NCBI GenBank assembly: GCA_020437365.1
Contig: JAGQWM010000001.1
Location: forward strand, 1-64,000
Source of the DNA: Chitinophagaceae bacterium
GTDB lineage: Bacteria; Bacteroidota; Bacteroidia; Chitinophagales; Chitinophagaceae
Direction: 5' to 3'
Length of the DNA stretch: 64,000 nt
Notes under the pieces: generated by a model
What the model saw: only the letters and a program-made list of their open reading frames with translations
The model's database searches: none
Told to the model about the DNA's origin: nothing
Translations under genes and position numbers: made by a program
Shown: positions 1-64,000 of the stretch, in pieces
How the letters are laid out: every line of letters starts with the position of its first letter
Position numbering within the stretch: position 1 is the first letter of the stretch

Positions 1-384
1 ATAAATATGGAATTAATTATTCAGCCTACAGACAGTACAGATCAATACAGTTGGCAGTTGGTTTATGGTTCCAAAGACTATGATTTTCGTCCGTATATTT
101 TAAAACCCATTGATAAAGAGGCGGGCCATTGGGTCATTGATGAATTGAGTGGCATTGTGCTGGATCAATATTGGCTGGGCCAAAAATTCAGTGGTGCTTT
201 TACCGTACAAAAATCTACCATCATCAATTCCTATTGGATGGTACAGGATAGTTTGTTTGTTGAGTTTTATAATATCGGCGCTACATCACTCCACACAACC
301 GGCAAGGGAACAGAGGACGTTCCTTTTGTTGATAGTTATTTTTTGGGCAGTTATCAAAAAGCTGTGTTAGGAAAAGAAAACTAA
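1..384 (+). CDS. Conserved hypothetical protein, C-terminal part (cut by left window edge)
   Basis: The reading frame is open from base 1 to a TAA at 382-384. A Met codon lies at 7, but no promoter or signal peptide can be seen, and the protein begins in the middle of what looks like a beta-strand (LIIQPTD). I therefore take this as the last ~128 residues of a longer gene. The visible part is rich in aromatic residues and beta-strand patterns (WQLVYG, GHWVIDE, SYWMVQD), ends in SYQKAVLGKEN and has no catalytic motif that I recognise. It converges on the lipoprotein gene with no base between the two stop codons. Alternatively, a complete 125-residue cytoplasmic protein could start at 7. Function unknown. 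Confidence 0.6.
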   Translation: MNMELIIQPTDSTDQYSWQLVYGSKDYDFRPYILKPIDKEAGHWVIDELSGIVLDQYWLGQKFSGAFTVQKSTIINSYWMVQDSLFVEFYNIGATSLHTTGKGTEDVPFVDSYFLGSYQKAVLGKEN

Positions 385-1299
385 TTATTGAATTGTCGGT
401 ATCATGCCCCGAATACCCATATCCTGTACGGTTTCTCCTTTCGACGGCTCCCATTTACCATCGGCTACTACTTCGTTCCATTCAAAACTCTTATTGGTAC
501 TCAGCGATACTTCAATAACAATATCTTCTGTTTCAATACCCGTAATGGTTAGTTTGCCTGGTTTAAAAGCTGCCGTAACTACACAGGAACCTGCCGGGAT
601 GGGCGAGGTAGCAAAAAGCGGGTTGGGTACCGTAGTAGCACCGGGTGGGGCCTGCCCGGAAGTAATGAAAGGAAAATTCACGCCGTTATAATTAATATCA
701 GTTTCGAAACCCCAGAAGCCCTGCAATTTATTAGCATTGATAAGCAGGCTTTGGTTATTGATTGTTAATGTGTTGATATACGTATTGAAACCGATAAAAC
801 CGGCAATGGTTCCGGGAAATTCCTGTTTGACCGGAATGCCGGCCACAACAGTGTCTATATAAAATTTTACATCTGCATTCTGATACGATAAGGACATACG
901 CAGCCATTCATAACTGCCCGGCCTAATGCTGGTAATTGGAATTTTGCAAAACACTTCGCCGTTTCCGGCAAAATTGGATTGGGCAAAGTTGATTGCCTTT
1001 TCGCCACCGGCGGTAGTTTCCGGCGATTGATACACAATGTCACCCGTGCCGAGAGCCGTCAATGCCGAAGGCGCCAGTTCAATATAATGTGCACTCATGG
1101 AATTGAACACAGGATTTTGTGCTCCATGGCCCGCCGCTACCGTTGCCGGTTGGCCAATATTATCTAATCGAACCTGGTTCGAATCGAATTTGAATTTAAT
1201 TACAAGATTGGCGGTAGAAATATCGGTAACACCTTTTTGGCAACCTGTTAAACACCAGGCGGTGAATAGAATACAACAGAAAAAATAAATAGTACGCAT
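385..1299 (-). CDS. Hypothetical lipoprotein, beta-rich
   Basis: This is a 304-residue protein with a clear lipoprotein signal. A hydrophobic segment runs through residues 4-17 and is followed by LTGC, with Cys20 as the lipidation site. It is probably anchored in the outer membrane or periplasm. The mature part is rich in Thr, Asn and Ile with alternating hydrophobic residues, as in extracellular beta-sandwiches. Segments such as LVIKFKFDSNQVRL and KLTITGIETEDIVIEVSLST support this. I do not recognise a family and see no catalytic motif. It is a single gene, convergent with the partial gene to its left. The 75 bases to the next gene hold no clear hairpin. Confidence 0.7.
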   Translation of the reverse strand: MRTIYFFCCILFTAWCLTGCQKGVTDISTANLVIKFKFDSNQVRLDNIGQPATVAAGHGAQNPVFNSMSAHYIELAPSALTALGTGDIVYQSPETTAGGEKAINFAQSNFAGNGEVFCKIPITSIRPGSYEWLRMSLSYQNADVKFYIDTVVAGIPVKQEFPGTIAGFIGFNTYINTLTINNQSLLINANKLQGFWGFETDINYNGVNFPFITSGQAPPGATTVPNPLFATSPIPAGSCVVTAAFKPGKLTITGIETEDIVIEVSLSTNKSFEWNEVVADGKWEPSKGETVQDMGIRGMIPTIQ

Positions 1300-1374
1300 A
1301 ACGATATATAAGAACGAAAATTAAAGTAAAAAATTATACGTGTTGCTAATTGTTAGAAGAAATTTTTACAATCA

Positions 1375-2193
1375 TCATTCAGCATCCTGCAAAGTCCAGA
1401 TTAAGGCTTTTTCCTTAGTAGCTCTGAAGATGGTATTGTGTTTTTCTTTCGGTTCGTTTTCATATAGCCAGGAAAGATTGTTGGGAGCAATGCTTCGCAA
1501 AATTGCAGCCAATCGGATAGTGTATTGGGCAATATCTTTTGCACTTGAACCTGCAAACCAAAGTTTTATTTTTTTCGATGGAAATGTAGCCAAAAGGGAA
1601 TCGGCTTTGCTGACCAGGAAGTGATTGTTCCACCATAAAGAAGGGTCCATAGCTATATAAAAATCAAACGCATCGGGATGGATAAAAAAAGTTTCCATCA
1701 CAAAAAGCCCTGCCAGCGATTCGCCTATGATTCCTTTTTTATTTTTTGTTCTGTATTTTTTATTGATAACCGGTATCAACTCGTCGGTGATAAATGCCCT
1801 GAAATTTTTGGCGCCGTCTGTTAAAGGGCAAAACTGTTTATCGTAAGCAGCAGTGGAAAACCCGGTTAAATCTCGGCCTCGTTCTGTATTTTCAATTCCT
1901 ACAAGAATGTATGGTGGAATTTTATTTGCTGCAATCAATTTCGCCAGGGTATTAGCGATGTGTGGAAAATCTTCACGCAAACCGCCGTCAGGCATATATA
2001 ATACCGGAAAGCTATCTGTCGATTGCTTGTATTCCGGTGGAGTCCATACATTGATCATCCGGTTTTCCTGTACAAACCTTGAATCGATTTGCAAACTATC
2101 ATGTGGAGGAATCGGATCATTGTAAGCAATTGTTTGATGATGGCAACTAATCAGTGTAATAAAGGAGAAAAAAACAAAAAATAATCTGTACAT
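1375..2193 (-). CDS. Alpha/beta-hydrolase esterase of the putative esterase (Fes/IroE-like) family, lipoprotein
   Basis: This is a 272-residue secreted hydrolase. Residues 1-17 form a lipoprotein signal (LISC, Cys17). The core matches the putative-esterase family (PF00756): a strand with PVLYMPDG, then FITDELIPVINKKYRT, and the nucleophile elbow G-E-S-L-A-G with Ser159. The candidate catalytic His is His252 in KEKHNTIF, and an acid could come from the AMDPSLWW loop near 182. Relatives hydrolyse ferric-siderophore, feruloyl or S-formylglutathione esters, so the substrate cannot be named. The start codon lies only seven bases after a hairpin that looks like the terminator of the upstream DUF488 gene. 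The end is 75 bases from the lipoprotein gene. Confidence 0.8.
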   Translation of the reverse strand: MYRLFFVFFSFITLISCHHQTIAYNDPIPPHDSLQIDSRFVQENRMINVWTPPEYKQSTDSFPVLYMPDGGLREDFPHIANTLAKLIAANKIPPYILVGIENTERGRDLTGFSTAAYDKQFCPLTDGAKNFRAFITDELIPVINKKYRTKNKKGIIGESLAGLFVMETFFIHPDAFDFYIAMDPSLWWNNHFLVSKADSLLATFPSKKIKLWFAGSSAKDIAQYTIRLAAILRSIAPNNLSWLYENEPKEKHNTIFRATKEKALIWTLQDAE

Positions 2194-2224
2194 GAAAAAA
2201 GTATTTTAAAAATTTGAAAATACT
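2194..2224 (-). terminator. Probable terminator of the DUF488 gene, abutting the esterase start
   Basis: A perfect 8-base inverted repeat (2200-2207 and 2217-2224, AGTATTTT/AAAATACT, 9-base loop) is followed on the minus strand by a run of T residues (2194-2199). The stem is A/T-only apart from one G-C pair per arm, so it is weak. The esterase ATG (2191-2193) follows directly. Confidence 0.5.
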
Positions 2225-2244
2225 GATTTTCAAGTACCCAACAA

Positions 2245-2598
2245 TTATCCGGCCATCAAAATTTCCTTTAGGACAACCGCCTGGTTGTATTGTTCATTTT
2301 TGGCTCCGTATAATAAACAAAGATTTTCTTTGGCAGCTATCTTTTTCAATCGTTGAATGGTAGCCGACTGTCCGGCCAGTTCCTTACTGTATTTTTTTTT
2401 GAAAACGGCAAAACGATCTTCCTCGTGATTGAACCATTTTCTTAGTGCTGTAGAAGGAGCAATGTCTTTATTCCATTCGTCGAGCTTTGCTTTTTCTTTT
2501 GTCATGCCTCTTGGCCAAACACGGTCAATTAAAATTCGGTAACCATCATCGGGAGCGGCGTTTTCATAAATACGTTTGATATGTATTTTTTTAGCCAT
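2245..2598 (-). CDS. DUF488 family protein (YeaO-like)
   Basis: This 117-residue cytoplasmic protein matches the short DUF488/YeaO family: KRIYENAAPDDGYRILIDRVWPRG-type N-terminus, then LDEWNKDIAPSTALRKWFNH and a basic FKKKYSKEL helix. The family is widespread and conserved, with the RVWPRG motif near residues 26-31, but its biochemical role is not settled. It starts with ATG at 2598; a TATCTTTA element upstream resembles the Bacteroidota -7 box with one mismatch. It is divergent from the hemerythrin-like gene. Confidence 0.85.
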   Translation of the reverse strand: MAKKIHIKRIYENAAPDDGYRILIDRVWPRGMTKEKAKLDEWNKDIAPSTALRKWFNHEEDRFAVFKKKYSKELAGQSATIQRLKKIAAKENLCLLYGAKNEQYNQAVVLKEILMAG

Positions 2599-2648
2599 GA
2601 TTCATTTCATTTTTAGCCTTTATAAAGATACTGCAAAATGAAATGTGG

Positions 2649-2680
2649 TTGTATATTGCAATGTTGAATCAATAATTTTG
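2649..2680 (+). promoter_or_regulatory. Bacteroidota-type promoter of the hemerythrin-like gene
   Basis: A GTTG element (TTG 2649-2651) lies 21 bases before TAATTTTG (2673-2680), an exact match to TAnnTTTG. The start codon is 24 bases downstream. Confidence 0.6.
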
Positions 2681-2704
2681 GAAAAATAATTCGTTTGTAT
2701 TGGG

Positions 2705-3214
2705 ATGAATACCGTTTTATATGATTTTTTTACAGCCGACCATCGAAGAATAGAAGCTTTATTGGAAAAAGCAACACAACAACCCGATGAAATTGACAGG
2801 GAACTTTATCATCAATTCAGGATAGGATTGTTGAAGCATATCAAAATGGAAGAACGTATTCTTTTTCCGGCGGCCAAAAAAGCAAACGGCGGCATTGATT
2901 TGCCTTTGCAAGCCCGGCTGAAAAAAGACCATGGTGCATTAACGGCTTTATTGGTTGTTTCGCCCAATGCGGGCATTATAAAAATTTTGCGCCACATCCT
3001 CGAATTACACGATGAGCTGGAAGAAAAAGAAGGCGGTATGTATGAAGCCTGTGCCGCATTGACGCAGGCGGAAACTGCTACATTAATATCGGCTTTGCAA
3101 CACACCAAAGAAGTGCCGGTGCATCCACATAATGATGATGCCATTGCTTTGCAATCTGCCAAAAATGCCCTGCAAAGAGCCGGTTATGATTTTGAACAAT
3201 TGTTGAAGGAGTGA
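2705..3214 (+). CDS. Hemerythrin/HHE cation-binding domain protein
   Basis: This 169-residue soluble protein is predicted to be all-helical. The N-terminal helix carries FTADHRRIEALLEKA (His13), then HQFRIGLLKHIKMEERILFPAA (His45, Glu49), followed by KKDHGALTALL and RHILELHDELEEKEGGMYEAC. These are the spaced His and Glu residues of HHE domains, which bind a di-iron centre and act in O2, NO or iron handling. The last ~40 residues are outside the domain and less typical. It is a single gene with its own promoter, divergent from DUF488. The exact ligand sensed or bound is not known. Confidence 0.8.
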   Translation: MNTVLYDFFTADHRRIEALLEKATQQPDEIDRELYHQFRIGLLKHIKMEERILFPAAKKANGGIDLPLQARLKKDHGALTALLVVSPNAGIIKILRHILELHDELEEKEGGMYEACAALTQAETATLISALQHTKEVPVHPHNDDAIALQSAKNALQRAGYDFEQLLKE

Positions 3215-3313
3215 AAAAAAGAAGAAAGTAGATGATTCAGTAAAAGTTTTAGTCGTAATCTATTTCTGAATTTATTATTGCACTATCAGCGTTCCAATCT
3301 ATCTCTCAACAAT

Positions 3314-3321
3314 TATCTTTG
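3314..3321 (+). promoter_or_regulatory. -7 box of the beta-lactamase-like gene
   Basis: TATCTTTG matches TAnnTTTG exactly and lies 19 bases before the ATG at 3341. No convincing -33 element is seen. Confidence 0.5.
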
Positions 3322-3340
3322 CTTCAAATAATGATGACTA

Positions 3341-4144
3341 ATGAAAAAAGTTTTTTTGTTTTCCGGCGTTTTGTTTTTATTCCTTGCCTGCGGCCGTGAT
3401 AATGTGAAAGAAGATAAAAGCCTGGCAAAATATTTTACAGATAATCATGTCAATGGTTGCTTTGCTTTGTTGGATAATGGTACAGGAAGATTTACCGTGC
3501 ACAACTTAGCAATGTACCGCGACAGTAATTACCTGCCGGCTTCTACTTTCAAAATTGTGAATTCATTAATCGGTTTACAAACCGGTGTCATCACCAACGA
3601 CAGCATGGTTATTAAATGGGATGGCATCAAAAGAAGGCCGGCCTGGGATAAAGACCTGACTATGTATGAAGCGTTCCGGGTGTCTGCCGTTCCTTATTAC
3701 CAGGAAGTTGCCCGCCGCATCGGTACCCAACAAATGCAGTTTTGGCTCGACTCTTTGCAATATGGTAATAAAGTGATTTCGAAAATCGATAGCTTCTGGC
3801 TCGATAATAGTTTGAAAATTACAGCCGATGAAGAACTGGGCCTGGTCAAAAAATTGTATTTCGACCAATTGCCTTTTTTCAAATCATACCAGGAAATGGT
3901 AAAACGTACCATGTTGTTTGAGAATAATACGAACTACCGCTTGAGTTATAAAACCGGTTGGGCCTATCTCGAAAATGGCAATAATATTGGCTGGATGGTC
4001 GGCTGGATTGAAGAAAACCAACATCCTTATTTCTTTGTGTTGAATGTACAATCCGCAAATAAAAATATTGACATGCCGGCCGTCAGAATGAAAGTTTTAC
4101 GAGGTATTTTAAAAGAATTGGGTTTTTTTAACGGGAAAAAATAA
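3341..4144 (+). CDS. Class D (OXA-type) beta-lactamase-like lipoprotein
   Basis: This is a 267-residue serine hydrolase of the penicillin-binding/class D beta-lactamase fold. Residues 1-17 are a lipoprotein signal (FLAC, Cys17). The active-site motifs are all present in order: S68-T-F-K71, S115-A-V117, Y141-G-N143 and K204-T-G206, with W at 208 after KTG. Spacing and length match class D enzymes, in which the SxxK lysine is carboxylated. It would act in the periplasm on beta-lactams. A penicillin-binding or sensor role with the same motifs cannot be excluded. It is flanked by a promoter and a terminator, with no mobile element nearby, so it looks like a resident chromosomal gene. Confidence 0.85.
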   Translation: MKKVFLFSGVLFLFLACGRDNVKEDKSLAKYFTDNHVNGCFALLDNGTGRFTVHNLAMYRDSNYLPASTFKIVNSLIGLQTGVITNDSMVIKWDGIKRRPAWDKDLTMYEAFRVSAVPYYQEVARRIGTQQMQFWLDSLQYGNKVISKIDSFWLDNSLKITADEELGLVKKLYFDQLPFFKSYQEMVKRTMLFENNTNYRLSYKTGWAYLENGNNIGWMVGWIEENQHPYFFVLNVQSANKNIDMPAVRMKVLRGILKELGFFNGKK

Positions 4145-4176
4145 AAAATAGTTTCTCGCTTTTGTAGATTTATATG

Positions 4177-4204
4177 ACCGGCGGCAATTATTGCCCGGTT
4201 TTTG
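4177..4204 (+). terminator. Rho-independent terminator after the beta-lactamase-like gene
   Basis: The stem is ACCG-GGCAAT (with a two-base bulge) pairing to ATTGCC-CGGT around a one-base centre, followed by five T (4199-4203). It separates this gene from batB. Confidence 0.65.
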
Positions 4205-4226
4205 TAATAGTAAGTAAAAAACTTTT

Positions 4227-5234
4227 TTGCACCTGCAATTTCAATATCAACATTATGCCTGGTTATTGACCGGCGTTATCTTTTTCATCATCCTTTTTGT
4301 ATTTATCCTGCAATGGAAACGAAAAGTAACCCGCCGCATCGGCGATGAAAAACTGGTAAATGCGTTGGTGAAAGAGTATTCTTCGCGGAAGTTTTTTTTG
4401 AAATTTTTCTTGTTAGTATTTTGTTTTGTTCTCGGTGTTGCAGCCGTTATGAATCTACGCAAGCCCGGTGGCGAATCGCCTACAGAACGCAAAGGGATTG
4501 ATTTGGCCATCGCCTTAGACGTTAGTAAAAGTATGTTGGCCACTGACCTGGCACCCAGCCGCATTGAAAGAGCCAAACATTTTATCAACCGATTGATAGA
4601 AACGATGCCCAATGATAGAATTGCATTGATTGTTTTTGCGGGCAATGCTTATTTACAAATGCCATTGACGATTGATCATGGTGCAGCCACATTATTTGTG
4701 TCGGCAGCAGCGCCGGGCAATATTCCCAATCAGGGAACCAATATCAGTGAAGCATTGACAAGAAGTGCTGCGGCTTTTGGTAATACAGATGATAAATTTA
4801 AATCCATTGTACTCATTACCGACGGCGAAGACCATCACCCGGAAGCCATTGCTACTGCTAAAAAACTAGCCGCCGAAGGCGTGATGATAAATACCATTGG
4901 CATTGGGTCAACCAACGGAGCTTCTTTTATGGATCCCGCAACCGGTATGGAAAAAAGAGATGATGCCGGTAATATTGTGATAACAAAATTGAACGATGAT
5001 GAATTGCGAAGTATTGCCGAAAAAACAAATGGCATTTACTTGAAATTAGACAATAGCGAAGAAGCCATTGCCCAATTGAAAACACAATTATCGCAAATAA
5101 AGAAGAAAGCTTTTAACGACCAGTCTTTATTAAATTTCACATCCTATTATTTTTGGTTTGCCGGCGCCATGTTTTTAGGCCTGTTATGGGAAGGGCTGAT
5201 TTCAGAAAAGAAAAAAATAAAAAAAATAAGTTGA
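4227..5234 (+). CDS. batB: BatB-like von Willebrand factor A membrane protein (TTG start)
   Basis: This 335-residue inner-membrane protein has two N-terminal membrane segments (about 11-29 and 58-74), a periplasmic VWA domain with the metal site D98-V-S100-K-S102, and a C-terminal membrane segment (about 307-325). This is the layout of Bacteroides aerotolerance protein BatB. The gene must start at TTG: the frame has no ATG before the first helix and the next Met is at residue 75. VWA proteins of this group work with MoxR ATPases and other Bat proteins in envelope stress. It overlaps batC by four bases (TTGA), so the two are co-transcribed. BatA, BatD, BatE and MoxR are not in the window. Confidence 0.85.
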   Translation: MHLQFQYQHYAWLLTGVIFFIILFVFILQWKRKVTRRIGDEKLVNALVKEYSSRKFFLKFFLLVFCFVLGVAAVMNLRKPGGESPTERKGIDLAIALDVSKSMLATDLAPSRIERAKHFINRLIETMPNDRIALIVFAGNAYLQMPLTIDHGAATLFVSAAAPGNIPNQGTNISEALTRSAAAFGNTDDKFKSIVLITDGEDHHPEAIATAKKLAAEGVMINTIGIGSTNGASFMDPATGMEKRDDAGNIVITKLNDDELRSIAEKTNGIYLKLDNSEEAIAQLKTQLSQIKKKAFNDQSLLNFTSYYFWFAGAMFLGLLWEGLISEKKKIKKIS

Positions 5235-5854
5235 AAAAAATCTATTTCATATTCATGTTTTGTGTAAGTGCTTTTCCCGTTGTAGCACAATCGGCCGATG
5301 AATTGATTCAGGAAGGCAATGCGTATTACAAAAAAGGTGTTTTTCAAAAAGCAGTGGAACGGTATGATAAAGCCCTGGCTGCTGAGCCGCAGAATGTGAA
5401 AGCGAAATACAATAAAGCCAATGCATTGTTTAAATTGGATAAAAAAGTGGAGGCAGCCGTTTTATATAATAACCTGATTCAACAAAATAAAGATAACAAC
5501 ACATTGCTGGCCAAAGCATGGTACAATAAAGGCGTAGTGCTAAGCGGACAAAATAACCTAGAAGAAAGTATTGAAGCTTATAAAAATGTATTGCGTATCA
5601 ATCCAAATGATAATGATGCCCGGGAAAACTTGCAGAAAGCATTGCTGGCATTAAAAAAGAAAAAAGAAAGGCCAAAAGAAGGCAAGAAGAAAAAGGAACA
5701 GCAAAAACAACAAACACCAAAATCGCAATCTTCGATGAGCCGCAAAGAAGTGGAACAGCGATTGCAATTGCTCCAGCAGAAAGAACGGGAAGTTCAAAAA
5801 AGAATCCAACAGGAAAAACAAAAAGGAAGCCCTTCAGATAAGAAAGATTGGTGA
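5231..5854 (+). CDS. batC: BatC-like TPR protein, exported (TTG start)
   Basis: I choose TTG at 5231, which overlaps the BatB stop as TTGA and gives a full signal peptide (MKKIYFIFMFCVSAFPVVAQS). The in-frame ATG at 5255 would cut the signal in half. The mature protein has about three tetratricopeptide repeats (residues ~24-130; for example AYYKKGVFQKAVERYDKAL and AWYNKGVVLSGQNNLEESIEAY). A very basic and Gln-rich C-terminus (KKKKERPKEGKKKKE..., then an EQRLQLLQQKEREVQKRIQQE coiled coil) completes its 207 residues. BatC-like TPR proteins are periplasmic partners of BatB. The charged tail may bind envelope polymers or partners; that is inference. Confidence 0.8.
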   Translation: MKKIYFIFMFCVSAFPVVAQSADELIQEGNAYYKKGVFQKAVERYDKALAAEPQNVKAKYNKANALFKLDKKVEAAVLYNNLIQQNKDNNTLLAKAWYNKGVVLSGQNNLEESIEAYKNVLRINPNDNDARENLQKALLALKKKKERPKEGKKKKEQQKQQTPKSQSSMSRKEVEQRLQLLQQKEREVQKRIQQEKQKGSPSDKKDW

Positions 5855-5875
5855 TTGTAACTGCTGCTACTTTAT

Positions 5876-5883
5876 TAGTTTTG
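5876..5883 (+). promoter_or_regulatory. -7 box four bases before ispG
   Basis: TAGTTTTG, with TTG at 5855-5857 as a possible -33 element (18-base gap). Only CAGT separates it from the ATG at 5888, so transcription would start at or inside the start codon. Confidence 0.55.
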
Positions 5884-5887
5884 CAGT

Positions 5888-7912
5888 ATGCAAATGTACA
5901 GTGCATCCCTATTTGACTACAAAAGATTAGCCACAAAAGAAGTGATGGTCGGCGACCTTGCAGTCGGTAATTTTCATCCTATCCGGGTGCAAACAATGAC
6001 GACAACAGATACCATGGACACCGCCGCTACGGTAGCACAAACCATTCGATGCATAGACGCCGGAGCTGAAATGGTGCGAATTACAGCGCCTTCGCAAAAA
6101 GAAGCTACCAATTTGCAAAACATCAAAGCGGCATTGCATAAAAAAGGTTATACAGTACCGTTAGTGGCCGATATTCATTTTACACCCAACGCTGCTGAAA
6201 TAGCGGCGAGGATTGTAGAAAAAGTAAGAGTCAACCCCGGAAATTATGTGGACAAGAAAAAATTTGAACAAATAGAATACACCGATGCAGCTTACGCCGC
6301 CGAAATCGAAAGAATCAGAAAAAGGTTTACACCCTTGGTAAAAATTTGTAAAGAATATGGAACGGCTATGCGTATTGGTACCAATCATGGTTCGCTGAGT
6401 GATCGTATTATGAGCCGCTATGGCGATACACCAAATGGCATGGTAGAAAGTGCAATGGAGTTTTTGCGCATTGCCCGCAACGAATCGTATCATAATATTA
6501 TCCTGAGCATGAAAAGCAGTAATCCGCTGGTGATGGTACAGGCGTATCGATTGCTGATTCAGACAATGCAAGAAGAGTTTGGCGAAATATATCCATTGCA
6601 CCTCGGCGTTACAGAAGCCGGCGATGGAGAAGATGGAAGAATTAAATCGGCCATCGGTATTGGTTCTTTAATGGAAGATGGCATCGGCGATACCATTCGG
6701 GTATCACTGACTGAAGATCCTGAGTTTGAAATTCCGGTTTGCCATGACCTTGTCAAACGATACGAACAACAAACCATTCGCCCTGCAAAAAATGAAAAAT
6801 TAGCAGTAAAAATTAATTACGATCCGTTTAGTTATCATCGACGCCAAACATTTGCCGTCCATAATATTGGCGATAAACATGTGCCTGTTGTTATTGCTGA
6901 TTTACATTCAATAAAAAAAATAAAACCGGAAGATTTAAAAAGTATTGGATATACGTATCAACCGGAAACCGATAAATGGAAGATTAGTGATATGGCGGCG
7001 GATTATATTTTCACAGGAAATCAATTGCTGGATTTTACTTTGCCCGGCACGGTAAAAGTAATTGTTGACCCGGTTAGTTTTGCTAAAGCAACCGACAAAA
7101 AAAAGTATGTTCCCATTTATTGCGAAGCGGAATATGCCGCTTTGACTATGGACAATACAAAGGCTGATTTACGTTTTGTAATGATAGATTGTTTTACAAA
7201 AGAATCGCCGGCAGCAAATGAGCAATTAATGACAAAATTGGCAAAAGATAAAACGGCCGTTATTTGTTTGAGTTCAACAAATCAAAACGCCATGCAATCT
7301 GTCAGGCGTATGTTGAATAAATTACTGGAACTACAAGTGCAAAACCCGGTGATTTTAATTACAGACAGTCAATGGCAAACGCCGGATGAACACTTGATAC
7401 ATTTTGCAACTGAAACCGGGGGATTATTGATTGATGGTTTTGGTGATGGCATTTGCTTAGGATTTCAAAAAGATGCTTCATTGGAAAATGTAAAATCTTC
7501 CGGGCGGACGTATTTGAACGTAAATGATATTTATGAATTTGCCAATAATACGGCGTTTAGCATTTTGCAATCTTCCCGGACAAGGATTTCAAAAACGGAA
7601 TATATCAGTTGCCCGAGTTGTGGCCGTACTTTATTTAATTTGCAGGAAACTACTGCGAAGATTAGAGCCGTTACACATCATTTAAAAGGTGTAAAAATTG
7701 CCATTATGGGTTGTATTGTCAATGGTCCAGGAGAAATGGCCGATGCCGATTTTGGATATGTAGGCAGCGGCCCGGGAAAAATTACTTTGTACAAAGGCAA
7801 AGAGATAGTGAAAAGAAATGTAAACAGCGAAGTGGCTGTTGAAGAACTCATCAACTTATTAAAAGAAAGCGATGTGTGGATTGAGCAAACTGTAACACAA
7901 ACGACTTCATAA
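5888..7912 (+). CDS. ispG: 4-hydroxy-3-methylbut-2-enyl diphosphate synthase (long form)
   Basis: This 674-residue enzyme of the MEP isoprenoid pathway converts 2-C-methyl-D-erythritol-2,4-cyclodiphosphate to HMBPP using a [4Fe-4S] cluster. The N-terminal TIM barrel (PIRVQTMTTTDTMDT, DIHFTPNAA, RIGTNHGSLSDRI) and the C-terminal reductase domain with C575-x-x-C578, C609 and E616 (GCIVNGPGE) are intact. A large insert of about 250 residues (roughly 290-540) separates them. This insert is the extra domain of the long IspG seen in Bacteroidota, Chlamydia and plants. ATG at 5888 and at 5894 are both possible starts; the promoter position favours a leaderless message. YhhN follows after 30 bases. 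Confidence 0.95.
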   Translation: MQMYSASLFDYKRLATKEVMVGDLAVGNFHPIRVQTMTTTDTMDTAATVAQTIRCIDAGAEMVRITAPSQKEATNLQNIKAALHKKGYTVPLVADIHFTPNAAEIAARIVEKVRVNPGNYVDKKKFEQIEYTDAAYAAEIERIRKRFTPLVKICKEYGTAMRIGTNHGSLSDRIMSRYGDTPNGMVESAMEFLRIARNESYHNIILSMKSSNPLVMVQAYRLLIQTMQEEFGEIYPLHLGVTEAGDGEDGRIKSAIGIGSLMEDGIGDTIRVSLTEDPEFEIPVCHDLVKRYEQQTIRPAKNEKLAVKINYDPFSYHRRQTFAVHNIGDKHVPVVIADLHSIKKIKPEDLKSIGYTYQPETDKWKISDMAADYIFTGNQLLDFTLPGTVKVIVDPVSFAKATDKKKYVPIYCEAEYAALTMDNTKADLRFVMIDCFTKESPAANEQLMTKLAKDKTAVICLSSTNQNAMQSVRRMLNKLLELQVQNPVILITDSQWQTPDEHLIHFATETGGLLIDGFGDGICLGFQKDASLENVKSSGRTYLNVNDIYEFANNTAFSILQSSRTRISKTEYISCPSCGRTLFNLQETTAKIRAVTHHLKGVKIAIMGCIVNGPGEMADADFGYVGSGPGKITLYKGKEIVKRNVNSEVAVEELINLLKESDVWIEQTVTQTTS

Positions 7913-7942
7913 CTTTCGATAGAAAGATTCCAAATTTTTTAC

Positions 7943-8623
7943 ATGAAACAAACAGGTTGGTATATTGTATTTGCACTTATTCTTATAGGTGAGCTGGTTG
8001 GTATTCAAACTCAAAATATAACCCTGCAATACATTTGTAAACCGATGATTGTGCCAGTCGTGATGGGTTTTTTATTGACAGCATTAAAATGTCAAATTGC
8101 AGGTAAAGCAAAGTGGATTATCGCAGCACTTATTTTTTCCTGGATGGGTGATATCTTATTGTTATTTGAATCCGCCGATGCACAATTTTTTATATTCGGG
8201 CTGGCAGCTTTTTTAATGGCCCATATTTATTATATCGTTTTTTTTCATCGCATTCGCATGGCAGAAAATATAAAGAGTAATCCCTGGTTGCTGGTCATTG
8301 TAGTCTTGTATTATGCTGCGTTGATGCATTGGTTGTCGCCTTATTTATACGATATGAAATGGCCGGTCAGGGTTTATGGTATTGTCATTAGTTTTATGTT
8401 TATGTTGGCCATGCACATGTCGTGGTTGCGCCAATCTATTGCCGGCCGTTGGATGGTGATGGGTGCTTTGCTATTTGTGATTTCAGATTCTGTTTTGGCT
8501 ATCAATAAATTTTATCAGTCATTTTCTTATGCCGGAATTATCATTATTACAACTTATGCGGTGGCACAATTTTGTATTGTTAAAGGAGCCGTTTTATATT
8601 TCCTTTCAACAAAGAAAGAATAA
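7943..8623 (+). CDS. YhhN/TMEM86 family membrane protein (lysoplasmalogenase-like)
   Basis: This 226-residue integral membrane protein has about eight hydrophobic helices. Conserved family segments are visible: CKPMIVPVVMGFLL, ALIFSWMGDILLLF with an acidic GD, FGLAAFLMAHIYYIVFF with an AH pair, and a late MGALLFVISDSVLAINKF with an intramembrane Asp. Family members hydrolyse the vinyl-ether bond of lysoplasmalogens (TMEM86). Whether this bacterium makes plasmalogens is not shown here. It lies 30 bases after ispG, probably in the same transcript. Its stop codon is embedded in the -7 box of nadB. Confidence 0.8.
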   Translation: MKQTGWYIVFALILIGELVGIQTQNITLQYICKPMIVPVVMGFLLTALKCQIAGKAKWIIAALIFSWMGDILLLFESADAQFFIFGLAAFLMAHIYYIVFFHRIRMAENIKSNPWLLVIVVLYYAALMHWLSPYLYDMKWPVRVYGIVISFMFMLAMHMSWLRQSIAGRWMVMGALLFVISDSVLAINKFYQSFSYAGIIIITTYAVAQFCIVKGAVLYFLSTKKE

Positions 8624-8628
8624 ATTTG
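8621..8628 (+). promoter_or_regulatory. -7 box of nadB overlapping the upstream stop codon
   Basis: TAAATTTG matches TAnnTTTG; its first three bases are the TAA of the YhhN-like gene. nadB starts 32 bases downstream. Confidence 0.45.
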
Positions 8629-8660
8629 CCCCGCTATTTACGGAAGTCAAAAAATAATGC

Positions 8661-10331
8661 ATGCAACAAACAGATATTTTAATAATTGGATCAGGTATAG
8701 CCGGATTAACGTATGCCGTAAAAATGGCCGGACAATTTCCCAATAAAAAAATTACCATCCTTACCAAAGCTGACACGAACGAAACGAATACAAAATATGC
8801 ACAAGGTGGTATAGCTGTGGTAAACGATTTAAAGCATGATAGTTTTGAAAAACATATTAAAGACACTTTGATTGCCGGTGATGGATTGTGCAATAAAAAA
8901 ATAGTGGAAATGGTGGTGAAAGAAGGGCCTGCAAGAGTAGCGGAATTAATCAATTGGGGTGCCCATTTCGATAAAGCCAATGATGGTGATTTTCTAAGAG
9001 GAAAAGAAGGCGGGCATTCTGAGTCGAGGATTTTGCATCATAAAGATATTACCGGTTGGGAAGTAGAAAGGTCTTTGGTGGCAGTTGCCAAAAAGATGAA
9101 AAATATCACTTTCATTCAACATTGTTTTGTGGTAGATATTATTACGCAGCATCATTTGGGTTATCTTGTCAATAAATCTACGCCGGATATTATTTGTTTG
9201 GGTGTTTATGTTTTGAATCATACCAATAATAAAATTGAAAAAATACTTGCTTCCATTACATTATTTGCTACCGGCGGCAATGGGCAAGTGTATCGCACGA
9301 CTACAAATCCGGCTGTGGCTACCGGCGACGGAGTTGCCATGGTGTACCGGGCCAAAGGCAGGGTAGAGAATATGGAATTCATTCAGTTTCATCCGACAGC
9401 TTTATACATTGCCGGTGCCAGGGGACAGGCTTTTTTATTGACAGAAGCCCTGCGTGGCGATGGAGGTATTTTGCGCAATATGCATGACGAAGCTTTCATG
9501 GAAAAATATGATGAAAGAAAAGATTTGGCACCGAGAGATATTGTAGCAAGAGCTATTGACCATGAAATGAAAATTAATGGTACCGAACATGTGTGGTTAG
9601 ATTGCCGGCATTTTCCTGAAAAAAAATTCACCGAACATTTTCCCAATATTTACCAAAAATGTTTATCCATAGGAATAGATATGTCGAAACAAATGATTCC
9701 TGTTTCACCGGCGGCACATTATAGTTGCGGTGGTATCAAAACTGATGAATGGGGACGGAGCTCCATTGCCCATTTATATGCCTGCGGCGAATGTTCTTCC
9801 ACCGGTTTACACGGTGCCAATCGATTGGCCAGTAATTCTTTGCTGGAAGCCATGGTTTTTGCACATCGTTGTTTTTTAGATAGCACAAAACTTTTGTCGC
9901 GGAAAGAGGGTACAGTAAAAAATATAAATGAAGAAAATAAAGAAACAGGCTTTATTTGGCGACAAAATAAAACAATCAATAACAAGGATATTCCTGATTG
10001 GAATGCAAAAGGAACTTCGCATCCCAAAGAAATGATACTTATAACACAGAGTTTGAAAGAATTGCAATTGCTGATGAGTGATTATGTTGGCATTGTTCGA
10101 AATAATATTCGTTTACACAGGGCTATGCGCCGCCTCGATTTGCTGTGGGAAGAAACTGAAAACCTGTACCATAGCAGTACATTATCGCCACAGTTGTTGG
10201 AATTGAGAAATATGATTACCGTAGGTTATTTAATTGTAAAAGGTGCCGGCTTCAGAAAAGAAAGTCGTGGCTTGCATTATAATACCGATTACCCCGAAAA
10301 ATCTAAACTGGTTCAAAACATTGTATTGTAG
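8661..10331 (+). CDS. nadB: L-aspartate oxidase
   Basis: This 556-residue FAD enzyme catalyses the first step of de novo NAD synthesis (aspartate to iminoaspartate). The N-terminal dinucleotide motif is ILIIGSGIAGLTYAVKMA. The flavoprotein core includes TKYAQGGIAVV, GGHSESRILH, FATGGNGQVY, and VENMEFIQFHPTAL with EALRGDGG. The end of the core has HGANRLASNSLLEAMVF, diagnostic of the succinate dehydrogenase/fumarate reductase flavoprotein group. The C-terminal helical domain (LHRAMRRLDLLWEE, ..GAGFRKESRGLHY) is typical of NadB, and the length is normal. NadA and NadC are not in the window. The next gene has its own promoter. Confidence 0.95.
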   Translation: MQQTDILIIGSGIAGLTYAVKMAGQFPNKKITILTKADTNETNTKYAQGGIAVVNDLKHDSFEKHIKDTLIAGDGLCNKKIVEMVVKEGPARVAELINWGAHFDKANDGDFLRGKEGGHSESRILHHKDITGWEVERSLVAVAKKMKNITFIQHCFVVDIITQHHLGYLVNKSTPDIICLGVYVLNHTNNKIEKILASITLFATGGNGQVYRTTTNPAVATGDGVAMVYRAKGRVENMEFIQFHPTALYIAGARGQAFLLTEALRGDGGILRNMHDEAFMEKYDERKDLAPRDIVARAIDHEMKINGTEHVWLDCRHFPEKKFTEHFPNIYQKCLSIGIDMSKQMIPVSPAAHYSCGGIKTDEWGRSSIAHLYACGECSSTGLHGANRLASNSLLEAMVFAHRCFLDSTKLLSRKEGTVKNINEENKETGFIWRQNKTINNKDIPDWNAKGTSHPKEMILITQSLKELQLLMSDYVGIVRNNIRLHRAMRRLDLLWEETENLYHSSTLSPQLLELRNMITVGYLIVKGAGFRKESRGLHYNTDYPEKSKLVQNIVL

Positions 10332-10335
10332 TCTA

Positions 10336-10343
10336 TAATTTTG
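10336..10343 (+). promoter_or_regulatory. -7 box six bases before the acyltransferase gene
   Basis: TAATTTTG (10336-10343) is followed by TTGCTT and the ATG at 10350. The in-frame TTG codons at 10341 and 10344 lie in or directly after this box, which argues for ATG 10350 as the start. Confidence 0.5.
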
Positions 10344-10349
10344 TTGCTT

Positions 10350-11219
10350 ATGTATTTTTTGGTTTATGGATTTTTATGGTTGCTTTCTTTATTGCCGTTA
10401 TGGTTTCTATATCTTATATCAGATGCCATTTACGGCTTGGTATTTTACATATTGAAATACCGGAGAAAAGTTGTATTTGAAAATTTACATAAAGCCTTTC
10501 CTCAAAAAACAGAAAAAGAAATCAGGAAAATTGCCAAAAAGTTTTATCACAATTTCGTGGATATGTTGGTAGAAACAATCAAGATGATTACAATTTCGCA
10601 GCGGACATTGGAAAAAAGAATTTCAGCCAATTGGGAAATACTGGATCAGGTATATGCCACCGGAAAAAGTGTACAAATACATGTGGGGCATAATTTTAAT
10701 TGGGAATGGGGTAATTTATTATTGCCTCGCAAAACAAAATACAAAGTATTGGCTGTTTATATGCCATTTACAAATAAACTGACTGAGCGATTAATGTTGA
10801 AATTGAGAACAAAAACCGGTACTAAGTTTTTACGAGCAACAAAAATGCAACAAGAATTTTATCCATATCGAAATACAAGATATATGTTAGGGCTCATAGC
10901 AGATCAAAGTCCTTCAAACCCGAAAAATGGTTGGTGGTTCGATTTTATGGGACGGAAAACAGCTTTTGTAAAAGGCCCTGCTAAAGCTGCAATAGCAAAT
11001 GATTTGGAAGTGATATTTGCTTTTATTCATAAGCCTCGGCGTGGACATTACCGGGCAGTATTTAATCCACCCGTGCCCAATGTAAAAAATTTAGAAGAAC
11101 AAGAATTAACCCGCCTGTTTGTTACTTACCTCGAAGAAGTGATTCAGCAATATCCTGATATGTGGCTGTGGAGCCACCGTCGTTGGAAACATGAATGGAA
11201 GCCCGAATACGACAACTGA
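10350..11219 (+). CDS. LpxL/HtrB-family lysophospholipid (lipid A) acyltransferase
   Basis: This is a 289-residue inner-membrane-associated acyltransferase. An N-terminal hydrophobic segment (MYFLVYGFLWLLSLLPLWF) anchors it. Then come YRRKVVFENLHKAFPQKTEKE and the catalytic H-x4-E motif in QIHVGHNFNWEWGN, as in LpxL/LpxM. GLIADQSPSNPKNGWWFDFMG and AVFNPPVP are further family segments. Relatives transfer the secondary acyl chain to Kdo-lipid A. In Bacteroidota a related enzyme also acts in ornithine or flavolipid pathways, so the exact acceptor is uncertain. The start is set at ATG 10350 because the upstream TTG codons are part of the promoter. It converges on the DUF5916 gene with a two-base gap. 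Confidence 0.85.
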   Translation: MYFLVYGFLWLLSLLPLWFLYLISDAIYGLVFYILKYRRKVVFENLHKAFPQKTEKEIRKIAKKFYHNFVDMLVETIKMITISQRTLEKRISANWEILDQVYATGKSVQIHVGHNFNWEWGNLLLPRKTKYKVLAVYMPFTNKLTERLMLKLRTKTGTKFLRATKMQQEFYPYRNTRYMLGLIADQSPSNPKNGWWFDFMGRKTAFVKGPAKAAIANDLEVIFAFIHKPRRGHYRAVFNPPVPNVKNLEEQELTRLFVTYLEEVIQQYPDMWLWSHRRWKHEWKPEYDN

Positions 11220-11221
11220 TT

Positions 11222-13684
11222 TTAATTCCGTTTGTTTTTAAATAAATTTTTAAGCTGTGCATAATCCAGGAAATAAATCACCTTGAGTGAAATATTATTA
11301 TTGTCATTCGCTTGCAATGTGTTGTTGAAATTTTTGAAATAATTATGGATGGGCATTTGCTTGAAATCGACAGCGGCATTTTTCCAAACTACATTCAGGA
11401 AACTACCGGGTGCAAACTGCCATGTATAAACGAAATCTATATTGAAAAAATTTATATTCTGGTCATTGTTTTTGTTATAAGTATTGTTTGCAGCCAGCGA
11501 ACCGTCTTGTAGCAAAGTGAAAAATTTATCATACGTAACAAGGCTCCAGTAATGCCGTAACCTGGCATTGATATTCATATTGGCATTGAAGCTATACTTT
11601 ATATTGAAAGTGTTTTCTACTTCTTTAATATCTCGCCGTCCAAAAATTACTTCATCATTATTGATAATGTCTGCAAAACCGACATTATATTTTTGAGGTA
11701 CATAATTAATTTGTTGGCTAATGGTCAGTTTGTGATTGAACCGGTAGCGATGATGAAAGCTGTATTGGTATTTTTTCTTAGAAAAAAGATTTCTGTCAAC
11801 ATAAAAAAACTCTACATAAGCCTGGTATTTTTTGGTGTTGTTTGTTTCTATCCAAACATTTCCAAAATAATTGGACCAACCCCGAAATACTCTTCCCGGT
11901 AAACGAGGCTCATAAAAATTATTGCCTTCCGGTTCGTAACCAAACATGGCACCTACGCCCCAAAGGTTTTTCAATTGTGAGTTGGCATTTATGTTGAAAT
12001 TGGCACCTTGATAGGCTCCGGGATCTAACCTTCTGGAATAATAGGCATTGGCATTCAATCGGAAATTATTATACCAGTTCGTGGGTTTTATCCAGGTGTA
12101 TGCCATGTTGATTGAATGGTCAATAAAATTCGTTATGGTAAAAAAACCAAGGTCATTACTATTAAAGGATTTGTTGGTCAGCTCCTGTCGAATGTTGAAA
12201 TTGAAATTGCCACTTGTTTTACCAACGCTGACCGAATGATTGTAGCCGGTTTTTGTTTTTCCGCCAGGTAAATAACCGATTAAATTACTAACCGTCAATT
12301 GGCCGCTGACATTCCAATTATTTTTTTTGTCGTTCAAACTAAAAAGGCCGGCAGTTACGTTGGCATCATACTCCTGACCGCTTCGCCAAACATTTGTATT
12401 GACCAGTGAAATGCTGGAATTGTTTTTCAATGTCTGATCCAAAACGATAACACTGTAATTGGTCAATGGATCTATTTCAACTTTCCGTTCTTCTTTGGTG
12501 TTTGTATTTTCTAATGTTGCGTAACGAGTGTTGGTAATTGCATTTAAAATACCAATGCCTAATCCTTTATCGGTACGGCCGGAAATTTTTGTTGCATTAA
12601 TTAATTTAGATTCAATTGGGTCTTTTTTGACAACTTCACTACTATTGATGTAGTCGCTTGTAGAATGTGTAAGCACCGGATCGATACCAATTCTTCGCGG
12701 ATAAAATAAATTGCCTTTGGAAAATAGTTCGGTACCCTCGGTAAAGAAAGGCCTGTTTTCTGAATACCTGACTTCGAAAGGACTTAAATTCAATACAAGA
12801 TTATCGCTGGGTACCTGTCCAAAATCAGGCACCAAAGTAGCGTCTAAAGTAAATGCCTGGTTGATGCCATATTTTACATCCATGCCACCATTAACAGAAG
12901 ATGTCCAATTCTTTTCGCCGGGCGTATTGACAGGATAATGATTTACATAAGTAGATAAATACGGCGAAAACTGTAAGCGAAAAGGAGGTTTAATATTTTG
13001 AATATCCGACCAGGTTCCTTCTTGTGTCAAAAAACCATTCAGCGTGGGATTGATGGGATTCCAGGTATATTGTTGTTCTGTTTTTTTTCTTCGACGGGTA
13101 AAATTCAATCCCCAGGTTTGTACATCTTTTTTTCCGAAACGAATAGCAGAATAGGGAATGAACATTTCAAAACTCCACCCGTTATCATGTATTTCGGCTT
13201 TGCTTTTCCATACGCCATCCCAGCTAAAATCTTCTCTACCGGAGTTCGACATTTTAGCATCCCATTGTTCATTCAGTGGTGTAACAAAATATTCAAACCC
13301 ATTTTGTTTATCATGATATGTATCTAATACTAAACCTACATAATCATTGGTTCCAAAACCATCACGGCCACTCAATTCAATTGCAATACTGTCTTTTGTT
13401 CTTTCATAACAATAACCACCGAAGTAAATACCTTCATCATCATATAAAAGATAAGCAACTGTTTTTGTAGCTTCATTTTCTTTGGCTCCGGGCGTTGGCC
13501 TGAATTCTACCAAATCGGTCATAGGAGTGGCATCTTTCCATCCTGCTTCATCAGGAATACCGTCTATTTTTATTTCCCCTGTTCTTCTGGTGGCTTTCAA
13601 ATCTTTGTGTATGGGAGTTTGTGCCATGGAAGTGGCAACAAAAAACAGTGATAACAGGCAAAAGAAAATGGTTTTGATTCTCAT
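11222..13684 (-). CDS. DUF5916 outer-membrane protein with CBM9-like N-terminal domain
   Basis: This is an 820-residue exported protein (signal peptide 1-21, ending in SMAQ). Residues ~30-215 form a carbohydrate-binding family 9-like beta-sandwich (KIDGIPDEAGWKDATPM, VAYLLYDDEGIYFGGYCYE, ..YVGLVLDTYHDKQNGFEYFVTP). The rest is the DUF5916 region with the alternating aromatic strands of an outer-membrane beta-barrel (SPFEVRYSENRPFFTEGTELF, MAYTWIKPTNWYNNFRLNANAYY). It ends in QLKNLFKNKRN. These proteins are common and multi-copy in Bacteroidota; their ligand is unknown. The gene is monocistronic with a ~60-base leader. Confidence 0.85.
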   Translation of the reverse strand: MRIKTIFFCLLSLFFVATSMAQTPIHKDLKATRRTGEIKIDGIPDEAGWKDATPMTDLVEFRPTPGAKENEATKTVAYLLYDDEGIYFGGYCYERTKDSIAIELSGRDGFGTNDYVGLVLDTYHDKQNGFEYFVTPLNEQWDAKMSNSGREDFSWDGVWKSKAEIHDNGWSFEMFIPYSAIRFGKKDVQTWGLNFTRRRKKTEQQYTWNPINPTLNGFLTQEGTWSDIQNIKPPFRLQFSPYLSTYVNHYPVNTPGEKNWTSSVNGGMDVKYGINQAFTLDATLVPDFGQVPSDNLVLNLSPFEVRYSENRPFFTEGTELFSKGNLFYPRRIGIDPVLTHSTSDYINSSEVVKKDPIESKLINATKISGRTDKGLGIGILNAITNTRYATLENTNTKEERKVEIDPLTNYSVIVLDQTLKNNSSISLVNTNVWRSGQEYDANVTAGLFSLNDKKNNWNVSGQLTVSNLIGYLPGGKTKTGYNHSVSVGKTSGNFNFNIRQELTNKSFNSNDLGFFTITNFIDHSINMAYTWIKPTNWYNNFRLNANAYYSRRLDPGAYQGANFNINANSQLKNLWGVGAMFGYEPEGNNFYEPRLPGRVFRGWSNYFGNVWIETNNTKKYQAYVEFFYVDRNLFSKKKYQYSFHHRYRFNHKLTISQQINYVPQKYNVGFADIINNDEVIFGRRDIKEVENTFNIKYSFNANMNINARLRHYWSLVTYDKFFTLLQDGSLAANNTYNKNNDQNINFFNIDFVYTWQFAPGSFLNVVWKNAAVDFKQMPIHNYFKNFNNTLQANDNNNISLKVIYFLDYAQLKNLFKNKRN

Positions 13685-13747
13685 GTTTATTTTTTATGAA
13701 AAAGCGTTTAAAAAAATAGACAACGCTTATTGCTTGGTTTTGACAGT

Positions 13748-13755
13748 CAAAAATA
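13748..13755 (-). promoter_or_regulatory. -7 box of the DUF5916 gene
   Basis: TATTTTTG on the minus strand matches TAnnTTTG and lies 63 bases upstream of the ATG at 13684. No clear TTG is found at -33. Confidence 0.4.
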
Positions 13756-13932
13756 GAGGCACCATACAAAGCTGAAAATCTAATTTATCTGAATGGTAGC
13801 TTGTAGCAGACGAATGGTTAAATAGGCAAGCCGTTAACTTTTCCTTAGCAAAAAATTTTTTAATCTATTGGGAGAAACTCATATTTTCTTATTGTGCTTT
13901 TTACTACTTTAGCAGTATAAAATCATTTTAAT

Positions 13933-14637
13933 ATGTCAACATCACCTGCCGTTTTTTGGCCACACAGTAAACATTGGTCTGTAGAAATTCCATTGACAAC
14001 CAATCATTATCGCATGCCGGTTTTGGAAGAGAAAGGATATGCTATCATGCAAAATCTCGATATATCACATATACCGGAAGAAGAATGGAAAAATCTGCAA
14101 TACATGGATTGGAAAAGCGGTGGCGATACCAATTTTGCACCTTTGGCATCTTGCGATGGTACCAACGAGTGTAAAGGTTTTTGGGAAAATGGTAAAACAG
14201 ATAAGAACGCCATTTTTACGCCGAATTCGGAACTATGTCCCAACCTGATGAAGTATATAAAATCTATCCCGGCCAATTTTGGACGAGTTCGTATCATTCG
14301 TTTAAATCCGCAAACAAAAGATGAAGCCATAAAATCGGTGCATAGAGATGATAACAACCGATTGAATCCCGAAGGAGAAGGTTGGGTTGTTCGTATGTGG
14401 ATTGAACTGACCGATAACCCGGATAGCTACATGCTTTTGTATGATAGCGATGAAAATAATTTACCGATTAAAGAATCAGAAGCCAAAGTGCCGATGCCGA
14501 AAGGGGCACATTTTGTAGTCGATTCGCAACGTTTGTGGCATGTAGGCGTTCATAATAGTGATCAGCCTCGTTATGCTGTCATCATTAGCACGGAAAGTTC
14601 ACCCAAACTAAACGATTGGATTGCCGCCAAAATGTAA
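13933..14637 (+). CDS. Probable Fe(II)/2-oxoglutarate-dependent oxygenase (HxD...H...R)
   Basis: This 234-residue soluble protein carries the layout of a jelly-roll Fe(II)/2OG dioxygenase. H137-R-D139 (SVHRDDNNRLN) and distal H203 (RLWHVGVHN) would bind iron. R213, ten residues after the distal His (QPRYAVIIST), would bind 2-oxoglutarate. The upstream FGRVRIIRLNP and WVVRMWIELTD strands resemble aspartyl/asparaginyl beta-hydroxylase-type proteins. The CDGTNEC segment (around residues 74-80) is unusual. The substrate is unknown and no biosynthetic partner genes are adjacent. It ends 18 bases before a terminator shared with the gene to its right. Confidence 0.6.
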   Translation: MSTSPAVFWPHSKHWSVEIPLTTNHYRMPVLEEKGYAIMQNLDISHIPEEEWKNLQYMDWKSGGDTNFAPLASCDGTNECKGFWENGKTDKNAIFTPNSELCPNLMKYIKSIPANFGRVRIIRLNPQTKDEAIKSVHRDDNNRLNPEGEGWVVRMWIELTDNPDSYMLLYDSDENNLPIKESEAKVPMPKGAHFVVDSQRLWHVGVHNSDQPRYAVIISTESSPKLNDWIAAKM

Positions 14638-14655
14638 TGTCTGAATATAAAAAAG

Positions 14656-14688
14656 AAACCCTGTCATAAATAAGTGACAGGGTTTTTT
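14656..14688. terminator. Bidirectional Rho-independent terminator
   Basis: A perfect 11-base stem (AAACCCTGTCA 14656-14666 and TGACAGGGTTT 14675-14685) with an 8-base loop and T/A runs on both sides. It sits between the convergent oxygenase and persulfide dioxygenase genes. Confidence 0.85.
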
Positions 14689-14708
14689 ATATAAATAGAT
14701 TAGTTGTT

Positions 14709-16118
14709 TTAATTCAAGATACTGGTTTCTTTTACAATTTTTGCTTTTTCATTCGATTTTATTTTATTCCAGCCACCTAAAACATTCCTCAGGTTGTTGA
14801 AGCCTTCTTTTTTCAAAATAGAAGCGGCAATCACACTGCGATAACCACCGGCACAATGCACATACATGTTTTTGTTTTCATCCAACATAGCCAGTTCTGC
14901 CGGATCCGTCATTTCCATAAGAGAAAGATTTTGTGCATTCTCCAAATGACCATCTGCAAATTCTGTAGGTTGGCGAACATCTAATACCAGTAAGTTATTA
15001 TCATGTGGAATGTCCATCATCAGTTCATCGGCTTCTATATCTACAATCATGTCTGATTGTTTACCTGCTTTTTGCCATGCATCAAAACTACCGGCCAAAT
15101 ATCCTTGTACTTTATCAAAACCTACCCTGGCCAGGCGGATAATGGATTCATTTTCCTTGCCGGGTTCAGTAACCAACAAAATCGGTGCAGTAAATGGTAG
15201 TAAACTGCCTGCCCATTCTGCAAAACGGCCTTCGAGGCCAATATTGATGGAGCCCGGTACAAATCCCTTGGTAAAAACAGTCGCATTGCGAGTGTCGAGA
15301 ATAATTGTATCCTCGGTCATAGCTTTCGTAAATTCATCAACGGTTAATCCCTTTAATCCTTTTGTCATTACATTTTCCAAACTATCGTATCCTTCCTTAT
15401 TAATTTTTGCATTGATAGGAAAATAAGTTGGCGGTGCTTGTATGCCGGTTGTTACGGCTTTGATGAATTCATCTTTTGTTGCGGCTTTCAAAGCGTAATT
15501 ATTTTGTTTTTCTTCACCGATGGTGCTGTGTGTATTGGGTCCCAGGTTTTTGCCACAGGCACTGCCCGGTCCATGTGCAGGATAAACGATAACATCATCT
15601 GCCAACGGAAAAAGTTTGGTGTGAATGCTGTCATACAACATACCGGCCAGGTCTTCCATAGTCAACTCGGCACCTTTTTGTGCCAGGTCGGGCCGCCCCA
15701 CATCGCCTACAAATAATGTATCGCCGGTAAAAATGCAATAGTCTTTGCCTTCGGCATCTTTCAATAAATAACAACTTGACTCCAAAGTATGTCCGGGTGT
15801 GTGCAATACCTTTATGGTTAAATCACCAAGTTGAAAACTTTCATTGTCTTTGGCCACTTGTACCGGAAATTTTGTTTCGGTACCCGGACCGTAAATAATG
15901 GGAGCCCCGGTTGCTTTGCTCAGATCGACATGCCCGCTGACAAAATCAGCATGAAAATGTGTTTCAAAAATATATTTGATTTTGACTTGTCTTTCGTTGG
16001 CCAAATCAAGATACGCTTGAATATCCCGCAAAGGATCAATAATAGCGGCTTCACCTTTACTTTCTATAAAATAGGCAGCCTCACTCAGGCAACCGGTATA
16101 AAGTTGTTTGATAAACAT
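14709..16118 (-). CDS. Persulfide dioxygenase-rhodanese fusion (CstB-like)
   Basis: This 469-residue enzyme starts at MFIKQLYTGCLSEAAYFI; an 11-residue longer frame upstream lacks conservation. The N-terminal metallo-beta-lactamase domain has T-H54-F-H56-A-D58 and H63, LHTPGHTLESSCY, FTGDTLFVGDVGRPDL and YPAHGPGSACG, as in ETHE1-type persulfide dioxygenases. Two rhodanese domains follow. The first (DTIILDTRNATVF...) lacks an active-site Cys; the second has C422 in VHCAGGYRS. The architecture matches CstB, which oxidises low-molecular-weight persulfides to thiosulfate in sulfide detoxification. An ArsR regulator lies just upstream on the same strand, 82 bases away. Confidence 0.9.
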   Translation of the reverse strand: MFIKQLYTGCLSEAAYFIESKGEAAIIDPLRDIQAYLDLANERQVKIKYIFETHFHADFVSGHVDLSKATGAPIIYGPGTETKFPVQVAKDNESFQLGDLTIKVLHTPGHTLESSCYLLKDAEGKDYCIFTGDTLFVGDVGRPDLAQKGAELTMEDLAGMLYDSIHTKLFPLADDVIVYPAHGPGSACGKNLGPNTHSTIGEEKQNNYALKAATKDEFIKAVTTGIQAPPTYFPINAKINKEGYDSLENVMTKGLKGLTVDEFTKAMTEDTIILDTRNATVFTKGFVPGSINIGLEGRFAEWAGSLLPFTAPILLVTEPGKENESIIRLARVGFDKVQGYLAGSFDAWQKAGKQSDMIVDIEADELMMDIPHDNNLLVLDVRQPTEFADGHLENAQNLSLMEMTDPAELAMLDENKNMYVHCAGGYRSVIAASILKKEGFNNLRNVLGGWNKIKSNEKAKIVKETSILN

Positions 16119-16137
16119 TGTTGAGATTTTTAAATGG

Positions 16138-16145
16138 CAAAAATA
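16138..16145 (-). promoter_or_regulatory. -7 box of the CstB-like gene
   Basis: TATTTTTG on the minus strand, 19 bases before the ATG at 16118. It lies between the ArsR stop and the dioxygenase start, so the enzyme gene can be transcribed on its own. Confidence 0.45.
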
Positions 16146-16199
16146 CCCCAATAAAAATAAACTAATTTTCGAGGACAGGAAAGGCTTTCATTCTGTCTG

Positions 16200-16514
16200 T
16201 TATTTTAAAAACTTTTCGATTAGGTCATTGACTTTATCGAACCGCTCATAATTGACAGAATAAAAAATAAACTTTCCCTGGCGAGTGGCTTTTACAAAGC
16301 CAGCTTTGCGAAGAATAGCGAGGTGTTGTGAAGCCACAGATTGCTCCAATCGAAGATTGATATATAATTCGGTGACGGTAATTTTTTCGTAATCATCAAT
16401 CAGTTTCAACATTTGTTGACGCAATTTATGATTGATAGCCCTGATGATTAAAGCTGCTTTTTTTATTTGCAACACATCAATATCCAGTTTGGTGTTTTTC
16501 AAAGTTTTATTCAT
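16200..16514 (-). CDS. ArsR/SmtB-family transcriptional regulator
   Basis: This 104-residue winged-helix repressor has helices AALIIRAINHKLRQQMLKLIDD, the recognition helix SVASQHLAILRKAGFVKATRQ and a beta-wing GKFIFYSVNYERF. Many persulfide-responsive regulators beside CstB-like enzymes (BigR, SqrR) belong to this family and sense through two cysteines. This protein has no cysteine at all and no His-rich metal motif, so that mechanism cannot operate. Its position upstream of the persulfide dioxygenase still suggests control of that gene. It may be de-repressed by another ligand. No clear operator palindrome was found. Confidence 0.85.
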   Translation of the reverse strand: MNKTLKNTKLDIDVLQIKKAALIIRAINHKLRQQMLKLIDDYEKITVTELYINLRLEQSVASQHLAILRKAGFVKATRQGKFIFYSVNYERFDKVNDLIEKFLK

Positions 16515-16640
16515 GCAGCTAAAATAATTAAAGCTTTCAAAATCATGTATGTAAAAAGGAATATGTATTGTTAAAATATGGTAGAAAATGTGAATAGTTA
16601 CCTTTCCCGTAAATTTTTGACAATACCCTGACTTTTCTTT

Positions 16641-17297
16641 TTAAGCGGAATGAAATTCTTTGGTGTAAAGTGGTTCTACGTAACTGAGGTTTGCAAAATC
16701 CTGCAACTTAAATTTTTCTATTGCCGGTCGCAAAAGATGTTTGGCCGTAGCCATTGTGGAGCTGTACCGAATAGCAGAATCTTGCAACAGTTCTTGTACT
16801 TTTTCATTGCAATTGCCACAGCATAATAGTTGATGCGTTTTGCGTACATCTGCAAAACTGTCTTTCGTAAGAATGAGAGCATGTGGTGCTTTTATTTCCC
16901 GGAGTTCTGTATCGTAAATAGCGGTAAAAATTTCATTTCGCCGGGCATCAATGGCCGGTAAAATATAATCGGTGGCTTCCTGCCTGACGGCTTCTGCCAA
17001 TAGTAAGGTTGTCGGAATTGTCAACAAAGGTATTTGCAAGGCATAACACAATCCTTTGGCAGATGATAATCCAACTCGTAAACCGGTGTAAGAGCCCGGC
17101 CCAAGGCTTACCGAAATGGCGGTTAAATCTTGTAATGATTTTTTTTGTGCCAGCATCATTTGTTGTATTGCCAGGTGCAACCAGGCAGCATGAGATTGTG
17201 GCTGTTCATTTTTGACAAGGTCCAATACTTCGCTTTCAGTAGAAAGACAAATGGAAGCCACCGTCAACGCCGTATCTATATGTAAAAACAAAGACAT
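16641..17297 (-). CDS. tsaB: tRNA threonylcarbamoyladenosine biosynthesis protein TsaB
   Basis: This 218-residue protein has the ASKHA-type N-terminal LHIDTALTVASICLS and the signature SLGPGSYTGLRVGLSSAKGL (GPGSYTGLR at 66-74), then PAIDARRNEIFTAIY. TsaB is the scaffold partner of TsaD in making t6A37 in tRNA. TsaD, TsaE and TsaC are not in the window. It is the second gene of a two-gene operon, one base downstream of the hydroxyacyl-CoA dehydrogenase-like gene. Confidence 0.92.
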   Translation of the reverse strand: MSLFLHIDTALTVASICLSTESEVLDLVKNEQPQSHAAWLHLAIQQMMLAQKKSLQDLTAISVSLGPGSYTGLRVGLSSAKGLCYALQIPLLTIPTTLLLAEAVRQEATDYILPAIDARRNEIFTAIYDTELREIKAPHALILTKDSFADVRKTHQLLCCGNCNEKVQELLQDSAIRYSSTMATAKHLLRPAIEKFKLQDFANLSYVEPLYTKEFHSA

Positions 17298-17298
17298 C

Positions 17299-17922
17299 TT
17301 ATTGTGTTTCTTGTTTTAAAATTTCGGCAGGTTCATATCTTTTATGTTCCATTGCCAGCGAGGAAAGTAAAGCATATACATTTTGCAATCCAATTTTCCG
17401 GCTCCACTCAAAAGGCCCGAAGGGATATCGAGTACCCAACTTCATGGCAATATCTATTTCTTCTTTACCGGTTACGTCATCCTGGATGGTATAATAGGCT
17501 TCGTTGATGATCATACAAATGACTCTTGCCGCAATAAAACCGATAGTATCCGGCGTCCATTCTACGGATTTGCCCAACAAGGAAAATAGTTTTTCAATGT
17601 CCGGCTTGTATTTATTGTTTAATGTAGCTGCTTCTACCACCGGCCGGTTGAGAAAACTTGGCCAACCATTGATGCGGCCAAAATTTTGAGGAAGGTCTTT
17701 GCAGGTTGTCAAAACTGCATTTACAAGTATTGTTTCGCTGGTAAAGGATGAAAGCAGTTGTATTCTCTCTTTTTCATTCGTAAATAAAAGGTCGAGGTAA
17801 TGCGTAGCTCCTTCTATTTTTTGGGGTTCGGCAAGCCAAACAATCTCCAGCTCCGGTGCTTCCACTTGCGAAAGCAATTCTTCTTTTAAAACTTCATTGG
17901 TAATAACAGCAATCTTCATCAT
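17299..17922 (-). CDS. 3-hydroxyacyl-CoA dehydrogenase-like protein with degenerate Rossmann domain
   Basis: This 207-residue protein has a C-terminal half (about 100-200) like the 3HCDH C-terminal domain: GWPSFLNRPVVEAAT, WTPDTIGFIAARVICMIINEAYYTIQD, and IDIAMKLGTRYPFGPFEWSRKIGLQNVY. These are the substrate-binding helices seen in beta-oxidation dehydrogenases. The N-terminal ~90 residues are short (KIAVITNEVLKEELL) and lack the GxGxxG NAD-binding motif. NAD-dependent activity is therefore doubtful. Start codons at 17922 and 17919 are equivalent. It is co-transcribed with tsaB, with one base between them. Its role is unknown. Confidence 0.7.
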   Translation of the reverse strand: MMKIAVITNEVLKEELLSQVEAPELEIVWLAEPQKIEGATHYLDLLFTNEKERIQLLSSFTSETILVNAVLTTCKDLPQNFGRINGWPSFLNRPVVEAATLNNKYKPDIEKLFSLLGKSVEWTPDTIGFIAARVICMIINEAYYTIQDDVTGKEEIDIAMKLGTRYPFGPFEWSRKIGLQNVYALLSSLAMEHKRYEPAEILKQETQ

Positions 17923-17985
17923 TGTTTTGCAAAGAAAACGTATAAAGCTAAATTCGCCTTCAAGAAATCAATAAAATTATTTTTT

Positions 17986-18366
17986 ATGACAAAAAAAATT
18001 ATAAAAACAACTGCTGCACCGGCACCTATTGGCCCTTATAACCAAGCCATACTTGTAGATCAAACGCTTTATATTTCGGGACAAATTTGTATTGATCCTT
18101 CTTCAGGAAATTTAAAAAATGACAATATTGAAGAAGAAACAAAACAAGTAATGCAAAACCTCAAAGCTATTTTGCAAGAAGCGGAAATGGATTTCAGCCA
18201 TGTGATTAAGTCGAGTATTTTCATTTCTGACATGCACCAGTTTTCAGTAATCAATGAAATCTATGGAAGTTATTTTTCTTCTGATTTTCCGGTACGGGAA
18301 ACCGTGCAAGTGGCAGCATTGCCAAAATTTGTAAACGTAGAAATCAGTATGATAGCTATGAAATAA
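17986..18366 (+). CDS. ridA: RidA family enamine/imine deaminase
   Basis: This 126-residue protein matches RidA/YjgF: APAPIGPYNQAILVDQTLYISGQI, then VMQNLKAILQEAEMDFSHVIKSSIFI, and the substrate-binding Arg in PVRETVQVAALPKFVNVEISMIA. RidA proteins hydrolyse reactive 2-aminoacrylate and related imines and work as trimers in the cytoplasm. It is monocistronic, divergent from the tsaB operon, and followed by a terminator. Confidence 0.92.
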   Translation: MTKKIIKTTAAPAPIGPYNQAILVDQTLYISGQICIDPSSGNLKNDNIEEETKQVMQNLKAILQEAEMDFSHVIKSSIFISDMHQFSVINEIYGSYFSSDFPVRETVQVAALPKFVNVEISMIAMK

Positions 18367-18376
18367 AGGCAATAAA

Positions 18377-18404
18377 AAAACCCCTTCTTTTGAAAAGGGG
18401 TTTT
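18377..18404. terminator. Bidirectional Rho-independent terminator
   Basis: A 10-base stem AAAACCCCTT/AAGGGGTTTT (18377-18386 and 18395-18404) with an 8-base loop. It lies between the convergent ridA and M1 peptidase genes. Confidence 0.85.
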
Positions 18405-18427
18405 GTTTGGAAGATATAATTAAAATG

Positions 18428-20374
18428 CTATTTTTTCCAGGTATTATTGGACCTGTCCCAATCGGGTAATTGCTTATCCGGGTCTAAAATAACGTCAGTG
18501 ATTTCACTGGTGGTGGCTACGCCAAAAGTCCAGGTGCCACCTCTTTGCCAGATTTCTACCGGTAAGTTTAATGTATGTTCTTTGCCGTTCTTTTCTTTTA
18601 CAAGCACTGTAACCGGCATGGCCATTTTATCTAAATTTTCGATGGTGATTTCGGCACCATTCGCTGCACTGTCATTTACATATTTTACATCTTTGACAGA
18701 CATATCGAGTTTCCAGGTATTCAAAACCCATGCTCTCCAGAACCAATCCAAGTCTTCACCGGCTACATTTTCTATTGTATGGAAAAAATCCCAGGGCGTC
18801 GGATGCTTAAAAGCCCAACGGTTGATATAAGAACGGAAAGCTGCATCAAATCGGTCTTTACCCAACACTACGTCTCTCAAAGCATGCAACATTTGTGCGG
18901 GTTTTGAATATGCAGCAATGCCGAGATTTGCTTGTTGTATCACATCGGGTACATTAAACAAGCCATCCATTTTATCGCCAAAAGTATATTTGACCATGAA
19001 TGATGAGTTCGGGTCGCCAAAGAAACTGGTTTTATTAAACTCTCCATTATTGAATGCAGCAGTAGAAAGGTCATTGATAAATGTATTGAACCCTTCATCC
19101 ATCCAGGCATATTTTCTTTCGTTGCTTCCCACAATCATCGGAAACCAAGTGTGGCCAAATTCATGATCGGTAACACCCCATAATCCACCACCCGAACTAT
19201 TGGAACTACAAAATACAATGCCGGGATATTCCATACCGCCTACTATACCTGCAACATTTGTGGCAGAAGGATAAGGAAATTCAAACCATTTGGCAGAATA
19301 ATGTTCAATAGCTCCTTTGGTAAATTCTGTAGAACGTTGCCACCCGTCTTTCTTAATACTTTCTGCAGGATAAGCACTAATGGCCATACAATCTTTGCCG
19401 CTGGGTAAATTTATTTTAGCCGCATCCAAAACAAAAGCTTTGCTGGCTGCCCAAGCTACGTCACGGGTATTTTCAATTTTAAATTTCCAGGTAATTTCTT
19501 TTTTATCGGGCCTGGAACTGGCATTGGTTACTTCGTCGGCACTTCTTATCATTACGGTTTTATCGCTTTTGGCTGCTTCTTTCCAACGTTTCATTTGTTC
19601 TTTCGTATAACAATCATCGGGGTTTTGTAATTCGCCGGAACCCACTACAATCATATCTGCAGGAGCTGTTACATTGAAATCTATATCGCCATATTCAAGA
19701 TAAAACTCTCCGGCACCAACATAAGGTAAAGTGTTCCAACCCTGAATATCATCATACACGGCCAGCCGGGGAAACCATTGTGCGATTTCATAAATCTCCC
19801 CGTTTTTTGTTTCTAACCTTCCCATTCTGTCTGTTCCGTATTTGGGTACGGTAAATGAAAAAGCAATATCAATTTTTGCCTTATCGCCTTTGGGATGCAA
19901 ACCTTTTTCCAGCCAGACCTGCATCCTTGTATCGGTTACATTGTATTTGGGCGTATAGGTATTACCGTTAATTTCTACTTTGATAGATTTGATCACATCG
20001 CCATCGGTGAAAGTGCGGTTACTCCAGCGGCCACCGGTTTGCGTTGTCGTATTGCTACCGCGGGAATTTTCTTTATAAATATTTTGATCAAGCTGTAACC
20101 AAATAAAATTCAGTTGGTCGGGACTATTATTTGTATAAGAAATTTCGACATGTCCGCTTACGGTATGCGTTTGCGGGTCCAGGTTGCAATCGATTTTGTA
20201 ATCGGCACGGTTTTGCCAATAATCGGGGCCGGGCTGGCCGCTGGCACTCCTGAATTGATTGCCGGGATAAGGATAAAATTGCGGATTGAAAGCTTCTCTT
20301 TGATCATATTTTGACTGGCCAAATGCGCCCAGAAAAAAACAGAAGCTCAGTACACTGACTATTAATTTTTTCAT
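18428..20374 (-). CDS. Secreted M1-family zinc metallopeptidase
   Basis: I start this protein at MKKLIVSVLSFCFFLGAFGQS (648 residues), since the 30 codons further upstream are not signal-like. The M1 motifs are complete: GGMEYPG (379-385, the exopeptidase motif), H404-E-F-G-H408 and E427 (W-M-D-E-G-F-N-T-F) bind zinc. The N-terminal beta domain has HTVSGHVEISYTNNSPDQLNFIWLQL. The C-terminal part lacks a long ERAP-like helical domain. M1 enzymes remove N-terminal residues from peptides. With its signal peptide it acts in the periplasm or outside the cell. It is monocistronic. Confidence 0.9.
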   Translation of the reverse strand: MKKLIVSVLSFCFFLGAFGQSKYDQREAFNPQFYPYPGNQFRSASGQPGPDYWQNRADYKIDCNLDPQTHTVSGHVEISYTNNSPDQLNFIWLQLDQNIYKENSRGSNTTTQTGGRWSNRTFTDGDVIKSIKVEINGNTYTPKYNVTDTRMQVWLEKGLHPKGDKAKIDIAFSFTVPKYGTDRMGRLETKNGEIYEIAQWFPRLAVYDDIQGWNTLPYVGAGEFYLEYGDIDFNVTAPADMIVVGSGELQNPDDCYTKEQMKRWKEAAKSDKTVMIRSADEVTNASSRPDKKEITWKFKIENTRDVAWAASKAFVLDAAKINLPSGKDCMAISAYPAESIKKDGWQRSTEFTKGAIEHYSAKWFEFPYPSATNVAGIVGGMEYPGIVFCSSNSSGGGLWGVTDHEFGHTWFPMIVGSNERKYAWMDEGFNTFINDLSTAAFNNGEFNKTSFFGDPNSSFMVKYTFGDKMDGLFNVPDVIQQANLGIAAYSKPAQMLHALRDVVLGKDRFDAAFRSYINRWAFKHPTPWDFFHTIENVAGEDLDWFWRAWVLNTWKLDMSVKDVKYVNDSAANGAEITIENLDKMAMPVTVLVKEKNGKEHTLNLPVEIWQRGGTWTFGVATTSEITDVILDPDKQLPDWDRSNNTWKK

Positions 20375-20486
20375 GTTGCTGTATTTATTGATGTTTGTTG
20401 AATAAAAAAATACGTATAGATAAGTCCGAAAGGTACAGGAAATGGATGCAATTTGAACTACCATTTATCAGGTATTTATCATTTTT

Positions 20487-21212
20487 TTAGGGAAAGGCAG
20501 CGGCTGCAATTGCCAGGTTTTCGGGTTTGCCCACATCAATCAATGTATCGCCACTATGGTCAAAACCCAGAATTTTTTGTGTAGCCGTTAATTGTAAATA
20601 CACATCTATCAATGAAAATTTTCCCGCAAAATGATATTGCTCCATCAAATCAAAAACTGAATAATCGAAAACCGCATAACAGCTATAAGCTTTTTCAGTT
20701 AACGATTTTTGGGGTAAAATAATTCTTTCTTTGCCAGTATCCGTATTTCTCCAACCGGCCAGTTGATTATCGTCATTGAATAAAAGATAACGTGATGTTT
20801 TTCGTTGGGTAACACTAACGGTGATGCATGACTTGTTTTTTTGATGGTAAGCCATTAAATCATGCAAATTGATTGTTGATAAAATATCGACATTGCAACT
20901 CAGAAAACTTTCTCCTTTTGTAAATAAATTTTTGGCATATAATAATCCACCGCCGGTTTCTAAAACCGCATTGCTTTCATCGCTGATGTGTACCCGGCTG
21001 CCCCAGCCGTTATTTTGTTCGACGGCTTCTATAATCTGCTCGGAAAAATGATGCACATTCACAATGACATCATCAATACCAAAATTTTGCAGGTACACAA
21101 TATTTCTTTGCAATAAAGACTTTCCATTTACCAAAGCCAATGCTTTTGGATGTTTGTCCGTCCAGGGTTTTAAGCGGGTACCTAAACCGGCTGAAAAAAT
21201 AATTGCTTTCAT
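20487..21212 (-). CDS. MurU-like sugar-1-phosphate nucleotidyltransferase
   Basis: This 241-residue nucleotidyltransferase has the signature AGLGTRLKPWT (8-18) with HPKAL, L-E-T-G-G-G (84-89) and the metal-binding N-V-D109. It lacks the C-terminal left-handed beta-helix of GlmU, as does MurU. LETGGG in this position is typical of the MurU/HddC group. MurU makes UDP-N-acetylmuramate from MurNAc-1-phosphate. The neighbour 81 bases upstream is an AmgK-like sugar kinase, the usual partner of MurU, which supports a role in muropeptide sugar recycling. Mannose- or heptose-1-phosphate substrates remain possible. Confidence 0.75.
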   Translation of the reverse strand: MKAIIFSAGLGTRLKPWTDKHPKALALVNGKSLLQRNIVYLQNFGIDDVIVNVHHFSEQIIEAVEQNNGWGSRVHISDESNAVLETGGGLLYAKNLFTKGESFLSCNVDILSTINLHDLMAYHQKNKSCITVSVTQRKTSRYLLFNDDNQLAGWRNTDTGKERIILPQKSLTEKAYSCYAVFDYSVFDLMEQYHFAGKFSLIDVYLQLTATQKILGFDHSGDTLIDVGKPENLAIAAAAFP

Positions 21213-21293
21213 ATTTTTCTGCTGCTAAGAAGTGTTGATGACATTACCTGTAAACTCTTTGTTCTTCTACTTTTTTTCTCAATTTCTATTGGG

Positions 21294-22787
21294 TTAAATT
21301 TTATTATCCGTGGGTAAGTTTTGCCAGTTTTTTTCTTCCTGTACGAGATGTTTTAATACTACTTTCACTTTAAATTTATTTCTTAAATGCCGGCTCACCA
21401 CATCGGCGGCATATACGCTTCGATGCTGCCCGCCGGTGCAACCGAATCCCACCAATAAACTTTCAAATCCTCTTTTGATATATTCTTCAACGGTGATGTC
21501 AACAACGTCCATTACACTATTTAAAAATTCGGGCATTTTGGTTTGTTGTTCCAAAAAATCTTTGACTTCTTTATCTCTGCCCGTTTGCGTTTTCATACTT
21601 TCCACTCTTCCGGGATTCAGAATACCGCGGCAATCAAATAAAAATCCGCCACCATTACCCGAATTGTCCTGCGGAATTTCTTTGCGGTAAGAAAAACTAT
21701 AAATTTTTACTACCAACGGCGTTGCTGATGTGGCTTGCGTAGGACTGAACTGCTCTATCACTTCTTCGGCCAGGCACATGTCCAATACTTTTCTGAATTC
21801 AGGTACGGCAATGCCCAAACTATTATTGCGTATAAAGGCTTTCAGGTTTTTTAATGTCAGCGGAATGCTGGTCAGGAATTGTGCTTTGCGTTCAAATAAT
21901 CCTCTGAAGCCATAAGCACCGAGCACCTGCAACAATCGTATCAACACATAGCCACTGTATTGATTTCTGAAAATATTTTTATCAATCGGTTTGCCAATGA
22001 GGGAAGAAAAATGATTCATATAATCTTCCAATAAACTGTTTTTCCATTCTTCCGGAAGATTGGCCCTGGCCTGCCATAGCATGGAAGCTACATCATATTG
22101 TGGTGCGCCTTTCATACCTCCCTGGTAATCGATAAAATGTACAGTGTTTTTTTCCTGCCCATTCTGCTGTGCCGGTGTATGTACCAATATATTCCTGCTT
22201 TGAAAATCACGGAACATAAAATATTTATATTCCGTATGCGTCAGGTAATTACTCAATGCTTCAAAATCATCAATCAGTTTTTGTTTATCGTAAGGCTTGC
22301 GCAATGCGTCAAGAAAATAATATTTAAAATAAAGCAGGTCGGCCATGATAGCCTGCTTGCCGAATTCCCGGTTGGTCAGGCATTGTTCATAATCGAGTCC
22401 TTCATCACCTTTAACTTGCATATTGGCCAGTGCTGCTAAGCTTTTTTTGAAAAGCTCATATACTTCATCGCAATAGCCTTTTTCTTCTAACTGGTTTAAT
22501 AAAGACACTTGCCCGAAATCTTCCTGCAAATAAAATTTTTCGTCTTCACTCATGACGAAAATTTTCGGGACATTCAGCTTTTGCTCTTTAAAATGTTTGG
22601 AAAAATAAAAGAAGGTCCTGTTTTCTTTAATGTTGGCTCCGTAAGTACCAATAACGGTTTCTTTTTGCCAATGAATACGGAAATAACGCCTTTCACTTCC
22701 GCTTTGCGGCAGCAACTCAATCGCATTGGCCGGCTGGCCTTTCCATTGCTCAAATAAACTTCCAATAGACGCTATCAAATGCTGCAT
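21294..22787 (-). CDS. AmgK-like sugar kinase fused to RapZ C-terminal domain
   Basis: The start is taken at MQHLIASIGSLFEQ (497 residues). Residues ~10-330 are an aminoglycoside-phosphotransferase-fold kinase of the AmgK type: R193-D194-F-Q-S-R-N199 replaces the HRDxHxxN catalytic loop, and D220-Y-Q-G-G stands in for the metal-binding IDFQDA. Residues ~358-485 match the RapZ C-terminal domain: FDCRGILNPGR (384-394) and GFGCTGGQHRSVYAADVV (447-464). In E. coli RapZ this domain binds glucosamine-6-phosphate. The RapZ N-terminal P-loop domain is absent and the kinase takes its place. With the adjacent MurU-like enzyme it would phosphorylate recycled amino sugars and may sense them. Substrate and sensing are inferred. 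Confidence 0.85.
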   Translation of the reverse strand: MQHLIASIGSLFEQWKGQPANAIELLPQSGSERRYFRIHWQKETVIGTYGANIKENRTFFYFSKHFKEQKLNVPKIFVMSEDEKFYLQEDFGQVSLLNQLEEKGYCDEVYELFKKSLAALANMQVKGDEGLDYEQCLTNREFGKQAIMADLLYFKYYFLDALRKPYDKQKLIDDFEALSNYLTHTEYKYFMFRDFQSRNILVHTPAQQNGQEKNTVHFIDYQGGMKGAPQYDVASMLWQARANLPEEWKNSLLEDYMNHFSSLIGKPIDKNIFRNQYSGYVLIRLLQVLGAYGFRGLFERKAQFLTSIPLTLKNLKAFIRNNSLGIAVPEFRKVLDMCLAEEVIEQFSPTQATSATPLVVKIYSFSYRKEIPQDNSGNGGGFLFDCRGILNPGRVESMKTQTGRDKEVKDFLEQQTKMPEFLNSVMDVVDITVEEYIKRGFESLLVGFGCTGGQHRSVYAADVVSRHLRNKFKVKVVLKHLVQEEKNWQNLPTDNKI

Positions 22788-22791
22788 GTAG

Positions 22792-22799
22792 CAAATGTA
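22792..22799 (-). promoter_or_regulatory. -7 box four bases before the kinase-RapZ gene
   Basis: TACATTTG on the minus strand is followed by CTAC and the ATG (22785-22787). A near-leaderless or leaderless transcript is predicted. Confidence 0.5.
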
Positions 22800-22850
22800 C
22801 CAAAAATGAACCTTGACATTACATACAAACAATCATTAGCATTTTAGGTT

Positions 22851-22858
22851 TAAATTTG
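22851..22858 (+). promoter_or_regulatory. -7 box five bases before icmF
   Basis: TAAATTTG is followed by TAGCT and the ATG at 22864. The whole divergent intergenic region is 76 bases, too short for a cobalamin riboswitch. Confidence 0.5.
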
Positions 22859-22863
22859 TAGCT

Positions 22864-25800
22864 ATGAATCAGAAGAATACCGCCATTTTACCCAAAGTAA
22901 GGATTGTAACGGCTGCCAGCCTCTTCGACGGACATGATGCGGCAATCAATATCATGCGGCGCATTATGCAAAGCAAGGGTGCAGAAATTATACACCTCGG
23001 GCACAACCGCTCCGTAAAAGAAATTGTGGAAACTGCTATTGAAGAAGATGTACAAGGCATCGCCATTACGAGTTACCAGGGCGGCCACGTGGAGTTTTTT
23101 AAATACATGAAAGACCTTCTGGATGAAAACGGATGTGGCCATATAAAAATTTACGGTGGTGGCGGCGGTACCATTTTACCGGAAGAAATTGAAGAATTGC
23201 ACAACTATGGTATCCGGCGTATTTATAGTCCCGACGATGGACGACAACTCGGCCTGGAAGGAATGATTGAAGAAGTAATCAATGATGCAGCCCAAAAAAA
23301 TGATAGCGAAGCAAAACAAAAATGGAATGGAAAATTGCCGCTTGATGAAGTGAAAGATGTCAGAAGAATTGCCAATGTAATCAGCCTCGCAGAATCGGGA
23401 CAGGATTATGCAAAACAATTGCAATCCCTTCGGGAAATGAATACAAACGGAAATCAATCGGCTGCCGCCAAAAAGAATGTAATAGTGCTCGGAATAACAG
23501 GCACCGGTGGTGCGGGCAAATCTTCTGTAACGGATGAATTGGTCAGGCGGTTTTTGAACAATTTTACCGATAAAACCATTGCGGTTATTTCTGTGGATCC
23601 TTCCAAGAAAAAAACCGGTGGTGCATTGTTGGGCGATAGAATCCGGATGAATGCCATCTCGCATCCGAGAGCTTATATGCGTAGTATGGCCACAAGAGAT
23701 GATAATACGGCATTGAGTGGCGCCATGCAAGAAGCCATTGATATTTGTAAAGCCGCATGTTTTGATTTTATTATTTTGGAGTCGGCCGGTGTAGGACAAA
23801 GCGATGCGTCCATCCTCGATTTTTGCGATGTGAGTATGTATATTATGACGCCGGAATACGGTGCCGCTTCGCAATTAGAAAAAATAAATATGCTCGATTA
23901 TGCCGACCTTATCTGCATCAATAAATTTGATAAAGCCGGTGCATTAGATGCCTTAGCCGATGTAAAAAAACAATACAAAAGAAATCACCTTTTATTTACT
24001 GCCAAAGACGAAGAAATTCCTGTAGTGGGCACCATGGCCAGCAAGTTCAATGACGAAGGCATCAATCATTTATTTGACTTATTGCTGAAAAAAATTGAAG
24101 AAAAAACAAAAGTAAAATTCGGCCATTATCATTTTCCACAAACCGCCGAAGTATCGCAATCTTTGATTCCTTCAAAAAGGGTCAGGTATTTATCGGAGAT
24201 AGCCGAGAGCAACCGCAATTATGACCAGTTGGTAAAAGACCAATCGGCCATTGCCAGCAAATTGTACCAATTACAAGGTGCTTTACAAACGATGGAAGCA
24301 AAGGATGGAACCGATAAAACTGTATTAGAAGAATTGAAAAAATCTATTCAGTTTTTTACCGAACAATTAACGCCGGTGGCGAAAAAATTAATTACTAATT
24401 GGCCCAATAAAATAGCAGCTTACGATAAAGATTTTTATGAATATACTGTCAGGGATAAAGTCATTAAACAACCGATGACAACAAAAAGCCTGAGTGGTAC
24501 AAGAATTCCCAAAGTTGTTTTGCCCAAATACAAAGATTGGGGCGATATATTGACATGGCAAGCACAAGAAAACGTACCGGGGCATTTTCCCTTTGCCGCA
24601 GGTGTGTTTCCACTGAAAAGAGCCGGCGAAGACCCAACAAGGATGTTTGCCGGAGAAGGCGGCCCCGAAAGAACAAATAAACGGTTTCATTATGTAAGTA
24701 TGGACCAACCGGCCAAAAGATTATCTACGGCTTTTGACAGTGTTACTTTATACGGTGAAGATCCTGACCATCGTCCGGATATTTATGGAAAGGTTGGTAA
24801 CAGTGGCGTCAGCATTGCCACCGTGGATGATGCCAAAAAATTGTACAGTGGTTTTGATTTATGCAATCCTAAAACTTCTGTTTCTATGACGATCAACGGT
24901 CCGGCACCTATCATACTTGCTTTTTTTATGAATGCGGCCATCGATCAGCAATGCGAAAAATATATTATTGAAAATAATTTACAGGATGAAGTCAATAAAA
25001 AAATTGCTTCATCGTATAAAGACCTGCCACATTATATGGGCACCGATGGCCAACCCGTATTACCGAAAGATGGAAAATTAATAGGTGCATTACCGGCTGG
25101 CAATGATGGTTTGGGTTTACGGTTGTTGGGTTTGTCCGGCGCCGATGTACTACCGGAAGAAGTATATGCGAAAATAAAAGCCGACACGGTATCGCAAGTG
25201 CGGGGAACCGTACAGGCCGATATTCTCAAAGAAGACCAGGCACAGAATACTTGTATTTTTTCTACCGAGTTTGCGTTGAAACTGATGGGCGATGTGCAGG
25301 AATATTTTATTGACAATAAAATCCGCAATTTTTATAGCGTTAGTATTTCGGGTTATCATATTGCCGAAGCCGGCGCCAATCCTATTACACAATTAGCATT
25401 TACATTGGCGAATGGATTTACTTATGTAGAATATTATCTCAGTCGTGGTATGAGTATAGACGACTTTGCGCCCAATTTATCTTTCTTTTTCAGCAATGGT
25501 ATGGACCCGGAATACAGTGTCATCGGAAGGGTGGCAAGAAAGATTTGGGCTAAGGCCATGAAATATAAATACAATGCCAACAAACGCAGCCAGATGTTGA
25601 AATACCATATTCAGACTTCCGGCAGGAGTTTACATGCGCAGGAAATTGACTTTAATGACATCCGCACCACCTTGCAGGCCTTGTATGCCATTTATGATAA
25701 TTGCAATTCATTACATACTAACGCTTATGATGAAGCCATCACTACACCGACGGAAGAAAGTGTTCGCCGGGCGATGGCTATTCAACTCATCATCAATAGG

Positions 25801-26301
25801 GAATTAGGCACTGCCAAAAATGAAAACCCCAATCAAGGTTCATTTATCATTGAAGAATTAACGGATTTGGTAGAAGAAGCCGTGCTGGCAGAATTTGACC
25901 GCATTACAGACCGCGGTGGCGTGTTGGGTGCCATGGAAAGAATGTACCAACGCAATAAAATACAGGAAGAAAGTTTGTATTACGAACACCAGAAACATTC
26001 CGGCGAATTGCCGTTAATCGGTGTCAATACATTTCTGAATAAAAAAGGAAGCCCAACCATTTTACCAACAGAAGTTATACGAAGCACACCGGAAGAAAAA
26101 GAATTACAAATAAAAAACCTGCAAGCATTTTGGAAAAGAAATGAAAAGAAATCATCCGAAATGTTACAAAAACTACAAACCGTAGCTATTCAAAATGGCA
26201 ACTTATTCCATGCGTTAATGGAAACCGTAAAATACTGCTCATTGGGACAAATAACTCATGCACTTTACGAAGTAGGCGGGCAGTACAGGCGGAGTATGTA
26301 A
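22864..26301 (+). CDS. icmF: Fused isobutyryl-CoA mutase (IcmF-type, adenosylcobalamin-dependent)
   Basis: This 1145-residue fusion contains, in order, a B12-binding domain (about 10-140, D22-G-H24 axial-ligand motif), a MeaI-type GTPase chaperone with P-loop GTGGAGKS (213-220) and NKFDKAG base-recognition motif, a linker, and the acyl-CoA mutase TIM barrel (from about 560; [55 protein letters not shown]). This order is that of IcmF, which interconverts isobutyryl-CoA and n-butyryl-CoA and loads its own cofactor. Isovaleryl/pivalyl-CoA activity is also reported for the family. It is monocistronic, with its -7 box abutting the start. Confidence 0.93.
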
Positions 26302-26444
26302 AATGTGGTTTGAAGAAAAAATTCTGTTTTAGCCAACGGCAATATACACGGAATTTATTATCCGAAAACCTTTTGCATTTTATTAATCTCATTCCTTTTT
26401 AATATAGCTTAAATTGCATTTTTCTTTTATCAAAAGATGTCTGA

Positions 26445-28826
26445 ATGAAAAAATTTATACTGTTTTTCCTGCTGAGTTTCTTTTTTACTTCGGGTTTGTA
26501 TGCACAATCCCTCGATACTACCCTGGAAAAATATGCCCTCACCATGGCTCCCGAAAGAGCCTATATTCATTTTGATAAAACAACTTACGGCGCCGGCGAA
26601 ACCATTTGGTTCAAAGCCTACCTGATGGAAGGTTTTTCACCTGCCGTTGAAAGCAAAACATTTTACATAGACTGGACAGATGATAAAGGAAACCTGCTGC
26701 AACACACGGTAAGCCCTTTGCAAGGCGCTACTACCAACGGCCAGTTTGATATTCCTCCGAAATATTCCGGAAGTTTTATCCACGTAAAAGCCTACACAAA
26801 ATGGATGCTCAATTTCGATACCGCTTTTTTTTATGAAAAAGATATTCGTATCATTTCCGATTATGTATCACCCTTTCAAAATACTTCATTACAAACTACA
26901 CTTGGTTTTTATCCCGAAGGTGGCGATATGGTTCGCGGCGTCAATAATAAAATTGCTTTCAAAGCGAGGGATCAGTTTGGCAGGCCGATAAAAATTAGCG
27001 GCGCTATTCAAAATCAAAAAGGCGACATCAAAACCACTTTGAAAATTCTGCACGATGGTATGGGTTATTTCAACTTGTTGCCCAATTCCGGAGAAAGTTT
27101 TGTAGCGGTTTGGAAAGATGCCAACGGCAGCAAGCATACAACAGCTTTACCGGCGGTGCGGGAATCAGGCATTGCAGTACAAATAACTTTGCAAGGCGAT
27201 AAAAGAAAATTTTTTATAAAAGCCAATCCGGCGGCAGCCGAAAAAATTAAAAATGTTCGGTTGCTTGGCACCATGAATAGCTTCCGTGTCTTTGAAGTGC
27301 AGCGAAATTTGGACAATGGAACGACCGAAGGTGTTATTCCGGTACAAAATCTGCCTTCCGGCATTCTCACCATTTCTGTTTTTGATGGCCAATGGAATTT
27401 GTTGGCCGAGCGGATAACATTTATCAATAATGAAGAATATCAATTTCCGGCAGCTATGGAAGTGACACATTGGGGGTTGAACAAAAGAGCCCGGAATGAA
27501 ATAGAACTAACGGTACCAGATAGTGTAGAAGCCAATTTTTCCATTGCCGTTACCGATGCTTCCATAGATACAGATAGCAGCGATAATATTATTTCACATT
27601 TTTTACTATCGGCTGAATTGCGGGGACAAATTTTTAACCCGGCGTATTATTTTTCTTCTAATGATGATAGTGTATCGCAAAACCTTGACCTTGTCATGCT
27701 TACCAACGGCTGGCGAAGAATCAATTGGGACGCCATTACCAATGGGAATTTACCTGCTATTCAATATCCGAAAGACACGGCTTATCTATCCCTGTCGGGA
27801 AAAATTTACGGCGTGTTGCCATCTCAACTTGGTGTTGCGCCACATATTATTTTAATTGTCAGCGGTAATCAACAGGAGAAGAAAGGGAACCAAATGTTAT
27901 ACGTTCCCATTCAAAAAGACGGCACTTTCATTGATCAGTCGGTTTTTTTATTTGATACGGCACATGTTTTTTACCAATTGTCAAAAGGTCTGGAAGATGC
28001 TTCGGTCCATTTTATGGAAAACAAACTACCGGCAAGGACGAACCGAATCGAAGCCAATGGAAAATATTTTAATAAAATAGAAGACACCACCGGGTATGCA
28101 CGACATAAAAAATATGCAGAAGAGCTCAGGCAAATATTAATAGAAGCGCAGGGAAAACTATTGGAAAATGTCATTTTGAAAACAAAAACCAAATCGCCGG
28201 TGGACCAATTGGATGAAAGATATACGACGGGATTTTTTTCCGGCGATGGATATAAATTTGATCTGGTACATGATCCGCTGGCAGGCGCAGCTCCCAATAT
28301 TTTTGCATACCTGCAAGGCAAAATTGCAGGCCTCAATATTTCCGGTACGGCACCCAATATTAACCTGCAATGGAGAGGTAATACGCCGGTGGTTCTGATA
28401 GATGAAATTCCTTCCGATGTATCTTTTCTTTCTTCCATTGATATAAAAAACGTGGCTTATGTAAAAGTCATGCGGCCGCCATTTCTCGGTTTGCCCGGCG
28501 CTACCGGTGGCGCCATCGCTATTTATACCCGCAAAGGCAATGATATTCCCAATGAACCGGGCAAGGGTTTGGCCAATAATAAAGTAAGTGGTTATTCACT
28601 CATCCGGCAATTTTATTCGCCTGACTATAGCAGTTTTGTAGAAGCCAATGAAAAAAAAGACAACCGCACAACTTTATACTGGAATCCGCAAGTCATATTT
28701 GCCAACGGCAAACATCAACAGACAGTAACTTTTTATAATAATGATATAACTGACGCTTTCCGGGTGATTATAGAAGGAATGTCGAGCGACGGTCATTTAG
28801 TACATATCGAACAATTAATGGAATAA
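26445..28826 (+). CDS. Secreted MG2-like/TonB-plug domain protein
   Basis: This is a 793-residue exported protein (signal peptide 1-20, LYAQS). The N-terminal part (about 25-130) resembles macroglobulin MG2-type beta-sandwiches: RAYIHFDKTTYGAGETIWFKAYLMEG, GQFDIPPKYSGSFIHVKAYTKWM. The part at about 590-700 looks like a TonB-receptor plug (IFAYLQGKIAGLNISG, TPVVLIDEIPSDVSFLSSIDIKNVAYVKVM, ATGGAIAIYTRKG), but there is no barrel after it. Such plug-without-barrel proteins are common in Chitinophagaceae and of unknown function. Six bases separate it from the Smr gene, so they form one transcript. Confidence 0.75.
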   Translation: MKKFILFFLLSFFFTSGLYAQSLDTTLEKYALTMAPERAYIHFDKTTYGAGETIWFKAYLMEGFSPAVESKTFYIDWTDDKGNLLQHTVSPLQGATTNGQFDIPPKYSGSFIHVKAYTKWMLNFDTAFFYEKDIRIISDYVSPFQNTSLQTTLGFYPEGGDMVRGVNNKIAFKARDQFGRPIKISGAIQNQKGDIKTTLKILHDGMGYFNLLPNSGESFVAVWKDANGSKHTTALPAVRESGIAVQITLQGDKRKFFIKANPAAAEKIKNVRLLGTMNSFRVFEVQRNLDNGTTEGVIPVQNLPSGILTISVFDGQWNLLAERITFINNEEYQFPAAMEVTHWGLNKRARNEIELTVPDSVEANFSIAVTDASIDTDSSDNIISHFLLSAELRGQIFNPAYYFSSNDDSVSQNLDLVMLTNGWRRINWDAITNGNLPAIQYPKDTAYLSLSGKIYGVLPSQLGVAPHIILIVSGNQQEKKGNQMLYVPIQKDGTFIDQSVFLFDTAHVFYQLSKGLEDASVHFMENKLPARTNRIEANGKYFNKIEDTTGYARHKKYAEELRQILIEAQGKLLENVILKTKTKSPVDQLDERYTTGFFSGDGYKFDLVHDPLAGAAPNIFAYLQGKIAGLNISGTAPNINLQWRGNTPVVLIDEIPSDVSFLSSIDIKNVAYVKVMRPPFLGLPGATGGAIAIYTRKGNDIPNEPGKGLANNKVSGYSLIRQFYSPDYSSFVEANEKKDNRTTLYWNPQVIFANGKHQQTVTFYNNDITDAFRVIIEGMSSDGHLVHIEQLME

Positions 28827-28832
28827 GGAAGC

Positions 28833-29087
28833 ATGGGAAAAATAAAAATTGACTTACACGATATTTATAATAACAGCCGAGCTATTGAATCGGTTTTACA
28901 ACAAGCTTTTAACGATGCTATAGCCAAGAAAATAAAAGAAATTGAAATTATACCCGGCAAAGGCAGTGGCCAGCTCAAAAAGAAAGTACAGCGGTTTTTG
29001 CAAAGGCCCGATATCAAAAAACAATATCACCGGATTGAAAATGATGCCAAAAACTTCGGCCGCCTGTTTGTCTATTTCAAATTCTGA
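28833..29087 (+). CDS. Small Smr-domain protein
   Basis: An 84-residue stand-alone Smr domain: KIDLHDIYNNSRAIESVLQQAF, EIEIIPGKGSGQLKKKVQRFL, then RIENDAKNFGRLFVYF. The DLH motif is kept. The usual HGKGSG motif has Pro in place of His (IIPGKGSG). Smr domains of MutS2 and SmrB bind or nick nucleic acids, often at collided ribosomes. The His-to-Pro change may affect that activity. It lies six bases after the TonB-plug gene and 53 bases before the helicase. Confidence 0.8.
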   Translation: MGKIKIDLHDIYNNSRAIESVLQQAFNDAIAKKIKEIEIIPGKGSGQLKKKVQRFLQRPDIKKQYHRIENDAKNFGRLFVYFKF

Positions 29088-29140
29088 TAACGACAGGAGT
29101 CCGTTCAATTCTATTATCTTCGCTGTCTAAAAAAATCATT

Positions 29141-30370
29141 TTGCGTTTTAGTGAGTTTAATTTTCGTGACGAAATTTTAGAAGGCATCCGGGCTTCCAAT
29201 TATGAAACGGCTACGCCCATCCAGGAAAAAGTCATTCCTCCCATTTTGGATGGCCGTGATGTAATTGCATCGGCACAAACCGGAACCGGAAAAACCGCTG
29301 CTTTTTTATTGCCGGTGATGAACCGTTTGTTGGAAAATTATATTGACGGACAGGTAGGCGCATTAATTATTGTGCCCACAAGGGAATTGGCTATTCAAAT
29401 CAATCAACACATTGAAGGGCTTTCTTATTTTACCAACTTGAGTTCGATGGCCATTTATGGTGGCAATGATGCGCAAAACTTTGTAGCCGAAAAAAAAGCA
29501 TTGCAACATGGTACCGATATTATTGTTTGCACGCCGGGCAGAATGATTGCCCATCTGAATATGAGTTATGTCAATATGAAGAAATTGCAATTCCTCATTT
29601 TAGATGAAGCCGACCGAATGTTAGACATGGGCTTCCAGGATGACATCAACAAAATCATCAGGGCACTGCCGGCCAAAAGACAGAATTTATTGTTTTCGGC
29701 TACTATGCCCCGTAAGATTAAAGAACTGGCCAATAAAATTCTGCATCAACCGGTGGAAGTCAATATTGCCATTGCCAAACCGCCGGATTCCATTACACAA
29801 AAAGCTTATGTTGTTTTTGAAGAGCAAAAATTACCCTTGACTTTACATCTTTTACAAGAGCATGCATTTAAAAATGCATTGATATTTTGCAGTCGCAAGG
29901 CTACCGTGAAACAACTCACCAAGATGTTGCAACAAAAAAAATTGTCCGTTGCCGAAATACATAGCGACCTGGAACAAAAAGACAGGGAAAATGTGTTGTT
30001 GAAATTTGCATCGGGCCGCATACCGGTATTGGTAGCCACCGACATCCTGAGCCGTGGCATTGATATCGACACCATTGACCTTGTCATCAATTACGATGTG
30101 CCCGGCGATGGAGAAGATTATGTACATCGTATCGGAAGAACGGCGAGAGCCAAAGCAGATGGAACCGCTATTACATTGATTGGGGAGAAAGAACAAAACA
30201 GCTTCTCAGCCATTGAAGATTTGTTGGGACAAAAAATAGAAAAAGCAAAACCGCCTTCATCTTTAGGAGATGTACCAGCTTACAATCCCGGTAAAAAAAG
30301 AAAAGGCAAAAGAAATCAATCAAAAAGAAAATTCCATCGGCAGCAACCGAAGAAATCCTTTAAAAAATAA
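29141..30370 (+). CDS. DEAD-box RNA helicase, RhlE-like (TTG start)
   Basis: This 409-residue helicase has the full motif set: Q-motif (ASNYETATPIQEKVIPPIL), Walker A AQTGTGKTAA, PTRELA, TPGRM, DEAD (LILDEADRMLDMGF), SAT, and HRIGRTARA in the second RecA domain. The C-terminus is a short basic tail (KKRKGKRNQSKRKF...KKSFKK) that may bind RNA. The start is TTG at 29141 (MRFSEFNFRDEIL); no ATG exists before the Q-motif. Bacteroidota genomes carry several such helicases, used in ribosome assembly and cold growth. It is followed after 12 bases by the amidase gene. Confidence 0.93.
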   Translation: MRFSEFNFRDEILEGIRASNYETATPIQEKVIPPILDGRDVIASAQTGTGKTAAFLLPVMNRLLENYIDGQVGALIIVPTRELAIQINQHIEGLSYFTNLSSMAIYGGNDAQNFVAEKKALQHGTDIIVCTPGRMIAHLNMSYVNMKKLQFLILDEADRMLDMGFQDDINKIIRALPAKRQNLLFSATMPRKIKELANKILHQPVEVNIAIAKPPDSITQKAYVVFEEQKLPLTLHLLQEHAFKNALIFCSRKATVKQLTKMLQQKKLSVAEIHSDLEQKDRENVLLKFASGRIPVLVATDILSRGIDIDTIDLVINYDVPGDGEDYVHRIGRTARAKADGTAITLIGEKEQNSFSAIEDLLGQKIEKAKPPSSLGDVPAYNPGKKRKGKRNQSKRKFHRQQPKKSFKK

Positions 30371-30382
30371 AATGATAACAGT

Positions 30383-31204
30383 ATGAAGAATAATATAATG
30401 CGATTGACAATATTTTGTTTTGGTTGTTTTTTATTGAGTTGCACACAAAGTAAATATGCAGCTACAAATAAATCATATAAAAAACAAGTCAAAACCTATG
30501 CTCGTTTGTTGATGCAATATCCTTTGCAGGATTCTACCGGTTTGCCTTATGCGAAAAACTGGGTTGGCACCACCAATATGTCTGTGCGCAGGGCCAATTT
30601 TGTTATCATTCATCACACGGCGCAAAATAGTTGTGAGCAAACCTTGAAAACATTTACCACGCCAAAGGCGGAAGTCAGTGCCCATTATGTAATATGTAAA
30701 GACGGTACGGTGCATCACATACTCAACGATATGTTGCGGGCCCATCATGCAGGCGTAAGTAAATGGGGCAATACCACCGATTTAAATTCGGCCAGCATCG
30801 GCATCGAACTGGACAATAACGGTTTTGAACCATTTACCGATGTACAAATACAAAGCCTGTTGACTTTATTGGAGCGGCTCAAAAAAGCATTTCGCATACC
30901 CACGGCCAACTTTATTGGTCATGGCGATATTGCACCGCGCAGAAAAGTGGACCCCAACTGGCGTTTTCCCTGGCAGTTGCTGGCGCAAAATGGATTTGGT
31001 TTGTGGTATGATGCCAACAGCAATGTGCAGCTTCCCGAAAATTTTGATCCGGTACAGGCTTTGCGAATTATTGGGTACGATATAAAAGACACCGCCGCTG
31101 CAATGGGTGCTTTCAAAAGGCATTTTTTTCAGGATACTACAAAACAAGCTTTGAATGCAGACCAATTAAAAATACTCTATTCGCTGAGTAAAAAATACGA
31201 ATAG
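30383..31204 (+). CDS. N-acetylmuramoyl-L-alanine amidase, lipoprotein (Amidase_2/AmiD-like)
   Basis: This 273-residue zinc amidase has a lipoprotein signal (LLSC, Cys20). The Amidase_2 domain starts at NFVIIHHTA (H77/H78, zinc ligand), with SAHYVICKDGTVHHILNDMLRAHHAG, SIGIELDNNG and FIGHGDIAPRRKVDPNWRFPW (second His and the catalytic Asp/Lys region). It cleaves between MurNAc and L-Ala in peptidoglycan or its fragments at the outer membrane. AmiD-type enzymes feed muropeptide recycling, which fits the AmgK/MurU-like genes 8 kb away, although there is no direct link. It is probably co-transcribed with the helicase. Confidence 0.88.
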   Translation: MKNNIMRLTIFCFGCFLLSCTQSKYAATNKSYKKQVKTYARLLMQYPLQDSTGLPYAKNWVGTTNMSVRRANFVIIHHTAQNSCEQTLKTFTTPKAEVSAHYVICKDGTVHHILNDMLRAHHAGVSKWGNTTDLNSASIGIELDNNGFEPFTDVQIQSLLTLLERLKKAFRIPTANFIGHGDIAPRRKVDPNWRFPWQLLAQNGFGLWYDANSNVQLPENFDPVQALRIIGYDIKDTAAAMGAFKRHFFQDTTKQALNADQLKILYSLSKKYE

Positions 31205-31606
31205 CGAATTCAAAATTATTACCGGGTTTCGTATCACTTCGAAATGATTAATGAGTTTAGGAAGATTGCTACATTGATTGTAAAAGGGAATAGTATGCGG
31301 GGGAATTGGATTTTTGGGGTTAGACAAACTCCGGAAAGCCAAATTATATCTTGAAAAATCAGAGAAACTATCAGAAAGAATAACAAAAATGTTGAACGAA
31401 AACTTAGGAAAAGAAAGTCAGTCGGCCATAGCCAAAGTATGGGCAAGGAGCCGAAATTGGGAAATTGATTATGCTTTAACTTTACTTAGAGCATTTCAAA
31501 AAGGAATAACGAAATGAAGTCTGCACACTATAAAGATGTTTAGGCAAAACTTTCGGAATACGGATCAATCAACCATTCGCATCATTAAAAAACAACCAAG
31601 AAACGT
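31205..31606 (+). other. Gene-poor stretch with short broken frames
   Basis: About 400 bases without a convincing gene. One short frame (31244-31354, 36 residues beginning MINEFRKIATLIV) stops early. A second in another frame (31314-31517, see separate entry) follows, and its TGA overlaps an ATG that opens only nine codons. No transposase, tRNA or strong hairpin is visible. It looks like decayed coding DNA between the amidase and the NTF2-like gene. Confidence 0.4.
31314..31517 (+). CDS. Possible small hypothetical protein or gene remnant
   Basis: A 67-residue helical, charged frame (LRKAKLYLEKSEKLSERITKML..., ending SRNWEIDYALTLLRAFQKGITK). The only early start is TTG at 31314, and no promoter is evident. 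I do not recognise it. It could be the C-terminal end of a decayed gene, since a short open frame lies just upstream in another phase. Confidence 0.3.
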   Translation: MGLDKLRKAKLYLEKSEKLSERITKMLNENLGKESQSAIAKVWARSRNWEIDYALTLLRAFQKGITK

Positions 31607-32107
31607 ATGAAAAAAACCGCCTTCATCTGCCTCCTCATTATATTGTTAGTTGCATGTAAAGTGCCATATACTGAAAAGGGCACAAAGGGTATGAATCAAA
31701 ATAATAAAACCCAATTGGCTCTCGATACTGCTTCAATAAATAAACTTTTTGATAGATGGGATAAGGTTTGGCGTGATGGTCAATATGAATTGATGTCAAG
31801 TTGTGTTACGCCAAATTACATCAGGCATGATTTACAGGGAGACCGGACAATTACAAGAGATGATTATGCCAAAGAAATAAAGAAAATCAGAACTGCATAT
31901 CCCGATATTCAATTTTTGATTCACGATAGATCGATTGATGCTGATCGGGTTTGGATTAGATATACATTGAAGTACACTGACCCGAAAACAGGAAAAATAG
32001 TAAATCAAAAAGGCATGCAGGAATATAGGATTGATCAAGGCAAACTGGCAGAAACTTGGCTGGTATTGCAAGATGCAGGAACTGAATGGCCGGAGATTAC
32101 ACATTGA
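31607..32107 (+). CDS. NTF2-like (SnoaL-type) lipoprotein
   Basis: This 166-residue protein has a lipoprotein signal (LLVAC, Cys17). The mature domain is a cone-shaped NTF2/SnoaL-like fold: INKLFDRWDKVWRDGQYELMSSCVTPNYIRHDLQGDRTITRDDYAKEI, then SIDADRVWIRYTLKYTDPKTGK and GMQEYRIDQGKLAETWLVLQD. Family members are isomerases, polyketide cyclases or binding proteins. The catalytic role cannot be predicted. It stands between two degraded stretches and has no functional partner nearby. Confidence 0.75.
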   Translation: MKKTAFICLLIILLVACKVPYTEKGTKGMNQNNKTQLALDTASINKLFDRWDKVWRDGQYELMSSCVTPNYIRHDLQGDRTITRDDYAKEIKKIRTAYPDIQFLIHDRSIDADRVWIRYTLKYTDPKTGKIVNQKGMQEYRIDQGKLAETWLVLQDAGTEWPEITH

Positions 32108-32422
32108 TATTTGAAAAGAAAATTTGATTGAACAAGTTTTGATAATATAAAAATAATGGCCAGGTCAATGAACACACAAAAGATTTGCGGTTTTCTACTT
32201 TCTGTTTTCTTACTTCATAAAACAATAATCACAAAAACGCCTATTCGCCATACCTTTCTGGACACTCACATAGGCAATCTTTTAACTAATTAAAATCATC
32301 ATTTAATAAATTAACATAGAAATGACAACATTGGTAGTCGGTGCAAGTGGTGCTTCAGGAAAACATTTAGTAGGGCATTTGCTAAATAATAATCAAAACA
32401 TACATTTAAACCCGGAAAAAAA
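32108..32422 (+). other. Non-coding stretch with a gene remnant
   Basis: 315 bases between the NTF2-like gene and the end of the sigma operon. The first 210 bases are A+T-rich with no frame or hairpin that I can support. From 32322 there is the truncated NAD(P)-binding protein fragment listed separately. Confidence 0.5.
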
Positions 32423-32444
32423 TCAAGGAATCTCCCTGAATTGA
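32322..32444 (+). pseudogene. Truncated NAD(P)-binding (NmrA/SDR-like) oxidoreductase remnant
   Basis: ATG at 32322 opens MTTLVVGASGASGKHLVGHLL, a textbook start of an atypical SDR or NmrA-like protein (GASGASG is the dinucleotide-binding loop). The frame runs out after 40 residues in unrelated sequence (NPEKNQGISLN, stop 32442-32444). Its end overlaps the 3' end of the minus-strand gene at 32423. A full family member has 200-300 residues, so more than 80% is missing. The break is near 32400-32420. Confidence 0.6.
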
Positions 32445-32830
32445 TTTTTTCGCATTGGTATGCCGTCGTTTCTCCTGTTCTCCTGGATGATGCGAATCAC
32501 TTCTTTGCGGAAACGATCTTCATATTGAAAAACCTGGTTGGCCCTTACCGCATTGATGATGGTAGAAAATTGCTTTCGATAATCTAACCGCAATTCAATT
32601 ATTTTTTGTTGCAATACAAGCCGGTCAGTTTTGAACTGGCGGTGTGTTTGTGCAATATCTCTCAGGTAGTGAAAAAATATAGGCCTGAAACTCCGGGCTT
32701 CCGCTTTCGATAAGCCCAGGTTTTTTTGAATATACAACGTCATTCTTTCGGCTATCTTCACTTTGTTTTGTGCCAAAACACTACTCGCCGGAAGCATCAC
32801 AATCAATAATATGTAAAAATATTTTTTCAT
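32423..32830 (-). CDS. Periplasmic helical protein of the sigma-factor operon
   Basis: A 135-residue exported protein (signal peptide 1-20, SSVLAQ). The rest is helical and charged (KIAERMTLYIQKNLGLSKAEARSFRPIFFHYL, then RLVLQQKIIELRLDYRKQFSTII), with spacing like Spy/CpxP-type periplasmic sensor proteins, although no LTxxQ motif is present. It begins four bases after the anti-sigma-like gene, so the two are translationally close. It may sense envelope conditions for the sigma factor; this is inferred from context. Confidence 0.7.
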   Translation of the reverse strand: MKKYFYILLIVMLPASSVLAQNKVKIAERMTLYIQKNLGLSKAEARSFRPIFFHYLRDIAQTHRQFKTDRLVLQQKIIELRLDYRKQFSTIINAVRANQVFQYEDRFRKEVIRIIQENRRNDGIPMRKNQFREIP

Positions 32831-32834
32831 TTTT

Positions 32835-33602
32835 TTAATTCACCAGTAAAACACCTTGAATGTCTGCAGATTCTTTTCCAAAGTTTTGTAAGTCTTTTTC
32901 AGAAATCCCTTTTAATAAATCTTTTATTTCTGTTTCATCTGTTTTATTATCTATCCGTGCCGATTCGTTTCCGGTAAGGCCGGCATCTATAAAATCCATC
33001 AGGTCGTCCTGCTGTTCAGGATTCATATTTTTTACATCCTTTGTTATTTTGGCCATTACATTCGGACTGCCCGTATTCGAATTGTTTTTATTGATGATCA
33101 AATAACCGGATAAAAATACAACGCCGGTTATAACGGCTGCCGCAGCATAATGAACCCATTTCCTTTTGAACAACGGAATAACCTTCGTTGCCGGTTTGTT
33201 TTCATTCGTTGAAATCCTTTGTGATAAGTTTTCAAAATATCCTTCAGGTACAGCATAAGGCATTGTTTTGTCCATCTTACTCAATACAGGTGCAATGGAT
33301 TGCAATTCTTCTTCTACAGTTGGCTCATCTTGCTCTTCATATATCCTGTTCATTATTTTTCCGGGTAAGGTGGCAAAATAATTTTCAGGAACCGCATAAG
33401 GCATTGTTTTCGGAAAATGTGATAATGCAGATGACGGTTCTTCCTTTATACCCGCCTCGCTTTCTTTTATTTTTTGTAAAATAAGGGTTGCGAAATTTTT
33501 AAAATAATCTTCCGGCACGGTAAAAGGGTTCACCGGTTTGCTTTGCAATATCTTGCAATTCAATACCTTCAATTCTTCTACTATGTTTTCTTGTGCTTTC
33601 AT
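32835..33602 (-). CDS. Anti-sigma-like single-pass membrane protein with three PYAVPExYF repeats
   Basis: This 255-residue protein has one membrane segment (about 150-171, AAAAVITGVVFLSGYLII). The N-terminal side, probably cytoplasmic, carries three copies of a short motif: PFTVPEDYF (26-34), PYAVPENYF (68-76) and PYAVPEGYF (115-123), spaced 42 and 47 residues apart. The last two share KTMPYAVPE. The C-terminal side is acidic. It lies directly after an ECF sigma factor, the normal place of an anti-sigma factor, but has no zinc-finger (HxxxCxxC) anti-sigma motif. The repeats may be sigma-binding elements. Confidence 0.75.
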   Translation of the reverse strand: MKAQENIVEELKVLNCKILQSKPVNPFTVPEDYFKNFATLILQKIKESEAGIKEEPSSALSHFPKTMPYAVPENYFATLPGKIMNRIYEEQDEPTVEEELQSIAPVLSKMDKTMPYAVPEGYFENLSQRISTNENKPATKVIPLFKRKWVHYAAAAVITGVVFLSGYLIINKNNSNTGSPNVMAKITKDVKNMNPEQQDDLMDFIDAGLTGNESARIDNKTDETEIKDLLKGISEKDLQNFGKESADIQGVLLVN

Positions 33603-33636
33603 TTACGGTTATAAGATGGAATTTAGTGGGTTAAGT

Positions 33637-34176
33637 TTAATGATTTAGCATATAATCTTCAATTTTTTTTGCAGCATGATGGTAACTGGCTTTCAGGGCG
33701 CCTTCGCTGGTATCCAATACCCGGCTCATTTCTTCATAAGGCATTTCTTCATAGTAGCGGAGTGCAAATACAACTCTTTGTTTTTCAGGAAGTTGCTGGA
33801 TGGCCAATTGTAATTTCCATTCTACTTTTTGGGCATCAAAATTCCGATCGGCTTTTATTTTATTGCTCAGCCCGGTTTCTACATCGCTTAAACTGACGGC
33901 CGATTTTCTTTTCAATTGGTCCAGGTAAGTCAGGCTTTCATTGGTGGCTATGCGGTAAAGCCAGGTGTACAACCGGCTGTCTTCTCTGAAATTCTCGAGG
34001 CCTTTCCACACACGTATAAAAACATTTTGCAACACATCGTTGGCATCTTCATGTTGAACTACCATTCTGCGGATATGCCAATAGAGTTTTTCCTGGTATT
34101 TTTTTACCAGCGAAGCAAAGGCTTTTTCTTTTGTTTCTTCATGGCGAAACTGTGTCAGTAATTCACTATCATTCAT
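33637..34176 (-). CDS. RNA polymerase sigma factor, ECF (sigma-70 family)
   Basis: The protein starts at MNDSELLTQFRHEETKEKAF (179 residues); the Met codons 5 and 15 positions upstream are less likely. Region 2 has LVKKYQEKLYWHIRRMVVQHEDANDVLQNVFIRVWKGLENF and LYTWLYRIATNESL. Region 4 has LQLAIQQLPEKQRVVFALRYYEEMPYEEMSRVLDTSEGALKASYHHAAKKI. It directs polymerase to a special promoter set. It heads an operon with the anti-sigma-like gene (34 bases) and a periplasmic protein. Upstream, TAAACATTTG resembles but does not match the housekeeping -7 box, so autoregulation is possible. Confidence 0.92.
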   Translation of the reverse strand: MNDSELLTQFRHEETKEKAFASLVKKYQEKLYWHIRRMVVQHEDANDVLQNVFIRVWKGLENFREDSRLYTWLYRIATNESLTYLDQLKRKSAVSLSDVETGLSNKIKADRNFDAQKVEWKLQLAIQQLPEKQRVVFALRYYEEMPYEEMSRVLDTSEGALKASYHHAAKKIEDYMLNH

Positions 34177-34261
34177 AAAGGTCAACGGCATTTGGCATTG
34201 GTTTGGTTCGGTTAGAACCATTGATTGTGCAAATGTTTAATGTAGTTTTCATAATAAAAAT

Positions 34262-34294
34262 AAAAAAGCAGGTTCAGAAAGTGAAGAACCTGCT
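34262..34294 (-). terminator. Rho-independent terminator after the transketolase gene
   Basis: A 9-base stem AGCAGGTTC/GAACCTGCT (34267-34275 and 34286-34294) with a 10-base loop; on the minus strand it is followed by a T run. It isolates the sigma operon from read-through. Confidence 0.8.
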
Positions 34295-34322
34295 GTTATC
34301 ATTTGCAAATATTTTTTGAGTA

Positions 34323-35282
34323 TTAGTTTTTTCTTTTCATCACTTTTTCAGCGGCTGCTTCAATATCGCTAATATCCAAGCCATATTTTTTCAATAATTC
34401 CATCGGTGTTCCGCTTTCGCCAAATGTATCTTTTGTGCCTATGTATTCTATCGGCACCGGGTGGTTTTTGGCAGCGCATTGTGCAATGGCATCGCCCATA
34501 CCACCAAAAATATTATGTTCTTCGGCTGTAACGGCGCAGTTTGTTTTTCGTAGAGAAGCCAGAACAGCTTCCTCGTCCAATGGTTTGATAGTATGTATAT
34601 TGATGACTTCTACACTAATGCCTTTAGCTTGCAAATTGGCACCCGCCTGAATGGCATTCCATACCATGTGGCCACAGGCAAAAATGCTAACGTCTGTTCC
34701 TTCGGAAAAATATTGTGCTTTACCGAATTGAAAATCTTCTTCCTTGGTAAACATTGGCCATGAAGGGCGGCCAAAACGTAGATAAACGGGTCCGTCAATA
34801 TTGGCAATAGCTTCAGTTGCGGCTTTGGTTTGTGCATAATCGCAAGGCACTATTACTTTCATGCCGGGCAGCATTTTCATCATGCCGATGTCTTCCAGGA
34901 TTTGGTGGGTGGCTCCGTCTTCGCCAAGTGTAAGCCCGGCGTGTGAGGCACATATTTTTACGTTTTTACCACTGTAAGCAATGGACTGCCGAATTTGATC
35001 ATACACCCTTCCGGTAGAAAAATTGGCAAAAGTAGTTGTAAATGGAATTTTTCCTCCGATAGTCATGCCGGCGGCGATACCCATCATATTGGCTTCGGCA
35101 ATACCTACCTGGAAAAAACGGTCGGGAAATTCTTTCATAAACTGTCCCAGTTTCAAAGAACCGGCCAGGTCGGCAGTCAGCGCTACAATATTTTCATTTT
35201 TACGGGCAGCCGCTACTATACCATCTCCAAAACCACTTCTCGTATCTTTTTTTCCGGTAGATTGAATATCTTTTAATTGCAT
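34323..35282 (-). CDS. Transketolase, C-terminal subunit (split type)
   Basis: This 319-residue half-enzyme has the pyrimidine-binding domain (ENIVALTADLAGSLKLGQF, RFFQVGIAEANMMGIAAGM, HAGLTLGEDGATHQ, GPVYLRFGRPSWP) and the C-terminal domain (EVINIHTIKPLDEEAVL, AEEHNIFGGMGDAIAQ). It pairs with a separate N-terminal (PP-binding) subunit to move two-carbon units in the pentose phosphate pathway. The N-terminal subunit is not adjacent: galE lies upstream and the sigma operon downstream. The promoter lies four bases before the ATG. DXS-type activity is unlikely for a split protein. Confidence 0.88.
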   Translation of the reverse strand: MQLKDIQSTGKKDTRSGFGDGIVAAARKNENIVALTADLAGSLKLGQFMKEFPDRFFQVGIAEANMMGIAAGMTIGGKIPFTTTFANFSTGRVYDQIRQSIAYSGKNVKICASHAGLTLGEDGATHQILEDIGMMKMLPGMKVIVPCDYAQTKAATEAIANIDGPVYLRFGRPSWPMFTKEEDFQFGKAQYFSEGTDVSIFACGHMVWNAIQAGANLQAKGISVEVINIHTIKPLDEEAVLASLRKTNCAVTAEEHNIFGGMGDAIAQCAAKNHPVPIEYIGTKDTFGESGTPMELLKKYGLDISDIEAAAEKVMKRKN

Positions 35283-35286
35283 GGGT

Positions 35287-35294
35287 CAAATTTA
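35287..35294 (-). promoter_or_regulatory. -7 box four bases before the transketolase gene
   Basis: TAAATTTG on the minus strand is followed by ACCC and the ATG (35280-35282). A second TAnnTTTG (TACATTTG, 35301-35308) lies 14 bases upstream and could give a short leader. Confidence 0.5.
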
Positions 35295-35311
35295 TTGTGG
35301 CAAATGTAAGA

Positions 35312-35357
35312 TTCAATGGTGAATAGTCAATAGTCTTCTGTGAATGGTGATTGGTCT
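35312..35357. repeat. Degenerate GTGAATA-type short repeats
   Basis: The segment contains consecutive variants of a 7-base word (CAATGGT, GAATAGT, CAATAGT, then GAATGGT, GATTGGT). Short decaying tracts like this are found between genes in many Bacteroidota. They are not linked to a mobile element here. Confidence 0.45.
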
Positions 35358-35390
35358 TTTGTCAGCCCACACTCTCCGAAGGAGTTTTCA

Positions 35391-36446
35391 TTAATTCAAT
35401 TCTCCTGTTTGGTTTTTAAAAACGGTTTCATCGGCTTTTAAATACAATTCCCATTGCCAGGCGGTTCGCAGAATGTCTTCCAATGAAAATTGTGGTTGCC
35501 ATCCCAGGTTTTTTTTAGCCAAATCGTTATTGGCATAAATGGCTTCTACATCGCCGGGTCTTCTCGGGCCTGTTTTATATTTCAGGGAAACGCCGGTTGT
35601 TTTTTCAAAAGCATGAATGGTTTCCAAAACAGAAATGCCGGTGCCGCTACCAAGGTTCAAAATTTCGCAGGTATTACTCTCTTTGTCCTTCAAATTTTTC
35701 AATGCCAGTGTATGTGCATGTGCCAAATCGCAGACATGAATAAAATCACGGATACAACTTCCGTCGCGGGTCGCATAGTCGGTACCGTTAACAATCATTT
35801 CCGGCAGGCGGCCAATGGCAGTTTGGGTAATAACAGGCACCAGGTTTTGCGGCTTGTCGATGGGCAATTCACCAATGATGGCTTTGGGATGTGCACCCGC
35901 CGGATTGAAATAGCGTAAGAGCACAGCAGATAAACCCGATGCTTTTGAAACCTCATTGACCATTTGTTCTCCCATTTGCTTGGTAAGCCCATACGGCGAT
36001 TGTGCATTTTGTAAAGGTGTAGTTTCCGTTACAGGAATTGTAGTTGCGTTACCATACACCGTACAGGAAGATGAAAAAACAAAACTTTTGGTTTTGAATT
36101 CCTGTACACATTTCAATACATTCAATAAGGAATTGATATTGTTATCAAAATACAGTAATGGATTCTTTACAGATTCTTCTACAGATTTATAAGCCGCAAA
36201 ATGGATAACACCGGCGATGTCGGTATTTTCTAAAAAAATAGCAAATGTATCGTCGTAATTACAGAGGTCAACTTTATAATTTTTGATTTTTTTTCCGGTA
36301 ATTTTTTCAACGCCCAATAAAATTTTAGGATTGGAACGAACATTATTATCAACAGAAATAACGTCGAAGCCATGTTCTATTAAATCTACAATTGTGTGTG
36401 AACCGATATACCCACAACCACCGGTAACTAAAATTTTTTCTGCCAT
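35391..36446 (-). CDS. galE: UDP-glucose 4-epimerase
   Basis: The start is taken at MAEKILVTGGCGYIGSHT (351 residues), because the two Met codons upstream add only MLL. The enzyme has the NAD-binding GGCGYIGSH, DVISVDN, HFAAYKSVEESVKNPL, catalytic SSSCTVYGN and Y-G-L-T-K (YxxxK), NPAGAHP and RDFIHVCDLAHAH, all typical of GalE. It interconverts UDP-glucose and UDP-galactose for surface polysaccharides. It is a single gene, 108 bases from the transketolase gene. Confidence 0.93.
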   Translation of the reverse strand: MAEKILVTGGCGYIGSHTIVDLIEHGFDVISVDNNVRSNPKILLGVEKITGKKIKNYKVDLCNYDDTFAIFLENTDIAGVIHFAAYKSVEESVKNPLLYFDNNINSLLNVLKCVQEFKTKSFVFSSSCTVYGNATTIPVTETTPLQNAQSPYGLTKQMGEQMVNEVSKASGLSAVLLRYFNPAGAHPKAIIGELPIDKPQNLVPVITQTAIGRLPEMIVNGTDYATRDGSCIRDFIHVCDLAHAHTLALKNLKDKESNTCEILNLGSGTGISVLETIHAFEKTTGVSLKYKTGPRRPGDVEAIYANNDLAKKNLGWQPQFSLEDILRTAWQWELYLKADETVFKNQTGELN

Positions 36447-36490
36447 AAGTAGCACAAAAATCAGGCTTTTATTTTAAACAGGATTTCCGC

Positions 36491-37702
36491 TTAGAAAAGT
36501 ATTACAATATGATACACACCGGCAGCCAATAAAGCACTTACGGGAATGGTTAAAATCCATGCCCAAAGGAGGTTAATGGTTACGCCCCAACGAACAGCAG
36601 ATAAACGTTTGGTAGCACCTACACCCATAATTGCACCGGTGATGGTATGCGTAGTACTGACCGGAATCCGCAATGCTTCGGTGATAAATAAGGTAACAGC
36701 ACCGGCAGTTTCGGCGGCCACTCCTTCGAAGGGTGTAACTTTCGTAATTTTTGTGCCCATGGTTTTGACAATCTTCCAACCGCCACTCATGGTACCCAAA
36801 CCAATGGCGGTATAACAAGCAATAGGCACCCAGTTTGGCATTTGGCCAAATTCAGTGATCGAACCTCCCGCAATCAACGCCGCTGTGATGATACCCATAA
36901 CTTTTTGTGCATCATTTCCTCCATGCCCAATACTGAAAGCAGCAGATGAAATAAGTTGTAACCGCTTGAACCAATGATTGGAACGGTGTGCATTAAGTGT
37001 ACTCAGGTATAAGGAGAATACAGACATAACCGTCAATACCAATGCCAATAACAACCATTTAAAGTTTTTGGTATAAAATATAACCTGCCAGATATAAGCA
37101 TCGTAATGTGTTTTACCGGCCAGGAATTCCCGGTTGAATTCTAATTTGAAAGCAAGAAAAATAACAACTACGACAAGGATGCCAATGGGAAATATTTTCG
37201 ATCGAAAACCTTTCTTAAAGGAACTGAGAAACCAGAGCGACATGATAAATGCCATGAGCATTCCAATCAAAGGTGCTAGGAAAATGAAACTGGCAGTTTT
37301 GATAATGATAGGTGAGCTGATAGCACTGAATCCGCCACTGGCAATAGCCGCACCGGCAAATCCTCCTATTAATGTATGTGATGAAGAGGAAGGAATGCCC
37401 AGCCACCAAGTGAGTAAATTCCAAAGTATGGCAGCAATTAGACCCGCAAAAATAACCGTCATCATATCGCCACCGGCCAGTTTATCGGGATGAACGGTTT
37501 TGGAAACCGTATCAGCTACACCATGGTCTTTGAAAATAAAATACGCTAATGAATTAAATAATGCCGCCCATAAAACCGCCTGGAATGGCGTCAGTACTTT
37601 GGTGGATACAACGGTGGCAATAGAATTGGCCGCATCATGAAAGCCATTGATAAAATCAAATAAAAGAGCCAGGATAATAATGGTGATTAGAAAAGTTGTC
37701 AT
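36491..37702 (-). CDS. PiT-family inorganic phosphate transporter
   Basis: This 403-residue permease has about ten membrane helices. The duplicated PiT signature is visible as FINGFHDAANSIATVVSTKVLTPFQAV near the N-terminus and SIGHGGNDAQKVMGIITAALIAGG in the middle. STHTITGAIMGVGATKRL near the end is also conserved. It imports phosphate with protons (or sodium). It follows the DUF47 protein, its usual accessory partner, by 59 bases on the same strand. No Pho-box-like repeat was recognised. Confidence 0.92.
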   Translation of the reverse strand: MTTFLITIIILALLFDFINGFHDAANSIATVVSTKVLTPFQAVLWAALFNSLAYFIFKDHGVADTVSKTVHPDKLAGGDMMTVIFAGLIAAILWNLLTWWLGIPSSSSHTLIGGFAGAAIASGGFSAISSPIIIKTASFIFLAPLIGMLMAFIMSLWFLSSFKKGFRSKIFPIGILVVVVIFLAFKLEFNREFLAGKTHYDAYIWQVIFYTKNFKWLLLALVLTVMSVFSLYLSTLNAHRSNHWFKRLQLISSAAFSIGHGGNDAQKVMGIITAALIAGGSITEFGQMPNWVPIACYTAIGLGTMSGGWKIVKTMGTKITKVTPFEGVAAETAGAVTLFITEALRIPVSTTHTITGAIMGVGATKRLSAVRWGVTINLLWAWILTIPVSALLAAGVYHIVILF

Positions 37703-37761
37703 ACTATTTTTTGCAGATTAGTCAATGTGTATTTATGTAATCTTGTCGTTTGCATCAGCCA

Positions 37762-38409
37762 TTAAGCATATTTGATAAGAATGGATTCAATAACATTGCT
37801 TACATCTTCACATTTGTCGGTTACGATTTCCATAACCTGGTATATTTCTCTTTTCTTGATGACCTCTTTGGCATCAGGTTCGGTTTCAAAAAGTTTTTCA
37901 ATACTAAAATCAAAAGCATCATCACCCTGGTTTTCAATACTATTAATTTTGACCAGTGCTTCTCTCATTTTTTGCATTTTTTTCATGTCACGCAGTTCTG
38001 TAACGGCAATGCGTACCTGCTCTGCACCTTGTTCTATCAGGTCGGCGAATTTTTGCATGCCGGTATCATTGGGGTCAACATGATAAAAATTTATTTTCTT
38101 TCCGGCAGCGTATATATAATCCGCTACATCATCCAGCGAACTGGCGAGGTAATGAATGTCTTCCCTGTCGAATGGTGTAATGAAATTGCGGCCTAATTCT
38201 GTAAAAACTTTATGCGTATAATCATCATTTTCATGCTCCAAATCTTTTAATTCTTTGATGAGGATGCCTCTTTGATCAAAATCGGGTTCAGCCACAACTT
38301 TTTTGAGCAGGCTACCCATTTTGGCTACATTGTTAGCTACATTTTCAAATAGTTCAAAAAATGTTTTGTTCTTGGGCATGAAAATTTTCAGGAAAGATTG
38401 TAGTGCCAT
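37762..38409 (-). CDS. DUF47 (PhoU-like) Pit accessory protein
   Basis: This 215-residue helical cytoplasmic protein has the PhoU-like D-D pattern of DUF47: DLEHENDDYTHKVFTELGRNFITPFDREDIHYLASSLDDVADYIYAAGKKI, then IENQGDDAFDFSIEKLFE and IYQVMEIVTDKCEDVSNVIESILIK. The paired acidic helices bind metal ions in PhoU. It is the first gene of the DUF47-PiT phosphate operon. Its likely role is to control the transporter. Confidence 0.92.
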   Translation of the reverse strand: MALQSFLKIFMPKNKTFFELFENVANNVAKMGSLLKKVVAEPDFDQRGILIKELKDLEHENDDYTHKVFTELGRNFITPFDREDIHYLASSLDDVADYIYAAGKKINFYHVDPNDTGMQKFADLIEQGAEQVRIAVTELRDMKKMQKMREALVKINSIENQGDDAFDFSIEKLFETEPDAKEVIKKREIYQVMEIVTDKCEDVSNVIESILIKYA

Positions 38410-38428
38410 TGGTTTAGTTTTAGTCTGT

Positions 38429-38436
38429 CAAAAATA
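38429..38436 (-). promoter_or_regulatory. -7 box of the DUF47-PiT operon
   Basis: TATTTTTG on the minus strand, 19 bases before the ATG at 38409; a CTTTC element lies about 21 bases further upstream. Confidence 0.45.
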
Positions 38437-38782
38437 AACTCGGTGTTTATATTTACGAAAGTTATTTTCAATTGCCAGCAGGGTTTATCCCTCCACTTTC
38501 GTTATAAGGTTTTAAAATTAAGGCTATCATCCGACTTCGACGCCAATATCCTTTTATTTTTTTAAAATTTTGCTAAATAATCGATTTGTATGTGGTACAT
38601 GATTTCAATTTGATGTTTTGCAAATTCACAAATGGTATAATTGTGCAGGCAACGATTATCTTCAGCTTTAAACATTGCAAAGTCAATCAAACGCAATAAA
38701 TTTTTTCAGGCAGACAGCGAATCCGGGATCCGAATCGTCCTATGCAACAATAGATTAACTGGCTTTTTCGGGAAAGCCTTCC

Positions 38783-38790
38783 TAACTTTG
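38783..38790 (+). promoter_or_regulatory. -7 box of the 753-residue secreted protein gene
   Basis: TAACTTTG, 12 bases before the ATG at 38803. It shows that the frame upstream of 38803 is not translated. Confidence 0.55.
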
Positions 38791-38802
38791 CAACATTGCC
38801 TT

Positions 38803-41064
38803 ATGATGAAATATGTAAAATATTATATTGTTTGTTTATTTCTTCTGTCTGCTCAATTCATTTCAGCACAAGGATTGAGCGTTTCAGATACGCTGACTAT
38901 TCCGGCCAATTTCAAACCCGAATTCAAGCGGCAGTTGAATCATGACAAAATAGATGCGGAGCAAAAAAGGATTTTAGCATCAGACGGCAAAGCCGATAGT
39001 TTTTTCAATATTTCAGATAATGAAGAAATTAACTATCTCGCTACACAGGCATTGACAAAAAAAGTAGATGTATTACAATATTTAATTGAAACCGATACTT
39101 TACTCGACCATCGCCTGAAAGTAAAATATTTATATGGCCTCGAAAGTGTGTTGAAATATTTTTCGCTTGCATCGCAACTTACTACCGATAAAAAAGTCAA
39201 CCCGGTAGGTTTGCCCATTATTATTCGTTCTTATGAAGAATGTGTCAATCAAGATAAAATACACCAATCCATTGAACCCATAATAGAAAAACTACCTTAC
39301 GATGTGGGTATTGCCGTATTGGGTGCCGATATTTTTGAAAATAATAAGGGTTATACCGATGCCAGAAATAACCTGGTGTTGAAATTCTGCACATTGCATC
39401 CGGAAAAAATGTTGGCTACACTGATGGATAATCCGGGCATGCCATTTGCCGACAGTCTTGTTCGGGCAATCGACAAAATGAAATTTGCCAAACAATTATA
39501 CGATTACTCGCAAGCCAATAATTCATTGGGCCGCATCATCAGAAGTATCAATGATGATAAATTTATTCGTACAATTGTGCAGATGGCCAAGAGCAGAAGC
39601 GGCCAACAATATTTCCCTTTTCTCGACAATATTGTCAGTGGAAAACTCACTATCGCCGATATAGATGAAGTAAAAAATGATTCCTTATTGTATTATCGGT
39701 TGTTGGTAAAAACAGAAATGGATTATGCCGGCCGTTTGTTGAATAAAGACACGGCATTTGAATATAAATCATTATCGAAACGATTAGTGGATAAAGCCAA
39801 AGCCAGTTTTGTCAATATCATCAACGGATTGCATACTGAAGCAGCAAGTGTCCGATTCAAATGTATTCAACCATTGACGGCAGAAGAATTGTATTACCTC
39901 GCTGTTTCTTCTGATGGTTCTATTTATACTTCCAGTTTTGTGAAAGGTGTATTTCCATTGATGATGAAGAAAATTAATTACCGTGGCGATTCTTTATTAA
40001 TGTTATTGCATTTCGATAAATACCGCAAGTTTATCAAAATGTCGGCCGGCTTCAATACATTGAGTACCTTTTTAAGTTCATTTCCACAACCACAAAACCC
40101 CGGCGAAGAGAGTTATGCGGAAAAGCTGATGAAAGCTTTTGTAGGCAAATTAGAACAAGGCGATGGCCTGGAAGATGGTGTAGATGTAGCGGATTCTTAT
40201 GCCAGCATTGAAGAATCCATCAAACCATTGGCAGTGCAAATGCTCAAAAATGTAGAAGATAATTATGAACGCAATAAAAAAGCCGGCAATAAAAGAGGCA
40301 TGGCCATTTATAATATTTTACGCAATCTTTTTCTTTCTGCCGATACAGCCAATCATGTTGATTTGACTAAAGTGCTGGGCATTCCACCTATTTATGAAAT
40401 GCCTTATAAATCATTGGTCAATAAAAACGGACAAGTCGTGATGCAAGTCTTTTTTTATGGCGATAAAGACGGACAAGGAATTTTCAGGGGTTTTGTGCGA
40501 ATGTTTCAAAACCGTAATTGGCAAATTGATGAATCGAATAAACAATGGGTAAAAATTACATCGGCCAACGGAAAGCCGGTTATCATTTTTGCCAATAGGG
40601 CATTGCCGGAAGAACTGGGCGAAGATGAACAAGCCCAAAAAGCTTTGCACAAATACATGGAACAAAATCAACTATTCCCAACCGTTACCATTCACCGCGG
40701 GCATAGTTATTATGCCGATGCCACCATCAGCCAGATGTTTCCCAGTTCCAAAATAGTTTTTCTCGGTTCCTGTGGCGGTTATCATCTCATTCATGATGTA
40801 TTGGCCAAAGCCGACGATGCACATATCATTGCTTCCAAACAAATTGGTGCTACTGAAGTCAACCGGCCGTTTTTTCAATTGCTGGCTGATAAAGTACGGA
40901 CAGGTCAAAACATCGATTGGATTCCTTTTTGGGAAGAATTAGATAGAATGGTGGCGGCCCGTGAGTTTGAAGATTATATACCGCCGTATAAAAACCTGGG
41001 AGCTTTATTTATCAAGGCATATAAAATTGCCATGGGTGAAGAAGCAGAACCCAAATCCTTTTAA
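38803..41064 (+). CDS. Large exported protein of unknown function with a possible caspase-like C-terminal dyad
   Basis: I start this at ATG 38803, after a -7 box and directly before a signal peptide (MMKYVKYYIVCLFLLSAQFISAQ); the frame is open 54 codons further upstream but is non-coding there. The 753-residue protein is mostly helical up to about residue 570, with repeat-like segments. The C-terminal ~150 residues look like an alpha/beta domain: VMQVFFYGDKDGQGIFRGFV, PVIIFAN, then TVTIHRGHSYY (H631, H634) and KIVFLGSCGGYH (C657). His-Gly/Ser and Cys-Gly ends of adjacent strands recall clan-CD peptidases (caspase, gingipain, CHAT). The 23-residue spacing is short. Otherwise unrecognised. Confidence 0.6.
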   Translation: MMKYVKYYIVCLFLLSAQFISAQGLSVSDTLTIPANFKPEFKRQLNHDKIDAEQKRILASDGKADSFFNISDNEEINYLATQALTKKVDVLQYLIETDTLLDHRLKVKYLYGLESVLKYFSLASQLTTDKKVNPVGLPIIIRSYEECVNQDKIHQSIEPIIEKLPYDVGIAVLGADIFENNKGYTDARNNLVLKFCTLHPEKMLATLMDNPGMPFADSLVRAIDKMKFAKQLYDYSQANNSLGRIIRSINDDKFIRTIVQMAKSRSGQQYFPFLDNIVSGKLTIADIDEVKNDSLLYYRLLVKTEMDYAGRLLNKDTAFEYKSLSKRLVDKAKASFVNIINGLHTEAASVRFKCIQPLTAEELYYLAVSSDGSIYTSSFVKGVFPLMMKKINYRGDSLLMLLHFDKYRKFIKMSAGFNTLSTFLSSFPQPQNPGEESYAEKLMKAFVGKLEQGDGLEDGVDVADSYASIEESIKPLAVQMLKNVEDNYERNKKAGNKRGMAIYNILRNLFLSADTANHVDLTKVLGIPPIYEMPYKSLVNKNGQVVMQVFFYGDKDGQGIFRGFVRMFQNRNWQIDESNKQWVKITSANGKPVIIFANRALPEELGEDEQAQKALHKYMEQNQLFPTVTIHRGHSYYADATISQMFPSSKIVFLGSCGGYHLIHDVLAKADDAHIIASKQIGATEVNRPFFQLLADKVRTGQNIDWIPFWEELDRMVAAREFEDYIPPYKNLGALFIKAYKIAMGEEAEPKSF

Positions 41065-41079
41065 TCGCTTTCTTCTTTC

Positions 41080-41087
41080 TACATTTG
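41080..41087 (+). promoter_or_regulatory. -7 box of the ABC exporter gene
   Basis: TACATTTG, 32 bases before the TTG start at 41120. Confidence 0.45.
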
Positions 41088-41119
41088 TCAGAGTCTTTCA
41101 TCGAAAACATTGAAACAAA

Positions 41120-42877
41120 TTGTCGGGCGAATCAACAAAAATTTCTTTTGATTTTTCATTATTGCGTAGGGTATTTCAGTATACAAAACCTTACAGGAAG
41201 AAATTTGCTCTCTCCGTTGTGCTGGCCATATTATTGGCATTGTTTACACCGCTTCGGCCGTTATTAATTCAAATAACCGTCAACCAATATATTGCCAACG
41301 CATTGGCCGATATGCTGGTAAAAATTACCTTGATTCAAATCGGTATGATATTGATAGAAACTGCCATCCGGTTTTTATTTACTTATACCACTGCATTGCT
41401 CGGACAATCTGTGGTGCATGATTTGCGAGTCAATACGTATAAAAAAATATTGAACCTGAATTTGTCACAATTTGACAAAACACCGATTGGTACATTAACA
41501 ACAAGAACAATTAATGACATCGAATCTGTCAATAATATTTTTTCTGACGGGCTTATTCCCATCATTGCCGATTTATTGTCTATCGTTTGTGTATTGGTCT
41601 ATATGTTTTGGAGCGATTGGCAACTGACACTCATTGCATTGATTCCTTTCCCGTTGATTTTGATAGCCACATATTATTTTAAAGAAAGCATTAATAAATC
41701 ATTTATAAAAGTTAGGAATGCCGTTGCCAGGTTAAATGCTTTTGTACAGGAACATTTGACAGGTATGTCAGTCGTGCAGGCATTTGCAGCAGAAAAAAGG
41801 GAATTTGAAAAATTTAAACTTATCAATAAAGACCACCGTAATGCAAATATCAAAGCCATCTTTGCCTATTCTGTTTTCTTTCCGGTGGTTGAAATAATTT
41901 CTGCCTTATCCATTGGCCTGATTGTTTGGTATGGTGCGGGCCAGCGAACCGAAGCCGGAACCATCATTTCTTTTATTCTTTGTTTGAATTTATTGTTTCG
42001 CCCTTTACGAATGCTGGCCGATAAATTCAATGTATTGCAAATGGGCATTATTGCCAGTGAAAGGGTTTTTAAAATTATGGACATCAAAGATGTAATGACA
42101 GATGATGGCCAATATGTACCCTTGCAGGTAAAAGGAAAAATTATTTTCGATGATGTTAGTTTCGCTTATACAGCAGATAAAGAAGTATTAAAACATATTT
42201 CTTTTGCAGCGCAACCCGGCGAAACCATCGCCATCGTCGGGCATACGGGTAGTGGCAAAAGCACCATCGTCAGTTTATTAAATCGTTTGTACCCGATTCG
42301 GCATGGACAAATTTCCATCGATGATGTCAATATAGAAGATTTTCAATTGGATGCTTTGCGCAGAAATATCGGCGTTGTATTGCAGGATGTTTTTTTATTC
42401 TCCGGCTCGGTAATGGAAAATATTACTATGCGTAACCCTGCTATTTCAAAAGAAAGAGTAGTGGAAGCTGCCAAAATGATTGATATGCATGATTTCATAA
42501 TGCAATTGCCCAATGGCTACGATTATAATGTAATGGAAAGAGGTGCCACATTATCGTTGGGACAACGGCAACTGTTGTCATTCATTCGAGCCATGTTGTA
42601 TAAACCTTCAATTCTTGTGTTAGATGAAGCCACTTCTTCTGTTGATTCCGAAAGTGAGAGGTTGATTCAAAAAGCGATTGATAAACTGATTGAAGGCCGA
42701 ACCTCTATTGTCATTGCCCACCGGCTTTCTACCATTCGAAAAGCCAGCCGCATTATCGTGTTGGATAAAGGCGAAATCAAAGAAATGGGCACCCACGATG
42801 AATTGATGCAAGCCGGCGGATTTTATACTCGTTTGCACGACTTGCAATTCCATAAAAATCATGTCGGCGAATCGTGA
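41120..42877 (+). CDS. ABC exporter, fused membrane and ATPase domains (MsbA-like; TTG start)
   Basis: This is a 585-residue half-transporter. The membrane domain (about 15-310) has six helices and the coupling segment NAFVQEHLTGMSVVQAFAAE. The ATPase domain has Walker A GHTGSGKST, Q-loop GVVLQDVFLFSGSV, signature LSLGQRQLL (in place of LSGGQ), Walker B ILVLDEATSSVD and H-loop IAHRLSTI. It would flip lipids or drugs across the inner membrane. The only start that gives a full first helix is TTG at 41120. The gene stands alone between a secreted protein gene and the ATP synthase genes. Confidence 0.88.
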   Translation: MSGESTKISFDFSLLRRVFQYTKPYRKKFALSVVLAILLALFTPLRPLLIQITVNQYIANALADMLVKITLIQIGMILIETAIRFLFTYTTALLGQSVVHDLRVNTYKKILNLNLSQFDKTPIGTLTTRTINDIESVNNIFSDGLIPIIADLLSIVCVLVYMFWSDWQLTLIALIPFPLILIATYYFKESINKSFIKVRNAVARLNAFVQEHLTGMSVVQAFAAEKREFEKFKLINKDHRNANIKAIFAYSVFFPVVEIISALSIGLIVWYGAGQRTEAGTIISFILCLNLLFRPLRMLADKFNVLQMGIIASERVFKIMDIKDVMTDDGQYVPLQVKGKIIFDDVSFAYTADKEVLKHISFAAQPGETIAIVGHTGSGKSTIVSLLNRLYPIRHGQISIDDVNIEDFQLDALRRNIGVVLQDVFLFSGSVMENITMRNPAISKERVVEAAKMIDMHDFIMQLPNGYDYNVMERGATLSLGQRQLLSFIRAMLYKPSILVLDEATSSVDSESERLIQKAIDKLIEGRTSIVIAHRLSTIRKASRIIVLDKGEIKEMGTHDELMQAGGFYTRLHDLQFHKNHVGES

Positions 42878-43065
42878 AAAATAAACATGAAAAATCCTGC
42901 AAATGGGTTTTAAATGCTTGCAAACCAATAGGAAAAACAAATTTTAACCGACAGTGAAATGTGAGGCTAATCCGCTAAAATTTATAGATTTTTATACGGC
43001 GGAATAAAAACTGATATTTTTTTCAAATTCCTTTCATTCAAGGCAGGTTTTCACCCCTGCATCCT

Positions 43066-43073
43066 TATCTTTG
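43066..43073 (+). promoter_or_regulatory. -7 box of the ATP synthase operon
   Basis: TATCTTTG, 20 bases before the atpB start. The 216-base gap upstream holds no other supported feature. Confidence 0.55.
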
Positions 43074-43093
43074 CGCCAAATTTCGAAGCAGGT

Positions 43094-44320
43094 ATGACAG
43101 GACAACGTTTCAAATCCTTTGCTGTAGCGGTTTTCAGCATTTTTTGCCTCCTTTTTTCAGGCTCGGCTTTGGCCCAGCATGAAGGAGCAGATACTATGCA
43201 GCAAAAGAAAGAACAAGCAGCAATCAATCATGAAGGTGAAAAAGAAAAATTCGATGCCGGTAAGCTCATTTTCGGACACGTATTGAACGGCCACGAATTT
43301 CATTTTTTAAACATTGGCGACAAGCCGATTTCTATTCCTTTGCCGATTATCCTGTATTCTCCCCAGAGGGGATTTACAACCTTTATGTCTTCCAAATTTG
43401 AGCATGGCCATAAAGATTACAAACAATACCGGATGCTCACAGAACACTCCATTGCCGAAATGGGACTGGACACCAAAAAATATGTAGAAGGCGATATTGT
43501 ACCGGTAACAGCTTCCGGCGATTTAGATACCGGAGTTAAATTGTACGACGTATCGCTCACAAGAAATGTAGTACAAATGTTGTTGGCATTGATTCTCTTT
43601 GTCTGGATTATGATCCGCATTGCCAATAGGTATAAAAAAGGCATTGGTGTAACCTCGGCTCCAAAAGGTTCACAAAGTTTAATGGAGCCGGTCATAGAAT
43701 TTATTAGGGATGAAGTGGCCATTCCCAACCTGGGACGTAAGTATCCGAAATATTTACCTTTTTTATTAGCCTTATTCTTCTTCATATTAATTAATAATTT
43801 ATTCGGCATGATTCCCGGTTCGGCCAATGTAACCGGCAATATTGCATTTACACTGGTATTGGGTGTTGTCTTTTTTATTGTGTTGTTATTTAGTAGTAAT
43901 AAACATTATTGGACACATATTTTCAATCCGCCGGGCATTCCCTTAGGTGTGAAATTTATTTTAGTGCCCGTAGAGATTTTGAGTTTATTCATCAAACCAC
44001 TGGCATTGATCATTCGACTTTTTGCCAATATGGTTGCCGGGCATATCATTATTATTTGTTTGATTTCACTGATATTTATTTTCACCAATCTGAGTACTTC
44101 AGCCGGTTGGGGATCAGCACCATTTTCTATTGCCTTTACCATATTTATTTATTTCATTGAAATATTGGTCGCCTTTATCCAGGCCTTCATCTTTGCGATG
44201 TTGTCGGCAGTATTTATCGGGCAGGCTTTAGAAGGAGAACATCATGATGATGAGCATCTCAAAGAAGATTTGAATTTGAACAAAGATGTGCATTTGTATG
44301 ATGATGCAGTGATTGTATAA
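43094..44320 (+). CDS. atpB: ATP synthase F0 subunit a
   Basis: This 408-residue subunit carries the long N-terminal extension typical of Bacteroidota. It has a signal-like segment (SFAVAVFSIFCLLFSGSALAQ) and a ~150-residue extracytoplasmic region before the first helix (LALILFVWIMIRIANRY). The essential channel Arg is in LALIIRLFANMVAGHIIIICL, followed by the last helix with EILVAFIQAFIFAMLSAVFIGQALEG. It forms the proton half-channels beside the c-ring. It is the first gene of the operon B-E-F-H-A. Confidence 0.93.
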   Translation: MTGQRFKSFAVAVFSIFCLLFSGSALAQHEGADTMQQKKEQAAINHEGEKEKFDAGKLIFGHVLNGHEFHFLNIGDKPISIPLPIILYSPQRGFTTFMSSKFEHGHKDYKQYRMLTEHSIAEMGLDTKKYVEGDIVPVTASGDLDTGVKLYDVSLTRNVVQMLLALILFVWIMIRIANRYKKGIGVTSAPKGSQSLMEPVIEFIRDEVAIPNLGRKYPKYLPFLLALFFFILINNLFGMIPGSANVTGNIAFTLVLGVVFFIVLLFSSNKHYWTHIFNPPGIPLGVKFILVPVEILSLFIKPLALIIRLFANMVAGHIIIICLISLIFIFTNLSTSAGWGSAPFSIAFTIFIYFIEILVAFIQAFIFAMLSAVFIGQALEGEHHDDEHLKEDLNLNKDVHLYDDAVIV

Positions 44321-44327
44321 AAATTGA

Positions 44328-44606
<279 letters not shown>

Positions 44607-44620
44607 AAGACCAACAAAAG

Positions 44621-44663
44621 AAATTACTGTATCTCAAGCAAAGGGCGGCGGGTACAGTAATTT
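44621..44663 (+). other. Stem-loop between atpE and atpF
   Basis: A perfect 11-base inverted repeat (AAATTACTGTA 44621-44631 and TACAGTAATTT 44653-44663) with a 21-base G-rich loop, followed by TCCTTCTT. It may stop part of the transcripts or protect the atpE 3' end, raising c-subunit levels. Confidence 0.65.
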
Positions 44664-44709
44664 TCCTTCTTGCTGAAGGTTTATTTTTGAAAGAAAGAAA
44701 ATTTAAAAT

Positions 44710-45204
44710 ATGAGATTACTGATTCCTGAATTCGGTTTATTGATTTGGACGCTGGTAGCGTTCCTGGTTTTTTATTTTATCTTAAAGAAAAAAGCATGGC
44801 CGCTCATCATGAAAGGACTGCGTGACCGGGAGAATACCATCACCGAATCTTTAGCCACTGCCCGCAAGGTAAAAGAAGAAATGGCTCAGATGAAAAGTGA
44901 AAACGAAGCTTTATTGGCTTCTGCCCGTGAAGAAAGAGCCAAAATGATTAAAGAAGCCAGGGAGACAAAAGAAAAGATGATAAATGACGCCAAAGAAAGT
45001 GCTAAAACCGAAGCAAATAAAATTATTTCTGATGCACAAGCTGCTATCAACGCCCAAAAAATGGCCGCCATCATCGATGTGAAAAACCAAGTGGGTAAAC
45101 TGGTAATTGAAGTCAGTGAGAAAGTGTTGAAAAAAGAACTGAGCAATAAAGATGCCCAGGAATCACATATTCAAAACCTGGTGGATAGCGTAAAACTGAA
45201 TTAA
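44710..45204 (+). CDS. atpF: ATP synthase F0 subunit b
   Basis: This 164-residue stalk subunit has one N-terminal membrane helix (LIWTLVAFLVFYFILKKKAWP) and a long charged coiled coil (GLRDRENTITESLATARKVKEEM..., EARETKEKMINDAKESAKTEANKII). It links F0 to F1 as the peripheral stator. Confidence 0.93.
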   Translation: MRLLIPEFGLLIWTLVAFLVFYFILKKKAWPLIMKGLRDRENTITESLATARKVKEEMAQMKSENEALLASAREERAKMIKEARETKEKMINDAKESAKTEANKIISDAQAAINAQKMAAIIDVKNQVGKLVIEVSEKVLKKELSNKDAQESHIQNLVDSVKLN

Positions 45205-45217
45205 TTAAAACATTGAC

Positions 45218-45781
45218 ATGCCCAACCCAAGATTAGCATCCAGATACGCCAAAGCATTGCTCGATTTGTCTATCGAAAGAGGTGAATTGGAAGAAGTGTT
45301 TACCGACATGCAATGGATACAGGCTGTTTGCAAATCCAACCCGGATTTTGTGAGCTTATTGCGCAGCCCGATTGTAAATGCCGACGTAAAACAAAAGATT
45401 TTGGATGAAATTTGTACGGGTAAAATTGGTCAGTTGGCCATGGCGTTTAATAAACTTTTAATCATCAAAGGAAGAGAAAGAAACCTGCCGGAAATAGCTG
45501 TTGCCTTTGCTGATGCGTATAAAGTGGAAAAACATATCCATACTGTAAAGTTGACAACTGCTTCACCGATTTCTGATGCTACGAAAGAAAAAATCATTAA
45601 CCAGATAAAAAGTACGGCAGGATATGAGAAAATAGAAATCGAAGAAAAAGTCAATGAAGATTTGATTGGCGGTTTTGTATTACAAATCGGCGACCAGTTA
45701 GTCGATGCGAGTATTTCCTACGACCTGAAAGCTATCGCCAAGCAATTCGAGAACAACGATTTTATTTATAATGTGAGATAA
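45218..45781 (+). CDS. atpH: ATP synthase F1 subunit delta
   Basis: This 187-residue subunit has the OSCP/delta pattern: NPRLASRYAKALLDLSIERGELEEVFTDM at the N-terminus and LIGGFVLQIGDQLVDASISYDLKAIAKQF at the C-terminus. It caps the F1 head onto the stator. It lies 13 bases after atpF and 45 bases before atpA. Confidence 0.93.
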   Translation: MPNPRLASRYAKALLDLSIERGELEEVFTDMQWIQAVCKSNPDFVSLLRSPIVNADVKQKILDEICTGKIGQLAMAFNKLLIIKGRERNLPEIAVAFADAYKVEKHIHTVKLTTASPISDATKEKIINQIKSTAGYEKIEIEEKVNEDLIGGFVLQIGDQLVDASISYDLKAIAKQFENNDFIYNVR

Positions 45782-45826
45782 ACCAATTTTTTTAAAAAAA
45801 AATTATAAACGATAAAATAGTATAAA

Positions 45827-47407
45827 ATGGCAGAGATAAAACCAGATGAAATATCGGCGATACTACGCCAGCAATTGAGCAACTTTAATGCAGCTGCAGA
45901 CCTTGAAGAAGTAGGTTCTGTTTTGCAGGTCGGTGACGGTATTGCCCGTGTATATGGATTGGGAAATGTGCGTTACGGTGAGTTGGTAGAATTTGAAAAT
46001 GGCGTAAAAGCGATTGCCCTGAACCTCGAAGAAGATAATGTAGGTGTGGTATTAATGGGTGAAAGCGGCGACATTAAAGAAGGTGCCAAAGTAAAACGTA
46101 CCGGACAAATTGCTTCCATCAATGTAGGTGAAGGTATGGTAGGCCGTGTGGTCAATACCTTGGGTAAGCCAATCGACGGTAAAGGCCCCATCACCGGCGA
46201 ATTATATGAAATGCCATTGGAAAGAAAAGCACCGGGTGTAATCTACCGTGAACCAGTTACTGAGCCGTTGCAAACAGGTATCAAAGCCATCGATGCCATG
46301 ATTCCTATCGGACGTGGACAAAGAGAGTTGGTCATCGGCGACCGCCAAACCGGTAAAACCGCCATTTGCGTAGATACCATTATCAACCAGAAAGAATTTT
46401 TCGAAGCCGGCGAACCGGTGTATTGTATTTATGTGGCCATCGGCCAGAAGGCTTCTACCATTGCCAGCGTTATGCAAACTTTACAGGATGCAGGAGCGAT
46501 GGAGTACACAACTATTGTGGCGGCTTCTGCTTCCGATCCGGCACCTTTACAATTCTATGCACCTTTTGCAGGTGCTGCCATCGGCGAGTATTTTCGTGAT
46601 ACCGGCCGGCCGGCATTGATTATTTATGATGACTTATCAAAACAAGCAGTAGCATACCGTGAAGTGTCATTATTGCTCCGTCGCCCACCGGGACGTGAAG
46701 CCTATCCGGGTGATGTGTTTTACCTGCATAGCCGTTTGCTGGAAAGAGCAGCAAAAGTTATCAGCGATGATAATGTGGCCAAAAATATGAATGACGTTCC
46801 CGACAGTATTAAACATCTTGTAAAAGGCGGCGGTTCATTAACAGCATTACCAATTATTGAAACACAGGCCGGAGACGTTTCTGCTTATATTCCTACCAAC
46901 GTAATTTCTATTACTGACGGACAGATATTCTTAGAAACGAACCTTTTCCTTTCCGGTATTCGTCCGGCTATCAACGTCGGTATTTCTGTAAGCCGTGTGG
47001 GTGGAAACGCACAGAAAAAATCGATGAAGAAAGTAGCCGGTACTTTAAAACTTGACCAGGCATTGTATCGTGAGTTGGAAGCTTTCTCTAAATTCGGTGG
47101 CGACCTCGATGCAGCTACCAAAAATGTAATTGATAAAGGTGCCCGGAACGTGGAGATTCTGAAACAAGCACAATACTCACCCATGTCCGTTGAAAAACAA
47201 GTAGCTATCATTTATCTTGGAACAAATGGTTTGATAAAAGAAGTGCCGGTAAAAAGAGTGAAAGAATTTGAAGAGCATTTCTTAACGGAAATGGATAATA
47301 AATTGCCGGATGTAATGGCCGAATTCAAAGCCGGCAAATTACCCGAAGAAGGATTGAAGCAAATGGTAGAACTGGCACAGGGACTTATACCACAGTACAA
47401 AGCGTAA
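45827..47407 (+). CDS. atpA: ATP synthase F1 subunit alpha
   Basis: This 526-residue non-catalytic nucleotide-binding subunit has the N-terminal beta-barrel ([27 protein letters not shown]), Walker [19 protein letters not shown] and Walker [12 protein letters not shown]. The ATP synthase alpha/beta signature appears as [14 protein letters not shown]. It is the last gene of this cluster. The gamma subunit gene that follows alpha in many Bacteroidota is not here, and neither are beta and epsilon. Confidence 0.96.
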
Positions 47408-47429
47408 ATTTTCAATAAACAATTTGTAA

Positions 47430-47457
47430 AAGGCAGCCTTCGGGCTGTCTTTTTTTT
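47430..47457 (+). terminator. Rho-independent terminator of the ATP synthase operon
   Basis: The stem is AAGGCAGCC pairing with GGCTGTCTT (one G-T pair) around a TTCG tetraloop (47439-47442), followed by seven or more T. Confidence 0.88.
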
Positions 47458-47593
47458 GGGAATACGTAGAAATTCCAAAAGACTTTTGATATTTTTACTA
47501 TTATTTTCATATTGTAAGTAATTGATTTTCAATAGCAATAGTAAAAATACTACAGAAAATACGGTATTTTTTACGAAAAATCACTCGGAAAAC

Positions 47594-47624
47594 TTGCAAG
47601 TATAAAACCTGCGTATTATGTTTG
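47594..47624 (+). promoter_or_regulatory. Promoter of the T9SS cargo gene
   Basis: TTG (47594-47596), a 20-base gap, then TATGTTTG (47617-47624): a full match to the Bacteroidota -33/-7 layout. The predicted leader is about 170 bases. Confidence 0.6.
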
Positions 47625-47669
47625 TCTTCGAATCGAACAAATCCTTAGAAAACGACGAAATCCAACCCC

Positions 47670-47727
47670 TTGAAACAAACTGATTGCAAAATCCAGCATT
47701 GCGCTGCCGTCTGTTTCAATTTTTTTT
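47670..47727 (+). promoter_or_regulatory. Terminator-like inverted repeat in the leader
   Basis: TTGAAACA (47670-47677) pairs with TGTTTCAA (47712-47719) across a 34-base loop and is followed at once by eight T. It lies downstream of the promoter and upstream of the start at 47800, the layout of an attenuator. Confidence 0.4.
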
Positions 47728-47799
47728 ACCGGGATTTCATTGTTGATAAGGTGAAGCTGAAAAGCACTCGATTTTTCCGTAAACCCTAAAACGAAAACA

Positions 47800-49104
47800 A
47801 TGAAAACAATTTTACCCAACCGTAAGAATTTTTTAATTCTGATTATTGCGTTTTTGATGTCCTGTGTTATAGTGAAAGTGCAGGCGCAAAGCGGCTCAGG
47901 TAACCTGACTAATGGCCTGAAATTCAATAGCTATTCTTTAATCAGTGGTCAGGATTTAAAAAAAGGTGCACAGTATCTCTACACAAAAGTGAACGACTCT
48001 ACCGATGCTATTGTTAGTATCGATAGTCTTGTGAATGGCGCCAAAGTGGCCAAAATAGATGATAATAGTAATGGTACCGGTTATAAAGACGCTTTCCAAC
48101 CTGCAATAAAATCAGGTAATGTTATTGGAGATTCTTATGCAGTCTTCGGGATTCATTTTTTCAGGACCGGAACAAATACTCCAATTATTTTAAAAGATGT
48201 GAATGGTACGGCTTTGGATATTGATGGCAATGCCGGTTTAAAAGAATTTGTTGTGGTAGATGCGGGTGCCGGCAGTACAATGCAGTATTTGTCGCTCAAT
48301 TCTGATATTAATATATTGCAAATTTTAACCGGTTGTTTTAAAGGCATTAATGCTTTAGGTATTGAAAGAAGCGGTATTGATACTTCTTCCTTTAAAAATA
48401 TGTTTACGGCCAGTAATACTGCCGGCGTTTCTTCTATGACGATTAAGGCCGGTACATTTACGGTTGTACCACAAACTACAGAACGTCAATATAGTATTTA
48501 TATGAAGGGTTTTGTGTATCCACCTAATAATTCAACCTTGCCAGTTAAATTAGATGCTTTCAATGCCATTTTAAATCAATCTCAAACAAAAGTTGACCTG
48601 ACCTGGAATACAGCACAGGAAATCAATGCCAGTCATTTTATTGTACAAAAAAGCAATGACGGTACAAACTATCAGGATATAGCAACTGTTTTTGCCATGG
48701 GCAATACCAGCGAACAAACCAACTATGCTTTTAAAGATGATGTATCCAATGATGCTTCTGATGTAATTTATTACCGCCTGCAAATGGTGGATATTGATGC
48801 CCGTTATGAGTATTCAAAAGTTAGAATCATTCGGATTAACAGGCAAGCCAAAAATGAAATCAAAATTTTAACTTACCCTAATCCGGCCATTAATGAATTG
48901 CGTGTTACAGTACCGGCCAACTGGCAGAATAAAAAGATTGTGTACCAGGTGTTCAATTTGAGTGGACAAACAATGTTGCAAACCATCAATGCGAACAGCA
49001 GCCAGACAGAAATTTTGAATATCAGTCAACTGAACAAAGGCATGTATTTTATAAAATTGACATGTGAAGGGCAAACGGCACAACAAAAAATTATCAAAAT
49101 GTAA
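47800..49104 (+). CDS. T9SS type A sorting domain-containing secreted protein
   Basis: This is a 434-residue exported protein. An N-terminal signal (FLILIIAFLMSCVIVKVQAQ) is followed by a ~210-residue beta-rich region without a recognised family. Then comes a fibronectin-III-like module (about 248-350: LPVKLDAFNAILNQSQTKVDLTWNTAQEINASHFIVQKSNDG) and the T9SS type A C-terminal domain (ILTYPNPAINELRV ... FNLSGQTM ... LNKGMYFIKLTCEGQTAQQKIIKM). It is moved to the cell surface by the type IX secretion system. A strong promoter and terminator flank it. Confidence 0.85.
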   Translation: MKTILPNRKNFLILIIAFLMSCVIVKVQAQSGSGNLTNGLKFNSYSLISGQDLKKGAQYLYTKVNDSTDAIVSIDSLVNGAKVAKIDDNSNGTGYKDAFQPAIKSGNVIGDSYAVFGIHFFRTGTNTPIILKDVNGTALDIDGNAGLKEFVVVDAGAGSTMQYLSLNSDINILQILTGCFKGINALGIERSGIDTSSFKNMFTASNTAGVSSMTIKAGTFTVVPQTTERQYSIYMKGFVYPPNNSTLPVKLDAFNAILNQSQTKVDLTWNTAQEINASHFIVQKSNDGTNYQDIATVFAMGNTSEQTNYAFKDDVSNDASDVIYYRLQMVDIDARYEYSKVRIIRINRQAKNEIKILTYPNPAINELRVTVPANWQNKKIVYQVFNLSGQTMLQTINANSSQTEILNISQLNKGMYFIKLTCEGQTAQQKIIKM

Positions 49105-49137
49105 ATACAGGATTATACAATAGGGCTCCGGACATCG

Positions 49138-49168
49138 CCGCCTCGTAAAAAACGAGGCGGTTTTTTTT
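49138..49168 (+). terminator. Rho-independent terminator
   Basis: A perfect 9-base GC-rich stem CCGCCTCGT/ACGAGGCGG (49138-49146 and 49152-49160), A5 loop and eight T. It terminates the T9SS gene. Confidence 0.92.
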
Positions 49169-49178
49169 ATAAATAAAC

Positions 49179-49207
49179 TTTGGTTAACAAGGTTATATGT
49201 AAGTTTG
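49179..49207 (+). promoter_or_regulatory. Promoter of the TonB-dependent receptor gene
   Basis: TTTG (49179-49182), 17-base gap, then TAAGTTTG (49200-49207); the ATG is at 49238. Confidence 0.5.
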
Positions 49208-49237
49208 CGGCCTATTTCAACAACCAACATATTTACG

Positions 49238-51484
49238 ATGAAAAGGATTGTGTTTTTAATTCCTGTTTTATTATTGTCCACTTATTTGCTGTCGCAAACA
49301 ACAATCAGCGGCACAATTACAGATCATAAAAAGCAACCGGTAGCCGGTGCCAGTGTTACAATCAAAGACAGTTATGATGGTGCCACCACCGATTCGCTGG
49401 GAAGGTTTTCTTTTACAACTTTTGAAAAAGGTACACAAACACTCGTCGTAACCAATATTGGTTTTGTATCTGAAGAACAAACGATTTCACTTGCCGGAGA
49501 AGCAATGACGCTCAACATTGAAATGAAACAAAAGATAACGGAACTTTCTGCTGTTGTACTTTCTGCCGGAAGTTTTGAAGCCAGCGACAGGAAAAGAGCT
49601 ACCGCTGTGCTCGACCCTATTGATATTGTAACTACAGCCAGTGCCAATGGTGAAATTACCGGTGCTTTAAAAACTTTGCCCGGCACACAACAAGTTGGCG
49701 AACAGGAAGGTTTATTTGTAAGGGGTGGTACAGCTGCCGAAACCAAAACTTTTATAGACGGAACGCTGGTCAATAATTTCTTTTATAGTTCGGTTCCGAA
49801 TATTGCACAATTCAGCAGGTTTTCACCTTTTCTTTTTAAAGGCACTGTATTTAGTACAGGTGGTTATTCTGCTTTATACGGCCAGGCACTTTCTTCAGCA
49901 TTGATATTGGAATCAATTGATTTGCCCGAAAGAAGTTCGGCCAATGTGGGGCTGTCAGTATTGAGTGCCAATGCAGGATTGCAACACTTGGCAAAAAATA
50001 AAAAATCTTCCTGGGGTGTTAATTATTCTTATACGGATTTGAGTTTGGCTTTTGCCGTTATCAAACAAAGACAGGATTATTCAAGAGTGCCGCGGGTGCA
50101 TAATTTTGATGCCAATTTCCGTTTCAAAACTTCGCCTACCGGAATGGTAAAATATTATGGTTATGTCAGTAATAACAAATTAGGATTTACTGTCAGTAGC
50201 ATTGACTCTTTGGGTTATCTCGATAAATTTGCCATAGCGAATACCAATATTTATCACAACCTTTCCTGGAAAGAAAATTTACATCACCGATGGAAAATTC
50301 ATATTGGCCTTTCCTATTCGAATAATAAAGACGACATCAATAGTGGCTTGCAGGACCAGCAGAAAAATGATGTCGTATTAACTGGGTTAGAATTTAAAAA
50401 TTTTGGTATTAAAACCAAAGGCAACTATTTCAATGCAAGACTGGTGTTGGAAAAGAAATTTAAAGGATTGACAGCATTGCGTTTTGGCACAGAATATAAT
50501 TACAGTAAAGACCACCTTGTTTTTACTGATTATAACGGTCAGCCATACACGAATAATATCAGCGAAAACCTGAATGCCTTATTTGCCGAATCGGATATAT
50601 ATGTAACCAATGATTTGGCCATCAAAACCGGGTTACGGGCCGAATATGCTTCATTGCTCAAAAAATATAACCTGGCTCCCCGGCTATCGCTGGCATATAA
50701 ACTGGGTAAACATACGCAAGCCTCTTTGGCCTATGGAATTTTTTATCAAAACCCTGAAAAAAAATATTTGCCTTCGCCCAATATGCTGGACTTTATGAAA
50801 GCCACGCATTATATATTGCAATTTCAGAAAGTGGCTAACCAGCAGTCATTCCGGGTAGAAATGTTTTATAAGAAATATCAGCATCTTGTAAAAACCGATG
50901 CAACGCAAAACACACAATTTGCCATCAATAACAATGGTTTCGGTGATGCCAAAGGCATTGAATTTTTCTGGAGAGATAAAAAGACAATTAAAAATTTAGA
51001 CTACTGGATTTCTTATTCCTATTTAGACACCAAAAGAGATTTTTTGAATTTTCCTTATGCCATAACGCCCAATTTTGCTGCTAAGCATACGGCATCTATT
51101 GTGGCCAAGAAATTTATTGAGCCGATTAAGCTGAACCTGAATATTGCTTATAATTTTGCCAGTGGCCGTCCTTATTATGACATTCAATATGACGGCTCGC
51201 AGTATAAATTTACCGACAGAGGAACGGTACCAAGCTATAATAATGTCAGTTTTGCCCTGAATTATCTGCCGTTTATCGGTAAAAAAAATGCGACGGTATT
51301 TCCGGTCTATGTTTTGCAGGTAAGTAATATCTTTAACTTCAAACAAACCTATGGCTACCAATATTCTTATAACGGCGCCCGAAAAGAGGCCATTGTACCA
51401 ACATCCAGAATGTTTGTTTTCATTGGTGCATTTATTAGTTTCGGTACCGACAGGAGCGATGAAGTCATCAATAACGGCTTATAA
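49238..51484 (+). CDS. TonB-dependent receptor with carboxypeptidase-regulatory-like N-terminus
   Basis: The start is ATG 49238 (748 residues); the in-frame TTG at 49205 is part of the -7 box. A signal peptide (MKRIVFLIPVLLLSTYLLSQ) is followed by a CarboxypepD_reg-like domain (TTISGTITDHKKQPVAGASVTIKDS). Next come a plug (VDIVTTASANGEITGALKTLPGTQQVGEQEGLFVRGGTA-type segment) and a 22-strand-type barrel ending in aromatic strands. The last residues lack the usual terminal Phe (VINNGL). There is no SusD partner, so it is not a SusC pair. It probably imports an iron complex or another small ligand. The TPR-like protein follows after 26 bases. Confidence 0.88.
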   Translation: MKRIVFLIPVLLLSTYLLSQTTISGTITDHKKQPVAGASVTIKDSYDGATTDSLGRFSFTTFEKGTQTLVVTNIGFVSEEQTISLAGEAMTLNIEMKQKITELSAVVLSAGSFEASDRKRATAVLDPIDIVTTASANGEITGALKTLPGTQQVGEQEGLFVRGGTAAETKTFIDGTLVNNFFYSSVPNIAQFSRFSPFLFKGTVFSTGGYSALYGQALSSALILESIDLPERSSANVGLSVLSANAGLQHLAKNKKSSWGVNYSYTDLSLAFAVIKQRQDYSRVPRVHNFDANFRFKTSPTGMVKYYGYVSNNKLGFTVSSIDSLGYLDKFAIANTNIYHNLSWKENLHHRWKIHIGLSYSNNKDDINSGLQDQQKNDVVLTGLEFKNFGIKTKGNYFNARLVLEKKFKGLTALRFGTEYNYSKDHLVFTDYNGQPYTNNISENLNALFAESDIYVTNDLAIKTGLRAEYASLLKKYNLAPRLSLAYKLGKHTQASLAYGIFYQNPEKKYLPSPNMLDFMKATHYILQFQKVANQQSFRVEMFYKKYQHLVKTDATQNTQFAINNNGFGDAKGIEFFWRDKKTIKNLDYWISYSYLDTKRDFLNFPYAITPNFAAKHTASIVAKKFIEPIKLNLNIAYNFASGRPYYDIQYDGSQYKFTDRGTVPSYNNVSFALNYLPFIGKKNATVFPVYVLQVSNIFNFKQTYGYQYSYNGARKEAIVPTSRMFVFIGAFISFGTDRSDEVINNGL

Positions 51485-51510
51485 AAAATAAAATTTTAAA
51501 ACACCAAACA

Positions 51511-52173
51511 ATGAAAAAATATTTATTGACACTGACAACAGTTCTATGGTTATGTGCAGCATTTGCACAAAATGATAAATACACAAATGCCATGCTGCCC
51601 AAAATTGCATTGCTCGATTCGAATAATTCGGTAGATGAATGGAAATCTTTGTCGAATGCATTTGAAAGAATTGCCGATGCGGAAAAAACAAAATGGGAAC
51701 CTTATTACTACGCATCATTTTGTATGGTAACAGCCGGCAGCCGCGCAATGCCTACGGATGGCAGCATGGGCGATAATACAAAAATTTCTGATCCTTATGC
51801 AGATAAAGCAGAACAATTGCTGGATAAAGCTTCCGCATTGAGTAAAGACAATTCAGAAATTTATTGTGTAAGTAAAATGATTCATTCGCTCAGGATGAGG
51901 GGCAACCCGATGGCCCGGTATATGACAGAAGGCGCCAAAGCTTCCGAGGCTTTGGAAAAAGCAAAAAAATTAAATCCCTATAATCCGAGAGTTTATATTC
52001 TTGAAGGGGAAGATAAATATTATACACCGGAACAATATGGTGGTGATAAAGATGAAGCTAAAAAACTATTTGAAAAAGCAAAAGATCTGTTTTCAATTGA
52101 TAAAGCTATTACCCCAACTGAACCGCAATGGGGTCAAGGACTGGTTTGGTATTTTTTATCACAGTATAAATAA
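51511..52173 (+). CDS. Exported TPR-like protein
   Basis: This 220-residue protein has a signal peptide (YLLTLTTVLWLCAAFAQ). Its helical segments include SVDEWKSLSNAFERIADAEKTKWEPYYYASFCMV, DPYADKAEQLLDKASALSKDNSEIYCVSKMIHSL and ASEALEKAKKLNPYNPRVYILEGEDKYY. These are spaced like tetratricopeptide units and end in FYHSQ-free WYFLSQYK. It is co-transcribed with the TonB-dependent receptor (26 bases). The pairing of a receptor with a small periplasmic TPR protein recurs in Bacteroidota; its role is not known. Confidence 0.75.
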   Translation: MKKYLLTLTTVLWLCAAFAQNDKYTNAMLPKIALLDSNNSVDEWKSLSNAFERIADAEKTKWEPYYYASFCMVTAGSRAMPTDGSMGDNTKISDPYADKAEQLLDKASALSKDNSEIYCVSKMIHSLRMRGNPMARYMTEGAKASEALEKAKKLNPYNPRVYILEGEDKYYTPEQYGGDKDEAKKLFEKAKDLFSIDKAITPTEPQWGQGLVWYFLSQYK

Positions 52174-52205
52174 TCTTTTTAAAATATATTTTGTATAAAT
52201 GAGAA

Positions 52206-52227
52206 AGCCCTTTTCGAAAAAAGGGCT
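52206..52227. terminator. Hairpin terminator between convergent genes
   Basis: A perfect 9-base stem AGCCCTTTT/AAAAGGGCT (52206-52214 and 52219-52227) with a CGAA loop. The T-tract is poor on the plus side (GTTCTCTTT) and absent on the other. Confidence 0.6.
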
Positions 52228-52377
52228 GTTCTCTTTGGTGCTCTATGTGTATGAAAGCTTTTTTAGAATGTTATTTGCGTTTGTGAATGGGTTGCAAGGC
52301 CAGCGGAGGTTGTCTTTTCCGATTGCGAGGTTTTATTAAATGTTTCAACCATTGTTTGAATTTCTTTTTCATCCGGA

Positions 52378-52782
52378 TTAATTTTTGGGATTGATAACAA
52401 TAGTTTTTGAATACGTAGTTCGATTATCTTTTTCAAATAATTTGATGCGGTACATAATTTTTCTGTGACTGGCATTTTCGAAAAAAAGATATTGATCAGC
52501 GTCGTTCTTTTCGGAGCTGAAGACCAGGGCGGCTACTCGAAAATGTTGGCCGTCTGTACTTTTTTCTACATCAAATTTGTAAGTGGATTCATTTTGGCTG
52601 ACATTCCATTGCAACCAAACTTTGTGTTGTAATATTTGCCCCTTAAAATTTTCAATTTTTGAAGAATCATTTTGCGGCGCCTTTACAACTTGTTGATTTG
52701 TAAAAGGAGGTGTGATGTTTTTATCTGTTGGCAAATAAATGCGCAACAACATAATACTGAATGCAATGAATAACTTAATCAT
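52378..52782 (-). CDS. Small exported beta-sandwich protein (Fn3-like domain without sorting signal)
   Basis: This 134-residue protein has an N-terminal hydrophobic segment (LFIAFSIMLLRIYLP). The domain (about 45-130: ENFKGQILQHKVWLQWNVSQNESTYKFDVEKSTDGQHFRVAALV ... KIMYRIKLFEKDNRTTYSKTIVI) resembles the Fn3-like module that precedes T9SS sorting domains at 48.5 kb and 62 kb. Here the protein ends right after the module, with no sorting domain. An open frame in another phase continues for ~38 codons beyond the stop (see findings). Function unknown. Confidence 0.6.
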   Translation of the reverse strand: MIKLFIAFSIMLLRIYLPTDKNITPPFTNQQVVKAPQNDSSKIENFKGQILQHKVWLQWNVSQNESTYKFDVEKSTDGQHFRVAALVFSSEKNDADQYLFFENASHRKIMYRIKLFEKDNRTTYSKTIVINPKN

Positions 52783-53071
52783 TTCTTATGGGTTTGAATA
52801 TGAATTATCCAAGTGTCCCACAGAAATATTGGATGTTAGTTTTGGTTACGACACCCCAGTCTGTCAAAAAATTATTTTTTCATAAGAGTTGCAGTATGAA
52901 ACTGAACCGGTACGGAAAAATATCGTAGTTTTACGAGGGTTTATGTGGTTTTCTGTAACAATGACAAACCTAATAACTGGGCAGTATAATTGCAAGTTTT
53001 TTGCAATTATTTTTTTAACTATGGCTAAATAAAAATGAAATTCCGTTTTAAATGAAACTCAAATTGTAAAA
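52783..53071 (+). other. Leader region of the ABC-2 exporter operon
   Basis: It holds a -7-like box TAGTTTTG (52837-52844) and a perfect 8-base hairpin AATTGCAA/TTGCAATT (52988-52995 and 53001-53008) followed by A and seven T. Three minute open frames follow: MAK (53021), MKFRFK (53035-53055) and MKLKL (53052-53069, ATGA overlap). The last one ends two bases before the exporter ATG. Confidence 0.5.
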
Positions 53072-54007
53072 ATGGAAAAAATTATCAGGGTGAAAAACCT
53101 GACCAAAGATTTTAAAGAACTGCGTGCTGTTGATAATCTTTCTTTTGAAGTAACGAAAGGGCAGGTGTATGGTTTTTTAGGACAAAACGGCGCCGGAAAA
53201 TCCACTACCATTAGAATGTTATTGAGTTTGATAAAACCGACGGCCGGTTCTATTGAAATTTTTGGGCTGAATTTATTCCAAAACAGGAAGGAGATTTTAC
53301 GACAAGTAGGTGCCATTATTGAAAAACCGGATTTGTATAAATATTTATCGGTTCTTGAAAATCTTAAAATATTTGCTGCCATGAGTGGCAAACGCCTTAG
53401 CACCCCAAAATTATTGGAACAATTAGCAGTTGTAGGGCTGGCCGACCGGGCACATAGTAAAGTAAAAACTTGTTCGCAGGGAATGAAACAAAGATTAGGC
53501 ATTGCCACTGCATTGGTACATAACCCACAATTGATTCTACTTGATGAACCTACCAACGGGCTCGACCCGCAAGGCATTGTAGATATTCGTAAACTCATTA
53601 TCCGATTGAGTAAAGAGTTGCAAAAAACCGTTTTAATTTCATCACACCAACTCAATGAAGTAGAACTTATAGCCGATGCCATGATTATTATTGATAAAGG
53701 GAAAAAAGTCATGGAAGGAAAAGTGAGTGAATTATTTGATCCGGCAGAAACAGTTGTTGAATTAAAAACAACGGATGATGCATTGATGATTGAAAAAATT
53801 AAACAAGCCGGTTGGCAAAATATTATACAGGAAAAAAGAAGCGATTGCATTTTACTAAAACTTCATAAAAAAGATATTCCATCGATATTGCAAAAACTGG
53901 TGAAGCTGGATATTCCAATTCTTTCATTTTATTCCAGGCATTCTTTAGAAGATTATTTTTTCTCATTAACATCGGCAAAACATGTTTTGGCAGCTACTGA
54001 CAATTGA
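53072..54007 (+). CDS. ABC transporter ATP-binding protein (ABC-2 type exporter)
   Basis: This 311-residue ATPase has Walker A GQNGAGKSTT, a signature read as C-S-Q-G-M (TCSQGMKQRLGIATAL), Walker B LILLDEPTNGLDP and the H-loop SSHQLNEVE. The last ~80 residues are a C-terminal extension as in BcrA/CcmA-like proteins. It powers the permease encoded next, with which it overlaps by 26 bases. Relatives export antibiotics, or lipids and peptides; the substrate is open. Confidence 0.9.
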   Translation: MEKIIRVKNLTKDFKELRAVDNLSFEVTKGQVYGFLGQNGAGKSTTIRMLLSLIKPTAGSIEIFGLNLFQNRKEILRQVGAIIEKPDLYKYLSVLENLKIFAAMSGKRLSTPKLLEQLAVVGLADRAHSKVKTCSQGMKQRLGIATALVHNPQLILLDEPTNGLDPQGIVDIRKLIIRLSKELQKTVLISSHQLNEVELIADAMIIIDKGKKVMEGKVSELFDPAETVVELKTTDDALMIEKIKQAGWQNIIQEKRSDCILLKLHKKDIPSILQKLVKLDIPILSFYSRHSLEDYFFSLTSAKHVLAATDN

Positions 54008-54875
54008 ATTAAAAAAAATATTTAAGCGGCCCCGGACATATATTGCCTTTGGGGCTATTCTTGTAATTGTTTTCCTGATTCAAATTGCAATTAAATACGA
54101 TGGCAAGTCTTATTTTGATTTGTTGCTGAATAACCTGTCCGGTTCATTTGAGTTTGACGATGATTTCAAACACAAATTCATCAATGGGTATTTGATTTGT
54201 TTTGTTATTCTGAATACATTATTAATTCAAATGCCATTGCTTGTGGCATTAGTGGCCGGTGATGCAATTGCCGGCGAAGCCAATATGGGTACCTTACGTT
54301 TGTCATTGACCAAGCCTGTCAGCCGGACCGAATATATGATTGTCAAATTTGTTGCTTCCTTTATTTATACGATTGCATTATTGGTATTGATGGCCATTTT
54401 TGCTTTGTTGGGCAGTATGTTTATTTTCGGTACCAATGACATGGTTGTACTTCGCTCTGAAGGAATTGAATTAATCAAACAGTCAGATGTGTTGTGGCGT
54501 TACCTGGCAGCATTTGGATATGCCGCTATTGCACTTACTACCGTTTCGGCCATTGCATTTTTGTTTAGTGTACTTGCTGAAAATTCTATCGGTCCTATCA
54601 TTGCAACGATGAGTATTGTTTTGGTCTTTACTATTTTATCGCAAATGAATATCCCTTTTTACGATGATACCATAAAACCGTATTTGTTTACAACACATAC
54701 TGTAGCCTGGAAAGGGTTTTTCTATGTGAAAGCAGATGCCAGCGGCACAACAATTAATGGGAGTATAGAAAATTTACCGGCTATCATGCGAAGCTTGGGC
54801 ATCCTTGTGATGTATATTTTCGTCTTCTTCGGTATAGCCACATGGATTTTTAATAAAAAAGATATTCTTACTTGA
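53982..54875 (+). CDS. ABC-2 family transporter permease
   Basis: This 297-residue protein has six hydrophobic segments. The first follows a short basic N-terminus (KIFKRPRTYIAFGAILVIVFLIQIAI). Then comes VALVAGDAIAGEANMGTLRLSLTKPVSRTEYMIVKF, the typical ABC-2 coupling region, and three helices to the end. It forms the membrane channel for the ATPase encoded just upstream. Its stop codon overlaps a TTG at 54872 (TTGA) that could start the next gene. Confidence 0.9.
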   Translation: MFWQLLTIELKKIFKRPRTYIAFGAILVIVFLIQIAIKYDGKSYFDLLLNNLSGSFEFDDDFKHKFINGYLICFVILNTLLIQMPLLVALVAGDAIAGEANMGTLRLSLTKPVSRTEYMIVKFVASFIYTIALLVLMAIFALLGSMFIFGTNDMVVLRSEGIELIKQSDVLWRYLAAFGYAAIALTTVSAIAFLFSVLAENSIGPIIATMSIVLVFTILSQMNIPFYDDTIKPYLFTTHTVAWKGFFYVKADASGTTINGSIENLPAIMRSLGILVMYIFVFFGIATWIFNKKDILT

Positions 54876-54877
54876 TT

Positions 54878-55591
54878 ATGATGAAAAAAAAATATTGCAT
54901 AAAAAATTTAATCTCGATCATGGTGATGTCCATTATTGGATTTAGCATGCCGGTCAATGCGCAGCCGCCGCAAACAGTTATTCAAAATGTACAGGCAAAA
55001 TTGAAAAAAGTGAAAAATTATGTGGCCACCGGTAGAATGAAAACCAATGTGATTTTTATCAAAGCACCTATTGCCAAAGTAAAAGTGTATTACAAAAGCC
55101 CGAACCTTTTGCAAATAAAAAACGAATCAGGCATTTCATTTATACCGAAAGGAGCTATCAATATCAACCTGAATTCTATTTTTGTCGATCCCGATGGCTT
55201 TGATTTGATAGATATGGGTAAAGATGCATCCACTTCCTGGCGGGTAATAAAACTATTGCCCAAAGATGAAAACGCCAATATTGTTTTATCAACTTTATAT
55301 ATTGACACCAAAAACTGGTTGATACAAAAAGCTACAACGACAACAAAGGAGAATGGTACTTACGAACTACGGATGACTTATGGAAAATATGCCGATTGGG
55401 GTTTGGCCGATAAAGTTGTATTCCGCTTCAATACAGAAAATTATAAATTGCCCAAAGGCATCACATTTGATTATGACGATGGCTCCGATAATAAAACGAA
55501 TAGCCAACTCAAAAAGAAAAAAGGTGAATTGATCATTAATTATTCATCTTACGTTATCAATAAAGGGTTACCTGATACTGTCTTTCAATAA
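54878..55591 (+). CDS. LolA-like outer-membrane lipoprotein carrier-type protein
   Basis: This 237-residue exported protein has a signal peptide (NLISIMVMSIIGFSMPVNAQ). The rest resembles LolA/LppX-type half-barrels: VIQNVQAKLKKVKNYVATGRMKTNVIF, VKVYYKSPNLLQIKNESGISFIP, LYIDTKNWLIQKATTTTKENGTYELRMTYGKY. I use ATG 54878; TTG 54872, which overlaps the permease stop, is an alternative. Such proteins carry hydrophobic ligands, so it may receive the substrate of the exporter encoded upstream. It is convergent with pdxA (three bases between stops). Confidence 0.75.
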   Translation: MMKKKYCIKNLISIMVMSIIGFSMPVNAQPPQTVIQNVQAKLKKVKNYVATGRMKTNVIFIKAPIAKVKVYYKSPNLLQIKNESGISFIPKGAININLNSIFVDPDGFDLIDMGKDASTSWRVIKLLPKDENANIVLSTLYIDTKNWLIQKATTTTKENGTYELRMTYGKYADWGLADKVVFRFNTENYKLPKGITFDYDDGSDNKTNSQLKKKKGELIINYSSYVINKGLPDTVFQ

Positions 55592-55594
55592 AAA

Positions 55595-56680
55595 TTATTC
55601 TTCAATGGCTTCATCTTTGGCATTGGCCATAATGGTGCGAGTCATATTTCTGAGAGGATTGCTTCTCATTTCGGCGTAGCCATTTCTCCTGTTTAAAATA
55701 TCAATACACTCAAAAACAGAAGTCATAAATGATAAATGATTGGCTTTATTTTTTCCGGCTATATCAAATGCTACACCATGGTCGGGTGAAGTACGTACTG
55801 CCGGTAAGCCTGCTGTGAAATTGACACCTTCGCCAATAGCCAGTGCTTTAAATGGAATCAAACCCTGGTCGTGGTACATGGCCAGTACGGCATCAAAATT
55901 TTCATATCCTTGGCGGGCAAAAAAAGCATCGGCACTATACGGCCCAACGACCAGTTGGTTATTATTTTTTGCTTCCCGGATTGCAGGTTTGATGATTTGC
56001 TCTTCTTCGCTGCCAATTAAACCTTCATCGCCGGCATGTGGGTTGAGTCCGAGCACTGCAATTTTGGGTTTGTCAATACCAAAATCCTGTTGCAAACTTT
56101 TGTGCATGATATTGAGTTTGCTGACGATTTTTTCTTTTGTGATATGTGCTGAAATTTCTTTGACAGGTACATGTTCGGTCACCAGGGCTACCCTGAAATT
56201 ATTGGCACACAACATCATCACCACATCGGGCATAGTGAACATTTCTTTCAGAAAAGGCGTATGGCCGGTATAAGTAAAATCGGGGGTTTGAATATTTTTT
56301 TTGTGAATGGGTGCTGTTACCAATCCATCTATTTGTTTTTGTTTGAGTGCAGCTACGGCAGTTTGTAAAGAAAGAATTGCATATTTACCACCTTCATCGG
56401 TCAACATGCCGGGATTAATATTTACATTTTCTTCCCAACATTGGAATAAATTAATTGTATTAGGTTTTATTTTATCAAACTCTTTTGTAATCTGGTAATT
56501 GAAATTATATTCCGGAATAGATTTTTTATAAAAATTTATGACTTTATTGGAGGCAAAAACAATCGGTGTACAATATTGTAAAATCCGCTGGTCCGAAAAA
56601 GTCTTGATGATGATTTCAATGCCGATACCGTTCAGGTCGCCACAGCTAATGCCAATCACCGGTTTATCTGAATGATGCAT
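55595..56680 (-). CDS. pdxA: 4-hydroxythreonine-4-phosphate dehydrogenase
   Basis: This 361-residue enzyme of the DXP-dependent vitamin B6 pathway oxidises 4-phosphohydroxy-L-threonine with NAD. The family motifs are present: PVIGISCGDLNGIGIEIIIK, GLVTAPIHKKNI, TGHTPFLKE (zinc His), GLNPHAGDEGLIG, VLAMYHDQGLIPFKAL (second zinc His) and RTSPDHGVAFDIAGKNKA (third). It is monocistronic here; PdxJ is not in the window. Confidence 0.93.
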   Translation of the reverse strand: MHHSDKPVIGISCGDLNGIGIEIIIKTFSDQRILQYCTPIVFASNKVINFYKKSIPEYNFNYQITKEFDKIKPNTINLFQCWEENVNINPGMLTDEGGKYAILSLQTAVAALKQKQIDGLVTAPIHKKNIQTPDFTYTGHTPFLKEMFTMPDVVMMLCANNFRVALVTEHVPVKEISAHITKEKIVSKLNIMHKSLQQDFGIDKPKIAVLGLNPHAGDEGLIGSEEEQIIKPAIREAKNNNQLVVGPYSADAFFARQGYENFDAVLAMYHDQGLIPFKALAIGEGVNFTAGLPAVRTSPDHGVAFDIAGKNKANHLSFMTSVFECIDILNRRNGYAEMRSNPLRNMTRTIMANAKDEAIEE

Positions 56681-56750
56681 AATGGTAAAATTGGTGGTAA
56701 AAATACTGATTTCAATTGTATTGAAACCTATTACAAAGAATCAATTTTAC

Positions 56751-58631
56751 TTATTGATGGTTTACATATTTATTTTGATGCAAGGCAGAAGTGTCTGTTA
56801 GGGTTTTCATGAATAAAATTATTTGCCGCATTTCTTTTTTTGAAAGTTTGAGTTTTTCAAAAGGCAAAGTCTGATTGGCCGGTGCAATATGCAATCCTTT
56901 GCCACCACCTTTATTATAAAAGTCCATTACTTCTTCCAGCGTTGAAAAAACGCCATTATGCATATACGGAGCTGTGAGTGCAATATTTCTTAAAGTTGGT
57001 GTTTTAAAAGAATGTTTGTAAATATCAGTATGTATAAAATTGTATTTGCCCAAATCTTCATCTAGTGTAGCCGGGTTTTCATTTTTCCCGGCTGGCACGC
57101 CAATGACTTCCGATTCAGTAGAATTGAAAAATGGAGGTACAACGCCGTTGAATAATGGCATGAAATGACAAGTTGCACATTTGGCTTTGCCTGCAAAAAG
57201 ATTAAATCCCTTTTTTTCATCTTTAGACAATTGGGTTTCATCGCCCAGCATGTATTGGTCGAAGCGGGAATTAAGTGAGCTTAATGAACGAACATAACAA
57301 GCAATGGCATTGGCAATCGTAAAAGTATTGAGTGGTTTTTTTTCTTCCGGGTATGCTTTTTGAAATAAAGAAGCATATTGCGGCGATTCTTTTAATACAA
57401 CTACGCTTTTTTGCAATGAACCTTTCATTTCTTCTGCATTGTGTACCACTTCGGTTAGCTGGTTTTCCAAAATATCTTCGCGGCTGTCATAAAACTGGCT
57501 GGTTTGAAATCCTGCATTGTATAAAGTAGGTGTATTTCTGGGCAATAAAGTTTTATTATCTAAGGATAATGGCTTGGCTAATCCATCTGTAAATGCTTTT
57601 TCGGGATGATGGCAGGAAGCACAACTTCGTGTATGGGTGCCTGATAGAATGGGGTCGTTGAATAATAATTTGCCTAATTGGACTCTTTCCGGTGTTACCC
57701 AATATTCTTGAGGAGGCGAGTAAAAATTGATACTAAAAAATCCGGAACCGAAAAATGTAGTATCATCATAATGAATTACCTGGTGCCCGGGCGGAATACC
57801 AATGCCTGTTTTGATTCTTGTATTGACAAATAATTTATACAGCGGATTGATATATTGTGTGATAAATTGGAGCCGGTCAAACTTGTTGAAATTTTCATGT
57901 GCTTGTACATACTGCCTGGCGGCGGCAAGTGTTGAATTGAGTTTTGCAAATCCGGCCGGTGCTTTTTTTTCATAAGCAGGTTGAAGTAAATTCAATAATT
58001 GAATGATACCTTCTATGGATGAAGCAGCTTCCGGCAATGAAAATTGTGCATTGGGTGAATCTAGGCCGGTTATACCTGTAGTAGCAATACTTAAAGTGGC
58101 TGATCGAAGTGCATCCCATACCAATTCATCTTTAAATTTATAGGCCAAGCCGGGTTCTTCCCGGAATCTTTTTATCATTTGTAAAATACCCTCCAGCAAA
58201 CTGTCAATCTTTTTTGGAGAAGTTTCCTGCCAGTCATTATAAAGAACATCTTCGATAGCCTGGAAACCACTTGGCGGTATTATTTTATCTACCACTTCAG
58301 CTTCTATTCTGTTAATAGCCGCACTGTTGATTTGACGGGTTTCATAAGGGTTGAAATAATCTGTAAGTACGGCAAGTTGTTTATACGCCAAACGACATTC
58401 TTTGAAATGTTGAATTAAATCTTTTTTTCCGGGATTATTTTCCGTGGCTTTTTTAAAAGCAAGTAGTTTTTCTTGAAGAGATTGAAGTTGATTGATATAA
58501 TATGTCGTTACCGGCGATACAGGAAAATGTTTTTTGAAGCTGAATTGCAATGAAAATATTATAGCAGATAATAATAAGATGATATTTATTTTCTTAGAAA
58601 TGAATGGGTTGAGTTGTAATAGCGGTTTCAT
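56751..58631 (-). CDS. Imelysin-like/diheme cytochrome c peroxidase fusion
   Basis: I start this at MKPLLQLNPFISKK (626 residues), with a membrane or signal helix at about 15-31. Residues ~45-290 are helical and resemble imelysin-like (EfeO/M75) domains: the segment GFQAIE (122-127), in which imelysins have GxHxxE, is kept except that the His is Gln. Residues ~310-615 are a MauG/CcpA-type diheme peroxidase with heme motifs C337-A-S-C340-H341 and C485-A-T-C488-H489. It would reduce peroxide or oxidise a periplasmic partner. The N-terminal domain may be an iron- or protein-binding module. It is monocistronic. Confidence 0.85.
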   Translation of the reverse strand: MKPLLQLNPFISKKINIILLLSAIIFSLQFSFKKHFPVSPVTTYYINQLQSLQEKLLAFKKATENNPGKKDLIQHFKECRLAYKQLAVLTDYFNPYETRQINSAAINRIEAEVVDKIIPPSGFQAIEDVLYNDWQETSPKKIDSLLEGILQMIKRFREEPGLAYKFKDELVWDALRSATLSIATTGITGLDSPNAQFSLPEAASSIEGIIQLLNLLQPAYEKKAPAGFAKLNSTLAAARQYVQAHENFNKFDRLQFITQYINPLYKLFVNTRIKTGIGIPPGHQVIHYDDTTFFGSGFFSINFYSPPQEYWVTPERVQLGKLLFNDPILSGTHTRSCASCHHPEKAFTDGLAKPLSLDNKTLLPRNTPTLYNAGFQTSQFYDSREDILENQLTEVVHNAEEMKGSLQKSVVVLKESPQYASLFQKAYPEEKKPLNTFTIANAIACYVRSLSSLNSRFDQYMLGDETQLSKDEKKGFNLFAGKAKCATCHFMPLFNGVVPPFFNSTESEVIGVPAGKNENPATLDEDLGKYNFIHTDIYKHSFKTPTLRNIALTAPYMHNGVFSTLEEVMDFYNKGGGKGLHIAPANQTLPFEKLKLSKKEMRQIILFMKTLTDTSALHQNKYVNHQ

Positions 58632-58675
58632 ATAGAAAGGATATCTTTTTCGTAGTCTTACGATAAATAACAAAG

Positions 58676-58683
58676 CAAAACTA
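58676..58683 (-). promoter_or_regulatory. -7 box of the peroxidase gene
   Basis: TAGTTTTG on the minus strand, 44 bases before the ATG at 58631; a TTG lies about 22 bases further upstream. Confidence 0.45.
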
Positions 58684-58791
58684 CTCTAAAGTAGCTTTAA
58701 ATTTTCAATTTTCTTTTGAATTGCTTTTAAATGAATTGATTTAACTCAATCTTTAGCACTTCAATAGAGAACCAATAAAAATCCAATTAGT

Positions 58792-61700
58792 ATGAAACCA
58801 TCTATCCTTTTAAAAGGTATGATAGCTATATGCTTATCTGCCTTTATTTACCCACAGAGCAATTTTGCTCAAACAACTATTTTCCCGGCCAATACCACCT
58901 GGAAATATTTAGACAACAATACCACGCCTACAGGTTGGCCTGCTTCGTATAGCACTTCGGGTTGGTCATCAGGTGCGGCACCACTTGGGTATAGTAACGG
59001 GGTAACCACTACCGTTAGCTATGGCCCCAATCCGAATAATAAATACACCACAACTTATTTTAATAAAGTTGTCAATATACCTGATGTGTCAGTGTACGGT
59101 AGTTTTACTTTTAATCTTGTCAGGGATGATGGGGCTATTATTTATGTCAATGGTGTTGAAGTAATTCGTTCCAATATGCCGAATACGCCATCAATTACAA
59201 AATCTACTTTTGCCAAGGATGTTATTGGCGGCGCTGATGAAACAGCTGTGCACACTTATACCATTGCGGCGCAATATTTTGTAAATGGGAATAATACAAT
59301 TTCCCTTGAATTGCATCAAGCAGATTTAACAAGTAGCGACCTTTCATTTTCTGTAGAAATGTTAGGAAATCCTGCACCTCCATTAACGAAAACATATATT
59401 AATTACAGTGAAAACTGGAAGTTCTTAGATGATGGCACCGACCAGGGAACTGCCTGGAGAGCAAAAACTTTTTCCGACGGGTCATGGAAAATTGGTAACA
59501 GCCAATTAGGGTATAATGATGCCAAAACTGAAACTTGTGTGGCTTCCGGCGGCGGCGGTTCTATTTGTGCACCTACCGGAAACAAATATATTACAACCTA
59601 TTTCCGAAAAGCCATTACGATTGCCAATCCTTCGGTATATAAAAATTTTACTTTGCATGTATATAGAGATGACGGAATTGTAGTCTATGTAAATGGTACG
59701 GAAGTAGTCAGAGATTATATGCCCACCGGAACAATAAATTATAATACCGGTGCTACAACGTATGTACCGGATGATGGGCAAGATGAACAGACGTTCACCA
59801 TTGCGGCTTCTTATTTTTCTGCCGGAACCAATGTGGTGGCAGTAGAAGTACATCAAAATAATGCAACAAGTAGCGATTTGGTATTTAATGCAGAATTAAT
59901 AGCCAATGTACCTACGACAATGATTAACTATGGCGCAACGTGGAAATATTTAGATAATGGGTCTAACCAGGGAACTGCCTGGCAGGCTTCGGGTTTTAAT
60001 GATGTTTCCTGGAAATCAGGTGCCGGTAAATTCGGTTATGGCGACCCGGTAAATACTATTGTTTTTTCAGGTTGCGGTACTTCCAATTATCCTTCACCTG
60101 AAACAGCTAGCCCGTCTTGCGGTACAAAATATATCACTACTTATTTCAGAAAAACAATCAATATTACCGGCTTAATTAATTATGCCAGTTTTACTTTTAA
60201 TGTAATTCGGGATGATGGGTATGTGATTTATGTAAATGGAATTGAAGTCAGCAGGGATAATATGCCGGGTGGTACCATCAATTATACAACACAAGCCTCC
60301 ACCGGATTAGGCGGTTCCGCTGAAACTACACCGGTAAGTTTTGATCTTTCAGTTTGTTCCGGAATTTTAGTAGAAGGGAATAATACCATTGCAGTGGAAA
60401 TGCACCAAAATAGTGGTGGTAGTTCTGACCTGGGTTTTGATTTAGAATTAGTGGGCAATGCAGGCGGCGCTACGGGTACACCTTCCTTAACAAGAGGCCC
60501 CTATTTACAGGTAGGAAGCGAAACCGGAATGACTTTCCGTTGGCGCACCAACACTATTTGTTACGGCCAGGTAAAAGTGGGCTTATCCAATGGCTCATAC
60601 CTTACAGCCAGTGCCGATGAATCTTGTCCGACAACCGAACATATTGTGAGAGTAAATGGGTTAACGGCTGATACAAAATATTTTTACCAAATTGGTGCTA
60701 CGGATGGTACCATTTTGCAAGGCGATGCCAATAATTTTTTCAGAACAAATCCACTTGAAAATACAACTCGTAAAATTCGAATCGTTGCTTTCGGAGATTG
60801 TGGCCGTGGCGATGTATCTCGCCAGGAAGACAACCTGAACAATTACCAAAGTTATCTTTCTGCCAATGGTATAGATGCACCGGATGCCTGGTTGTTATTG
60901 GGCGATAATGCCTATTACCAAGGTACGGATGCGCAATACACAACTAACTTTTTCGATATTTATGGAAGTACAATTTTGAAAAATCATAAATTGTATCCTG
61001 CACCGGGCAATCATGACTATGCCAATAGTTCCAGTAATAAAGCATCAAGGTCAATGCCTTATCACCAGAATTTTAGTGTGCCACAAAATGGTGAAGCCGG
61101 TGGCGTAGCCTCTAATCACCAGAATTTTTACTCGTATAATGTTGGCAACATACATTTTATTTCCATTGATTCTTATGGTACGGAAAGCGATGGTACCAGT
61201 ATTCAAACCAGTGGTAGCAGCTTGTTAAAAACCTGGATTGATGCAGACCTTGCCGCCAATACCAGCAAATGGACAGTAGCCTATTGGCATCATCCTCCTT
61301 ATACGAAAGGAAGTCATAATTCTGATAGTGAAGGCGACCTTGTCAATATCAGAAATAATTTCATTGGCTACCTCGAAGCCCGTGGCGTGGATATGATTAT
61401 TTGTGGTCATACACATGTGTATGAAAGAGGTTATTTAATAAAAAACTATACTGGTAATTGGAGTTCATTTTCCGGTGCCAATGCCGTGAGTATGTCCAGT
61501 GGAAAATATACCAGCAGCTCCGATTGTCCTTATGTCTATAATTCTACGCCTGCTAATCATGGAACCGTATATGTAGTAGAAGGTTCTACCGGTGCCAGTG
61601 GTGGTACCAATAGTGGTTTTGCTTCGGGGCCTATGCCTTTTGCTGTTAATGATGGTGGTGTATTTTATTTTGAAGTAGAAGACAATCGGTTAGATGCCAA

Positions 61701-62508
61701 AATGCTACGCAGGAATGGAACCATCTTCGATCAATTTACCATTATTAAAGATGCCAATAAAACAACGAACTATAACATTGCCAATGGTGCTTCACAAATA
61801 TTGACAGCTTCCTGGCCCAAAACAGGCAACTATACCTGGACAAATACTTCCGGAACGACTCGTTCAGTATCAGTAACACCTCCTGCGAATACAACAACCA
61901 ATTATTCTGTTACAGATGAATACGGCTGTGTGACAGATCAGTTTTCCGTAACTACATCTATTTTATTGCCGGTTTCCATTACTCATTATAATGTAGTATT
62001 AAAAAACAAAAAAGTACACGTAAGCTGGAGTACTTCTTCAGAAGTGAATAATGATTTCTTTACGGTTGAAAGATCTTCCAACGGCGTTGACTTTACTGCA
62101 ATTGGAACGATAGATGGAGCAGGGAATTCAACAGAAACGAAATTTTACAACTTTATTGATGATGACCCGATGTTGGGTACCAGTTACTATCGCTTGTCGC
62201 AAACCGATTTGGATGCACACACGAAATATCATGGTGTAAAAAGAATTGATAATACCGATGACAGATCTTATGTGGTAAAAGTATTAACCGGCAATAATGG
62301 CGAACTGGTACTGCAAATCAATGCTGCTAAAGCGGATAATTACAGAGTGAAAGTCATCGACCTGAATGGCCGGATTGTAAGTGATCAGCAACTGCATTTT
62401 TCCAGTGGCATTAGTACACATCATATTAGTTTACTGCCCGGTATGTATATCTGGGAAGTCAGTAATAGTAACAGAGAAAAGAAAAATGAAAAAGTGATTA
62501 TTCATTAA
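58792..62508 (+). CDS. Secreted purple acid phosphatase-like phosphoesterase with three beta-sandwich modules
   Basis: This is a 1238-residue exported protein (signal peptide ending NFAQ, about residue 26). Three modules of ~175 residues follow (to about 557). Each has WKYLDN or WKFLDD, an RDDGxxxYVNGxEV core and an SSDLxF end. Next is a purple-acid-phosphatase N-domain (SLTRGPYLQVGSETGMTFRWRT), then a metallophosphoesterase with D669 (GDCG), GDN706, GNHD (739-742), WHHPPY and GHTHVYERG. The C-terminus has an Fn3-like module and a T9SS-type ending (YRVKVIDLNGRIVSD ... LLPGMYIWEVSN), although the usual YPNP start is missing. It probably releases phosphate at the cell surface. Confidence 0.87.
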   Translation: MKPSILLKGMIAICLSAFIYPQSNFAQTTIFPANTTWKYLDNNTTPTGWPASYSTSGWSSGAAPLGYSNGVTTTVSYGPNPNNKYTTTYFNKVVNIPDVSVYGSFTFNLVRDDGAIIYVNGVEVIRSNMPNTPSITKSTFAKDVIGGADETAVHTYTIAAQYFVNGNNTISLELHQADLTSSDLSFSVEMLGNPAPPLTKTYINYSENWKFLDDGTDQGTAWRAKTFSDGSWKIGNSQLGYNDAKTETCVASGGGGSICAPTGNKYITTYFRKAITIANPSVYKNFTLHVYRDDGIVVYVNGTEVVRDYMPTGTINYNTGATTYVPDDGQDEQTFTIAASYFSAGTNVVAVEVHQNNATSSDLVFNAELIANVPTTMINYGATWKYLDNGSNQGTAWQASGFNDVSWKSGAGKFGYGDPVNTIVFSGCGTSNYPSPETASPSCGTKYITTYFRKTINITGLINYASFTFNVIRDDGYVIYVNGIEVSRDNMPGGTINYTTQASTGLGGSAETTPVSFDLSVCSGILVEGNNTIAVEMHQNSGGSSDLGFDLELVGNAGGATGTPSLTRGPYLQVGSETGMTFRWRTNTICYGQVKVGLSNGSYLTASADESCPTTEHIVRVNGLTADTKYFYQIGATDGTILQGDANNFFRTNPLENTTRKIRIVAFGDCGRGDVSRQEDNLNNYQSYLSANGIDAPDAWLLLGDNAYYQGTDAQYTTNFFDIYGSTILKNHKLYPAPGNHDYANSSSNKASRSMPYHQNFSVPQNGEAGGVASNHQNFYSYNVGNIHFISIDSYGTESDGTSIQTSGSSLLKTWIDADLAANTSKWTVAYWHHPPYTKGSHNSDSEGDLVNIRNNFIGYLEARGVDMIICGHTHVYERGYLIKNYTGNWSSFSGANAVSMSSGKYTSSSDCPYVYNSTPANHGTVYVVEGSTGASGGTNSGFASGPMPFAVNDGGVFYFEVEDNRLDAKMLRRNGTIFDQFTIIKDANKTTNYNIANGASQILTASWPKTGNYTWTNTSGTTRSVSVTPPANTTTNYSVTDEYGCVTDQFSVTTSILLPVSITHYNVVLKNKKVHVSWSTSSEVNNDFFTVERSSNGVDFTAIGTIDGAGNSTETKFYNFIDDDPMLGTSYYRLSQTDLDAHTKYHGVKRIDNTDDRSYVVKVLTGNNGELVLQINAAKADNYRVKVIDLNGRIVSDQQLHFSSGISTHHISLLPGMYIWEVSNSNREKKNEKVIIH
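58879..60465 (+). repeat. Three tandem ~520-base beta-sandwich modules in the phosphatase gene
   Basis: The modules lie at about 58879-59385, 59395-59910 and 59920-60465. Shared landmarks are WK(Y/F)LD, a GYGD-type turn, TTYF(R/N)K, DDGxxxYVNGxEVxR, NxIxxExHQ and SSDLxFxxEL. Modules 2 and 3 also share the Cys pair around a Gly/Ser-rich loop. Confidence 0.8.
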
Positions 62509-62573
62509 TAGTGAAGTGCATGAATTGAATGTTAAAAAATATGAGGTCTTAATCTTATTCAAAAAACCGAACT

Positions 62574-64000
62574 ATGAAAAAGAATCGTATCCTGCTTGTA
62601 ATATTTACACTGTGTAATCTGCAATTTATACAGGCTCAGGTATTGCGAAGCATGACACCGAGATATAGTAATTCTTCTGTAAAAGGGAATATTGTATATG
62701 TGTCAAATAATATCATCACTTCTGAAGGAGGTGTTACCGGCGATGTACCACCGGCGGGTGGACAAACCAATAATGGAAAAATGGGATTGAATATCGATGT
62801 TGACAATTCAACAACTTTATTTTCTTTCAATAGTTCCTGGAAATATTTGGACAACGATTCTTACCCGGCCACTTGGGAAACCTCGGGTTTTAATGATGCG
62901 TCCTGGTCGAGTGGGTTGGCACAGTTTGGATATGGCGACCCTGCTGTTACGACATGTGTAAATTCAGGTGGCGGCGGTACTAAATGTACGCCAACCGGAA
63001 CAAAATACACGACTACTTTATTTCGAAAATCAGTAACGATTGCCAATCCCGCTGCTTTTGGCGATTTTGAATTGAATGTATTTCGGGATGATGGAATTGT
63101 AGTGTATGTAAATGGCGTAGAAGTTGTAAGAGATAATATGCCGGGTGGAACCATTACAAAATCCACTTTTGCTTCCACTGCTTGTTCCGATGATGGGCAT
63201 GGAATCAATACATTCACTATTTCAACTTCCAATTTTGTTGCCGGTAATAATGTGATTGCAGTAGAACTACACCAGTGTAATGCAACCAGTAGTGATTTGA
63301 TTTTCGATATGGAATTAATCGGCAATCCGCCGACTTCAGATTTGTATTTTTCTTTCAATAGTACATGGAAATACAGAGATAATAATTCGTATCCTGGAGG
63401 ATGGGAAACGAAGACTTTTGATGATTCAGGCTGGCCTAGTGGAACCGGGCAATTCGGATACGGTGATGCTGGCGTCACTACTTGTGTACAATCCGGTGGT
63501 GGCGGTACAGTATGTAACCCGACTGGTACAAAATACATCACTACATTATTCAGAAAAAACATAAATATTACAGATGCATCTATCTACCAGGATTTCACCA
63601 TGAATATTTATCGGGATGATGGAATTGTGGTGTATGTAAATGGCGTAGAAGTAATACGAGATAATATGCCTACGGGTACAATCACAAAAACGACATTAGC
63701 TACAACCTGGGCTCCGGATGACGGACATACCATACAAACTTTTACGATTCCGACATCTGCATTTACCAATGGTACGAATTCAATTGCTGTTGAACTACAC
63801 CAAAGTAGCAATACCAGTAGCGACTTAGTATTTGATGCGCAATTAATTGGCAATATTTCAACAAAAACAGTGCTTGAAGCATTTGGAGGTAGTTGGAAAT
63901 ATTTAGATAATAATACAAGACCGGCCAGCTGGGAAACCGTCGGTTTTAATGATGCATCCTGGGCTTCCGGAAATGGAGAATTTGGCTATGGCGATGGCGA
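62574..64000 (+). CDS. Large secreted protein with the same beta-sandwich modules (cut by right window edge)
   Basis: ATG at 62574 begins a signal peptide (MKKNRILLVIFTLCNLQF, ending in IQAQ). The frame stays open to the end of the window (475 codons visible). A short linker with the pattern TPRYSNSSVKGNIVYVSNNI is a common N-terminus of Bacteroidota surface proteins. Three copies of the module found in the phosphatase follow, at about 62818-63335, 63340-63860 and 63870 onward. The first two have a VxSGGGGTxCxPTGTKY loop with two Cys. What follows beyond 64000 (enzyme domain and T9SS signal) is unknown. It lies 65 bases after the phosphatase and is probably in the same transcript. Confidence 0.8.
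   Translation, partial: MKKNRILLVIFTLCNLQFIQAQVLRSMTPRYSNSSVKGNIVYVSNNIITSEGGVTGDVPPAGGQTNNGKMGLNIDVDNSTTLFSFNSSWKYLDNDSYPATWETSGFNDASWSSGLAQFGYGDPAVTTCVNSGGGGTKCTPTGTKYTTTLFRKSVTIANPAAFGDFELNVFRDDGIVVYVNGVEVVRDNMPGGTITKSTFASTACSDDGHGINTFTISTSNFVAGNNVIAVELHQCNATSSDLIFDMELIGNPPTSDLYFSFNSTWKYRDNNSYPGGWETKTFDDSGWPSGTGQFGYGDAGVTTCVQSGGGGTVCNPTGTKYITTLFRKNINITDASIYQDFTMNIYRDDGIVVYVNGVEVIRDNMPTGTITKTTLATTWAPDDGHTIQTFTIPTSAFTNGTNSIAVELHQSSNTSSDLVFDAQLIGNISTKTVLEAFGGSWKYLDNNTRPASWETVGFNDASWASGNGEFGYGDG
62818..64000 (+). repeat. Three more copies of the beta-sandwich module
   Basis: Copies at about 62818-63335, 63340-63860 and 63870->64000 share the same landmarks as the phosphatase modules and are closer to one another, for example GIVVYVNGVEV identical in both complete copies. 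This suggests recent internal duplication. Confidence 0.8.

Follow-up and report, generated by a model that had tools for sequence, protein, structure and literature searches.

The locus analysed here raises the question of what kind of enzyme, if any, forms the C-terminal part of a predicted exported protein of 753 residues. The protein is encoded in a 64,000-nucleotide stretch of a Chitinophagaceae genome (the window), and near its end it carries a histidine/cysteine motif that had led the initial annotation to propose a divergent peptidase of clan CD, the clan of caspases and gingipains, or an inactive relative of one. The source texts accessible to our literature search, in part only, contained nothing on this His/Cys domain family or on a caspase-type peptidase in Chitinophagaceae.

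Gene, protein and distribution

The protein is divided as follows (window coordinates):

38803..41064, plus strand: complete gene including the stop codon (coding 38803-41061); predicted exported product of 753 residues, translated without internal stop
38803..38871, plus strand: signal-peptide-like start, residues 1-23 (...FISAQ/G; no lipobox), seen in the sequence and as helix 4-22 in the full-length model
38914..40389, plus strand: long helical stretch, residues 38-529, modelled with low confidence as entirely alpha-helical
40390..41061, plus strand: putative clan-CD-like C-terminal domain, residues 530-753, covered by alignment A1 (107 sequences) and modelled with seven strands and alternating helices

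The frame is open from a TTG codon at 38641 to 41064 on the plus strand. The signal-peptide-like start sits at 38803, and the ATG at this position, from which the 753 residues are counted, is most likely the start codon; folding of the region upstream of the gene revealed nothing unusual. Judged by its sequence pattern, the N terminus resembles a Sec signal peptide ending SAQ/G. Of 107 homologue ORFs, a crude script found 90 with a similar start; the remaining 17 include ORFs cut by contig ends. Together with the modelled helix 4-22, these starts support the exported location that had been claimed. The long helical scaffold proposed for the middle of the protein agrees with the full-length model, which is of low confidence (pLDDT 48). 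In an alignment of this region (A4, 35 sequences) the mean column identity is 30%. A Pfam search of the full-length protein at E values up to 10 gave just two sub-threshold chance matches, and searches of NCBIfam, PADLOC and PDB sequences with the window protein gave no match.

Of 298 genomes sampled from the order, 128 encode homologues that match the protein in length and layout (E ≤ 0.001). Within the protein's own family, 83 of 85 sampled genomes carry it (counted from the match table), and the window's own genome has one copy. A further 45 matching genomes belong to other families of the order, and most of these have two adjacent copies of ~700 and ~1000 residues; such tandems of a short and a long copy are seen, for example, at loci L054, L059, L061/L232 and L058. 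When a phylum-wide sample of 395 genomes was searched with the domain profile, all 14 matches fell into the own family. A broader profile applied to a class-wide sample of 395 genomes retrieved, at E < 1e-60, nine matches in the own family, ten in family f120 and three in family f125; no other class-wide match was better than E 7.5e-4, and these remaining ones seem to be chance matches. Outside these groups, four Azospirillum proteins encoded in plasmid records, where they are annotated "hypothetical protein", matched at E 1e-24 to 1e-27 with 28–32% identity over the domain. Viral contigs contained no relative, and phage records none at E 0.1.

Conservation of the His/Cys motif

The conserved positions of the domain are listed below, with counts among 162 domain sequences of the order, all distinct:

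40456..40473, plus strand: acidic loop after predicted strand 1, residues 552-557 (Y-G-D-K-D-G); D554 161/162, D556 159/162
40693..40707, plus strand: His motif H631-R632-G633-H634-S635 at the predicted end of the His strand; H631, R632, G633 and S635 162/162, H634 158/162
40765..40779, plus strand: Cys motif G655-S656-C657-G658-G659 at the predicted end of the next strand; G655, C657 and G658 162/162, S656 160, G659 148 (S or A in the remaining sequences)
40834..40863, plus strand: loop after predicted strand 5, residues 678-687 (SKQIGATEVN), a possible substrate-pocket loop; N687 161/162, K or R at 679 in 162/162
40918..40932, plus strand: W706 (162/162) and W710 (161/162)
40975..40995, plus strand: Y725-I-P-P728-Y-K-N731; Y725, P728 and N731 162/162

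Translation reproduced the His and Cys strings exactly as they had been described: TVTIHRGHSYY holds H631 (40693-40695) and H634 (40702-40704), and KIVFLGSCGGYH holds C657 (40771-40773), which lies 23 residues from H634 and 26 from H631, the two ends of the spacing given initially. The motif is real and far beyond chance. In alignment A1 (the window protein and 106 others) the invariant columns are H631, R632, G633, S635, G655, C657, G658, W706, Y725, P728 and N731, and seven of these eleven lie within the ten residues of HRGHS and GSCGG, out of 224 (hypergeometric P ~7e-9).

Conservation of the proposed dyad extends well beyond the order. HRGHS and GSCGG, and with them H634 and C657, are present in every one of the 13 relatives that belong to other families of the class and in all four Azospirillum proteins. 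The latter also keep D554, D556, G557, N687, W706, W710, Y725 and P728; N731 is found in one of the four, and position 679 is occupied by Q or S, which places K679 outside any universal mechanism. An alignment of 47 sequences selected from the order, class and Azospirillum sets, including all four Azospirillum proteins (A5), is invariant at D554, D556, G557, H631, R632, G633, S635, G655, S656, C657, G658, N687, W706, W710, Y725 and P728. The distance between H634 and C657 is equally constant: it is 23 in 161 of 162 sequences of the order (22 in one), in 17 of 17 class loci (the 13 and four own-family repeats) and in all four proteins from Azospirillum.

Two other assignments of these residues were tried and rejected. 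Weak matches to EF-hand models occurred in 7 of 107 members (best 0.0025 among related models), and D-x-D-G is present in the acidic loop, but by eye the full EF-hand loop is absent. The G655-S656-C657-G658-G659 turn has the look of the nucleophile elbow of an alpha/beta hydrolase with a cysteine nucleophile. A triad of the alpha/beta-hydrolase or amidotransferase type needs a catalytic histidine after the cysteine, but no histidine downstream of C657 is conserved at 90% or more in A1.

H631 is conserved more strictly than H634 (162 versus 158 of 162), which bears on what the site may do. H631, H634, C657 and D554/D556 might bind a metal or form the centre of a thiol enzyme other than a peptidase in a similar alpha/beta domain. 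Two conserved histidines three residues apart, together with a cysteine and an aspartate at the ends of predicted parallel strands, would suit a metal, and H631, C657 (both 162/162) and D554 (161/162) all recur in Azospirillum. We nevertheless consider such a centre, the leading alternative to a clan-CD-like peptidase, doubtful, given that H634 is leucine (three sequences) or tyrosine (one) in four otherwise well-kept paralogues and that the GSCGG turn resembles the site of a nucleophile more than that of a metal ligand.

The same four sequences all retain C657; each is the long copy in a tandem pair and lies upstream of its partner, and three of them carry Arg-Asn at 679/680. Their sequences suggest that the long copy without H634 is an inactive partner. 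The existence of such copies could be taken to mean that the domain, although of clan-CD-like fold, is generally non-catalytic and retains the site for structure or binding. This is quite unlikely, as only 4 of 162 sequences are concerned, arising from two or so events and both times in the long upstream copy, while the whole site is kept everywhere else, across two phyla.

Predicted fold and comparison with clan CD families

Structure models were built on alignments of four sequences. The domain model (pLDDT 69.2, pTM 0.72) was reached by two of five models, the others scoring 47–52. It is laid out as strand, helix, three strands, helix, His strand, helix, Cys strand, helix, strand, helix (in domain numbering b16-21, a26-37, b44-47, b53-58, b64-69, a78-92, b99-102, a109-116, b122-125, a130-140, b145-149, a159-170), and it predicts that His and Cys lie where two neighbouring strands end. 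Strands 628-631 and 651-654 are placed immediately before His and Cys in two independent models of low to moderate confidence.

The domain model, and not the full-length one, was used for fold comparison. Against the PDB, Foldseek returned one match at E < 0.001, to a G protein chain, the others listed being small GTPases and other alpha/beta folds, with TM-scores by query length of at most 0.32. The best VIA-align match (Gtr1p, Z 6.9) is under the level that the tool counts as meaningful, and comparison with viral structure models again pointed to GTPases. No clan CD peptidase was among the 50 Foldseek and VIA-align matches listed or among the viral-model matches listed, a result compatible with the thiol or metal centre considered above. 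The comparison is not decisive because the models rest on just four sequences; it neither establishes a clan CD fold nor rules one out, and according to the search tool itself a hit missing from the list is no proof of absence.

These matches would speak for a GTPase-like or other generic alpha/beta domain in which the His/Cys motif has nothing to do with catalysis. P-loop GTPases carry the phosphate-binding loop GxxxxGK[ST] after strand 1. Here the corresponding loop reads YGDKDGQGIF, with D554, D556 and G557 conserved instead, and no GxxxxGK[ST] stretch occurs in the sequence; the invariant residues of the domain are His, Cys and Asp, and the TM-scores by query length are at most 0.38 among the matches listed. 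A GTPase-like domain is thus very improbable.

Clan CD peptidases have a central sheet of six strands, one of them antiparallel, in which His and Cys sit at the C-terminal ends of the adjacent parallel strands 3 and 4. The order of the strands was addressed by mean-field coupling analysis of the 162 sequences (115 effective), in which all 2520 orders of seven strands were scored. The best order, b2-b3-b4-b1-bHis-bCys-b5, scored 7.03 against 6.45 for the runner-up; the signals of single strand pairs are weak, the weakest link (b1-bHis) exceeding background by 0.09 sd. Adjacency of the His and Cys strands comes from this weak co-variation. P-loop GTPases have the same strand order, and it therefore supports a caspase-like arrangement only jointly with the conserved residues. 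The b4-b1-bHis-bCys core of the order equals 2-1-3-4, given as the core of the caspase fold in the part of a review available to us (PMC4357240).

According to the same part of that review, clan CD peptidases have His before Cys, a glycine beside the catalytic His, and both residues following the ends of successive strands (PMC4357240). Both H634 and C657 are present in 158 of 162 sequences, in this order, and G633, directly before position 634, is present in all 162. Since the clan CD glycine adjoins the catalytic His, the pair G633-H634 fits this role and H631 does not.

Comparison with the individual clan CD families gave the following picture. Pfam models of C25, C14, CHAT and C11 had no match at E up to 1 in the 107 members, among the 25 families listed, and none in the full window protein or the four Azospirillum proteins. 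Profile–profile comparison, with profiles from 29 of 30 C25, 26 of 30 CHAT, 22 of 30 C14 and 3 of 8 C11 loci, gave scores no better than column-shuffled controls; the known families scored poorly against each other too, save C14 with C11 (67%), and the comparison was therefore counted neither for nor against the clan-CD-like reading. A PDB profile search found nothing with A1 and three chance matches (E ≥ 0.69) with A5.

CHAT peptidases (PF12770) likewise have two conserved histidines in the His strand, His before Cys, and a Cys strand ending in a turn rich in small residues (by eye, IIHLATHG and LVVLSACQTG, against VTIHRGHS and IVFLGSCGGY here). Their second His, kept in 25 of 26 domains, lies four residues earlier. 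A second histidine in this strand is therefore not foreign to clan CD, which also weakens the case for a metal centre. Unlike the domain described here, CHAT domains have a His-Cys spacing of 43-82, the CHAT model matches 0 of 107 members, and the profile comparison is at noise level. Gingipain- and PorU-type C25 peptidases (PF01364) share the adjacent G-H pair, are exported proteins of Bacteroidota and have the shortest spacing measured among known families, but this spacing (34) is 11 residues longer than that seen here, and neither a Pfam match nor profile similarity was found. In C14 (PF00656; caspases, metacaspases and orthocaspases) the order G-H-[GS] ... Cys is the same, and the strand order proposed from co-variation contains the caspase core; by contrast, the spacing is 42-68 in 21 sequences, and Pfam gave no match. 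With clostripain (C11), as described in the accessible part of the review (PMC4357240), the modelled domain shares additional strands flanking the core sheet and, after Cys, a helix followed by a strand; the review also gives a spacing of 46 for PmC11 (His133-Cys179). There was no Pfam match to C11, and hhalign, with a profile from just three of eight C11 loci, remained at noise level.

The spacing of 23 had been noted as shorter than usual, and it is indeed below all yardsticks measured in genomes of the same class: 34 in C25 (29 of 29), 43-82 in CHAT (26 sequences) and 42-68 in C14. The domain family is thus more compact than these. Caspases have a small beta-hairpin region after the His strand and before the helix that follows, and this may be the part that is missing here. 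For RgpB the available part of the review prints His221 but names Gly210 and Gly212 beside it (PMC4357240); the earlier figure of ~33 for the RgpB spacing corresponds to His211. Elsewhere in the window's own genome, Pfam models do recognise members of known families, with one match for C25, three for CHAT and four for C14 (G000: C95, C88, C80, C74, C91, C97, C55 and C101).

Gene neighbourhood and proposed function

Upstream of the gene, the opposite strand encodes a DUF47 (PhoU_div) protein and a phosphate transporter; an ABC transporter (Pfam) lies downstream, and beyond it ATP synthase genes were recognised from the sequence. Divergently oriented genes for an OmpR-type regulator and a HisKA kinase (types from Pfam) adjoin the gene in 20 of 24 loci of the own family, and in other families of the order a regulator is nearby in 7 of 17 loci. 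This pair is absent from the window (38410-38802; compared with L208-L227), where the remaining order (DUF47, phosphate transporter, epimerase) is identical to that of L222 and L223. A same-genus genome and L211 share 74% identity in the regulator, against 38% for the best match in the window's own genome; the best kinase match there is 36% (draft genome, 161 contigs). From these values the pair seems to have been lost from this draft genome, with the gene of interest surviving. Families f120 and f125 and Azospirillum have different gene neighbours: the pair is a conserved neighbour at none of the 13 class loci from other families and at no Azospirillum locus, L317 having an unrelated-looking regulator (36%) further off. 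A two-component link was therefore kept out of the mechanism.

Other neighbours recur in particular groups. In 9 of 17 loci (L228, L231, L234-L236, L238-L240 and L242) the tandem pair has as a neighbour a small lipoprotein-like protein of ~165 residues, for which Pfam gave no match. In 11 of the 13 loci of f120 and f125 (L313-L325) the neighbouring gene falls into one shared cluster, and by its sequence it looks like an RNA methyltransferase.

Given that the His and the Cys are almost never changed, the ~220 residues at the C terminus probably form a compact relative of the caspase-type proteases. We put the probability that they represent a new compact clan-CD-like family of exported cysteine peptidases at roughly 60%. 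The initial proposal of a clan-CD-like peptidase is thus supported in part, by the strong conservation, the order of the dyad and the glycine beside the His, but neither the fold comparison nor the known family profiles gave it a counterpart. C657, predicted to follow one parallel strand, would act as the nucleophile and be activated by H634, predicted to follow the strand next to it, with G633 and the GSCGG turn shaping the oxyanion site. The acidic loop with D554/D556 and loop 678-687 may line a substrate pocket or hold the His, and the 490-residue helical region may present substrates or restrain the enzyme; the substrates would be located in the periplasm. In clan CD, loop L1/helix 1 supplies part of the P1 specificity, as stated in the part of the review at hand (PMC4357240). 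D554/D556, which follow strand 1, would sit at that site, and it is tempting to speculate that an acidic loop there suits a basic P1 residue.

Less probably, the domain would define a new class of exported thiol enzymes outside clan CD, namely an alpha/beta domain whose site consists of His, His, Cys and Asp, perhaps assisted by a metal, and that is kept across Bacteroidota and Azospirillum and exists in one group as tandem active and partly degenerate copies. We regard this as unlikely. Nearly every sampled genome of its own family encodes the domain, yet it is nameless in every library searched. If it is a clan CD peptidase, as we favour, C657 and H634 offer a clear point of attack for studying the role of such an exported enzyme in these bacteria, and the domain adds to this clan a family whose His-Cys connection is more compact than in those measured.
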